Assembly (NCBI GenBank): GCA_028291345.1
Contig: JAQGIF010000124.1
Coordinates: 1 to 39,647, forward strand
Source of the DNA: Rhodospirillales bacterium
Lineage (GTDB): Bacteria; Pseudomonadota; Alphaproteobacteria; BOG-932; Roseiterribacteraceae
Direction of reading: 5' to 3'
Length of the DNA stretch: 39,647 bases
Both the position numbers and the translations under genes were made by a program. The notes below the pieces were generated by a model, which saw only the letters and a program-made list of their open reading frames with translations, had not been told where the DNA came from and did not search any database. Positions within the stretch are counted from its first letter, which is position 1. Each line of letters begins with the position of its first letter. Positions 1-39,647 of the stretch are shown piece by piece.

Positions 1-1
1 G

Positions 2-225
2 GCCGCCCGAGCCCTACTCGGAATCGACCAACGGCAAGTCGCCGAGCTGTCTGGCGTGTCGTTGCCGACTATCCAGCGGATGGAAGCGAGCGAAGGCAAT
101 GTAAGGGCATTATCGATACGCTTACGACGATTGTCGAGACATCCCATGCGGCCCGCGTCGACTTGATCGGCGAAATGTGAGGATCATCGGTTGCCGGCGT
201 GGCGTCCGGTTAAAGCTCGCCAGAA
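2..225 (+). pseudogene. decayed XRE-family helix-turn-helix regulator (partial at window edge)
   Basis: The frame from base 2 reads a clear Cro/CI-type helix-turn-helix (RQVAELSGVSLPTIQRME). After about residue 34 the expected continuation (KGIIDTLTTIVET, then VDLIGEM) is found in the next frame from base 103, ending in a stop at 178-180. A further homologous-looking tail (GCRRGVRLKLARNP) follows in yet another frame at 189-230. At least two frameshifts therefore break the gene, and its start lies outside the window. It sits just before a broken SulP transporter gene; a regulator/transporter pair is plausible but inferred. An assembly error cannot be excluded, but a neighbour with many lesions favours real decay. 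Confidence 0.6.
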
Positions 226-404
226 ACCCGAGCGGCAATTCCAGCTAACGATACCCGCTCTGCGACCGCAGTCGCCTGAGATCCGGACCGACGATCCCGC
301 CGCTCCAGGCTGCAAGAAAGCCGCCCGCCGTTCACGCGGCAAAGAAAGCGGCTCGTCCTTCGCAAAGCGGATTGTGATTCTTGTCCAAGCGCGACAGCCT
401 AGTT

Positions 405-1020
405 TCGTCGAACTGTTCACCTCCAAACTGGTCACCATCCTGCGCGAGCGCTACGGGTTCGGCGATCTCAGAGCCGATATCGTGGCGGGTCTGATCGTCG
501 CTCTACCGCTCTCCATGGGCCATCGCAGGCACGGAACCGGGCCGTTCACCTCCAAGCTTCTGGCGCTGGGCGAAGCGCTGCCTTCGGTGAGAGGCGGTCG
601 AAGTCGAACGCCCCATGCTGATAGTTGAGGAAGACTTGCCCGACGCTTCAGGAGGTAACGGCCGCACTCCTTACAGCTCGGCTCTCGCGACCGATCTCGA
701 CGTTGTAGTATAGCGGATATCCGGAGCGTTCTTTTTCGGCGCCGCGAAGGCAGTCGGAGCGGCGCTTGATCGAATCGGCGAACGCCCGAAGGCCTTGTCA
801 TCGATTTTTCGGCCGTGCCGGTCCTCGACTCGACCGCAGCCCGCCACGATCACGGGGTTCGTCCGGAAGGCGCGCAGACAAGGCGCAGCACTCTAGCTCT
901 CAGGAGCACGGCAACCGATCAGGCGGATCCTGCTGACTCACGGCATGCGGCCGCCGCATGTTCGGTTCGCCATAAAATTGACGGACGGTCGCGGCTGCAC
1001 ACAGGAAAGCGGCCGGCCTG
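405..1020 (+). pseudogene. remnant of a SulP-family inorganic anion transporter (STAS domain)
   Basis: Bases 405-530 encode the usual SulP amino end (FTSKLVTILRERYGFGDL, then RADIVAGL and ALPLSM), followed by a frameshift. Bases about 590-1020, scattered over three frames and crossed by stops at 713-715 and near 890, encode the carboxyl linker and the STAS domain: RISGAFFFGAAKAVGAALDR, then VIDFSAVPVLDSTAA, then GARQPIRRILLTHG. Intact SulP proteins have roughly 500-600 residues, so most of the membrane domain (several hundred residues) is gone by internal deletion. It cannot make a working transporter. The family assignment rests on motif recognition only. Confidence 0.65.
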
Positions 1021-1160
1021 TCGGAGTCGGAGCCGGTCCAGGCCGCGGACTGTGGCGCCAATTCCCTGCACCAGTGACTTGCATTAGAGATGGAACTTCG
1101 CGTTGGCGGCATCATCCATCATCCGGCTACAAACGGCCGTCCAGGTCAGGAGCTCCGGGA

Positions 1161-1241
1161 CTATAAATCCGGGGCGTGGACCAGCGCGATCATGGGGCTG
1201 AGGGTGATCGCCACGAAAGCGACGACCCCACCGATCCACAT
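1161..1241 (-). CDS. possible small membrane protein, in frame after the stop of the upstream regulator gene
   Basis: Past the TAG stop of the winged-helix gene (1305-1307) the same frame stays open for 47 more codons to a stop at 1161-1163. It contains one strongly hydrophobic segment, MWIGGVVAFVAITLSPMIAL. The first ATG is at 1239-1241, giving 26 residues. A TTG at 1272-1274 would give 37. Neither start has a convincing ribosome binding site. It could be a tiny membrane peptide, the tail of a longer ancestral protein cut by the stop, or chance. I do not recognise a family. Confidence 0.2.
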   Translation of the reverse strand: MWIGGVVAFVAITLSPMIALVHAPDL

Positions 1242-1304
1242 AATGAGCAAGGTTCGCCGCGGCGCGTGATCCAACTCAAAAAAAGTCGCCGAGGGCGCGG
1301 TCCA

Positions 1305-1814
1305 CTAGGCCGCCAAACGCACCACGCCCGCAGCCGCAAGTTGGCGATCGTGTTGTAGCCCCTTTTGCCGCGATTTCTCTGCCAGGGTCAGTGCGGCCTC
1401 AAGATACTCGGCGATTGCCTTCTCGCCAGAGGATTGCGCTAAATTAAGCGCCATCAATATCTTGTCGCTCAAGCGCCGGTTCAGTTCCGGAACCGCGGAT
1501 GCATTGATTTCGTAACCAATACGCGGCTCCGCTCGGATTTCGATTCCGGTGACCAGAATCTTCTTGCGGAGCGAATGGACGGCGACCCGGATAGAAACAG
1601 CTGCCGAGTTGGGTTCGCGCATGCCATAGACTTTCTGGATAAGGACTTCCATCGAAGTCGGCCGCGACCGATTGCCCAAAAGGACCTGCAATATATCTGA
1701 TTCGTGCGGCGTCAGATGGATGATAGTCCAGTTGAAAAAGATCGTATTATGGTTGTAGTCGAATTCGAAGCCGCCATGGGCTGCACTGTCCACGATCTTG
1801 CGTTGTCCGATCAT
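1305..1814 (-). CDS. winged-helix (OmpR/PhoB C-terminal type) transcriptional regulator without receiver
   Basis: The 169-residue protein carries an OmpR-type winged helix at about residues 10-104: HLTPHESDILQVLL, then SMEVLIQKVYG, then SIRVAVHSLRKKI, with the wing RIGYEI. A helical tail of about 60 residues follows. There is no receiver domain, so it is probably a DNA-binding output not switched by its own phosphorylation. The ATG at 1812-1814 was chosen because longer starts would overlap the sigma-54 promoter at 1871-1886; the predicted leader is about 45 bases. The gene lies downstream of the LuxO-like sigma-54 activator on the same strand and has its own promoter and upstream palindrome, so it is the likely direct target of that activator. 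What it regulates is unknown. Confidence 0.8.
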   Translation of the reverse strand: MIGQRKIVDSAAHGGFEFDYNHNTIFFNWTIIHLTPHESDILQVLLGNRSRPTSMEVLIQKVYGMREPNSAAVSIRVAVHSLRKKILVTGIEIRAEPRIGYEINASAVPELNRRLSDKILMALNLAQSSGEKAIAEYLEAALTLAEKSRQKGLQHDRQLAAAGVVRLAA

Positions 1815-1870
1815 ATTCTGGCTCTCGTTGTCTTGGGCTGCCGGGGGGGACCCGCCTATGACCGGACATC

Positions 1871-1886
1871 GCAAGCCGTGTGCCAA
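1871..1886 (-). promoter_or_regulatory. sigma-54 (-24/-12) promoter of the winged-helix regulator gene
   Basis: The minus strand reads TTTGGCACACGGCTTGCGA. This fits the RpoN consensus TGGCAC-N5-TTGC, with GG (1884-1883) and GC (1872-1871) separated by exactly 10 bases. The predicted start of transcription is near 1859, an A on the minus strand, about 45 bases before the ATG at 1814. The gene encoding a sigma-54 activator is immediately upstream. Confidence 0.75.
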
Positions 1887-1947
1887 AGGTTTAACCTATT
1901 GATCTAATGGATTACCCCGTTGGGCTGAGGGGCACAACGCACCTGCT

Positions 1948-1964
1948 TTTTGCAAAATGCAAAA
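1948..1964. promoter_or_regulatory. perfect palindrome matching the LuxO operator type (TTGCA-N3-TGCAA)
   Basis: TTTTGCAAAATGCAAAA is a perfect inverted repeat (arms of 7, spacer AAA). Its core at 1950-1962, TTGCAAAATGCAA, matches the TTGCAWWWTGCAA motif I recall for LuxO sites at Vibrio qrr promoters. Its centre lies about 97 bases upstream of the predicted sigma-54 start site, a normal distance for an enhancer site. The activator assignment is inferred. Confidence 0.6.
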
Positions 1965-1973
1965 GGGCCTCTG

Positions 1974-1986
1974 ACGCAAAACGCAA
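1974..1986. promoter_or_regulatory. second, degenerate LuxO-type half palindrome
   Basis: On the minus strand this reads TTGCGTTTTGCGT, a variant of the 13-base site at 1950-1962 with three departures from the ideal motif. The centres are 24 bases apart, close to two helical turns, as expected for paired enhancer sites. It is weak on its own and supported mainly by position. Confidence 0.35.
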
Positions 1987-2012
1987 TGGAATGGCAGACT
2001 GAAAGTTCGCTG

Positions 2013-3401
2013 TTACGCTTCCCAGCCTTCTTTTTTGCGATAAATGGTAGATGCGCTGATGCCGAGTTTACGGGCAGCCAGCTGAATATTGCCGCGATAC
2101 AGATCGATTGCGCGCTCGATATATTGGCGCTCCATATCCGCCAGCAGCATGATTGTATCGCTGCTTTCCGGCAAGGTCGTTAACGCTGGCGAGGGTAAAA
2201 CTGAATTTTTTGTAGTCGCCGCGGCATTCGATATGGGCAGGCCGGGCAGCATCGCTTCGGTCACGGCCGGCCCGTTATTGAGGACGACGATATTACGGAT
2301 CACGTTTTGCAATTGACGAACGTTGCCTGGCCATGAATAGGTCAGCAGGCGGGCCTCCGCCTCGGCGGTCAACGATGTGAACGAGCGTCCTTCTTTTTTG
2401 GAAAGATCCGTTAGGAAGCGGCGGGCGATCAGGATTATGTCCTCACCACGGTCTCGCAGCGGTGGAAGCTCGATCGGAATGACGAACAGCCTGTAGAACA
2501 GGTCTTCACGCAGCCTGCCCTCGCGCACCGCGTCCATCGGGTCGCGGTTGGTGGCGGCGATAAAACGGATATCGGCTTGGCGCGTACGACCCTCGCCAAC
2601 ACGTTCATAGGTGCCGGTCTGGATGAAGCGGAGCAGCTTTGTCTGCAGCCCCATCTCCATTTCGCCGAGTTCGTCGAGGAACAGCGTCCCACCGTCGGCC
2701 CTGGCGGCGGCACCTTCCTGGTCGGCGGTGGCGCCCGTGAAGGCCCCTTTGGCATGGCCGAAGATCGTGCTTTCGAGCAGATCACGCGGGATGGCGCCGC
2801 AATTGAGCGCCACGAACTGCCGCGCTGCCCGGGGGCCGAGTGTGTGCAGCGCCTGCGCCGCCAGCTCCTTGCCGGTGCCGCTCTCGCCAGTGATGAACAC
2901 GCTCGCTGAGCTGCGCGCCGCTGCTTCGATCGTTCGGTAAACGCGCTGCATGGGCAATGACCGGCCGATGAATTCACCGAAATTGGCGTGCTCGACGGTG
3001 CGCCTGAATGTCTCCACCTCGCGCTTCAGTTCGGTGTTCGACAGTGCGTTGGTAACCGTGGTGACCAGGCGTGCGCCTGCGAACGGTTTGACGAGATAAT
3101 CGAATGCGCCCAGGCGTACCGCCTCGACCGCGACGGTGAGGGCGGCATTCGCAGTGGTGACCACGGTTGCCGGCGGGCTGGGCCAGTGGCGCATTTCACG
3201 CAAGATATCCATGCCATCCATGTCGGGCAGCTTGAGATCGAGCAGCATGCAATCGACAGAGTGCTCGCGTAGAAGCGCTAGTGCCTGATGACCGGTTTCG
3301 GCCATCAGCATGGTGTGGCCCAGCGCTTCGAGTTGCAGTTTGCAGGTATACGCCAGGGACCGGCTGTCCTCGACAATGAGGACGGTGCGCTTGTCAACCA
3401 T
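2013..3401 (-). CDS. LuxO-like sigma-54-dependent response regulator (NtrC family)
   Basis: The 462-residue protein has the full NtrC layout. A receiver domain (1-120) carries phosphoacceptor D55 (CMLLDLKLPDMDG), acidic pocket E11-D12 and K105. An AAA+ domain (about 142-375) carries Walker A GESGTGKE (172-179), the sigma-54 contact loop GAFTGA (219-224) and Walker B TLFLDE. A Fis-type helix-turn-helix lies at the end (GNIQLAARKLGISASTIYRK). Many stretches resemble Vibrio LuxO closely (LQTKLLRFIQTGTYERVGEG; WPGNVRQLQNVIRNIVVLNN), and its partner is an Hpt protein like LuxU. The genes overlap by 8 bases (start ATG within the Hpt stop), implying translational coupling. It should activate RpoN promoters, the nearest being at 1871-1886. 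No sensor kinase is in the window. Orthology with LuxO is inferred from memory of the sequence. Confidence 0.88.
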   Translation of the reverse strand: MVDKRTVLIVEDSRSLAYTCKLQLEALGHTMLMAETGHQALALLREHSVDCMLLDLKLPDMDGMDILREMRHWPSPPATVVTTANAALTVAVEAVRLGAFDYLVKPFAGARLVTTVTNALSNTELKREVETFRRTVEHANFGEFIGRSLPMQRVYRTIEAAARSSASVFITGESGTGKELAAQALHTLGPRAARQFVALNCGAIPRDLLESTIFGHAKGAFTGATADQEGAAARADGGTLFLDELGEMEMGLQTKLLRFIQTGTYERVGEGRTRQADIRFIAATNRDPMDAVREGRLREDLFYRLFVIPIELPPLRDRGEDIILIARRFLTDLSKKEGRSFTSLTAEAEARLLTYSWPGNVRQLQNVIRNIVVLNNGPAVTEAMLPGLPISNAAATTKNSVLPSPALTTLPESSDTIMLLADMERQYIERAIDLYRGNIQLAARKLGISASTIYRKKEGWEA

Positions 3402-3756
3402 ATCGCCCAGGTCCTCCCAACGCGAGATCAGCCTTGACGGCCTGCCAGGCGGCTTCGACGTTCCGCAGAAGTCCTTCCAGCTGTTGTTGCTCGCCGGATT
3501 GCGCCGATTCTTCTAATGCGCCGGCGCAGCGCGCCAGCTGAAGCGCTCCGACATTCGCCGACGCGCCACCAAGCGTATGTGCAGCGCGCGCGAGCCCGTC
3601 ACGCTGCCCTTCGTCAAGCGACGACCGCGCGGCGATGCAGAGTCCTTCCGCTTCGACGACAAAGATATCCAGGATCGCTCGATAGATTTCATCGGACGAG
3701 CTACCCCATTGATCGCGAAGATGTGCGGAGTCGAATGCTGACTGCTGTGTTGCCAC
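3394..3756 (-). CDS. LuxU-like histidine phosphotransfer (Hpt) protein
   Basis: The 120-residue single-domain helical protein has the phosphoacceptor histidine at H60 in ARAAHTLGGASANVGALQL, the Hpt signature. The lysine usually found three residues after the histidine (HxxKGS) is replaced by glycine (HTLGGAS), which is unusual and may alter docking or transfer rate. The start is GTG (3754-3756) with a weak upstream site. The length is close to LuxU (about 114). It overlaps the LuxO-like gene and should pass phosphate from an unlinked hybrid kinase to D55 of that regulator. It could also serve the stand-alone receiver at 3985-4359. Confidence 0.8.
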   Translation of the reverse strand: MATQQSAFDSAHLRDQWGSSSDEIYRAILDIFVVEAEGLCIAARSSLDEGQRDGLARAAHTLGGASANVGALQLARCAGALEESAQSGEQQQLEGLLRNVEAAWQAVKADLALGGPGRYG

Positions 3757-3829
3757 GTTTTATAAAGTCCCGGCATTGGGAAACCCGGCGGTCGCGCGAA
3801 CCGAAACCGTCGGTCTTTCGGAAGTAATC

Positions 3830-3877
3830 GAAGCGCGGGCCGATTCTGGATTCGTTTCCGCGCTTCGCTTTTTATTT
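3830..3877 (+). terminator. intrinsic terminator on the plus strand (no plus-strand gene before it)
   Basis: Perfect 9-base stem GAAGCGCGG / CCGCGCTTC (3830-3838 and 3858-3866), 19-base loop, then GCTTTTTATTT. The T run follows only on the plus strand, while the genes on both sides are on the minus strand. A smaller stem CCGAAA/TTTCGG lies just upstream at about 3801-3821. Together these suggest the end of a short RNA divergent from the Hpt gene. Confidence 0.45.
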
Positions 3878-3928
3878 CGCGCTAAATCATATCACGACCT
3901 GTGAAACGCAGGCGAGGATGATGTCGGT

Positions 3929-3966
3929 AACCCCGCGGCGCAGCCTTAGCAGGCCCCCCGCGGGTT
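3929..3966. other. GC-rich hairpin downstream of the receiver gene
   Basis: AACCCCGCGG and CCGCGGGTT can pair (one bulged C) around a 19-base loop. It lies 19 bases after the stop of the minus-strand receiver gene but has no T run, so it may protect or end that message by another route. The rest of 3757-3984 shows no gene. Confidence 0.3.
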
Positions 3967-3984
3967 GATATGCACGTCGATGGA

Positions 3985-4359
3985 TTACTTTCCGGCCAAC
4001 AGAAGCCGGCTCACTAGATCGACAAGTTCCGACGGGCGAAAGGGTTTCAAAATGATCTCGTCAGCCCCTAGCTTACGAGCGGCATCGAGATATTGACGGC
4101 CCACATTCATACCGCCACCCGACATCGCTACAATCGGCACGTCTTGTGACATGGCGCGAATTTCTAGAATTGTCTCAGTGCCCTGTTTCCCCGGCATAAC
4201 GATGTCGGAAATTACCAACGCGGGCTTCTCGGCCTTAAAACGCTCCAGACCTTCCACGCCATCCTTGGCTAGGATCACGACGTGGTTTGCGCGGGTAAGG
4301 GTAAGATCGATCATCTTGCGGAACCCCGGATCGTCTTCGATGATCAATATCTTGGCCAT
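3985..4359 (-). CDS. single-domain response regulator (CheY-like receiver)
   Basis: The 124-residue protein is one receiver domain with nothing else: acidic pocket EDD (8-10), phosphoacceptor D52 (VISDIVMPG), S80 and K105 (EIILKPF). The start ATG is preceded by GAGGGAATATC, a good ribosome binding site. With no output domain it may act as a phosphate sink, compete with the LuxO-like receiver for the Hpt protein, or bind a partner protein. It lies 229 bases upstream of the Hpt gene on the same strand, with a hairpin between them, so it is probably not in the same operon. Confidence 0.85.
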   Translation of the reverse strand: MAKILIIEDDPGFRKMIDLTLTRANHVVILAKDGVEGLERFKAEKPALVISDIVMPGKQGTETILEIRAMSQDVPIVAMSGGGMNVGRQYLDAARKLGADEIILKPFRPSELVDLVSRLLLAGK

Positions 4360-4379
4360 GATATTCCCTCACGAGTTCG

Positions 4380-4588
4380 GCGTCTCGCCGCTTCCGTCCT
4401 ACGGCGCGGATCAGTTGGGCCAGACTGCCCTTGCGATAAGGTATACTCTGCAGGGGGCAGGTGCGCAGCTCCAGATCATCGGCAAATCGCGTTTACGGAA
4501 GTCCGCTGGTGAGAACGACCTTGATGCCCGGCCATCGGATGACAGCCGCGTCGGCGAGTGCGAATCCGTCAATTCTGCCGGGCATCAT
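4380..4588 (-). pseudogene. fragment of a receiver domain
   Basis: The minus-strand frame entering at 4588 reads MMPGRIDGFALADAAVIRWP, then VVLTSGLP, the beta3 to beta4 part of a receiver domain. A TAA at about 4491 follows, and past it the same frame reads PYRKGSLAQLIRAVGRKRR, the usual carboxyl end of such domains. The first half with the phosphoacceptor is missing. The relic ends against the start of the intact receiver gene, so it may be the residue of a hybrid kinase or of an older duplicate receiver. Confidence 0.5.
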
Positions 4589-4590
4589 TT

Positions 4591-4603
4591 TAAATATTTG
4601 ATT
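4591..4603 (-). promoter_or_regulatory. IHF-type binding site
   Basis: The minus strand reads AATCAAATATTTA, a full match to the IHF consensus WATCAA-N4-TTR, inside an AT-rich stretch that stands out from the GC-rich surroundings. It lies about 80 bases upstream of the sigma-54-type promoter at 4679-4694, consistent with DNA bending for an enhancer-dependent promoter. Confidence 0.4.
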
Positions 4604-4678
4604 TAATTCAACATCTGATCTTTCCACTTTTCTGTATGCCGGGTCCACGGCAAACTGTAATTGAGCCGGATTTTTATT

Positions 4679-4694
4679 TGGCATGACCGTTGCA
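4679..4694 (+). promoter_or_regulatory. second sigma-54-type promoter, pointing into a region without a plus-strand gene
   Basis: TTTGGCATGACCGTTGCA fits TGGCACG-N4-TTGCA with one change; GG (4680-4681) and GC (4692-4693) are exactly 10 bases apart. The start of transcription would be about 4705. Downstream lies only the antisense of the broken Lrp gene; the first plus-strand gene is arginase at 5361. It could make a small RNA, a long arginase leader, or be fortuitous. No LuxO-type palindrome was seen nearby. Confidence 0.5.
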
Positions 4695-4765
4695 CCGCTG
4701 GCGCCGCGATGAGGCGAGAGAGTCGCGATGCCCGGAACGGTCGCGCTTCGTCCGGTCAATTCACC

Positions 4766-5216
4766 TTAGCGGGCGCGGTCGTCCGGCTTCGCCTGAGCGG
4801 TTCGCGGTGTCGCTAGCAACAGGTTCGTCTCCGACGCGGTGATGCCTGCGATCATGCGGATGCGTCGCAGGACCGTATGCAGTTCGGTCAAGCTCTGGGT
4901 GCCAAGCTTCACAATCAAGTCCCATTTCCCATTCGTCGTATGGATCGCGCTGTTCGGTAAAGCCGGCCAGGGTATCGATGACGCGGTCTGCCGCGCGGCC
5001 CTCCACCTCGATTAGGGTCAGGCCGCGTACCGGCATGGCGATCGCGTCCGAGCGCAGCATCGGCGTGTAGCCGACGATATCGCGGTCTCTTTCCAGCCGG
5101 TCCATCCGCGACCGGATCGTTGCCCGCGATAATCCCAGCTCCAGCGCCAGGTCGGCCACGCTGCGCCGGCCGTTCTTGCGCAGCAGGGCAATAAGCCCGC
5201 GGTCGAAATTATCCAT
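4766..5216 (-). pseudogene. frameshifted Lrp/AsnC-family regulator
   Basis: From ATG 5214-5216 the protein starts as a normal AsnC-family regulator: helix-turn-helix in SVADLALELGLSRATIRSRM, then the start of the ligand-binding domain (MPVRGLTLIEVEG). After TLAGFTEQR the frame is lost at about 4944-4950. The expected continuation AIHTTNGKWDLIVKLGTQSL, then RRIRMIAGITASETNLL, is in another frame and ends at TAA 4766-4768. Loss of a GC pair in a CGCGCG run would explain the shift. The helix-turn-helix is intact but the effector domain is scrambled, so ligand response is probably lost. Divergent from arginase, which it presumably regulated. A sequencing error in the GC run is the main alternative. 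Confidence 0.75.
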
Positions 5217-5286
5217 GTCGCTACCGAAGCGGAAAGAGGCCAAAATGACGAGCAAGGACTACATTCTGATAATAGCTGCCGCACTT

Positions 5287-5317
5287 TCTGGCAATATTCC
5301 CCGTTCATATCGCCAGA
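5287..5317. promoter_or_regulatory. inverted repeat operator between the Lrp-type gene and arginase
   Basis: TCTGGCAATAT and ATATCGCCAGA are inverted arms of 11 bases (10 pair) around a 9-base spacer. The repeat lies 44 bases before the arginase ATG and 71 bases from the regulator start, where an AsnC/Lrp regulator of a divergent catabolic gene would be expected to bind. The binding protein is inferred. Confidence 0.5.
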
Positions 5318-5360
5318 TACCCCGACTATTTTCAGTGCAACGTTTTGACGGAGATGAACA

Positions 5361-6290
5361 ATGCCCGCACCGCCCTGTATCCTCATCGGCGTCCCCGTCC
5401 AGGAAGGCACCGGACGTCTCGGCTGCGACATGGGGCCGAGCGCATTCCGAGCGGCTGGAATTGCCATTGCGCTCAAGGATCTGGGTTTCGATATCATCGA
5501 TCGCGGCAATCTTTCGCCGGCACCCGTGCGGCAGGTCGCGCACGCCAATCCCGCCCTCAAATCCCTGCCGGAGATCGTCGCCTGGACTGAGGCGGTGGCG
5601 GAGGCAGTCTATCGCGAGGGAGCGCACGGCATGCCGATCGTACTGGGCGGCGATCACAGCCTGGGCGCCGGTACGCTGGCGGGTCACGCAAGGCGAGCGG
5701 CCGAGATGGGGCGCGAGCTGTTCGTGCTGTGGCTGGACGCTCATGCCGACTTCCACACGCTTGATACCAGCGTCAGCGGCAATCTGCACGGCGTGCCCGT
5801 AGCCTACGCCACGGGGCGGCCGAGCTTCGCGGGCATCTATCCGCCGCTGCCCGTGCCGGTGAAGACGGAGAATATCTGCATGATGGGCGTGCGGAGTGTC
5901 GATCCCGCCGAGCGCATCGCGATCCGCGAGACCGGGATCACCGTCTATGACATGCGCTCGATCGACGAGCACGGCGTGGCGCGGCTGCTTGCCAGTTTTC
6001 TGGACCGGGTCGCCGCGGCCGACGGCATCCTTCATGTCAGTTTCGACGTCGATTTCCTCGATGCCGGCATCGCACCAGGGGTCGGCACCACGGTTCCGGG
6101 CGGGGTGACCTTCCGCGAGGCGCATCTTGTCATGGAGATGCTGTGCGACAGCGGACGGGTGACAAGCCTCGACCTCGTCGAACTCAACCCCTTTCTCGAC
6201 GAGCGCGGCCGTACCGCAATGCTCATGGTCGAGCTTACCGCGAGCCTGATGGGCCGCACGGTGCTCGACCGCCCAACGAGGAGTTACTGA
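5361..6290 (+). CDS. rocF: arginase
   Basis: The 309-residue protein, usual arginase length, hydrolyses L-arginine to L-ornithine and urea in the cytoplasm. The dinuclear manganese ligands are all visible: H99 in GGDHS, D126/H128/D130 in DAHADFH, and D229/D231 in SFDVDFLD. Substrate loop SGNLHG (139-144) and the closing GTTVPGG and ELNPFLD motifs are present. The start ATG has GGAGATGAACA before it. It was evidently the first gene of an arginine catabolic operon with ornithine cyclodeaminase, whose start overlapped its stop. That downstream gene and the divergent regulator are both broken, so ornithine made here must be used by another route. The gene itself looks intact. Confidence 0.93.
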   Translation: MPAPPCILIGVPVQEGTGRLGCDMGPSAFRAAGIAIALKDLGFDIIDRGNLSPAPVRQVAHANPALKSLPEIVAWTEAVAEAVYREGAHGMPIVLGGDHSLGAGTLAGHARRAAEMGRELFVLWLDAHADFHTLDTSVSGNLHGVPVAYATGRPSFAGIYPPLPVPVKTENICMMGVRSVDPAERIAIRETGITVYDMRSIDEHGVARLLASFLDRVAAADGILHVSFDVDFLDAGIAPGVGTTVPGGVTFREAHLVMEMLCDSGRVTSLDLVELNPFLDERGRTAMLMVELTASLMGRTVLDRPTRSY

Positions 6291-7128
6291 CTCCTGCCTC
6301 GCAAGCCGAAACGTCGTCCCATTCGTCCGCGTCGACCATATGATGAAACTGATTTTCGCCATCGGCGTCGCGCGCTTCATTGTCGAGCTAGCGGCCGCTA
6401 TTGAGGACAATTTCCGGCGCGGGGAGCTGTTCGACAATACCGCGCGGGTCGCATCGCACGGCGTCATCGAATTGATGCCGGCAAGCGATCGGGAAGTCTA
6501 TGGCTTCAAATACGTCAACGGCCACCCGAAGAACACCTATGACGCGGTACAGACCGTTACCGCCTTCGGCGTGCTGGCCGACGTCGCCAGCGGCTATCCG
6601 CTGCTGTTGACCGAGATGACGATCCCGACCGCGCTACGAGCGGCGGCGACGTCGGCAATGGCGCTCTGGCCGATGTTCCAGGCGATCGCCTTCAAGGCGC
6701 TGCTCGGTATCGATCGGCTGCGCCTCGACGACATCGATCGGACGGCGAGCGTAAAATGCGTCCGCGATCTTGCCGGCTGCCGGTTCGACATACAAATGTG
6801 CGCGTCGTCCGAGGAAGCGGTAGAGGGCTGACATCGTCACCACCCTCACCGCCGACAAGCAATATGCGACGATCCTGACCGATCATCCGGTCACCGAGCT
6901 TTGGCAGGTCATAACCGGGCAGCCCGAGGGACGGGTCAGTCCCCAGCAGATCACCGGTTCGATTCCGTCGGCTTCGCGATCGAGGATTTCTCGGCGTTGC
7001 GCTACGTCAAAGCGAAGCTAATCGATACCGGGCTCCACGAGGACCTCGATCACCTCGCCGATCCCGACCAGCCGCGCGACCTGTTTGGGATGCTGCTGCG
7101 GGCAGCGCCGACTCAGTCCGCTGCATGA
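6287..7128 (+). pseudogene. ornithine cyclodeaminase, broken by deletions and frameshifts
   Basis: Intact ornithine cyclodeaminase (ornithine to proline plus ammonia) has about 350 residues. Here the homologous stretches are in three frames: VVPFVRVDHMMKLIFAIGV, RVASHGVIELMPASD and GFKYVNGHPKNTYDAVQTVT up to 6831; DIVTTLTADKQYATILTD to VTELWQVITG; and FDSVGFAIEDFSALRYV to DLFGMLLRAA, ending at 7126-7128. The NAD-binding segment with its glycine motif, expected after ALRAAATSA, is deleted, as is the piece between TILTD and HPVTE (about 50 residues). The original start seems to be changed to CTG at 6287 behind GAGGAG. The enzyme cannot be functional. Confidence 0.8.
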
Positions 7129-8351
7129 GCGGCTATGAGGGCAGGGGCCAGGTTTCCGCGTTGCTCTATAACTACACATTCCAGCCCCAGCCAAGCAGCC
7201 ATCGCTCGCAATTTTCCGGATAGTTCCTGCGCCGTGCGGCCGGCATCGGCGCCCGGTTCCAAATGGGCGGCGGCGACACGCAGCGATCCGGCCTTGCGTT
7301 CGGCCTTGAGGTCGACCCGCGCCGCCAGTGTCTCGCCGGACAGGAACGGCAGCACGTAATAGCCGTATTCGCGCTTAGGGGCCGGGGTATAGATTTCCAG
7401 CCGGTAGCGAAAGCCGAACAGTCGCTCGGTCCGGTCGCGTTCCCATATCAGCGGGTCGAACGGCGAGATCAGCGCCGAGGCGGTGCCTTTTTGGGCCGTC
7501 GCCGCGTCGGGCTCGAGATAGGCCAGCTGTCGCCAGCCATTCACCGTGACCGGGATCAGCCGCTTGTCCTCGACCAGTTCGATGATCCGGACCTTGGCAT
7601 CCGCCACGTCCAGCCGGAAATAGTCGCGCAGATCGGCCTCGGTGGCGATGCCGAGCGCGCGGGCGGCGACGCCGATAAGATGCCTCTGGGCGTCAGCTTC
7701 CGCCGGTGTCGGGATCGCCTGGATCACCGCCGGGATAACGCGCTCGGCCAGATCATAGACACGCTCGAACCCGCGCCGCGTGGCGGTGGCGACGCGGCCC
7801 GCCCAGAACAGATATTCCAGCGCGAGCTTGGTGTCGGTCCAGCCCCACCAGGAGCTGCCTTTGTGATTGGCCCGATCTAGTTCGCTCGCGGCGACCGGCC
7901 CGCGCTGTTCGACCTCGCGATAGACGGAATCAATGAAGCCCGGCTTGTCGCGCGCCGCACGGGCGATGCCGTCATAGATACCCTCGAACCGCTCAGCCCG
8001 CGCCATGCGCCAGCGCATGTAAGGCTGCAGGGTCAGCGGCAGCAGCGAGGCCTCATGGCCCCAATATTCGAACAGGGTCCGCCGCTTAGGGTCCCAGGCG
8101 GCGGCTTCGAGCAGTGTGGGGTCGTAACCGGCCAGACGCGAGAATAGCGGCATGTAGTGGGCGCGGGTCAGGACATTGACCGAATCCATCTGCAAAAGCC
8201 CGATGCGATCGATCACCTGAGCGAGATGTGTCCGGGTCTTCTTGCCGGGGCGGGGCGGGCGGCTGAGCCCTTGGGCCGCCAGGACGATCCGGATTGCTTC
8301 GCGCCCGCTTAGACTATTCCCGGGCCGGCTATTCCCTGGCCGGCTATTCAT
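7113..8351 (-). CDS. YcaQ/AlkX-type DNA glycosylase (winged-helix, interstrand crosslink repair)
   Basis: The 412-residue protein belongs to the HTH_42/YcaQ family, whose E. coli member unhooks DNA interstrand crosslinks by base excision. The catalytic QxD motif typical of the AlkX branch is present as Q54-M55-D56 (LLQMDSVNVL). Other family landmarks are FEYWGHEASLLP and the carboxyl ISPFDPLIWERDRTERLFGF. The start ATG (8349-8351) has only a weak ribosome binding site. The first residues hold a short repeat (NSRPG NSRPG NSLSG), so the true start could lie slightly downstream. Its end overlaps tail to tail with the broken ornithine cyclodeaminase gene by 16 bases. It stands alone, with no other repair gene beside it. 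Confidence 0.85.
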   Translation of the reverse strand: MNSRPGNSRPGNSLSGREAIRIVLAAQGLSRPPRPGKKTRTHLAQVIDRIGLLQMDSVNVLTRAHYMPLFSRLAGYDPTLLEAAAWDPKRRTLFEYWGHEASLLPLTLQPYMRWRMARAERFEGIYDGIARAARDKPGFIDSVYREVEQRGPVAASELDRANHKGSSWWGWTDTKLALEYLFWAGRVATATRRGFERVYDLAERVIPAVIQAIPTPAEADAQRHLIGVAARALGIATEADLRDYFRLDVADAKVRIIELVEDKRLIPVTVNGWRQLAYLEPDAATAQKGTASALISPFDPLIWERDRTERLFGFRYRLEIYTPAPKREYGYYVLPFLSGETLAARVDLKAERKAGSLRVAAAHLEPGADAGRTAQELSGKLRAMAAWLGLECVVIEQRGNLAPALIAAHAAD

Positions 8352-8474
8352 CGTCCATCAGCTGCTTCACACCTTTCATGCGGGACTTTATAGCGGCTGA
8401 AGCAGATCAGCGTTAGGTTGCCGGTATAACATCATTTGGCCGCAGGATCGCGCCCGCGGCGGAGTTCATTGCGT

Positions 8475-9140
8475 ATGCTCACCACCCGTCTTTTCGCCCT
8501 TACGCTCGGGATCACAGTATTGGCCGGCTGCTCGGGGCAGAAAGCCCCGGCGCCGCCGACTTTCAGTCCGAACGGCGAGCCGCTGTTGCCGCCGCGCTGG
8601 CCGGAAAAATGCGAGGACGCGCTGGATGCCTGGTTCGACGGGCTGGATACCGGCCATACCGATGGCCTGACTCATGCGCAGCTGCTGGCAGATGCCGAGA
8701 AGCAATATAAGCTGATGGATCTGCGCCATGACGGCAAGGTGACGGCTGAGGAGCTGTCGAAGTACCGCCTGTCGATCATGGGCGGCCATTATCTCAGCGT
8801 CAGCACGCCGGGCGAACGCTCGTTCTTCGGCCTTGGCGGCGACGATGACCGGCCGGGCTCCAGGCTCGGCGGCGTCTTCGGCAATGGTTCGCCCGACGAC
8901 GACAATCCACGTCACAAGCGCGGCGAGAACAACCGGCCGGTCGATGCCTATGCCGCAATGGTCACAGATCAGCCCGACCCGGTGATGACCGCCGATACCG
9001 ACCTGGACGGCTCGGTGACCTGGGACGAATTCCGTGGCCTGGTCGCCCAGAACTTCGCCGAATTCGACAAGGAGCACAAAGGCGTGGTCACCAAGTCGGA
9101 GGTCGAAAAGATGTGCGGCGGCCATAAGGGGTGGTTCTGA
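8475..9140 (+). CDS. EF-hand domain lipoprotein
   Basis: The 221-residue protein starts with a lipoprotein signal (MLTTRLFALTLGITVLAGCS, lipobox LAGC), so it should be anchored in the inner or outer membrane facing the periplasm. Two good EF-hand calcium loops are visible, DLRHDGKVTAEE and DTDLDGSVTWDE, plus a degenerate third (DKEHKGVVTKSE). A poorly conserved Gly/Asp-rich linker (GLGGDDDRPGSRLG onward) separates them. The ATG at 8475 was preferred over a TTG at 8436 because it places the signal peptide at the start; GGAG lies 11 bases before it. Its role is not known; calcium sensing or structural binding is the family-level guess. Divergent from the glycosylase gene. Confidence 0.8.
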   Translation: MLTTRLFALTLGITVLAGCSGQKAPAPPTFSPNGEPLLPPRWPEKCEDALDAWFDGLDTGHTDGLTHAQLLADAEKQYKLMDLRHDGKVTAEELSKYRLSIMGGHYLSVSTPGERSFFGLGGDDDRPGSRLGGVFGNGSPDDDNPRHKRGENNRPVDAYAAMVTDQPDPVMTADTDLDGSVTWDEFRGLVAQNFAEFDKEHKGVVTKSEVEKMCGGHKGWF

Positions 9141-9160
9141 GGCCGCTTCGAAATTGAAAT

Positions 9161-9353
9161 GCCAAGACGCCAAGATAAGAATTAGCCACAGATTACACAG
9201 ATGAAATCCGCAACTTACCGCGCGCGACCGCAGGTCGTTAGCTGCGCTACGCAATCAGCCGCCTTTGGCGGCGGTGACCCAAAGCGGCGCAGCCAAAAAT
9301 CATGATCTGCGTTAATCTGTGTAGCTAAAAAAGACTTACCTGGCGCCTTGTGG
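9161..9353. repeat. imperfect palindromic (MITE-like) element, about 190 bases
   Basis: The two ends are inverted copies. The left reads CCAAGACGCCAAGATAAG then TTAGCCACAGATTACACAGA. The right, on the minus strand, reads CCACAAGGCGCCAGGTAAG then TTAGCTACACAGATTAACGC. Between them lie GC-rich hairpins such as GCCGCC-TTT-GGCGGC (9258-9272). It fills almost the whole gap between the EF-hand and amidohydrolase genes and has no open frame of note. I recall TTAGCCACAGATTACACAG as a motif recurring in many unrelated genomes; whether this is a mobile MITE or a structured repeat needs a copy count. Confidence 0.6.
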
Positions 9354-9367
9354 TTTCAACTTCCTAC

Positions 9368-10549
9368 TCACAGTCCCATCAGCGCTCCGATGGATTCGCC
9401 GAAGAATTGTGCTTTCGCACGCGCGCTGACTCCGGTTAGTTGGGCTTCGCACAGCTTCACCGCGTCGGCGCGGCCTTCCAAATGGGGGAAGTCGCTGGAG
9501 AACACCAGAAGGTCCTCCGGTAACTGACCGAACGTGGGCTGGATCGCGTCGCATGAGGTCAGCGGCGTGAAGCGGACCTGGCGCTTGATATAGTCGGACG
9601 GCTTGAAGGGCAGTTTGTAATCGTCCTGGCCGATCCCGAACTGTGCCCCATAGGGGCCGACCGTCACCGAATCCAGCATCGACATCAGGTTCGGCACCCA
9701 GCCGATCCCCAGCTCCTCGACGATGATGGTCAGCTTGGGGTGCCGTTCCAGAACGCCGTCGATGATCATCGCCGACAAGGCGATTTGCGGAACGACCTGG
9801 CCGTTGATCAGATGCAGGATGGCATAATGCGAAGGGTCGCCGCCATTGAAGTACCAGCCATGCTTCACCTCGCTGCGCCCTGCGCCGATATGGAAGATGA
9901 CCGCCATGCCGAGATCTTCGGCGGCCGACCAGACCGGCTCGAAATCGGGATGGGTGAAGGATTTGGTATCGCTGACCGGGTCGGCCCTGACCTGAAACGC
10001 CCTGCTGCCCGCCGCCCGCACCCGGGTCATCTCCGCGATCGCCCAATCGACATCGGCGATATCGATCAGCGCCACCGGGATCAGCCGGTCGGTATGGCCA
10101 TGGAAGGTGCCCACCGCCCAGGAGTTGAAGGCTTGGAAGGCGCGTAGCGCCAAGTCGCGCCGGCCCTGCTTCATCGCCAGCACATAAGGGGTCGAGCCCA
10201 TGGTCGAATTGACAAGCTGAATGTCGATGCCGTTGGCATCGCAGAGGGCAATACGCGCATCGGCGTCGTAGCCGGTGGGCGGCGTGGTCATCATCTCCTT
10301 CTGCTGCTCGGCCGAGGCGGCGAGCAGCGCTTCCAGGCTGCGCCGGCCGGACGGGGCGAGCAGTTCGATCAGGTTCTCAGGCCGCTGCTTGCGCGGAATG
10401 GCCTCGATCAGATCGCCGACCACACCCTGGACCACGCGCTCGATAAAGCTTTCGTCGCTGGGCGGAATCAGCTCGGCGAGCGTCGGATCGATCTGCTCGA
10501 GCCAGTCGATCGGCTCCATGAAATGGCTGTCGACATCGATGACGCGCAT
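9368..10549 (-). CDS. amidohydrolase-family metal-dependent hydrolase (ACMSD-like)
   Basis: The 393-residue protein belongs to the amidohydrolase_2 group, which includes decarboxylases and hydrolases of aromatic or ring-cleavage compounds. Metal-site features: DVDSHFMEP at the start (DxDxHxxE form), H in VIFHIGAGRSE, and the closing D in FSSDFPHLEG. The start ATG follows GGGGAGGCACCA, a strong ribosome binding site. It is flanked by a repeat on one side and an iron-regulated pair on the other, so context does not give the substrate. The catabolic genes at 28.6-31.7 kb are a possible functional partner, but this is speculative. Confidence 0.8.
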   Translation of the reverse strand: MRVIDVDSHFMEPIDWLEQIDPTLAELIPPSDESFIERVVQGVVGDLIEAIPRKQRPENLIELLAPSGRRSLEALLAASAEQQKEMMTTPPTGYDADARIALCDANGIDIQLVNSTMGSTPYVLAMKQGRRDLALRAFQAFNSWAVGTFHGHTDRLIPVALIDIADVDWAIAEMTRVRAAGSRAFQVRADPVSDTKSFTHPDFEPVWSAAEDLGMAVIFHIGAGRSEVKHGWYFNGGDPSHYAILHLINGQVVPQIALSAMIIDGVLERHPKLTIIVEELGIGWVPNLMSMLDSVTVGPYGAQFGIGQDDYKLPFKPSDYIKRQVRFTPLTSCDAIQPTFGQLPEDLLVFSSDFPHLEGRADAVKLCEAQLTGVSARAKAQFFGESIGALMGL

Positions 10550-10610
10550 TGGTGCCTCCCCATGGTTCTTTAAGGGGCATGTTCCGTCCGGCGAATTAGG
10601 GAGTCAATCG

Positions 10611-11357
10611 TCAGAACGGGATTTCATATTCTAACTCCCACTTCGCCTCGCCCGCCGGGCTGCCCTGCGTCATGCCGAACAGGTATCCGACATTGTAGAC
10701 AAAGTTGCCGGGAAGGATCGGGAGGTTGAACTTGCCCGATATAACAGGGCCGATGAGGTGATGCTGTTCGTTCACGGGGTCCAATCCGGTTAACCGCCCC
10801 GGTTCTCCGAAGGCTTCCACGCCAAATTGGACCGCCCGTTTCCACGGGTAATTCGCCCGCAACGCATATTCGAATCCTGCGCCCTTGCCGGCATTCGGGC
10901 CGATATCCCGGTTGAAAATGAGATTGGCGGTAACCACGAACGGCGCGATTTGCTTTTCGAGAAGCAGCTTGAACTCCAGCTCATCGGGATCGTTACGTGC
11001 CGATGCTTTGGCGTATTCCAGGTAAAGACCAACATCCATCCAATATTCGCCTTGTGGCGTTAATTGAAAGATATTCTCCAGAGCCGTCGCATTATATTGA
11101 AGACCACCTTGTGGGTCCTTGGTCAAGTTGCCGAAGACAGCAGTATACCACCATGAGTTTACCCCGTACGAGATTTCGTAGACTTGGTTTTGTTGATCAT
11201 TCTTGTCCGCTGCGGAATCGACTGTCCTTTGGCCACGCGCCTCCAGTTCCAGAACACCTTCCTCGACGACCGGGGAGTAGACTTTATGATCGGCCGATGC
11301 GGGGCTGATGGCGATCAGTGCGGCGCCACAGACGATCGTCGATTGTATGAATTTCAT
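10611..11357 (-). CDS. exported outer-membrane-like protein of unknown function
   Basis: The 248-residue protein has a signal peptide (MKFIQSTIVCGAALIAISPA, cleavage probably after ASA) and then alternating polar/hydrophobic strands ending in aromatic ELEYEIPF, as is common for outer-membrane beta-barrels. AGAGGACC precedes the ATG. It follows the cupredoxin gene on the same strand after 87 bases and is probably in the same iron-controlled transcript. I do not recognise the family beyond a general resemblance to proteins found near cupredoxin and FTR1-type iron uptake genes; no FTR1 permease is in the window. Confidence 0.65.
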   Translation of the reverse strand: MKFIQSTIVCGAALIAISPASADHKVYSPVVEEGVLELEARGQRTVDSAADKNDQQNQVYEISYGVNSWWYTAVFGNLTKDPQGGLQYNATALENIFQLTPQGEYWMDVGLYLEYAKASARNDPDELEFKLLLEKQIAPFVVTANLIFNRDIGPNAGKGAGFEYALRANYPWKRAVQFGVEAFGEPGRLTGLDPVNEQHHLIGPVISGKFNLPILPGNFVYNVGYLFGMTQGSPAGEAKWELEYEIPF

Positions 11358-11444
11358 TAAATTTGGTCCTCTGAAAATTTTGCGTTAGCGTCGAGGGGGC
11401 GCAGGAATACTTGCCTGCTTATCGTGACGAGCGCCGAAGCTCCC

Positions 11445-11780
11445 TTAGGGGACGACGACGAAGCCACGCGCGGTGTCGGAATGAAAATCCCCGAAAAATT
11501 CATATCGGCCGACGGGTAGCGGGCCGATGAAAAGGACGATCCGGCCGCCGCCGGCGACCACTTTTTCCCGATTGAGAGCAGGGCTTTCGAATTCCTCGGC
11601 GGTCTCATCGTCGTTCTTGACGATCACCCTGATTTTGGTATCGGCCGGAATGGTGATGCTGGTCGGATCGAAGCGATGGTCACGGATCGTCAACGTAAAA
11701 TCGTCCGCATGGGCCGTGACCGGGACGTTCCATAAGGAGGCGATGCCCAGCCCGAGAACAACAAACCGTGGGAAATTCAT
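11445..11780 (-). CDS. periplasmic cupredoxin-domain protein, EfeO-type
   Basis: The 111-residue protein starts with a signal peptide (MNFPRFVVLGLGIASLWNVP, cleavage near AHA-DD), then a single cupredoxin-like fold: FTLTIRDHRFDPTSITIPAD, EEFESPALNREKVVAGGG and RYEFFGDFHSDTARGFVVV. The classic blue-copper cysteine is absent, as usual in this subfamily, which accompanies ferrous-iron/FTR1-type uptake systems. The ATG at 11778-11780 with AGGTGATTTG before it is preferred over the TTG one codon upstream. A Fur-type box begins 16 bases upstream, supporting a role in iron handling. Which metal it binds is not shown by the sequence. Confidence 0.75.
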   Translation of the reverse strand: MNFPRFVVLGLGIASLWNVPVTAHADDFTLTIRDHRFDPTSITIPADTKIRVIVKNDDETAEEFESPALNREKVVAGGGRIVLFIGPLPVGRYEFFGDFHSDTARGFVVVP

Positions 11781-11795
11781 CAAATCACCTGCAAC

Positions 11796-11810
11796 TGAGA
11801 ATTATTATCA
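11796..11810. promoter_or_regulatory. Fur-type iron box before the cupredoxin gene
   Basis: TGAGAATTATTATCA is a 7-1-7 inverted repeat with one mismatch to the Fur motif TGATAAT-N-ATTATCA. It sits 16 bases upstream of the cupredoxin ATG, where repressor binding would block transcription or the promoter. It predicts induction of the cupredoxin and outer-membrane-like genes under iron limitation. Confidence 0.6.
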
Positions 11811-12051
11811 GCAGCTACACGAAGATGCTTCTCATTTGCAAGTGGGTTTGTCGGTTTATGGGTCGCTCGGCGGTCAAGCCGATGGCAGGGCTTCGCGCGG
11901 CTTGGCGCGCTGGCGGTAATACAAGACGGCTTTTCCAACCTCCGCATATTTTTGTCGCCGTTCAGCTTTCTGGCTGACAGCGGGCTTGTGGAGGCATATT
12001 CCCCACCCGGCAACGCAGGCGTTCCGATCTCCCCTCAACGAGGGAGCGCTA

Positions 12052-12321
12052 ATGGATACAAGGGACTTTAAAATAACGGAGAAAATAGAACGGAAGGACC
12101 GACGAAAACTTCGCTCCCGCTTGGGCGGGCCGTGCCCTGTTTTTGAGGCCCGTATTTCTCCAGTGCGGCGAGTCGAAGGCGAGGCGGGTCGGAAACCGGC
12201 TTCCGTGGCGACCCTGATACAGGGCTTGTGGCCATTGGCCGGCAGGATCCAGTCGAAGCCGAATGGGCGTTCGATATCGACGGGCTTAAGCGCGATGAAT
12301 GCCGGGACGGGACACGGATAG
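12052..12321 (+). CDS. short hypothetical protein (doubtful)
   Basis: An 89-residue frame starts at ATG 12052 behind GAGGGAGCGCTA, a good ribosome binding site. The amino part is basic (KIERKDRRKLRSRL), a little like the start of a PilZ domain. The rest does not look like a folded domain in this frame, and codon use is poor after about residue 30. A second frame (VEAEWAFDID, near 12250) looks more protein-like, so it may be a frameshifted relic. No function is assigned. Bases 11811-12051 before it show no gene. Confidence 0.25.
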   Translation: MDTRDFKITEKIERKDRRKLRSRLGGPCPVFEARISPVRRVEGEAGRKPASVATLIQGLWPLAGRIQSKPNGRSISTGLSAMNAGTGHG

Positions 12322-12365
12322 GAAGAGAACCTAGTGCGATATGTCAGGGGAAATCACGGAAAGTC

Positions 12366-12440
12366 CGTAGGATGGCCTCGAACGCAGCGAAACCCATCAA
12401 TACGGACCGAGAGTTTCGCTGCGTTCTACGTCATCCTACG
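12366..12440. repeat. 75-base palindromic repeat (MITE/REP-like hairpin)
   Basis: The arms CGTAGGATG-N5-AACGCAGCGAAAC (left) and its inverted copy pair over about 30 bases with 4 mismatches (26 of 30), with a loop of roughly 15 bases. Related CGTAGGATGGGT...AGCGAAACCC hairpins are common dispersed repeats in proteobacteria. It lies in the gene-poor stretch before the secreted protein gene. Confidence 0.6.
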
Positions 12441-12570
12441 ACCCCGCGCCACGGGATGCTTTAAGGAACCGGAAACACCGCGAACCCGTTTGAGTGGCAT
12501 ACGAAGCGCCCGGCTCAGCAGGCCGATTACCGCCGGACGGGCGCTCTTCAAACTTGGGGAGGAACTCGGT

Positions 12571-12906
12571 ATGAAGATGATCCTCGGGGTTTTAATATCT
12601 GTCGCGCTCACCGGTCCGATGCCGGCGTTCGGACAGTCTGCTGCCCCTGACAATCAGACACAGAACGCTCCAGGCACGGGCGGCACATCCAAACCAGGGG
12701 TCGCAGGGCTGCCTGGTAGTAAATCTGGTCCAACAGAGACGTCGTCTGGCAAAACCAGGTCCGACACGAGCAACACAAGCACAACGAAGCACCACGACGA
12801 GAGCAAGGTCCCTGGCTTGCCTGGGAGTAAATCCGGGCCGACCGCCACCTCGCCAGATAAAGGTCCTCCAGTCGGACCGGCGCCGGATAAAGACACACAC
12901 TCCTGA
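12571..12906 (+). CDS. small secreted low-complexity protein with GLPGSKSGP repeats
   Basis: The 111-residue protein starts at ATG 12571 behind GGGGAGGAACTCGGT, a strong ribosome binding site. A signal peptide (MKMILGVLISVALTGPMPAF, cleavage after AFG) leads into a Gly/Pro/Ser/Thr-rich chain without aromatic residues. It contains a duplicated module, GLPGSKSGPTETSSGK and GLPGSKSGPTATSPDK, separated by a His/Ser/Thr-rich spacer. It is probably disordered and periplasmic or extracellular. Similar GLPG-K-SGP small exported proteins occur in other alphaproteobacteria, as far as I recall, without known function. Single gene, followed by a terminator. Confidence 0.7.
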   Translation: MKMILGVLISVALTGPMPAFGQSAAPDNQTQNAPGTGGTSKPGVAGLPGSKSGPTETSSGKTRSDTSNTSTTKHHDESKVPGLPGSKSGPTATSPDKGPPVGPAPDKDTHS

Positions 12907-13018
12907 GGAGCCGGTTCGGCCTCAGAAGACACCATTCAGGACATGAATCCGGCGCGGCCTTTTCACTACGCGACCCTGCTGACCGGCTGGCTGCGCCGGT
13001 ATCCGACGTCTCCTAACT

Positions 13019-13059
13019 GCCCCGCCGCCCTTGGCCTTCGCCGGGGGCCGGGGCTTTTT
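13019..13059 (+). terminator. intrinsic terminator after the secreted protein gene
   Basis: GCCCCGCCGCCC and GGGGGCCGGGGC can form an imperfect GC-rich stem around the loop TTGGCCTTCGCC, followed by TTTTTA. It lies 113 bases after the stop at 12906, on the same strand. Confidence 0.55.
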
Positions 13060-13439
13060 AGTCTATCGGATGGAACGCCGAAGTGTGTTGGCAGCGTCGC
13101 GTCGCTTAAACGGCTATCCGCCAAATGAAACGAACCTAACGCCTGCTCAGGCGTTGCCGCTCCGGGATCAACCTGGGGTTGAGTCATGCTGACCGAGCAG
13201 AAATGTCTGAGCTAAGGCTGCTGAAATGGAACGGTTGGCGGCCCAGAGTCACGATTCCCACGCACGCTGCTACGATGTGCGGATGGCCAAGTGGCTGGCG
13301 ACTTGCTGCCCGGATTGCTGCTTTGCAGGAATTAATCTCATTCCTCGGCGGTCTGGATATTTGACTCCGCATGGAGCCGCGGCCCCCGAACTCGCTCGCA
13401 CCTTTCCGTTCTAGCAAAGCAAAACGCCCAGACGGGGAT
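13060..13439. other. gene-free stretch with a perfect 18-base palindrome
   Basis: No frame here has a ribosome binding site or recognisable protein. AACGCCTGCTCAGGCGTT at 13138-13155 is a perfect palindrome (8-base arms, 2-base centre), which could be a dimeric regulator site or a short hairpin. A small CAACC-TGG-GGTTG hairpin lies at about 13169-13181. Confidence 0.35.
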
Positions 13440-13619
13440 TTACATACTCGACTCAAGATTCATGCAGACCTTGCAGCGCGGTTTGCCGCCAGTTCCGGCT
13501 ATACGATGCTCGGATTTGATACGCTTTCCGTCCTGGCACTCGTCGTGATCGTGATGGACGTTGGTGTGCGTGTGCGGATCCTCGGTTGAATTGGTGTGAT
13601 ATGGAGCAACGTGCGACAT
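13440..13619 (-). CDS. small Cys/His-containing protein, unknown function
   Basis: The 59-residue protein starts at ATG 13617-13619 directly behind GGAGGAATCC, a near-perfect ribosome binding site. The upstream in-frame extension was rejected for that reason. The sequence has a His/Asp-rich turn (THTNVHHDHDEC) and a C-terminal GTGGKPRCKVC; the three cysteines and neighbouring histidines could bind one zinc ion. Small alphaproteobacterial proteins with a YHDHxxCxDGKRI and GTGGRPRC pattern exist, as far as I recall, without known function. It is 60 bases downstream of the cytochrome b561 gene on the same strand and may be cotranscribed. Confidence 0.65.
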   Translation of the reverse strand: MSHVAPYHTNSTEDPHTHTNVHHDHDECQDGKRIKSEHRIAGTGGKPRCKVCMNLESSM

Positions 13620-13679
13620 GGATTCCTCCGATCGTCTGGATCTTCTCGCGTACTGCACAGCCTGTGGCGGCATTCGGCC

Positions 13680-14216
13680 CTACGGCAGCATCCGGCGCAA
13701 AATGTCGTCTTTTAGAACATAGTGATGCTGTAGGGCCGCGGCAGCATGGAGGAATAGCAGCGCGTAGAGCGCGACGGCGGCGGCCTTATGCACGGCGAAG
13801 GCGGCATGGCCCAAGGGTTCATTATGACCGGTCAGCGTCGGCAGATCGAACAGGAAGAAATAATGAACCGGCTGTGAGAACGCCCCCGCATCGAGCAGGC
13901 CGCTGAGCGGCAGGATGACTAACAGGGCATAAAGCAACCCCTGATCAAGCCGCGCCGCAACGCGCCGCCAGGGTGCGATCGTCTCGGGCAAAGGCGGGCC
14001 AGGGTGCTTCCAGCGCCAGGCCAGCCTGAGCACCGCAAGTACCAGGAGTGTCGTGCCGATCGATTTGTGAACGGTCAATATCCGGTCGTGGGCGGGGCTA
14101 TGTTCGTCGAAGCTATCGAGCGACCAGGCGAGGCCCACATTGGCGACGATCAGGATGGCGATGAGCCAGTGGAACAGGATCGCGACCGTGTCGTAACGTT
14201 CCGTCCGCCCTGTCAT
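13680..14216 (-). CDS. cytochrome b561-type diheme membrane protein
   Basis: The 178-residue integral membrane protein has four hydrophobic helices and the paired histidines of the prokaryotic cytochrome b561 (CybB) family: ILFHWLIAIL, HKSIGTTLLVLAVLRL, GHAAFAVHKAAAVALYALLF and LHAAAALQHH. It probably moves electrons from quinol or superoxide in the inner membrane. ATG 14214-14216 with GGAGACGGCGCGA before it was chosen; in-frame ATGs at 14237 and 14240 overlap the end of the mnmA gene region and are also possible. It lies directly downstream of mnmA. Confidence 0.85.
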   Translation of the reverse strand: MTGRTERYDTVAILFHWLIAILIVANVGLAWSLDSFDEHSPAHDRILTVHKSIGTTLLVLAVLRLAWRWKHPGPPLPETIAPWRRVAARLDQGLLYALLVILPLSGLLDAGAFSQPVHYFFLFDLPTLTGHNEPLGHAAFAVHKAAAVALYALLFLHAAAALQHHYVLKDDILRRMLP

Positions 14217-14242
14217 TCGCGCCGTCTCCAAACGCATCATCC

Positions 14243-15373
14243 TCAAGCCGCGGCCAGGCTGCGCCGTTCCGCGCTCTGGATCCAGCCGCCGCCGATGACG
14301 CGGTCGCCCTGATAGATCACGCAGGCCTGGCCGGGGGCGACGCCGAACTGGGCGCCGTCGAGATCGACGGTCGCGAGGCCGCCAGCCAAGGCGGTGAGGG
14401 TGGCTGCCGCGAGCGGCTGGGCCGAGCGCAACTTGACCTCGGCGGTCAGCGTCTCGCCGAATGTAACCGGGATCAGCCAGTTCATCTCGGTCAGATTGAC
14501 GCGATCGCGCGCCAAAGCTGCCTTCGGGCCAATGATGACGCGGTCCTGGTCGGGGTCAAGGGCGACGACATAAAGCGGTTCGCCGCCGGCGACACCCAGG
14601 CCGCGGCGCTGGCCGATGGTGAAATTGATGATGCCCTGATGGTCGCCGACGGCACGGCCTTCCAGATCGACGATCTTGCCGGGGCGCACCGAGTTCGGGC
14701 GCAGCTTCTGCACCACGGCGGCATAGCCGCCGTTGGGGACGAAGCAGATATCCTGGCTGTCGGGCTTGTCAGCCACCTGAAGCTCATACTGCTTGGCCAG
14801 ACGACGGACCTCGCTCTTGGGCAGGCCGCCCAACGGAAAGCGCAGGAAGGATAGCTGGTCGTCGGTAGTGGCGAACAGGAAATAGCTCTGGTCGCGCGAC
14901 TGGTCGGTGCCGCGATGCAGTTCGGGACCGTTAGGCCCGGCGATGCGCTTGGCGTAATGGCCGGTCGCCAGAGCATCGGCGCCCAAGGTGCGGGCCATCT
15001 CCAGCAGATCGCCGAACTTGACTTTCTGGTTGCAGCGGATGCAGGGGATCGGGGTTTCGCCACGGATATAGCTGTCGGCGAAATCGTCGATCACGCCGGC
15101 CCGGAAGCGGGATTCGTAGTCCAGAACATAATGCGCGATGCCGAGCTTACCGGCCACCGCGCGGGCATCGGCGATATCCGCTCCGGCGCAGCAGCTTCCG
15201 GCCTTGCCCTTCAGGGCGCCGTCGTCATAGAGGCGGAGGGTCGCACCGATCACCTCATAGCCCTGGTTCGCCAATAGGGCGGCCACCACCGAGGAATCGA
15301 CGCCGCCGGACATGGCGACGACGATGCGCGCACCCGGCGGCAGATCGTTCCCCGTAGTGTCGGCGAGGGTCAC
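14243..15373 (-). CDS. mnmA: tRNA-specific 2-thiouridylase MnmA
   Basis: The 376-residue enzyme inserts sulfur into wobble uridine 34 of Lys, Glu and Gln tRNAs. The PP-loop SGGVDSS lies near residue 22. The first catalytic cysteine is in CIRCNQKVKF, the second in SQDICFVPNGGY; TGHYAKR, FTIGQRRGLG and the closing beta domain are present. Start is GTG at 15371-15373, behind GAGGATAATC, because the open frame further upstream overlaps the ferredoxin gene and is not protein-like. Eight bases separate it from the ferredoxin stop. The gene ends a sulfur-handling row with a cysteine desulfurase and ferredoxin, which could supply persulfide and electrons directly; this is inferred from order. Confidence 0.93.
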   Translation of the reverse strand: MTLADTTGNDLPPGARIVVAMSGGVDSSVVAALLANQGYEVIGATLRLYDDGALKGKAGSCCAGADIADARAVAGKLGIAHYVLDYESRFRAGVIDDFADSYIRGETPIPCIRCNQKVKFGDLLEMARTLGADALATGHYAKRIAGPNGPELHRGTDQSRDQSYFLFATTDDQLSFLRFPLGGLPKSEVRRLAKQYELQVADKPDSQDICFVPNGGYAAVVQKLRPNSVRPGKIVDLEGRAVGDHQGIINFTIGQRRGLGVAGGEPLYVVALDPDQDRVIIGPKAALARDRVNLTEMNWLIPVTFGETLTAEVKLRSAQPLAAATLTALAGGLATVDLDGAQFGVAPGQACVIYQGDRVIGGGWIQSAERRSLAAA

Positions 15374-15381
15374 GATTATCC

Positions 15382-15714
15382 TCAGCCCTTTTGCATATTG
15401 CGCGTGCCGGCGGGCAGGCGGACGGTCAGCCCGTCGAGCTCTTCGCTGACGATGATTTGGCAGCCAAGGCGTGAGGTCTTGGTCAGCGCGAAGGCGAGGT
15501 CCAGCATATCCTCTTCGTCCTCGCTCGCGTCGGGCAGCAGGTCGTACCATTCCGGATCGACCACGACATGGCAGGTCGAGCAGGCCAGCGAGCCCTCGCA
15601 GGCACCTTCCAGGTCGATATCATGCTTATGCGCCACCTCGAGCAGCGACAGGCCGACCGGCGCATCGAATTCGCGCCGCGTGCCATTGCGTTCGATGAAA
15701 ATGACCTTGGGCAT
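15382..15714 (-). CDS. 2Fe-2S ferredoxin (adrenodoxin/Isc type)
   Basis: The 110-residue protein has the four cluster ligands C39, C45, C48 ([16 protein letters not shown]) and C85 (SRLGCQ), and the acidic helix [14 protein letters not shown] that docks to reductases in adrenodoxin-type ferredoxins. The ATG at 15712-15714 is preferred over an upstream in-frame start because MPKVIFI is the normal family beginning; AGGAG lies upstream at somewhat long spacing. It sits between a cysteine desulfurase and mnmA, suggesting electron supply for Fe-S cluster assembly or thiolation. Confidence 0.9.
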
Positions 15715-15813
15715 TAAACCGGTAACTCCTGCGTGGGTAAGGCGGCCGTCCTGCATGCTGTCTCAGATTAGATAATCTTGGATTAGATAATGGGCCTTTC
15801 GCCCGGCGATACA

Positions 15814-16920
15814 CTATCGTCTGGCTTTCGACCAGATGGTCGCCCAGCTTTCGACCAGATGGTCGATGTCGGCTTGCCCTGTCATCCAGCCGAGACTGAC
15901 CCGGATCTCCTCGCGCGCAGCCGTTTCCGGAACCCCCATCGCCAGCAGGACCGGCGAGAGTTCGACCGCGCCGCTGGAACAGGCGGAACCAGAACTGACC
16001 GCAATTCCGGCGAGGTCCAGCGCTATCAAGGCCGTTTCGGCTAAAAGGCCGGGCGCACCGAAACAACTCGTATTGCCGAGACGCGCGACGTTGCCACCAT
16101 GCACCGCGATATCGGGGGCAATTGCGACCAGCCGCGCCTCCATCCGATCGCGCAATTCCGCCATTCGCGCGCCGAATCCGGGATCTTCGGCGGCCAGCCG
16201 GGCCGCAACGCCAAAGCCGGCGATCGCCGCGACATTCTCGGTTCCCGCGCGGCGCCGCATTTCCTGCCCGCCGCCCTTCAGCAGCGGCGAGAGTGTCAGT
16301 CCGTCGCGAACATAGAGCGCGCCCGCACCCTGGGGTCCGCCCATCTTGTGGGCCGACAGAGTCAGCAGATCGACATTCAGCGCGCGGACATCGACCGGAA
16401 TACGGCCGACAGCCTGCGGCGCGTCGCTATGCAGCAGCCCGCGGTGGGCATGCGCGATGGCTGCGGCTTCGGCGACCGGCTGGATTACGCCGGTCTCGTT
16501 ATTCGCCAGCATCAGCGACACCAGCGCCGGTTCGCCGATTTCGGCCAGCATGCGGTCGAGCGCCGCCAGATCTATCACGCCGTCGCGGTTTACCGGGACG
16601 ACCAGCGGATTGTCGGCTGCGTTGCGGATCGACGGGTGCTCGATGGCGGAGACGAGCACCCGATCCAGGCCGGTTCCGCGCAGCACCGTGGCGTTGGCTT
16701 CGGTCGCGCCGGAGGTGAATAGGATCTCTGCCGGTTTTGCGCCGATCAGCGCGGCGACATCCGCCCGTGCGTGTTCCACGTGACCCCGGGCGCGTTGGCC
16801 CAGCCGGTGGATCGACGATGCGTTGGTCGGCGCGGCCAGTATTTCGATCATGGCATCGCGCACAGCCGGCTTCACCGGCTGGGTCGCGTTGTAATCCATA
16901 TAGATTTGATCGTGGCGCAT
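15814..16920 (-). CDS. cysteine desulfurase (NifS/IscS family, class I)
   Basis: The 368-residue PLP enzyme converts cysteine to alanine and an enzyme-bound persulfide. Landmarks: YMDYNATQP near the start, H95 stacking on PLP (SAIEHPSIR), Schiff-base lysine K192 (LSAHKMGGPQG), and catalytic C314 in the loop SSGSACSSG. Length is slightly below the usual 380-400. Only 20 bases separate it from the serine acetyltransferase stop upstream, so the two are probably cotranscribed. No IscU or IscA gene is adjacent, which suggests supply to MnmA rather than a full Isc operon; this is inferred. Confidence 0.88.
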   Translation of the reverse strand: MRHDQIYMDYNATQPVKPAVRDAMIEILAAPTNASSIHRLGQRARGHVEHARADVAALIGAKPAEILFTSGATEANATVLRGTGLDRVLVSAIEHPSIRNAADNPLVVPVNRDGVIDLAALDRMLAEIGEPALVSLMLANNETGVIQPVAEAAAIAHAHRGLLHSDAPQAVGRIPVDVRALNVDLLTLSAHKMGGPQGAGALYVRDGLTLSPLLKGGGQEMRRRAGTENVAAIAGFGVAARLAAEDPGFGARMAELRDRMEARLVAIAPDIAVHGGNVARLGNTSCFGAPGLLAETALIALDLAGIAVSSGSACSSGAVELSPVLLAMGVPETAAREEIRVSLGWMTGQADIDHLVESWATIWSKARR

Positions 16921-16940
16921 GATGCGCGTTCGAGCGCTAT

Positions 16941-17663
16941 CTATTCCGCGGCGTCGGGGATGATGCGGACCGGGGATTTCTCATCCTCATCCTGCTGCCC
17001 CTGAGCGAGCTGGCCGGCTTCGAGGGCCTTCAGCCGCTCGTTCAATTTGCGCACCTGTTCAGTGAGCGAGGTCAACATGCAAGCGACCGGGTCGCTGCTT
17101 TCGCTGCAGGGTGTGCCGTAGGCCAGGAATTCAGGTGCGATGCGGCCGATATCCTGCGAGGCCTTGGCGGGAATGCCCACCATCGTCGCGCCCTGCGGAA
17201 CGTCGTGCAGAACGACGGCATTGGCGCCGATGCGTGCACCGGCATGAACGGTGATCGGGCCCAGCACATGCGCGCCTGCACCGACGATCACATTGTCGCC
17301 CAGAGTCGGATGCCGCTTGACGCCGCGCTCCAGCGATGTGCCGCCGAGGGTGACGCCCTGATAGAGGGTGACGTTGTTGCCGACCACAGCGGTCGATCCG
17401 ATCACGACGCCCATGCCGTGATCGATGAACAGTCGCTCCCCGATCGTCGCCGAGGGATGGATTTCGATGCCGGTCAGGAAACGCGCCAGTTGCGAGACCC
17501 AGCGCCCGGCCGTGATCAGTCCGTTTTCAGCCAGGAAATGCGCGCCGTGATGCATCACAACGGCGTGCAGCCCCGGATAGCACAACGCGACTTCCAGCCG
17601 CGAACCGGCGGCGGGGTCGCGGGCGATGATACTGTCGACGTGATCCAGAAAATTCTTGAACAC
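16941..17663 (-). CDS. cysE: serine O-acetyltransferase
   Basis: The 240-residue enzyme makes O-acetylserine from serine and acetyl-CoA, the committed step of cysteine synthesis. The left-handed beta-helix hexapeptide repeats are clear ([20 protein letters not shown] to [20 protein letters not shown]), with catalytic histidines in IDHGMG and RHPTLGDNV. It is of the short EpsC-like form, with a longer, charged tail (about 185-240, coiled-coil-like [13 protein letters not shown]). Start is GTG at 17661-17663. It is the first gene of the sulfur row, providing cysteine for the desulfurase encoded next. Confidence 0.9.
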
Positions 17664-17889
17664 AACGTGGCCTATTATGATATGCTTGCGGCCCGCCGCA
17701 ATTTCCTTACGCCAGAAGGTCTTTCCCAGCGCCTGGGACGACGTTTTACGATATGGTAGTTGTTCGGGATATAGGCAAATGGATTCCGAGGGTCAAGTTT
17801 GGGTTGCCGCTTGTGCGGCCACCATCGAGACTGCCGGGACATTTTGGGCGCTGAGACCGGCGCTTCGCACATCGAGCAGATTAGAAAAC

Positions 17890-18546
17890 ATGCCTGAAGT
17901 TACGATTAACGGCCCGGCGGGCCGTCTTGAAGGGCGCTACACCCACAATAAGTCGCCGAATGCGCCCATCGCGCTGGTGCTTCATCCGCATCCGCAGCAC
18001 GGCGGGACGATGAATAATCGCGTCGTCTACACGCTGTTCCAGTCCTTCGTCGCCAGCGGCTTCTCCACCTTGCGGATCAATTTCCGCGGCGTCGGGCGCA
18101 GCCAGGGCAAGTACGATCGTGGCGAAGGAGAGATGAACGACGCGGCGACGGCGGTCGACTGGTTGCAGACCTATAACCCGCAGGCCAGCGCCATCTGGAT
18201 CGCCGGCTTTTCCTTCGGCGCCTGGATCGGCATGCAGCTTCTGATGCGCCGGCCCGAATTCGACGGCTTCGTCGTTGTGTCGCCGCCGGCCAATCTCTAT
18301 GACTTCACCTTCCTGGCGCCGTGCCCGTCATCGGGCCTGATCCTGCAGGGCGACAAGGACGATCTGGTGAGCGAGCCCGCCGTGGCGAAGCTGGCGGAAA
18401 AGATCGCGAAGCAGCGCGGCCTGGCGATCGACTATCGCGTCGTGCCCGGGGCGAATCATTTCTTCGCTGACCAGCAGGAGATCCTCGCCGAGCACATCAC
18501 CGGCTATCTGAAGAAGGCGACCGCCGGCAGGATCGCGGCGGAGTAA
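17890..18546 (+). CDS. alpha/beta hydrolase (COG2945 type)
   Basis: The 218-residue protein has the serine hydrolase triad: nucleophile S108 in GFSFG, an acidic residue in QGDKDDLV (D155-D158), and H190 in PGANHFF. The HPHPQHGGTMNNRVV and NFRGVGRSQGKYDRGEGE motifs are typical of the small COG2945 hydrolases. No lid domain and no signal peptide, so cytoplasmic. The ATG at 17890 was chosen because the 78 upstream codons of open frame lack homology-like sequence; the ribosome binding site is weak. Substrate unknown. Divergent from cysE; bases 17664-17889 hold no other gene. Confidence 0.85.
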   Translation: MPEVTINGPAGRLEGRYTHNKSPNAPIALVLHPHPQHGGTMNNRVVYTLFQSFVASGFSTLRINFRGVGRSQGKYDRGEGEMNDAATAVDWLQTYNPQASAIWIAGFSFGAWIGMQLLMRRPEFDGFVVVSPPANLYDFTFLAPCPSSGLILQGDKDDLVSEPAVAKLAEKIAKQRGLAIDYRVVPGANHFFADQQEILAEHITGYLKKATAGRIAAE

Positions 18547-18552
18547 GGGCTC

Positions 18553-19764
18553 CTATCGGCCGGCGGGTGACCGCCGGCCGAAAAACCATGCAACCAGGAA
18601 GACCAGGAAGCCGCCGCCCGCCAGTAGAGCGCCGAGCGGGCCGGTCGATGTCCAGCCGAACCCGGCGGCGATCGATATGCCGCCCAACCAGGCGCCAAGT
18701 GCGTTCGCCATATTGAAGGCGCTGTGATTGAGCGCGGCCGCCAGGGTCTGAGCGTCGGCAGCGACATCCATGAGGCGGGTCTGGAGCGCTGGGCCGATGG
18801 CAAGGCCGGCAAAGCCCATCATGAACATGTTGACCGTCACCGCCGTCAGGCTGTGGGCGCTGAACACGAACAAGCCCAAGGTGACCATGTTCAGCAACAG
18901 CAGGATGCCGATCGCCCGCATGATACCCCGGTCGGCCAGCCAGCCGCCGAACAGGCTGCCGCCCACCATCCCCGCTCCGACGACCGCGAGCAGGACCGGG
19001 ACTTTCGCCTCTGTCGTGCCCGTGACAATCGTCAGCATCGGGGTAATGTAGCTGTAGACCGCGAATACGCCGCCGAAGCCGATGGCGGCGATACCCAGTG
19101 TCAGCCAGACCTGCAACCGGCGGAGCGCGCCTAGCTCGGTAAGAGGGCTGGCGCCCTCGGCGGCAGGGGTCGGCCGCAGAGACAATCGGCATAGCAGCGC
19201 GGTCAACAGGCCTAGCAAGGCGACTACACCGAATGCGGCGCGCCAGCCGGCGATTTGTCCGACCCAGGTGGCGAAGGGCACGCCCAGCACATTGGCGACG
19301 CTGAGCCCCAGCATCATCTTTCCAACAGCCTGGGCGCGCTTGTTGGGCGGCACCAGGGACGCGGCGACCAGGGAAGCGATCCCGAAATAGGCCCCGTGCG
19401 GCAGCCCGGCGAGGAAGCGAGCCGCGACGATCGCGTGATAGTTCGAGGCGCCGGCGCTTGCGAGATTACCCAGCGCGAAGACGACCATCAGGCCGATCAG
19501 CATCGCGCGCCTTGGCGTGCGCGCGAAAGTCGCGGCGATGACTGGAGCACCGATGACGACGCCCAGCGCGTAGGCGCTGATCATATGGCCGGCGACCGGC
19601 ACCGAAACATCGATGTCCCGGGCAACGTTCGGCAGCAACCCCATCGAAGCAAATTCGCCGGTGCCCAGCGCAAATCCGCCGATGGCAAGCGACAGTTCGG
19701 CGGCGGCGGCGCCGAGCGGCGGCGTATCGGCGGTGAGTCTGGCGGGAAGAACAAGGTCGGACAT
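18553..19764 (-). CDS. MFS exporter, DHA1/AraJ-like (12 helices)
   Basis: The 403-residue membrane protein has twelve hydrophobic helices with the PbuE/AraJ/CmlA-type signatures: FALGTGEFASMGLLPNVARD in helix 1, ISAYALGVVIGAPVIAA in helix 2, and AARFLAGLPHGAYFGIASLV in helix 4. The family exports sugars, purines or drugs by proton antiport. ATG 19762-19764 was chosen over an upstream start that adds an unlikely 38-residue hydrophilic lead. Converges on the hydrolase gene with 6 bases between stops. No regulator is adjacent, so the substrate cannot be inferred. Confidence 0.85.
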   Translation of the reverse strand: MSDLVLPARLTADTPPLGAAAAELSLAIGGFALGTGEFASMGLLPNVARDIDVSVPVAGHMISAYALGVVIGAPVIAATFARTPRRAMLIGLMVVFALGNLASAGASNYHAIVAARFLAGLPHGAYFGIASLVAASLVPPNKRAQAVGKMMLGLSVANVLGVPFATWVGQIAGWRAAFGVVALLGLLTALLCRLSLRPTPAAEGASPLTELGALRRLQVWLTLGIAAIGFGGVFAVYSYITPMLTIVTGTTEAKVPVLLAVVGAGMVGGSLFGGWLADRGIMRAIGILLLLNMVTLGLFVFSAHSLTAVTVNMFMMGFAGLAIGPALQTRLMDVAADAQTLAAALNHSAFNMANALGAWLGGISIAAGFGWTSTGPLGALLAGGGFLVFLVAWFFGRRSPAGR

Positions 19765-19926
19765 TGTGCGCACCGTGATGCGGGCGAATCGCGCATGAGC
19801 CGGCGCATCCAACCCTGCGTTCTTCACCCGAAATTTGATTGATTGTTGCGGTCGATCGTCGATCGCTCGTGACGACAAGGTTTCACATAAGACGCCCAGA
19901 GCCAGTTGCCACTGCGGCGCTTCGAC

Positions 19927-21456
19927 CTACTCGCCGATGACGACCGGTTCGCCGGAAGGCGGCAGCCTGGGGACGTGAAGGAAGATTACGACCGGGATGA
20001 TCAGCAGGCAGAGCACGGCCAGAATCATGAAGACGTTGATGTAGCTGATCATCATCGCCTGCCGCGTCAGGTCCGCATTGAGTAAGGCGAGCTCGGCCGC
20101 GCCGCTCAGCCCGGCCGGCAGCTGGATATGGCGGAACGGCGTTATGAATTCCGATAGATAGCCGTGATTGATCTGGGCCGAGCGGACCAGGATGGCCGAG
20201 GTGATCGAGATGCCGGCGGCGCTGCCGATATTGCGCATCAGATTGTAGAAACCGCTGGCTTCGGTCCGCAGGTCGTCGGCCAGGGTAGTGAAGGCGTTGG
20301 TCGTCAGGGGCACGTTGATGAAGCCGATGCTGGCCCCCTGCAGCAGGCCGAGCAGGACGATCTCGCGCGGGCTGACCATCAGGTTCCAGCCTGACATCAG
20401 GTAAAGCGACAGGGCGCTGATCGCCAGGCCGAACCCGATCAGGATGCGGGGGCCGACCAGTTTGGTGAGCCGGCCGACCAGCAGGATCGCCCCGATAGTG
20501 CCGATGCCGCGCGGCGCCATGACCAGCCCGGCCGTCAGCACCGGATAGTTCAGCTCGCCCTGCAGCATCTGCGGCGTCAGCGCCATTGATCCGTAATAGA
20601 CCAGCATAATCAGGGCCATGATCGCGTTCGACAGGACGAAGGTGCGGTCCTTGAACAGGCGCACATCGAAAAACGGCCGCCGCGTCGTCGCGCTGTGAAT
20701 GACGAACATATAGAGGCCGAAGCCCATCAGCGCGACCTCGATCATGATTTCGGGCGATTGGAGCCAGCCCTTCTGCTCGCCGCGGTCGAGCGCGAGTTGC
20801 AGGGCCGCGATCGTGAGGCTGAGAAAGCCGAAGCCCAGCCAATCCAGCTTCCGCCCGATGGCGCGGCTGGTCTCCGGAATGAAGGCCAGTGCGCCCAGGA
20901 TTGCGACGACGCCCAGCGGCACATTGATGTAGAAGCACCAGCGCCAAGTCAGCTGATCGGTCAGATAGCCGCCGACGATCGGGCCCAGGATTGGGCCGAC
21001 CATGACGCCCATGCTGAAGATGCCCATCGCGCGGCCGACCTCGCTGCGGGGATAGGTGTCGAGCAGGATCGATTGCGACAGCGGCACCAGGGCCGCGCCG
21101 AAGATGCCCTGGAGAAGCCGGAACAGCACCATCTCCGGCAGGGTGGTGGCGATGCCGCACAGCATCGAGGCGACGGTGAAGCCGCCCAATGCGAAGGTGA
21201 ACAGGCGGGTGCGCCCCAGCTGCGATGCGATCCAGGCGGTGACCGGCGTGGCAATGGCGGAGGCGACGAGATAGGAGGTCAGCACCCACGCGATCTGGTC
21301 CTGCGTCGCGCCCAGGCTGCCCTGCATATGCGGCAGGGCGACATTGGCGATGGTCGTGTCCAGCACCTGCATGATCGTCGCCGCCATTGTGACGACCGTG
21401 ATCATAGCCTTATTCGGTGCGCCGCCGGGGTGGCGAGTTCGTAGTATGATGGCCAT
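19927..21456 (-). CDS. MFS multidrug exporter, DHA2/EmrB-QacA family (14 helices)
   Basis: The 509-residue protein has fourteen hydrophobic helices and the DHA2 hallmarks: MQVLDTTIANVALPHMQGSL in helix 1, QIAWVLTSYLVASAIATPVT in helix 2, GPILGPIVGGYLTD (motif C), and WRWCFYINVPLG. EmrB usually works with a membrane-fusion protein (EmrA) and TolC; neither gene is adjacent here. The start ATG (21454-21456) lacks a clear ribosome binding site. A different frame of the same DNA is open for 468 codons, but that reflects GC-rich codon bias. Confidence 0.9.
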   Translation of the reverse strand: MAIILRTRHPGGAPNKAMITVVTMAATIMQVLDTTIANVALPHMQGSLGATQDQIAWVLTSYLVASAIATPVTAWIASQLGRTRLFTFALGGFTVASMLCGIATTLPEMVLFRLLQGIFGAALVPLSQSILLDTYPRSEVGRAMGIFSMGVMVGPILGPIVGGYLTDQLTWRWCFYINVPLGVVAILGALAFIPETSRAIGRKLDWLGFGFLSLTIAALQLALDRGEQKGWLQSPEIMIEVALMGFGLYMFVIHSATTRRPFFDVRLFKDRTFVLSNAIMALIMLVYYGSMALTPQMLQGELNYPVLTAGLVMAPRGIGTIGAILLVGRLTKLVGPRILIGFGLAISALSLYLMSGWNLMVSPREIVLLGLLQGASIGFINVPLTTNAFTTLADDLRTEASGFYNLMRNIGSAAGISITSAILVRSAQINHGYLSEFITPFRHIQLPAGLSGAAELALLNADLTRQAMMISYINVFMILAVLCLLIIPVVIFLHVPRLPPSGEPVVIGE

Positions 21457-21530
21457 GAGGGTTCGTGCAAATCCGATGGAAACATGTGCAACGGCGCCGC
21501 GCCGTCATTGTTTCCATTTGAGATAGGTAG

Positions 21531-21858
21531 CTAGCTGATGGTTAGTAAGCTATCGGATTGCTGCGATGCAAAATATTCATGGCATCGAGCGAAATTCGTA
21601 TTTTCGTCAAGCGCGCTGTTCAGTTGCTTGGGGATGTTCTCGGCGACTTTTAAATGATCCGGCGCGGGCAGGCTTCCCAAACGCTCGACGCCCTCGCCAT
21701 CGACCTCAGGTGGCGCAAGGCCCGGATAGTTAGGCGCGAAATATGTTGTCCGCGCTGGGTGACGACATGCGTGCTGTCATCGGACACGCAAGCGGCTTCG
21801 GCGGCCAGCAATAAGCTCGCCAGGGCCGCTAAAAGAAAAATGGCGAACTGAACTTCAC
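21531..21858 (-). pseudogene. frameshifted small exported protein
   Basis: Behind bcp, a GTG at 21856-21858 opens VKFS; then in a second frame comes a clear signal peptide with a cysteine (AIFLLAALASLLLAAEAACV, then SDDSTHVVTQRGQ). In a third frame comes FAPNYPGLAPPEVDGEGVER, then LGSLPAPDHLKVAENIPKQL, to a stop at 21531-21533. The pieces join end to end without gap, so one or two indels seem to have broken a protein of about 105 residues. I do not recognise the family. Bases 21459-21530 hold nothing visible. Confidence 0.4.
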
Positions 21859-21871
21859 ACTCGGCTCCGCC

Positions 21872-22336
21872 CTAAACCGCCTTCGCCTCCTTTAGCACTT
21901 CGGCGACATGGCCAGGGACCTTTACCTTGTTCCAGACCTGCTTGATCACGCCGTCCTTGCCGATCAGGAAGGTGGTGCGTTCGATGCCCATATATTTGCG
22001 GCCGTACATGCTTTTCTCGGTCCAGGTGCCGTAATCCTCGCAGACATGGCCGTCCCTGTCGGAGGCGAGGGTGAAGGGCAGGTCGTATTTCTTCTTGAAC
22101 CGGTCATGGGCGGCGACCGTATCCTTGGAGATACCTATCACCCTCGTCTCGGCGCCCTTGAAATTGGCCTCCGCGTCGCGGAAGCCGCAGGCCTGGGCGG
22201 TGCAGCCGGTCGTATCGTCCTTGGGGTAGAAATAGAGGATCACCGCCTCGCCCTTGAGGGCGGAGAGCGTAACAGTGCCGCCGCCATCGGTGGGCAAGGT
22301 GAAGTCGGGGGCGACTGCGCCAGCGGAAAGGGTCAT
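21872..22336 (-). CDS. bcp: thioredoxin-dependent thiol peroxidase (Bcp peroxiredoxin)
   Basis: The 154-residue cytoplasmic peroxiredoxin reduces hydrogen and alkyl hydroperoxides using thioredoxin. Peroxidatic C45 and resolving C50 are in DTTGCTAQACGFRD. PDFTLPTDGG, ILYFYPKDDT and GIERTTFLI are family landmarks. ATG 22334-22336 has AGAGGCTCAA before it; longer upstream readings overlap glnE and are not protein-like. It starts 19 bases after the glnE stop, so the two genes are probably cotranscribed. Confidence 0.93.
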   Translation of the reverse strand: MTLSAGAVAPDFTLPTDGGGTVTLSALKGEAVILYFYPKDDTTGCTAQACGFRDAEANFKGAETRVIGISKDTVAAHDRFKKKYDLPFTLASDRDGHVCEDYGTWTEKSMYGRKYMGIERTTFLIGKDGVIKQVWNKVKVPGHVAEVLKEAKAV

Positions 22337-22355
22337 TTGAGCCTCTGTGATGTTA

Positions 22356-25292
22356 TCATCGGACGATTTCTTCGTACCGTCGGCGGGACGCGGCGAGAAT
22401 GGAATCCAGTATGGTTTCGGCCTGCGCGAAGTCAACGTCCTGATCGTCGGCGATGCCGGTGGCGCGGGCGACCTCGCGTGCCAGCAGCGCCTTGATCGCG
22501 GCGGGCGCGGCGTCCGGATCGAGCGCATTTTGCGTCGTCAGCCGGACCAGCCCCTGGATGCGCCAAGCAAGCCGCACGGCGCGCGACAGGTCGGCGGCGG
22601 CCTCTGCGGTTATCAGCCCTTTCGCGGCCAGCCGGTCGATCGCGACGGCGGTTTCCGTCGTCAATAGGCCGGGATCGCGATGGGCTTCTCGCAACAGCAG
22701 GTACTGAACAGCGAATTCGATATCGACCAGGCCGCCGGGGACATATTTGAAGTTCCAGCGGTTGCGCGGCGGGTGCTGCTCGGCGATACGCCGGCGCATG
22801 TCGACGACGTCGGCGAGCAGCTTCGCCGGTTCGCGGGGCGCGGTCAGCGTGTCGCGGATCACATCGGCGATCGCATTGACGCAGCCGCGCGGCCCGGCGA
22901 CCGCGCGGGCGCGGGTCAGCGCCATATGCTCCCAGGTCCAGGCGCTCGCGGCCTGATAGGTCCAGAACGCCTCGAACGCAGCGGCCACCGGGCCGGCCTC
23001 GCCGGAGGGCCGCAGCCGCAGATCGACGTCATAGAGCCGCCCTTCGGCCATCGGCGCGGTGATCGCGGCGATCAGCCTTTGGGTCAGGCGGATATAATAA
23101 ACCTGGGCGTCCAGCTGCCGCTCTCCGTCCGAGACGGCGCCCTCGGGTGCGTCATAGATGGTCACGAGGTCGAGGTCGGACGAAAAGGACATCAATTTCC
23201 CGCCGAGCCGCCCGAACGCGACCACGGTGAAGCCACCTCCGGGCACTCGCCCATGCCGGCGTTCGAATTCCGCCTCCACCAGCGGCAGCAGACGGACAAG
23301 GGCGGTCTCGGCGATGGCGGCGAGGAAATGGCCCGCCGCCTCGCCGTCGCTGACCGATTCCAGCACATGCACACCGGCCTGGAATTTGCGCCCCGCCACC
23401 CAGCGGCGCAGGCGGACCAGCGCATCCTCATAGTCGCGGGCGATCTCCAGCGCGCGGTTCAGGTCGACGAGCAATGCCGCCGCATCGGGCAGAGGTGCGA
23501 AGAAATCCGCCGTCAGAAGTTCGTCGAACAAAGCCGGGTTCTGGCCGAGCTGTTCGGCCAATGCCGGCGCCATCCCCATGATGCGGCCGACCAAGCCGAG
23601 GAATTGGCGGTTCTCAGCCAGCAGCGACAGCAGCATGACCCCGGCTGGGATGGCGGACAGGAAGGCGTCGAAGCGGATGAAGGCGGCATCGGGTTCCGCC
23701 GTGGCGGCCAGCGCGCTCAGCAGGCCCGGCGTCAGCTTGGTCAGGATCTCCCGCGCCCGCTCGCTGCGGGTGGCGCGGTAGCGCCCATGGTGCCAGCCGC
23801 GAATGGCCGCGGCGATGCTGCTGACATTCTTGTAGCCGAGTTCAGTCAAGGTCGTGAGCGTGTCCGGGTCGTCCTCGACGCCGGTGAACACCAGGCTGCC
23901 CGGCCCCGATAGCGAGGGCGATTTTTCGAAAAGGGCGGAAAAGCGGTCGTGCACGCGGGTGAGGTGGCTGCCAAGTTCCTGCAGGAATGCCGGCCTCTCC
24001 GCGAAGCCCATGAAGGCGGCGATCCGCGCCATTCCCTCCTCGGTCGCGGGCAGCGTATGGGTCTGCTGGTCGTCGACCATCTGCAGCCGGTGCTCGACCT
24101 TGCGCAGAAAACGATAGGCGACGATCAGCTCGTCGGCGTCGTCCTTTTCTATGCGCTGGGCGGCTGCCAGCGCCCGCAAGGCGTCGCAGGTTGCCGGCGT
24201 GCGCAACGTCGTATCGCGGCCGCCGAAGATCAGCTGCTGGGTCTGGGCATAGAATTCGATCTCGCGGATACCGCCGCGCCCAAGCTTGATGTTGTGGCCG
24301 AGCAGCCCGGCGTTGTCCGGCTTCAGCTTGTGCTGGTTGATCTGGCGCTTGATCGAATGGATGTCCTCGATCGCCGCGAAATCGAGATTCCGCCGCCAGA
24401 TCCATGGCTCTAGGAAGGCGAACAAAGCCTTGCCGGCAGCGGTATCGCCGACCAGCTGGCGGGCCTTGATCATCGCCGCGCGCTCCCAATTCTGGCCCAG
24501 GCTGCCGTAATAGACCTCCGCCGCCGCCAGCGAAACAGCGAGCGGGGTCGCCGACGGATCGGGCCGCAGCCGCAAGTCTGTACGGAACACATAGCCGTCG
24601 CCGGTGCGTTCCTCCATGACGCGGACCAGCGCGCGCGCGAGCCGGGTGAACTCCACGCCGATGTCATTATGTCGGCTGTGCGTAGGGCCACCTTGGGTGT
24701 GGTCGTAGAAGACGACGAGGTCGATATCGCTCGAATAGTTCAACTCATAGGCGCCGAGCTTGCCCATCCCGAGAATGACCAGCCCTTTTCCGTCGCTCGG
24801 CAGCATGGCGAAGGCAGGTGTCGCCAGGAGATGGGCGACTGCGCGGTCGAGCGTAACCTGGGCGATTCTCGACAGCGCGCCGGTGACGGATTCGAGCGGC
24901 CAGATGCCGGCGATGTCGGCGAGGGCGGCGAGCAGCGCGGTTTTGCGCTTGGCCCGGCGCAGCGCCTTCATGACAGCCGGCGTCGGTAGTTCCAAGACCG
25001 GCAGCGCCGTCAGTTCGGCGACAAGGCGGTCGAGCGTCGTCTCCGCGCCGTTTTCGACGATGTCGCGGACGAATTCGATATTGCCGACCAGCTCCTGCGT
25101 CAGGAAAGGGCTGTTCGAGAAGATCGACCGCAGGAGCGCGCCGGTCGCCGGGTCGGCCAGGGCTTCGCGGGCGAATTCGATGATTTCCGCGTCGCCGCCG
25201 GTCTCGGCGCGCTCCTGCCATTGTTCTTCGCCGCGCCTGACAGACAGGCGGTCATTCGTATGTGGTAGGGTATCGGAGAGAATCGTGATCAT
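22356..25292 (-). CDS. glnE: bifunctional glutamine synthetase adenylyltransferase/deadenylylase
   Basis: The 978-residue protein adds AMP to, and removes it from, glutamine synthetase in answer to nitrogen state through PII. It has two nucleotidyltransferase domains: amino-terminal deadenylylase with GMGKLGAYELNYSSDIDLVV, and carboxyl adenylylase with FGRLGGKLMSFSSDLDLVTI. Each carries the metal-binding DxD. KLGRGGIREIEFYAQTQQLI and PGGLVDIEFAVQYLLL are the characteristic motifs following each domain. The length matches alphaproteobacterial GlnE. Divergent from the AsmA-like gene, with only 91 bases between the two starts. Confidence 0.95.
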   Translation of the reverse strand: MITILSDTLPHTNDRLSVRRGEEQWQERAETGGDAEIIEFAREALADPATGALLRSIFSNSPFLTQELVGNIEFVRDIVENGAETTLDRLVAELTALPVLELPTPAVMKALRRAKRKTALLAALADIAGIWPLESVTGALSRIAQVTLDRAVAHLLATPAFAMLPSDGKGLVILGMGKLGAYELNYSSDIDLVVFYDHTQGGPTHSRHNDIGVEFTRLARALVRVMEERTGDGYVFRTDLRLRPDPSATPLAVSLAAAEVYYGSLGQNWERAAMIKARQLVGDTAAGKALFAFLEPWIWRRNLDFAAIEDIHSIKRQINQHKLKPDNAGLLGHNIKLGRGGIREIEFYAQTQQLIFGGRDTTLRTPATCDALRALAAAQRIEKDDADELIVAYRFLRKVEHRLQMVDDQQTHTLPATEEGMARIAAFMGFAERPAFLQELGSHLTRVHDRFSALFEKSPSLSGPGSLVFTGVEDDPDTLTTLTELGYKNVSSIAAAIRGWHHGRYRATRSERAREILTKLTPGLLSALAATAEPDAAFIRFDAFLSAIPAGVMLLSLLAENRQFLGLVGRIMGMAPALAEQLGQNPALFDELLTADFFAPLPDAAALLVDLNRALEIARDYEDALVRLRRWVAGRKFQAGVHVLESVSDGEAAGHFLAAIAETALVRLLPLVEAEFERRHGRVPGGGFTVVAFGRLGGKLMSFSSDLDLVTIYDAPEGAVSDGERQLDAQVYYIRLTQRLIAAITAPMAEGRLYDVDLRLRPSGEAGPVAAAFEAFWTYQAASAWTWEHMALTRARAVAGPRGCVNAIADVIRDTLTAPREPAKLLADVVDMRRRIAEQHPPRNRWNFKYVPGGLVDIEFAVQYLLLREAHRDPGLLTTETAVAIDRLAAKGLITAEAAADLSRAVRLAWRIQGLVRLTTQNALDPDAAPAAIKALLAREVARATGIADDQDVDFAQAETILDSILAASRRRYEEIVR

Positions 25293-25329
25293 GACTGCTT
25301 TAAATTGGAGCGCGAGTGCGTCGGCCCTA

Positions 25330-25369
25330 TAACCTTATGTTCTGTAATCTTATGGCCGGTAACCTCATG
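25330..25369 (+). repeat. three direct 10-base repeats at 15-base period, with a possible leader ORF
   Basis: TAACCTTATG, TAATCTTATG and TAACCTCATG begin at 25330, 25345 and 25360, exactly 15 bases apart. The three ATGs are in one frame and open a 16-codon reading frame (MFCNLMAGNLMIARAL, 25337-25387) whose TGA overlaps the ATG of the AsmA-like gene (ATGA). This could be a leader peptide coupling translation of the large gene, or simply a small tandem duplication. No strong ribosome binding site is seen. Confidence 0.4.
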
Positions 25370-25383
25370 ATAGCCCGGGCCTT

Positions 25384-28300
25384 ATGATATACCGGGCCGC
25401 GCGTATTCTGCTCGAAATCGTGGGTATCGCCGTCGGCGGCGTTCTGGTGATCGCCGCGATTGCGATATGGCGCCTTTCGACCGCTCCGGTCGAGGCGCAT
25501 GTCATCCAGCCTTATCTCGAACAGGCGGTCAACGATGCGCATCTCGGGTTTGCGGTGAAATTGACCAACGCAAAGATCGAATGGCACCGGTTCCGGCCCG
25601 TGCTCGGCCTTCATTTCCAGGGCGTCAGCGTCACCGGCCAGGGCGGCGAGCATGTCGGCGCGTTCAAGGACGGCACGCTGGGCATATCGGCACGAGACCT
25701 GCTGTTCGGCAGGATCAGCGTCATCGAAATCGACATCCGACAGCCCGAAATCACCATCGTCCGCGACAAGGCCGATCACTTCTCCCTCCAGGTCGGTCAT
25801 CCCCAGGCGGGCGGTGAAGATACCGATTTCAAGGCGATGCTCGAGGGATTCGTCGAGCAACCGAACGACAGCAGTCAGTTCGGCCGGCTGCGGCGGGTGC
25901 GTCTGGTCGACGGGCGGGTTGTGGTCAACGACCAGAAGCTTGGGGTGACCTGGACGGCACCCAGGGTCGATATCGATTTAGGACGGACCGCGGCCGAGGC
26001 GACGGCACGGATCGACATATCGCTCGATCTGTCCCACCAGACCGCTCGCCTTGCCGGTCTGGCCCGCTACGCCCACGCCGACGGAAAGACCACCCTCTCG
26101 CTCAACGTCAGTAATTTCGACGCGGCGGCGGCCGCACCCTTCGCTCAGATACTGGCGCCCATGGCGGCCCTGGCTGTTCCTGTGGCGGGTCAGGTGCATG
26201 CGGTGATCGACAGGAGCGGAAATCTCGCCAGCGGCGATGCCGATCTCAATGGTGAGCAGGGGCGGCTGGTATTGCCGGCCTATTATCCCGATCCGCTGGC
26301 GATCCGCTCGATGGGCCTGAAGGTTCATTTCACCAGCGCCCCACAAATGCTCGTGCTGGACCGGATGGCCATCGAACTGGGCGATGCGCGGCTATCCGTG
26401 TCGGGGACCGGGAAATTCGACGGGCCCGCGGTGGCGATCGATGCGCGTGCGGACATTACCGGATTGCCGCTGGCGCGGTTCGGCGCTGTCTGGCCGCATG
26501 GCATGGCGGATGGCGGGCGAGATTGGGTCACAACGCATATTCCCGATGGGATCATCAACTCCGGCACCGTCCATATCGCTGCCGCAGGGCGGCCCAACGA
26601 CCCGGATTCCTTCCAGGCAACGATGGTCGACGGCGCGTTCGATTATTCCGGCATGGAAGTCCATTATTTTCCGACCTTGCCGCCGATCCGCTCGATCACA
26701 GGCCATGCGACGTTCGATGCGTCGCGGCTGGATTTGGGAATGGAGAGCGGGACGCTCGGCGATCTGGCGGTCTCGAAAGGGTCGGCTTCGATCACCGGCC
26801 TGGACAAGACCGAACAGGCGATCGATATCGGGCTGTCGCTGCAGGGTGCGGTGAAGTCTGTCCTGACCATCCTGGATATGAAGCCGCTAGGCTATGCCCA
26901 CGATCTGGGCCTTGCGCCGGAAGCCGTTGGCGGCCGCATGAATATGCGGGTCAATTTCGCCTTTCCCCTGGTCAAGTCGCTGCTGTTCAACCAGATCGCG
27001 CTCGGCGCCAAAGGGTCGCTCGAGGGTGTTTCCGCGCCTGGTGTCGTCGGGCCACGCGACGTTACGGATGGCACGCTTGCCATCGCGTTGGACAAGGCGG
27101 GCATGACCATGGACGGCGACGCGCGCCTGTCGGGTGTGCCTGTCGGGTTCAGCTGGCGTGAGTCGTTCCTGGCAACCGATAAGGTGCGCAGCCGCATCTC
27201 GTTTCATGCCGAGCCGGACGACGCCGATCGCGTGGCGCTGGCGATCCTGCCGCCCGACCCGGTGCTCATCAAGGGCAAGATATTGGTCAAGGGCGATGTC
27301 ACCATCGATCGTTCGCACACCACGACCCTTGACGCGACGGCCGACCTAAAGGCGGCGGATATCGCTATCGAGAAATTTGGTCTGCGCAAGGCGGGCGGGG
27401 ACGCCGGTACGGCCGATCTGTCGTTCGTCTTCGATGGCGATGCGCTAAGGCGGATACCGCGCCTGAAGATCGTCTCTACCGGTTTGAATATATCCGGCGC
27501 CGCCGACCTCGCCCCGGACGGGTCGCTGCAGCACGCCGTCGTTTCACGCCTGACCGACCAGCGGAACGATTTCGCCCTGACCGCTGATGCCAAGCCTATG
27601 GCCGATGGCAAGCCGGGCACCGATGCCAAGCCCGGCAATCCGCGAGCATACGCCATCTCGATCAAAGGCGTTCAGTTCGACGCCACGGCGCTGTTGGCAG
27701 GCAAGTCGTCCGGCGGACCGCCGACCCATACACCGCGGATCGATCTCACCCTCGCCCTCGACCATGTACTGACAGGACCCACGGCCAGGCTCGATGCTGT
27801 CGGTGGTACGGCCACGCTGTCGGGCGGCCGTCTCGACAGGGCCGATATCAAGGCGGTGGCGGGCCGACCGTTGACGCTCACCTATCTTCCGAGCGGTGAC
27901 GTTATCGCGCTGCATTTCGCGGCGGACGATGCAGGCGCTGCACTTGCCGATCTCGGGCTGACGCGCGGCGTGCGTGGCGGCACGATGCGGCTGGACGGTA
28001 CGACCGATCCGGGAGGGCGGGGACCCTGGCTGACGACGGGAACGCTGGATATCCGCAATTTCCGTCTCACCGATGCGCCGATCGCCGCCCGACTGGTGAA
28101 CGCCGTCTCGCCCACGGGGTTCGTCGATCTGCTGTCCGGGCAGGGGTTGGGCGTCGATCACCTGAGCGCCGAGATGGATTATGTCGATGGGAAGATCACG
28201 TTTCGCAACGGCCGATCGACGGGTGCGCTCGGCATCAGCTTCGAAGGCGATATTGATCTGGCGGGCGACCGCGTTGCGCTGAAAGGTACGGTGGTGCCGG

Positions 28301-28572
28301 TCGATACATTGAACCGGATCGTTGCCGCAATCCCGCTGATCGGCGATGTGCTGACCGGCGGAAACCGTGGCGGATTCATCGGCTGGACCTATTCGGTCAC
28401 GGGCAGCCCGAACGATCCGCAGGTTTCCGTCAATCCGCTGTCGATGTTCGCATTGGGTTTCTTGCGTAATCTCTTTTTCCTGGGGCCCAGCGAACCCGAA
28501 CCGACCAGCCAGGCGCCGCCTCCCGCGCCCGCGCAACCTTCGGCTGAGGATAAAAGCCCGACGGCGAATTGA
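25384..28572 (+). CDS. AsmA-like/YhdP-family envelope protein (DUF3971)
   Basis: The 1062-residue protein has a cytoplasmic tip, one membrane helix (VGIAVGGVLVIAAIAIWRL, about 13-31) and a very long periplasmic part of repeated beta segments. It ends with the AsmA-type carboxyl region (FRLTDAPIAARLVNAVSPTG, LSAEMDYVDGKITFRNGRST, GFIGWTYSVTGSPNDPQVSV) and a Pro-rich tail. Members of this superfamily (AsmA, TamB, YhdP) are thought to form grooves that carry phospholipids to the outer membrane. A short DAKPMADGKPGTDAKPG repeat (near 740) is an unusual low-complexity insert. The ATG overlaps the stop of a possible leader ORF. Divergent from glnE. Confidence 0.85.
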   Translation: MIYRAARILLEIVGIAVGGVLVIAAIAIWRLSTAPVEAHVIQPYLEQAVNDAHLGFAVKLTNAKIEWHRFRPVLGLHFQGVSVTGQGGEHVGAFKDGTLGISARDLLFGRISVIEIDIRQPEITIVRDKADHFSLQVGHPQAGGEDTDFKAMLEGFVEQPNDSSQFGRLRRVRLVDGRVVVNDQKLGVTWTAPRVDIDLGRTAAEATARIDISLDLSHQTARLAGLARYAHADGKTTLSLNVSNFDAAAAAPFAQILAPMAALAVPVAGQVHAVIDRSGNLASGDADLNGEQGRLVLPAYYPDPLAIRSMGLKVHFTSAPQMLVLDRMAIELGDARLSVSGTGKFDGPAVAIDARADITGLPLARFGAVWPHGMADGGRDWVTTHIPDGIINSGTVHIAAAGRPNDPDSFQATMVDGAFDYSGMEVHYFPTLPPIRSITGHATFDASRLDLGMESGTLGDLAVSKGSASITGLDKTEQAIDIGLSLQGAVKSVLTILDMKPLGYAHDLGLAPEAVGGRMNMRVNFAFPLVKSLLFNQIALGAKGSLEGVSAPGVVGPRDVTDGTLAIALDKAGMTMDGDARLSGVPVGFSWRESFLATDKVRSRISFHAEPDDADRVALAILPPDPVLIKGKILVKGDVTIDRSHTTTLDATADLKAADIAIEKFGLRKAGGDAGTADLSFVFDGDALRRIPRLKIVSTGLNISGAADLAPDGSLQHAVVSRLTDQRNDFALTADAKPMADGKPGTDAKPGNPRAYAISIKGVQFDATALLAGKSSGGPPTHTPRIDLTLALDHVLTGPTARLDAVGGTATLSGGRLDRADIKAVAGRPLTLTYLPSGDVIALHFAADDAGAALADLGLTRGVRGGTMRLDGTTDPGGRGPWLTTGTLDIRNFRLTDAPIAARLVNAVSPTGFVDLLSGQGLGVDHLSAEMDYVDGKITFRNGRSTGALGISFEGDIDLAGDRVALKGTVVPVDTLNRIVAAIPLIGDVLTGGNRGGFIGWTYSVTGSPNDPQVSVNPLSMFALGFLRNLFFLGPSEPEPTSQAPPPAPAQPSAEDKSPTAN

Positions 28573-28639
28573 CGCTTTCGGTTCGGCCGCCGGGTGGCTA
28601 CGGTGATAGAGTAACTGCCGTCGAACCTAGAGAGAGCGT

Positions 28640-29578
28640 ATGAGAGCCGTCCGTTGCAGCCATGGCAAAGTCGGAGTGGTCCATGTCGATCCGCCGCAAG
28701 GTGAGGGGGTGCGTGTCAAGATCGCCGCCGCCGGTATTTGCGGTTCCGACCTTCATCTGATTTCGCTCGGCTTCCCGATTCCTGGAACGTTCGGGCATGA
28801 AATGTCCGGCGTCACCGAGAACGGCACACCGGTGGCGATCGAGCCGCTGGCGGTCTGCGGTGTGTGCCCGGCCTGCGTGTCGGGCGCCTATAATCATTGC
28901 GCCCTGGGGTCGGGCAGCTTCACCTTGGGTGTCGGGAAAGATGGCGGAATGGCCGATGAAATGATCGTGCCGGCGCGCTGTTTGGTCCCATTGCCCTCGG
29001 GCTTGCCGACCGCCGACGCCTGTCTCGCCGAACCGCTGGCAGTCGCGGTGCACGGGATCGCGATGATCGGGCTCAAGCCTGCCGAGCGGGTGGCGATCGT
29101 CGGCGGCGGCTCAATCGGGCTCTGTGCAGTGGCGGTGGCGCGCCAGATCACGCCGCATGTCGCGCTCTCGGCTCGCTATGACAGCCAACGCGCGGCGGGC
29201 GAGCGTCTGGGAGCATCCCAGCCTAGCGGCGAATATGACGTCGTCATCGATTGCGCAGGCACGTCGGCCTCAATGATCGATGCGGTCCGCCTCTGCCGCA
29301 TCGGTGCGTCTTTGCTGATGTTGGCCACCTATTGGGAAGGGCTGACCCTGCCGGCTTTCGAGGTTTCGGCGAAGGAACTGCACATCCGCAGCTCCGCCAG
29401 CTACGCAAGGCATGGCGCGGTGCGCGACATCGATATCGCTGCGGCGATCCTGGCGCGTAACCCGGCGATCGCCTCCAGCATCATCACCCACCGCATGCCG
29501 CTCGATGCGGCGATCGACGCCTTCGCCATAGCGGGCGACCGTGCATCAGGCGCCATAAAGGTCGTGCTGACGCCGTAA
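28640..29578 (+). CDS. zinc-dependent medium-chain alcohol dehydrogenase
   Basis: The 312-residue protein is a compact MDR enzyme. Catalytic zinc ligands are in GICGSDLH and FGHEMSG. The structural zinc cysteines appear as CGVCPACVSGAYNHC. The Rossmann glycines are in VAIVGGGSIGLCAVAVA. It is shorter than the usual 340-360 residues, with a trimmed cofactor domain, but no frame break is seen. GAGAGAGCGT lies before the ATG. It begins the catabolic row that continues with the racemase 23 bases later, so probably one operon. Substrate not known. Confidence 0.85.
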   Translation: MRAVRCSHGKVGVVHVDPPQGEGVRVKIAAAGICGSDLHLISLGFPIPGTFGHEMSGVTENGTPVAIEPLAVCGVCPACVSGAYNHCALGSGSFTLGVGKDGGMADEMIVPARCLVPLPSGLPTADACLAEPLAVAVHGIAMIGLKPAERVAIVGGGSIGLCAVAVARQITPHVALSARYDSQRAAGERLGASQPSGEYDVVIDCAGTSASMIDAVRLCRIGASLLMLATYWEGLTLPAFEVSAKELHIRSSASYARHGAVRDIDIAAAILARNPAIASSIITHRMPLDAAIDAFAIAGDRASGAIKVVLTP

Positions 29579-29601
29579 ACAAAGCAATCTGGGGAAGCCG
29601 C

Positions 29602-30414
29602 ATGAAAATCTGTGTCGTCAACATCATACCGGTGCCGGAGGAATATCTGGCGGTCTCGCGTGCCAATGTCGAAAATTGCTGCCGGCGGGTGCTACATGCC
29701 GATACGCAGATCGTCTTCCGTGCGCCCAAATTGGGCATAAGCCTGGGCACTGACGGTCTCGAATATCACCGCAACCCCTACTACGAATTTCTGATCGCTG
29801 GGGCCGTTGTCGACACGATCGTGGCGGCGGAGAGCGAAGGGTTCGACGCCTTCGTCATCAATTGCTTCGACGATCCCGGGTTGAAGCAGGTTCGGTCGCT
29901 GGTCGAGACGCCGGTTTTCGGCCTGGTTGAACCGACCTTTCACTGGGCGGCGCAGCTGGGCGCCAAATTCGGCGCGCTGGTGCCGGATATGCCGGGGCAG
30001 GTGTCCTATGTCACGCGGCAGATAGAACAGCTGGGCCTCGCCCACCGGCTGATTCCGAACGGTGTACGCGCCGAGCGGAAGCGGTTCGTCGATAGTTTCA
30101 GCGAGGCGCTGAATGATACGCAGCCGATGATAGAGCGTCTGAAGGCCCAGGCGCGTGAGATGGTGGATGAAGGCGCCGACGTGATCGTGGTGGCATGCGG
30201 CGGCCTCGGCCAGATTTGCGGCAATGCCGGGTTCCACACGCTGGACCATCGCGGCGCGCTGATCCCGGTGGTCAATCCCCTGACGACCGCGGTCAAGACG
30301 GCAGAAATGGCGGTCGGGATGGGCAAAGGGCTGGGCTATCAAATGCCCAGCCGCATCCATGCCGGGACGCGGCTGTCAGCGGAAGATCGGGAAAGATTCA
30401 AGGCGGCATTTTAA
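29602..30414 (+). CDS. Asp/Glu/hydantoin racemase-family protein
   Basis: The 270-residue protein has the two-cysteine active site of the cofactor-independent racemase superfamily: C88 in VINCFDDPGL and C199 in VVACGGLGQ. VNPLTTAVKTAEMA is another family landmark. Besides hydantoin racemases, the superfamily contains maleate isomerases and arylmalonate decarboxylases, so the reaction may be isomerisation or decarboxylation of a pathway intermediate. It follows the alcohol dehydrogenase closely and converges on the NTF2-like gene, overlapping it by 4 bases at the stops. Confidence 0.8.
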   Translation: MKICVVNIIPVPEEYLAVSRANVENCCRRVLHADTQIVFRAPKLGISLGTDGLEYHRNPYYEFLIAGAVVDTIVAAESEGFDAFVINCFDDPGLKQVRSLVETPVFGLVEPTFHWAAQLGAKFGALVPDMPGQVSYVTRQIEQLGLAHRLIPNGVRAERKRFVDSFSEALNDTQPMIERLKAQAREMVDEGADVIVVACGGLGQICGNAGFHTLDHRGALIPVVNPLTTAVKTAEMAVGMGKGLGYQMPSRIHAGTRLSAEDRERFKAAF

Positions 30415-30785
30415 GCCCGCGGTGTGTCCATGAACACGCGCAGCGTCTTGAACTTGCCGGCTTCGTCGAAACCGAAGATTTGAACGATCGTCGAGGTGAC
30501 CGGCGGACTGCCGCCGACGCCGGCCGAGACCTCGGTGATCGATGCGGCTTCATTTCCGTTCACCATGATCTTCCTCGGCACGAGGTCGATATCCCAGCCG
30601 CCGGCGACGGTATCGACGAAATATTGGTTCATCGCCGCCTTTCCCAGCACGGGCGGGCTGCCGACCGGGTCCTCAAAGCTGATATCGTCGGCGAACAAAG
30701 CGATGCGGGTCGGGACATCCTTCACTCTATAGCTGGCGAGGAAGGTTTCGATCGCGGCGGTTTTGGCCTGGTTGCTGCTGGACAT
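30411..30785 (-). CDS. NTF2-like/ketosteroid isomerase-fold protein (SnoaL-like)
   Basis: The 124-residue protein shows the cone-shaped NTF2 pattern: amino helix (AAIETFLASYRVKDVPTRIA), DDISFEDPVGSPPVLGKAAM, then long strands ending FGFDEAGKFKTLRVFMD. The fold hosts steroid isomerases, polyketide cyclases and dehydratases. ATG 30783-30785 with GAGAAAGCTTCAT before it is preferred over a GTG five codons upstream. It is divergent from the SDR gene. The 134 bases between them hold two related sequences, AATGCGTTAAGG and AATGCATTAAAGG, that could be regulator sites. Confidence 0.75.
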   Translation of the reverse strand: MSSSNQAKTAAIETFLASYRVKDVPTRIALFADDISFEDPVGSPPVLGKAAMNQYFVDTVAGGWDIDLVPRKIMVNGNEAASITEVSAGVGGSPPVTSTIVQIFGFDEAGKFKTLRVFMDTPRA

Positions 30786-30919
30786 ATGAAGCTTTCTCAC
30801 GGGCTGCTCAAAGGATGGCAGAGGCTAACCGGTTCGGGACACTCCGTTAAGACTATTAAATGCGTTAAGGCACCGCCGGGTTCGCGCGTAGTTCAATGCA
30901 TTAAAGGGAGGATATGAGA

Positions 30920-31723
30920 ATGGCAGGGACAATAGGCGGGCGATTGGAAGACAGGGTTGCCGTCGTGACCGGTGGCGGCCAGGGTGTGGGGCGCGGGATC
31001 GTGCGACGCTTCGCCCGTGAGGGCGCGACGATCCTGCTGGCGCAGCGCAATGCCGAGCAGGGCGAGGAGGTCGTGGCGGAACTGCGCGCCGAATTCGGCG
31101 TAAAGGCGGTGTATCTCAAGACGGATGTCACGGTGCGCGAGCAGGTCGATGCGATGGTCGCCGCGGCGGTCGCGCAGTTCGGCGCCATCGACATACTGGT
31201 CAATAATGCCGGGGGCAGCTTTCCCAAGCGGCTCGAGAACCATACCGACGCCGATATGGCCCAGGGCATGGACCTCAATTTTTGGTCCACATTCTGGGCC
31301 ATGCGCACGGCCTTCCCGCATATGAAGGCTAGGCAATGGGGCCGGATCATCAACCTGGGATCGCTGAACGGCGTGAATGCCCACATGTTCACCGCGCAAT
31401 ATAATATCTCGAAGGAGGCGGTGCGTGCGCTAACCCGCACGGCGGCGGTCGAGTGGGGGCCGCACGGCATCACGAGCAATGTGATCTGCCCGGCCGTCAA
31501 CAGTCCGGCTGGTGATATCTATTACGCCGCAAACCCTGAAATGCTGGAAGCCATCAAACTGCAGATCCCACGCGGCAAGCTGGGCGAGGCGGAGGCCGAT
31601 GTCGGCGGCGTCGCGGCGTTCCTGGCCAGCGACGATGCGGCCCACGTCAACGGAACAACCCAGTTCGTCGATGGCGGCTCCCACGTCAACGGCGTGGTCT
31701 GGCGGCCGGAGGTTGAGGATTGA
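30920..31723 (+). CDS. short-chain dehydrogenase/reductase (SDR)
   Basis: The 267-residue classical SDR binds NAD(P)H through TGGGQGVGRG, has NNAG, the catalytic serine in INLGSLNGV, and the YxxxK pair in QYNISKEAV. The second in-frame ATG (30920) is chosen because GGGAGG is 8 bases before it, while for the first ATG (30914) it is too close. It lies next to the alcohol dehydrogenase, racemase and NTF2-like genes. Together they look like a short pathway for a cyclic or terpenoid-like alcohol or ketone, though no substrate can be named. Confidence 0.85.
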   Translation: MAGTIGGRLEDRVAVVTGGGQGVGRGIVRRFAREGATILLAQRNAEQGEEVVAELRAEFGVKAVYLKTDVTVREQVDAMVAAAVAQFGAIDILVNNAGGSFPKRLENHTDADMAQGMDLNFWSTFWAMRTAFPHMKARQWGRIINLGSLNGVNAHMFTAQYNISKEAVRALTRTAAVEWGPHGITSNVICPAVNSPAGDIYYAANPEMLEAIKLQIPRGKLGEAEADVGGVAAFLASDDAAHVNGTTQFVDGGSHVNGVVWRPEVED

Positions 31724-31739
31724 GTCAAATGTTGCCGCC

Positions 31740-32018
31740 TTATTCGGCAGCGGCATCCGCAAAGCCGCGACGATATTCGTCGGGAAACGCATCCTGACGC
31801 AGCCCGTCCGCCGAGAACTCCAGAACGTCCGTCCAGGCGATGGCGCTTCCCGTGTGAGCTAGCCGGGCGTTCTTTATGAGGAACTTCACATCACCCATCG
31901 GGCTGAAAATCGGTGATCTATCGATGATCGGCGCGAAGGCAATTAGCGCATCGCGTCCATCCGAGCTGACGGCCCTGACTGTCAGGCCCGGTTGCGGTTC
32001 AATTTGGATCTCTTCCAA
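31740..32018 (-). CDS. DUF2442-like small protein
   Basis: The 92-residue protein has the pattern of DUF2442 proteins: a short beta stretch (LIAFAPIIDRSPIFSPMGDV), then FLIKNARLAHTGSAIAWTDV and LEFSADGLRQDAF. It ends in an acidic/Ala-rich tail. Start is TTG at 32016-32018, supported by GAGGACTAAGTT before it. The family often pairs with DUF4160 proteins, but no such gene is seen here. Function unknown. The stop is 16 bases from that of the convergent SDR gene. Confidence 0.6.
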   Translation of the reverse strand: MEEIQIEPQPGLTVRAVSSDGRDALIAFAPIIDRSPIFSPMGDVKFLIKNARLAHTGSAIAWTDVLEFSADGLRQDAFPDEYRRGFADAAAE

Positions 32019-32104
32019 AACTTAGTCCTCGATGTTGCTCGGCAACTTAGAGGCGCGCACAGGGTACCAGTTTTCGACGAGGCGTCGCGATGTTGCACGC
32101 TCCA

Positions 32105-32174
32105 TTGCGGGTAATGCCCGCAAATTCTGCAGGTCTCACGGCGCCTTTCGCGTCAATCAGTGACGCGAAAGGCG
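32105..32174. other. two perfect hairpins in the gap before the DUF2442-like gene
   Basis: TTGCGGG-TAATG-CCCGCAA (32105-32123) is followed by a perfect 14-base stem, CGCCTTTCGCGTCA / TGACGCGAAAGGCG, with loop ATCAG (32142-32174). No T run follows on either strand. They could end the tyrS transcript factor-dependently, act as regulator sites for the DUF2442-like gene, or be dispersed repeat hairpins. The rest of 32019-32290 holds no gene. Confidence 0.45.
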
Positions 32175-32290
32175 ATTAGAATCCAAGCTTTGAAATCGCG
32201 CGTTTCGGCGTGAAAATGCGGCGGACCATAGTCGTTCCAAAAGAGGATAATCGCAATCCCATCGGACAAATGCGATCGTCGGCATCGGGG

Positions 32291-33541
32291 TTAGGTGATT
32301 GTTAAAAGCACATGCCGCTTCTTGCCGGCGGACAGCTTGATCGCACCGTCGCGCAGGTCGGCGTTGGTCAGCCGGCGCTGTTCGTCGGTCACGGCTTCGT
32401 CGTTCACGCGGGCGCCGCCTCCTTTGATCAGCCTGCGGCCTTCGCCGCTCGATGCCGCGAGCCCGGCTTCGGCCAGAACCGCGTAGAGCGGCATGCCGGC
32501 GGCCAGCGCCGCGGGGTCGATCGCGTGGTGCGGCAGCCCCTCCGCGGCCTCACCCTCCTCGAACGTCCGGCGGGCGGTTTCTGCGGCTTCGGTTGCGGCG
32601 GTGGCGCCGTGCAGGATCGCGGTGGTCTCGAAGGCCAGGATCTTCTTGGCCTCGTTGATCTCCGCCCCTTGCAGCACTTCCAGCCGGGCGATCTCGTCAA
32701 GCGGCAGCAGAGTGAACAGCTTCAGGAACCGGACGACATCGGCGTCGTCGGTGTTGCGCCAGAACTGCCAATAGCCATAGGGCGAAACCCGGTCGGCGGA
32801 GAGCCACACCGCGCCCGATGCGGTCTTGCCCATCTTCGCGCCTGAGGCGGTGGTGATCAAGGGTGTGGTCAGGCCGAACAGCTCGAAATCGCCGACCCGC
32901 CGGCCGAGATCGATGCCGTTGACGATATTGCCCCACTGGTCCGACCCTCCCATCTGCAGCACGCAATCGTGCCGCCGCGCCAGCTCCACGAAGTCATAGG
33001 CCTGCAGGATCATATAGTTGAATTCAAGGAAGGTCAGCGGCTGCTCGCGGTCCAGCCGCATTTTGACCGAATCGAAGGTCAGCATCCGATTGATCGTGAA
33101 GTGCCGACCGATGTCGCGCAGGAAGGGGATGTACTCGAGTCTATCCAACCAGTCGGCGTTGTTCGATAGGATGGCGTCGTTGCCTTGGTCGCCGAATCTG
33201 ACGAACGGCTCGAAGTTCTTTTTGATGCCGCCGATATTTGCCGCGATGGCGTCGTTCGACAAAAGCTGGCGGCTTTCGTCCTTGCCGGACGGGTCGCCGA
33301 CCTTGGTTGTGCCGCCGCCCATGAGCACGATCGGACGATGACCGGTGTTCTGCAGCCAGTGCAGCATCATGATTTGTACGAGGCTGCCGATGTGAAGACT
33401 GTCCGCCGTCGCGTCGAATCCGGTATAAGCGGTGATCTTGCCCTTGGTGGCGCGGGCGTCGAGCGCCGCGGCATCGGTCAGCTGGTGGATAAATCCCCGT
33501 TCGGAGAGGACATTGAGCAAATCGGAACGAAATTCAGTCAT
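32291..33541 (-). CDS. tyrS: tyrosyl-tRNA synthetase
   Basis: The 416-residue class I synthetase charges tRNA-Tyr. The HIGH motif is present as HIGS ([11 protein letters not shown]), the KMSKS motif as KMGKT ([10 protein letters not shown]). The tyrosine pocket motif GSDQWGN and a carboxyl S4 RNA-binding domain ([20 protein letters not shown]) follow. ATG 33539-33541 is preferred to a longer upstream start that would reach into the promoter shared with anmK. Divergent from anmK, a neighbour pair common in proteobacteria. Confidence 0.95.
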
Positions 33542-33634
33542 GATGCCTATGTCGGCGTTTATTGGGTCGGCAGCGTGTGTCGGGGCGGCGTGCGTTACGG
33601 ACGCGTCGATTAGCATACTCCAGGGGACCGGCAA

Positions 33635-34774
33635 ATGAGCGTGGCCGCAAATCGTGACGGTCTGCTGACCGCGATCGGGCTGATGTCGGGCACGTCGATG
33701 GATGGAATCGATGCTGCCATCGTGCGGACCGATGGGCTGGCGGTGGTGGAGACCGGTGCCGCTGCGACGGTCCCGTATCGCACCGCGCTGCGCCAGCGCC
33801 TACAACGGCTGGTGACGGATCGGGGGCGCAACAGGAACGAGGCATTGGCGGTCGAGCGTGAGATCACGCTGGCGCATGTCGAGGCGGTCGAACGCCTGTT
33901 GGCGGGGACCGGGCTGAGACCCGACAGCATCGACATAGTGGGCTTTCACGGTCACACGGTCTTCCACAATCCTGCCGAGCGGCTTACCTGGCAGATCGGC
34001 AATAGCGATCTGCTGGCGGCGCGAACGGGGATCGATGTGGTGGGCCAGTTCAGGGTCGCCGATACGCAGGCCGGCGGGCAGGGGGCGCCGCTGGTGCCGC
34101 TCTATCATGCCGCCCGCGCGGCGGCGCAGGAGAAGCCGCTGGCTGTGCTGAATATCGGCGGGGTCGCCAACGTGACCTGGCTGGGTATGGAAGGCGAGCT
34201 CATCGCTTTCGATTGCGGCCCGGGAAATGCGCTGATCGACGATTTCGTCCATGGTCGGACCGGGTTGCCATACGATGCCTCGGGCACGCTCAGTCTGTCC
34301 GGTACGGCCGACCAAGCCGTGCTAGCCCAGTTGCTGAGTAACCACTATTTCGCTCTGCCGCCGCCCAAGTCTTTGGATCGCAACACTTTTGATGCCTCGG
34401 GTGTCGCCGGCCTCTCGGTTCCGGACGGCGCGGCGACATTGACGGCATTCACGGTTCAGGCGGCGGCGCGATCGGTGCTCGAAATCGGCGAGCCCAAGCG
34501 GCTCCTCGTCTGCGGCGGTGGTCGGCTCAACCGGGCGCTGATGGCCGGCCTGAAGGCAGCGTTACGCGGCGTCGATGTGAGCCTTGTAGAAAATGTCGGC
34601 TGGCGGGGCGATGCGCTGGAGGCAGAGGCGTTCGGCTATCTCGCTGTCCGGTCACTGAAGGGCTTGCCGCTCAGCCTGCCGACGACAACCGGCGTTCCCG
34701 AGCCGATGCCCGGCGGGGTTTTTTACGCCTCTCCCGGCCGCTTAAGCTCTAGCCGCGCGGCAGGCGCCTCGTGA
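33635..34774 (+). CDS. anmK: anhydro-N-acetylmuramic acid kinase
   Basis: The 379-residue enzyme phosphorylates and opens 1,6-anhydro-MurNAc during peptidoglycan recycling. The phosphate-binding motif [12 protein letters not shown] is near the start. [35 protein letters not shown] and LVCGGGRLN are diagnostic. The length is usual. Its end overlaps the convergent ParA-type gene by 26 bases. Divergent from tyrS. Confidence 0.94.
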
Positions 34775-35387
34775 TTTCGTCCGCCAGCGCCAGCATCTCC
34801 ATGGCCGCCTTGCCTTTGGGGGCGGTTTCGATGACGCCGCGTCCGTCCATCATCGAGGCGGCGAAGGACGTGCGATTGCCGATCGTCGCCTCGGCAATGT
34901 CCGCGCCCAGATCGGCAATGCGCGCGGTCAAGGTTTCGGCGAGTTTCATGCGGGTCTGGACGCGGTTGATGACGATCAGGACTTTGCGTTTTTCCGATCT
35001 CGCGAGCGCCAGAGTCGGCTCCGTGGCCCAGAGATCGAGCGGGCTCGGCTGCACCGGGACGATGATCAGATCGGCGAGCCGCACGGCGATCTTAGCCTCG
35101 ATTTCGGCATGCGGCGCGGAATCGACCAGCACCAGATCGTGCGACGCCTTCAGTTTCTCGACCGCGGCCTGGGCACGCCAGCCGGTGACGGATGTCAGAT
35201 GCAGGCTGGGGATAACGCCGGCTCCGTTACGAATGCTGAACCATTGCGAGAGACTGCCCTGGGGGTCGATATCCACCATCGCGACGGCGCGGCCGTTTGC
35301 GGCGAGGGCGACGGCCAGCTGGGCCACCAGAGTGGTCTTTCCGGCGCCGCCCTTTTGCTGGGCCATGGTCAGGACCTTACCGGCCAT
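34749..35387 (-). CDS. ParA-family ATPase
   Basis: The 212-residue protein is a small deviant-Walker ATPase: KGGAGKTT (12-19), VDIDPQGSLSQW, and Walker B LVLVDSAPHAE. No ParB gene and no obvious parS site are adjacent, so it is unlikely to be the chromosome segregation ParA. Orphan ParA/MinD-like proteins position chemoreceptors, plasmids or other cargo. Divergent from the Sua5 gene with a short gap, convergent with anmK. Confidence 0.85.
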   Translation of the reverse strand: MAGKVLTMAQQKGGAGKTTLVAQLAVALAANGRAVAMVDIDPQGSLSQWFSIRNGAGVIPSLHLTSVTGWRAQAAVEKLKASHDLVLVDSAPHAEIEAKIAVRLADLIIVPVQPSPLDLWATEPTLALARSEKRKVLIVINRVQTRMKLAETLTARIADLGADIAEATIGNRTSFAASMMDGRGVIETAPKGKAAMEMLALADEITRRLPRG

Positions 35388-35479
35388 TCTTCGTCTCCTG
35401 TTCCGCTTGACGGAGCATGCATCCTTTTCGCCCGATGGGAAAGGGGTATGGTGCAGTGCAACATAGGCATTACCCGCAA

Positions 35480-36469
35480 GTGTCCAATATCGTTCCCGCG
35501 ACTCCGGACTCGATTGGGCACGCCGGCGAATTGATCGCCACCGGCCGGCTGGTCGCCTTTCCGACCGAGACCGTCTATGGGTTGGGCGCCGACGCTACGC
35601 AGGGGCGGGCTGTCGCCGCGATATTCGCAGCCAAAGGACGCCCATCGATCAATCCGCTGATTGTGCATGTCGCCGATATGCGTCAGGCGGAGGCTCACGC
35701 CGTTTTCGATTCCAGGGCGGAAGAGCTCGCTACCCGGTTTTGGCCTGGTCCACTGACCTTGATCCTGAAACGGCGCGCCAATTCGCCGGTTTCCGAGCTG
35801 GCGACCGCCGGTCTCGAGAGCATCGCGATCCGCATTCCATCTCACCCGGTTGCGCGCGCGCTGCTCTCGGCCGCCGGCCGCCCGATCGCCGCGCCCAGCG
35901 CCAACCGATCGGGCAGAGTCAGCGCCACTACTGCGATTCATGTCGCCGAGGAGTTGGGGACGCGAGTCGACCTGATCCTGGCGGCGGGAAAAAGCCCGCT
36001 GGGGCTCGAATCGACCATTCTGGATCTTTCGGGTGACCATCCGGTGGTGCTGCGGCCCGGGGCGGTGACGGCGGCCGATCTCGCCGAAGTGATCGAAGGG
36101 CTCGGCATCGGTGACGGAAATCCGGATCGTCCTAATGCGCCCGGCCAGCTGCGTCGGCACTATTCGCCCGAGACACGGCTTCGGCTGAACGCGGCGATGG
36201 CCGATCCGGGGGAAGCGTTGCTCGCCTTCGGTCCCGATCCGTTTGCCGGGCGTCTTGCCGTCTCCAAATTGAATCTGTCGGCGACCGGCGATTTGAACGA
36301 GGCGGCGGCGAATTTGTTCGCGATGTTGCGGACGCTGGATGCTGGTGGCCATCACTCCATCGCTGTGATGCCGGTTCCGGAAGTGGGGCTCGGCATCGCG
36401 ATCAATGACCGGCTACGGCGCGCTGCGGCGCCGGTGGGTGATGATGCGACGGGGAGTGGAAATGGTTGA
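35480..36469 (+). CDS. threonylcarbamoyl-AMP synthase (Sua5/YciO/YrdC)
   Basis: The enzyme makes threonylcarbamoyl-AMP from threonine, bicarbonate and ATP for the t6A37 modification of ANN-reading tRNAs. It is the long Sua5 form: YrdC domain (VAFPTETVYGLGADA, IFAAKGRPSINPL, FWPGPLTLIL, PIAAPSANRSG) followed by a Sua5 domain after a linker (PGQLRRHYSPETRL). The GTG at 35480 gives 329 residues and matches where the family usually begins. ATGs at 35417 and 35435 would add up to 21 residues, with no clear ribosome binding site at any. The stop overlaps the next gene by 8 bases. Confidence 0.9.
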   Translation: MSNIVPATPDSIGHAGELIATGRLVAFPTETVYGLGADATQGRAVAAIFAAKGRPSINPLIVHVADMRQAEAHAVFDSRAEELATRFWPGPLTLILKRRANSPVSELATAGLESIAIRIPSHPVARALLSAAGRPIAAPSANRSGRVSATTAIHVAEELGTRVDLILAAGKSPLGLESTILDLSGDHPVVLRPGAVTAADLAEVIEGLGIGDGNPDRPNAPGQLRRHYSPETRLRLNAAMADPGEALLAFGPDPFAGRLAVSKLNLSATGDLNEAAANLFAMLRTLDAGGHHSIAVMPVPEVGLGIAINDRLRRAAAPVGDDATGSGNG

Positions 36470-37874
36470 TGCCGGACTGAAACCGCTTCGCGATGCGGTC
36501 GATGCCGCGGGCTGGATCGACGATCCGCTGGATATGGCGCCTTATCTGCACGAGCAGCGCGGCCGGTTCGAGGGTGGGGCGCTTGCCGTCGTTCGCCCGT
36601 TATCGACCGAACAAGTCGCCGCGGTCGTCACAGCCGCGCGGCAGGCAGGCGTCCAGATCGTGCCGCAGGGCGGCAATACCGGCCTGGTCGGCGCCTCGAT
36701 GTCCTATCCGGGTGAACGGGCGATCGTGCTATCGCTGCAGCGCATGAATCGGATCCGCGAACTCGATGTGCTGGATTACAGCGCGACTGTGGAGGCGGGC
36801 TGCATCCTGGCGAATGTCCAGCAGGTGGCGGAAGCGGCGGACCGGTTGTTTCCCTTGAGCCTGGGGTCGGAAGGCAGTTGCACGATCGGCGGGCTGTTAT
36901 CGACCAATGCCGGCGGCACCATGACGATCCGCTACGGCAATATGCGGGAACTGGTCCTCGGTATCGAGGCGGTGCTTCCCGATGGCCGGATCTGGAACGG
37001 GCTGCGGCGTCTGCATAAGAACAATACCGGTTATGACCTGAAACATCTGTTCATCGGCGGGGAAGGGACACTGGGGATCGTTACCGCCGCGGTGCTGAAG
37101 CTGTTTCCGCAGCCCCGGCAGGTCGAGACCGCCTTCGTGGCCGTGCCCGATCCCAAGGCGGCGATCGAGCTGCTGGCGCGGCTGCGGATGGCGACTGGCG
37201 ATGCACTGGTCAGCTTCGAACTGATCCCCCGCATGCTGCTCGGCTTCGCGCTCAAGCATATCGAAAAGGTCGTCGATCCACTGGACAGCCCGCACCCCTG
37301 GTATGTGCTGGTCGAGGCGACCGCCGGGACCCAGGGCGGCATGCTGCGGACCGCGATCGAGGATGCGCTGACCAAGGCGCTCGGTGACGGGCTGATCGTC
37401 GATGCAACCCTGGCGGAGAGCCAGGCGAAGCGCGACGCACTGTGGTTCATCCGCGAGGCGATCGTCCAGTCGCAGAAGTTCGAGGGAGGCTCGATCAAGC
37501 ACGATATTTCCGTGCCGGTCAGCCGGGTCGCGGATTTTATCGCGCAGGCGAGCGCGGCGGTTCAGGCGGCTATGCCTGGCGTCCGGCCGGTGCCGTTCGG
37601 TCATGTCGGCGACGGCAATATCCATTTCAACCTGACCCAGCCGGTCGGCGCCGACCAGGCCGCCTATCTCGACCAGTGGGAACGCATGAACCATATTGTC
37701 CATCAAGTCGCGCTCGACCTCGGCGGCTCGATCAGCGCGGAGCATGGGATCGGGCGGTTCAAGCGCGATGAGATGCGACTGGTGAAGAGTCCGGTCGAGT
37801 TGGATATGATGTTGCGGATCAAGGCGGCGCTGGACCCGAACGGATCGATGAATCCGCATGCACTGCTGCCGTGA
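36462..37874 (+). CDS. FAD-linked oxidase, D-2-hydroxyglutarate/D-lactate dehydrogenase type
   Basis: The 470-residue flavoprotein of the GlcD family oxidises a D-2-hydroxyacid, passing electrons to a carrier. FAD-binding PCMH domain: PQGGNTGLVGASM, LGSEGSCTIGGLLSTNAGGT. Substrate domain: PVPFGHVGDGNIHFNL and SAEHGIGRFKRDEM. ATG 36462 with GGGGAGTGGAA before it is clear; it overlaps the Sua5 stop by 8 bases (translational coupling). D-2-hydroxyglutarate is the likeliest substrate from family resemblance, but D-lactate or glycolate cannot be excluded. Confidence 0.88.
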   Translation: MVDAGLKPLRDAVDAAGWIDDPLDMAPYLHEQRGRFEGGALAVVRPLSTEQVAAVVTAARQAGVQIVPQGGNTGLVGASMSYPGERAIVLSLQRMNRIRELDVLDYSATVEAGCILANVQQVAEAADRLFPLSLGSEGSCTIGGLLSTNAGGTMTIRYGNMRELVLGIEAVLPDGRIWNGLRRLHKNNTGYDLKHLFIGGEGTLGIVTAAVLKLFPQPRQVETAFVAVPDPKAAIELLARLRMATGDALVSFELIPRMLLGFALKHIEKVVDPLDSPHPWYVLVEATAGTQGGMLRTAIEDALTKALGDGLIVDATLAESQAKRDALWFIREAIVQSQKFEGGSIKHDISVPVSRVADFIAQASAAVQAAMPGVRPVPFGHVGDGNIHFNLTQPVGADQAAYLDQWERMNHIVHQVALDLGGSISAEHGIGRFKRDEMRLVKSPVELDMMLRIKAALDPNGSMNPHALLP

Positions 37875-37894
37875 CCTGTTGGAGACGAACCTAA

Positions 37895-39148
37895 ATGACG
37901 GACGTCGATTCGCGGGTGGCCGGAACGCCGGCACCCAGCCGCGCCGCATTCGCCTTTATCTTTGTCACGGTGTTGCTAGACATGATGGCGCTCGGCGTCA
38001 TCATCCCGGTGCTGCCGAAGCTGATCAAAGCGTTCATGGGTGGTGATACCGCTAGCGCGGCCCATGTGGTCGGCTATTTCGGATTTGCCTGGGCGCTGAT
38101 GCAGTTCATCTTCCAGCCGGTCCTAGGCGCGCTTTCGGACAGGTTCGGCCGTCGGCCGGTGATCATCCTGTCCAATGTCGGGCTGGGGCTGGACTATATA
38201 TTGATGGCGGTCGCGCCCAACCTCTGGTTCCTGTTCGTCGGTCGGCTGATTTCCGGGATAACGGCGGCCAGCTTCTCGACGGCGGGGGCCTATATCGCCG
38301 ACGTGACGCCGCCGGAAAAACGCGCGGCCCGCTTCGGACTGCTCGGCGCGGCGTTTGGGCTGGGCTTCGTGATCGGACCCGCCGTCGGCGGTTTGCTTGG
38401 CGAGGTCAACCTCCATCTGCCCTTCTGGGGAGCAGCCGTGCTCAGCCTGATCAATGCCCTCTATGGGTTCCTGGTCCTGCCTGAGTCGCTGGCGCGTGAG
38501 CGCCGCGCGGAATTCTCCTGGCACCGGGCAAATCCTATCGGATCCCTGAAACTCCTGGGCTCGAACCCGATTCTGTCGCGCCTGGCGATTGCCGGATTTC
38601 TGCAGCGTTTCGCCCATGGCTCGCTGCCCAGCATGTTCGTGCTCTACGCCGACTATCGTTATGGCTGGAGCGCGAAAGCCGTCGGACTGGCGCTTGCGGG
38701 TGTCGGCGTATCGCAGATGATCGTGTCGGGCGGGCTGGTTCGGCCGGCGATTGCGAAAGTGGGCGAGCGCGGGACGCTGATGTTGGGATTGATCTGCGGC
38801 ACGGTCGGGTTTTTGATTTACGGCTTCGCGCCGACCGGCCTGATTTTCCTGGCCGCCCTGCCACTGGTGGCATTGTGGGGGCTGGCAAATCCCGCGATCC
38901 AGAGCCTGGCGACGCGCCGCGTCGGGCCGTCCGAGCAGGGTCAGCTGCAGGGCGCCCAGTCCAGCCTGGGCGGCATAGCCGACATGGTCGGGCCGCTGCT
39001 GTTCAGCCAAGTCTTCGCCGCGGCAATCGCTTCGAACGCAACAGCGCATATTCCCGGCGCGCCGTATTACTTGGCGGCCTTGTTTGTCGCCGGGGCGCTG
39101 TGCGTCTGCTGGCAGGTCACCCGGCCGTTGCCGGCAATGGCCGAATAG
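37895..39148 (+). CDS. TetA-like MFS exporter (12 helices)
   Basis: The 417-residue membrane protein resembles the TetA/TCR group of DHA1 exporters: [20 protein letters not shown] in helix 1, [17 protein letters not shown] (motif A, loop 2-3), and [20 protein letters not shown] with [10 protein letters not shown] (motif C). It is a chromosomal member; no TetR-type regulator is adjacent, so resistance to tetracycline is not implied. GGAGA lies before the ATG. It is the third gene of a co-directional row with Sua5 and the FAD oxidase. Confidence 0.88.
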
Positions 39149-39151
39149 CCG

Positions 39152-39493
39152 CTAGAGACCTACGATATCCTTGTCGAACGGGTTTTCGCCGTTCCGGGTT
39201 TCGACTTCGATAACCCAAAGATCGGAATCGCGATTGACCGCCCGGTCGACATAGGCGTCGGCATCCAGGTTGCTCAGCACGGCGCCTTCCTTGACCCCCA
39301 TCCAGGCCAGTTTGCCGTCCAGGTCGCGGACCTGGATCAGGATGCGCGTGCCATCCCTGCCCACAAGTCGGACCAGAACCGTACCACGCTCCGTATCGCC
39401 GCGACGCAGCAGATAGGCCGCCGTGCCGGAGGCGTTGAACCGGCGCAGCTGGGCCTGGATCCAGAATTCGGTAGGAAGGCGATCGTTGCTCAT
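39152..39493 (-). CDS. DUF1491 family protein
   Basis: The 113-residue protein matches the DUF1491 pattern of alphaproteobacteria: LPTEFWIQAQLRRFNASGTA, then AYLLRRGDTERGTVLVRL, and a closing VDRAVNRDSDLWVIEVETRN. Function unknown. ATG 39491-39493 is preferred over a GTG three codons upstream. Its stop is 3 bases from that of the convergent exporter gene. Confidence 0.85.
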   Translation of the reverse strand: MSNDRLPTEFWIQAQLRRFNASGTAAYLLRRGDTERGTVLVRLVGRDGTRILIQVRDLDGKLAWMGVKEGAVLSNLDADAYVDRAVNRDSDLWVIEVETRNGENPFDKDIVGL

Positions 39494-39546
39494 CACCGTC
39501 ACATTTAGACAATAGGCTCCGGCTATTCCACCGGCTCGTAAGAACG

Positions 39547-39583
39547 GACGAATCGCGCAGCGGGAGTCTCCGCGCGATTCGTC
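39547..39583. terminator. perfect 12-base hairpin between two minus-strand genes
   Basis: GACGAATCGCGC and GCGCGATTCGTC pair perfectly around a 13-base loop. The hairpin begins at the stop codon of the gene entering from the right edge, on the minus strand, and lies 54 bases before the DUF1491 start. There is no T run, so it may be a factor-dependent or processing structure. Confidence 0.4.
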
Positions 39584-39647
39584 AATACTGCTGCCCTTCG
39601 GGCTCGCCCGGTTTTTTGGGCGGAGGTTTTCTGATGGGTGCCGGTGT
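39582..39647 (-). CDS. carboxyl end of an unidentified protein (partial)
   Basis: The minus-strand frame entering at the window edge reads TPAPIRKPPPKKPGEPEGQQ-Y and stops at TGA 39582-39584. The Pro/Lys-rich tail looks like a disordered carboxyl end. The body of the protein is outside the window, so no family can be given. Confidence 0.5.
   Translation of the reverse strand, partial: TPAPIRKPPPKKPGEPEGQQY

Follow-up and report, generated by a model that had tools for sequence, protein, structure and literature searches.

The locus

The window—the whole 39,647-nucleotide stretch of Rhodospirillales DNA analysed here—carries on its minus strand a short cupredoxin gene followed by a gene for a predicted outer-membrane protein, with a Fur-type box ahead of both:

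11796..11810, minus strand: Fur-type box, a 7-1-7 inverted repeat that agrees with the palindrome at 13 of 14 positions (window and whole-assembly scans)
11445..11783, minus strand: FtrB-like cupredoxin gene (PF13473); 112 aa, signal-peptide-like start
11358..11444, minus strand: intergenic gap of 87 nt between the cupredoxin and barrel genes; FTR1 occupies this place in the arrangement most common among related modules
10611..11357, minus strand: gene for an outer-membrane-type beta-barrel of 12 predicted strands; 248 aa, no Pfam or NCBIfam match

Counted from a TTG codon, the cupredoxin gene encodes 112 aa; an alternative ATG lies at 11780, and the distance from the end of the box to the start of the gene is 12 nt (TTG) or 15 nt (ATG). 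The box itself, TGATAATAATTCTCA, deviates from the 7-1-7 Fur palindrome TGATAATNATTATCA at one position. Within the window, nothing else matches with up to three mismatches (100 shuffles gave an expectation of 0.28), and it is the sole site with zero or one mismatch in the 5.63-Mb assembly; an earlier note on this DNA had placed a Fur-type box just before the cupredoxin gene. When up to two mismatches were allowed, the whole assembly contained ten distinct Fur-type sites, as compared to three for a reversed-pattern control, and among the ORFs alongside the nine other sites, each with two mismatches, inspection by eye of the N-terminal 110 residues recognised no iron-uptake gene. The assembly further contains four FUR-family matches. 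With a box in its promoter region and Fur proteins encoded in the genome, the pair is a predicted member of a Fur regulon.

The cupredoxin resembles FtrB

Searched against Pfam, the window cupredoxin matched PF13473 (Cupredoxin_1) at 1.4e-26 and no second domain. It had previously been described as ‘EfeO-type’, which is apt for the domain, since EfeO holds a related cupredoxin domain, and not for a full EfeO. The latter is defined by its M75 (imelysin) part, whereas the window protein is a lone cupredoxin domain of 112 aa lacking this C-terminal part. Its length and the lack of a further Pfam match argue against a full EfeO, and its sequence identifies it as FtrB-like: the nearest solved structure is that of FtrB (8VUK, 3.7e-11), with the next best at 3.6e-4.

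The available text of PMC11966278 proposes E84, E86 and E93 as iron ligands of FtrB, and D118 together with H121 as copper ligands. All three iron-ligand positions are Glu in the window cupredoxin, whose residues at positions 118, 119 and 121 are G, D and H (FtrB numbering), so that only H121 is kept of the proposed copper-ligand pair. According to the same portion of that source, Gly is frequent at position 118 in FtrB cluster III, and Gly118 is hence compatible with FtrB kinship (PMC11966278). A paralogue of the window protein, encoded on another contig of the assembly (C220, see below), carries Asp118 and His121, the same as 8VUK. Of the 40 cupredoxins whose loci contain a barrel gene or a remnant of one, E84, E86 and E93 were kept in 40, 38 and 40, respectively, and 37 had Gly at 118. 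Loss of the copper site was considered as a mark of barrel-linked cupredoxins, yet this idea was weakened by the presence of G118 also in five of eight cupredoxins from loci without a barrel, a group that includes the solved FtrB.

A tree of 48 cupredoxins paired the window protein with the cupredoxin of a second genome of the same genus, G001 (support 100/98). Both fell inside a starred clade of 42 rows (96/86), with the C220-type pair outside it, in a tree that has many inner forks open and in which 8VUK and the cupredoxin of locus L076 form long branches.

The 248-residue protein is predicted to form an acidic barrel

The second gene of the pair had been put down in the earlier note as encoding an outer-membrane-like protein of unnamed family, with a failed barrel prediction set beforehand as a possible refutation. 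On both counts the description stands. The protein matched none of the Pfam or NCBIfam models, and an AlphaFold2 model based on 35 alignment rows has 12 strands, at a mean pLDDT of 90.8 and a pTM of 0.84. Low confidence was confined to residues 1–20, as a signal peptide would give; this peptide ends in ASA before residue 23, and the C-terminal residue is Phe. Combining a signal peptide, a closed barrel of even strand number and a C-terminal aromatic residue, the product is, by its model, a predicted outer-membrane beta-barrel protein. Searching Pfam with its 35 relatives returned a single match in one protein (PorP_SprF at 1.5e-4), and the barrel profile A3 returned no match among PDB sequences up to an E of 1.

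The best structural matches of the model were outer-membrane channels and transporters, headed by FapF and the COG4313 channel at a Z of 21.1; the 12-strand barrel PcoB was a further match (Z 12.2). We rejected an assignment of function from the top matches (FapF, the COG4313 channel, NalP), as they reflect a general likeness between barrels at 6–11% identity. By strand parity, computed on the alignment rather than from coordinates, the lumen side of the window barrel comprises 17 acidic and six basic residues. Over the 35 rows, lumen-side counts range from 15 to 25 acidic versus six to 13 basic residues, with E39, E94, D108, E243 and E245 as near-invariant acidic positions.

Barrel relatives keep company with FTR1 permeases

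To map the genomic company of the barrel family, genome contigs were scanned with the barrel alignment A2 alone, and neighbouring genes were identified by local profiles made from sequences of this analysis. This yielded 37 loci, one of which is a seed: L061 and seed L036, with 5571 bases and the same genes in each, are one contig. In 33 of the 37 loci, the barrel had FTR1 no more than 0.5 kb away, a cupredoxin was present in 32, and FTR1 and barrel shared a single open frame in 13. One fused protein and three divergent permeases were tested against Pfam, which confirmed FTR1 in all four. Two loci hold a cupredoxin and a barrel without FTR1 (L076, and L083, which stops at a contig edge) and two a barrel alone (L065, L079); the genomes of all four hold FTR1 elsewhere, with a match in 6/6 genomes queried.

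Broader samples, composed like most of our comparisons largely of draft assemblies, placed these loci in context. In an even sample of the phylum, 57 of 398 genomes had the barrel. A same-strand FTR1 adjoined it in 26 of the 57, 17 from the PF03239 search and nine from a divergent-permease search—coordinates being compared for PF03239 on all 57 genomes and for the divergent permease on 26 of them—and half of these adjacent pairs (13 of 26) formed one open frame. In a further 17, including the genome of the window, FTR1 was present at a non-adjacent position, and in 14 neither search found FTR1. A class sample gave a barrel match in 18 of 289 genomes; of 17 tested, nine had FTR1 and eight lacked it. 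Given the barrel genomes in which FTR1 was not found or lies apart from the barrel, the barrel family is wider than the FTR1 module.

This width bears on the question of whether the barrel is a general porin, or one of different specificity, that is merely co-regulated with iron genes, leaving the pair unlinked to FTR1. Relatives in genomes with no FTR1 found are what such a porin would predict, and the structural matches include porins as well as secretion barrels of varied function. However, FTR1 lies within 0.5 kb in 33/37 loci and in one frame with the barrel in 13/37, and the acidic lumen is conserved. We regard a porin without a link to FTR1 as improbable.

The earlier note had also entertained a separate metal route, an option that fares less well in view of the 33 of 37 loci in which barrel relatives adjoin FTR1 or share a frame with it. 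Put concretely, the pair would form a route for copper, manganese or zinc and work with an unknown permease. The window lacks FTR1, proteins of the cupredoxin fold can bind copper, and PcoB, a 12-strand barrel, is among the structural matches at Z 12.2. Against this, the box is Fur-type, the proposed copper ligand 118 of FtrB is Gly in the window cupredoxin, and the permease that relatives of the module carry is an iron permease; the chance of a route for another metal thus appears very slight.

Fur-type boxes recur before related modules

We extended the box scan to 40 modules, covering ~300 bases ahead of the first gene of each and a downstream stretch as control. Sites with at least 11 of 14 matching positions preceded 14 of the 40 modules (1.1 expected), those with at least 12 preceded nine (0.09 expected from shuffles), and those with at least 13 preceded three, namely L059, L064 and the window (0.00 expected). 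The downstream control gave 0/38 at each match level. The box is not universal, as 31 of the 40 modules are without an upstream site of at least 12/14.

Several gammaproteobacterial modules (L086–L094) are preceded by a membrane sensor-kinase-like gene, located upstream of the cupredoxin; in L094, the only one tested, its product matched 2CSK_N, HisKA and HATPase_c. These modules may be under different control.

Permease and barrel are repeatedly encoded in one frame

With no stop codon between the FTR1 and barrel parts, the fused frames must specify one continuous chain unless translation slips. In all 13, a hydrophobic segment separates permease and barrel, and right before the barrel this segment ends in AxA in 12 and in VxA in L077. 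One of the two scan patterns of A2 contains A[SH]A beside the barrel start and could favour loci with such a site; on reading the segments, L061 was the only one of the 13 fused frames to fit this pattern in full. The class sample added two single-frame FTR1–barrel cases (L038, L041). All 11 fused proteins of set A4 matched NCBIfam EfeU and TIGR00145; in the first of them, the scores stayed under the curated cut-offs.

Most simply, the segment can be read as a signal peptide within the chain, at which signal peptidase I would cut to yield one inner- and one outer-membrane protein. A model of the L059 fusion, weak (mean pLDDT 66.0, pTM 0.41) and serving only for the order of parts, places helices first, then a low-confidence linker at 269–301 and then 12 strands. 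A known case of such processing is Bradyrhizobium FbcH, in which cytochromes b and c1 are made as one precursor that is cut at an internal signal sequence. There, too, an inner-membrane and an exported protein come from one gene via an internal signal-peptidase site; the second part of FbcH, however, stays at the inner membrane, while the fusions described here would yield an outer-membrane barrel.

These frames lead us to a tentative proposal, for which we see not quite an even chance. FTR1 may belong to a dedicated trans-envelope importer with a built-in acidic barrel, made in many species as one polypeptide from which signal peptidase would free the two pores in equal number—or, more boldly, kept as an uncut tether—and the window would hold its split form. 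A literature search, with most subscription journals outside its scope, returned no description of an FTR1–barrel fusion or of an outer-membrane partner of FTR1.

Two further arrangements were observed. In genome G621 (contig C4:179462-180928), FTR1 lies in a 940-codon open frame and has a barrel gene next to it, the order of the two being reversed, possibly another fusion, and the genome contains a second barrel copy. On the Hydrogenophaga plasmid NZ_CP044976.1 (150424-152103; L007, L110), FTR1 precedes a barrel relative that the annotation divides into two hypothetical proteins; the plasmid is typed as conjugative, placing an iron module with a broken barrel gene on a mobile element.

The only FTR1 gene of the assembly lies on another contig

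As previously noted, the window has no FTR1 permease. Searching the whole assembly, as the earlier note had suggested, returned one FTR1, located on contig C220, and this single distant gene fits the proposal that the pair feeds a permease encoded elsewhere. On C220, FTR1 is preceded by the second PF13473 cupredoxin gene and followed by a PF10634 (P19-like) gene, ~150 bases past which the contig ends. No Fur-type box with up to three mismatches was found before this cluster. Upstream of its cupredoxin gene, at 5207-5235 of L058 (C220), we observed a perfect 9-11-9 inverted repeat, TTGATAATG...CATTATCAA, which resembles two spaced Fur-type half sites and may be an operator.

In G001, the gene order of cytochrome b561, cupredoxin and amidohydrolase equals that of the window. 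Its cupredoxin gene is intact, and of the barrel gene N-terminal and C-terminal pieces remain, in different frames. The single FTR1 of this genome lies on another contig, and its surroundings (8 kb) contained no cupredoxin match. These observations fit a module that was split when an ancestor shared by both genomes lost its FTR1, and whose barrel gene is decaying in one branch; alternatively, each genome may have lost FTR1 late and on its own.

Such decay might have overtaken the window pair as well. The chief rival to the importer reading developed below holds that the two genes are a leftover in decay, FTR1 having been lost from the cluster, the genome relying on the C220 set and the pair no longer being needed. 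The reduction of the G001 barrel gene to terminal pieces in different frames speaks for it, as does a C220 cluster equipped with its own cupredoxin, FTR1 and PF10634 genes. Yet both window genes are intact, with the barrel predicted to fold at a pLDDT of 90.8; no other box in the assembly is as good as the one before them; the cupredoxin retains its three iron-ligand glutamates; and in G001 the cupredoxin has stayed intact though the FTR1 of that genome sits on another contig without a cupredoxin match in 8 kb. On balance, we consider a mere leftover unlikely.

A probable split FTR1-type iron importer

The explanation that we favour as probable, judging from sequence comparisons and structure prediction, is an FTR1-type iron importer to which the window pair contributes the outer-membrane and periplasmic components, with the permease encoded elsewhere in the genome. 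Sequence establishes the parts, their linkage and the box, and from these the following steps are inferred. Low iron would relieve repression by Fur and switch the pair on. Fe2+ could then pass the outer membrane via the acidic barrel and be bound by the glutamate cluster of the cupredoxin, which may pass it to FTR1 or help to oxidise it for FTR1. The permease made from C220 would import the iron, in a presumed cooperation across contigs. FTR1 was probably once part of this cluster and was then lost, and the window pair may be eroding, as in G001. Counting against the importer reading, a paralogue of the window cupredoxin is encoded next to FTR1 on C220, which gives the permease a closer partner, and the broken barrel gene of G001 implies that the pair may be dispensable. 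The lack of a box before the C220 cluster and the barrel genomes with FTR1 not found or not adjacent count against it too. Most likely, the pair represents a split, perhaps eroding, form of the cupredoxin–FTR1–barrel module, with a putative role in iron uptake: FTR1, which belongs to the cluster in this module, is absent from the window locus and found on C220.

Among known systems, FtrABCD/FtrABC is a ferrous-iron importer of Bordetella, Brucella and Burkholderia with the cupredoxin FtrB, and the cupredoxin, FTR1 and P19-like protein of C220 correspond to FtrB, FtrC and FtrA as described in the available text of PMC11966278. The likeness lies in an FtrB-like cupredoxin with three iron-ligand glutamates and an FTR1-type permease; FtrA (P19-like) and FtrC (FTR1), which mark an FtrABCD cluster, are both missing from the window locus and both present on C220. 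Unlike FtrABCD, for which that portion of PMC11966278 names no outer-membrane component, the linked set here includes an outer-membrane barrel. In addition, none of the 37 barrel-driven loci gave a match to a local P19 profile, which was derived from a single sequence, and most barrel-linked cupredoxins are without the proposed copper ligands. With EfeUOB/EfeU, the module shares the permease family, as seen in the EfeU and TIGR00145 matches of the fused proteins.

The crossing of the outer membrane by Fe2+ is usually ascribed to general porins, although FupA forms an exception. In Francisella, this outer-membrane ferrous-iron protein acts with FeoB, according to the available parts of PMC7432831 and PMC4905997, and it provides a precedent for a dedicated outer-membrane Fe2+ route. 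FupA partners FeoB rather than FTR1, though, and its comparison with the window barrel concerns the proposed role.

The window pair can be classed as a variant of FTR1-type uptake that includes an outer-membrane member. An FTR1-linked, repeatedly fused barrel constitutes a concrete candidate for the outer-membrane component of FTR1-type systems, and the in-frame genes bear on whether one chain supplies both an inner- and an outer-membrane protein. Taken alone, the window pair is modest; the recurrent permease–barrel fusions are the surprising part. In the genome of the window, the same parts are spread out, which cautions against calling a permease missing from local context.

Neighbouring genes in the window

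At 8436-9140, the window encodes a lipoprotein-like EF-hand protein with three EF-hand stretches. It matches the lanmodulin model weakly (1.1e-5, well short of the cut-off), probably through nothing more than these EF-hands. A cytochrome b561-type gene (PF01292) lies at 13680-14246; its G001 counterpart ends 68 bases before the cupredoxin gene, and the encoded protein could serve as an electron source for iron reduction. Between the cytochrome b561 and cupredoxin genes of the window, at 12366-12440, we observed an inverted repeat with 28-nt arms, 89% complementary and 19 nt apart, in a stretch that is much shorter in G001.
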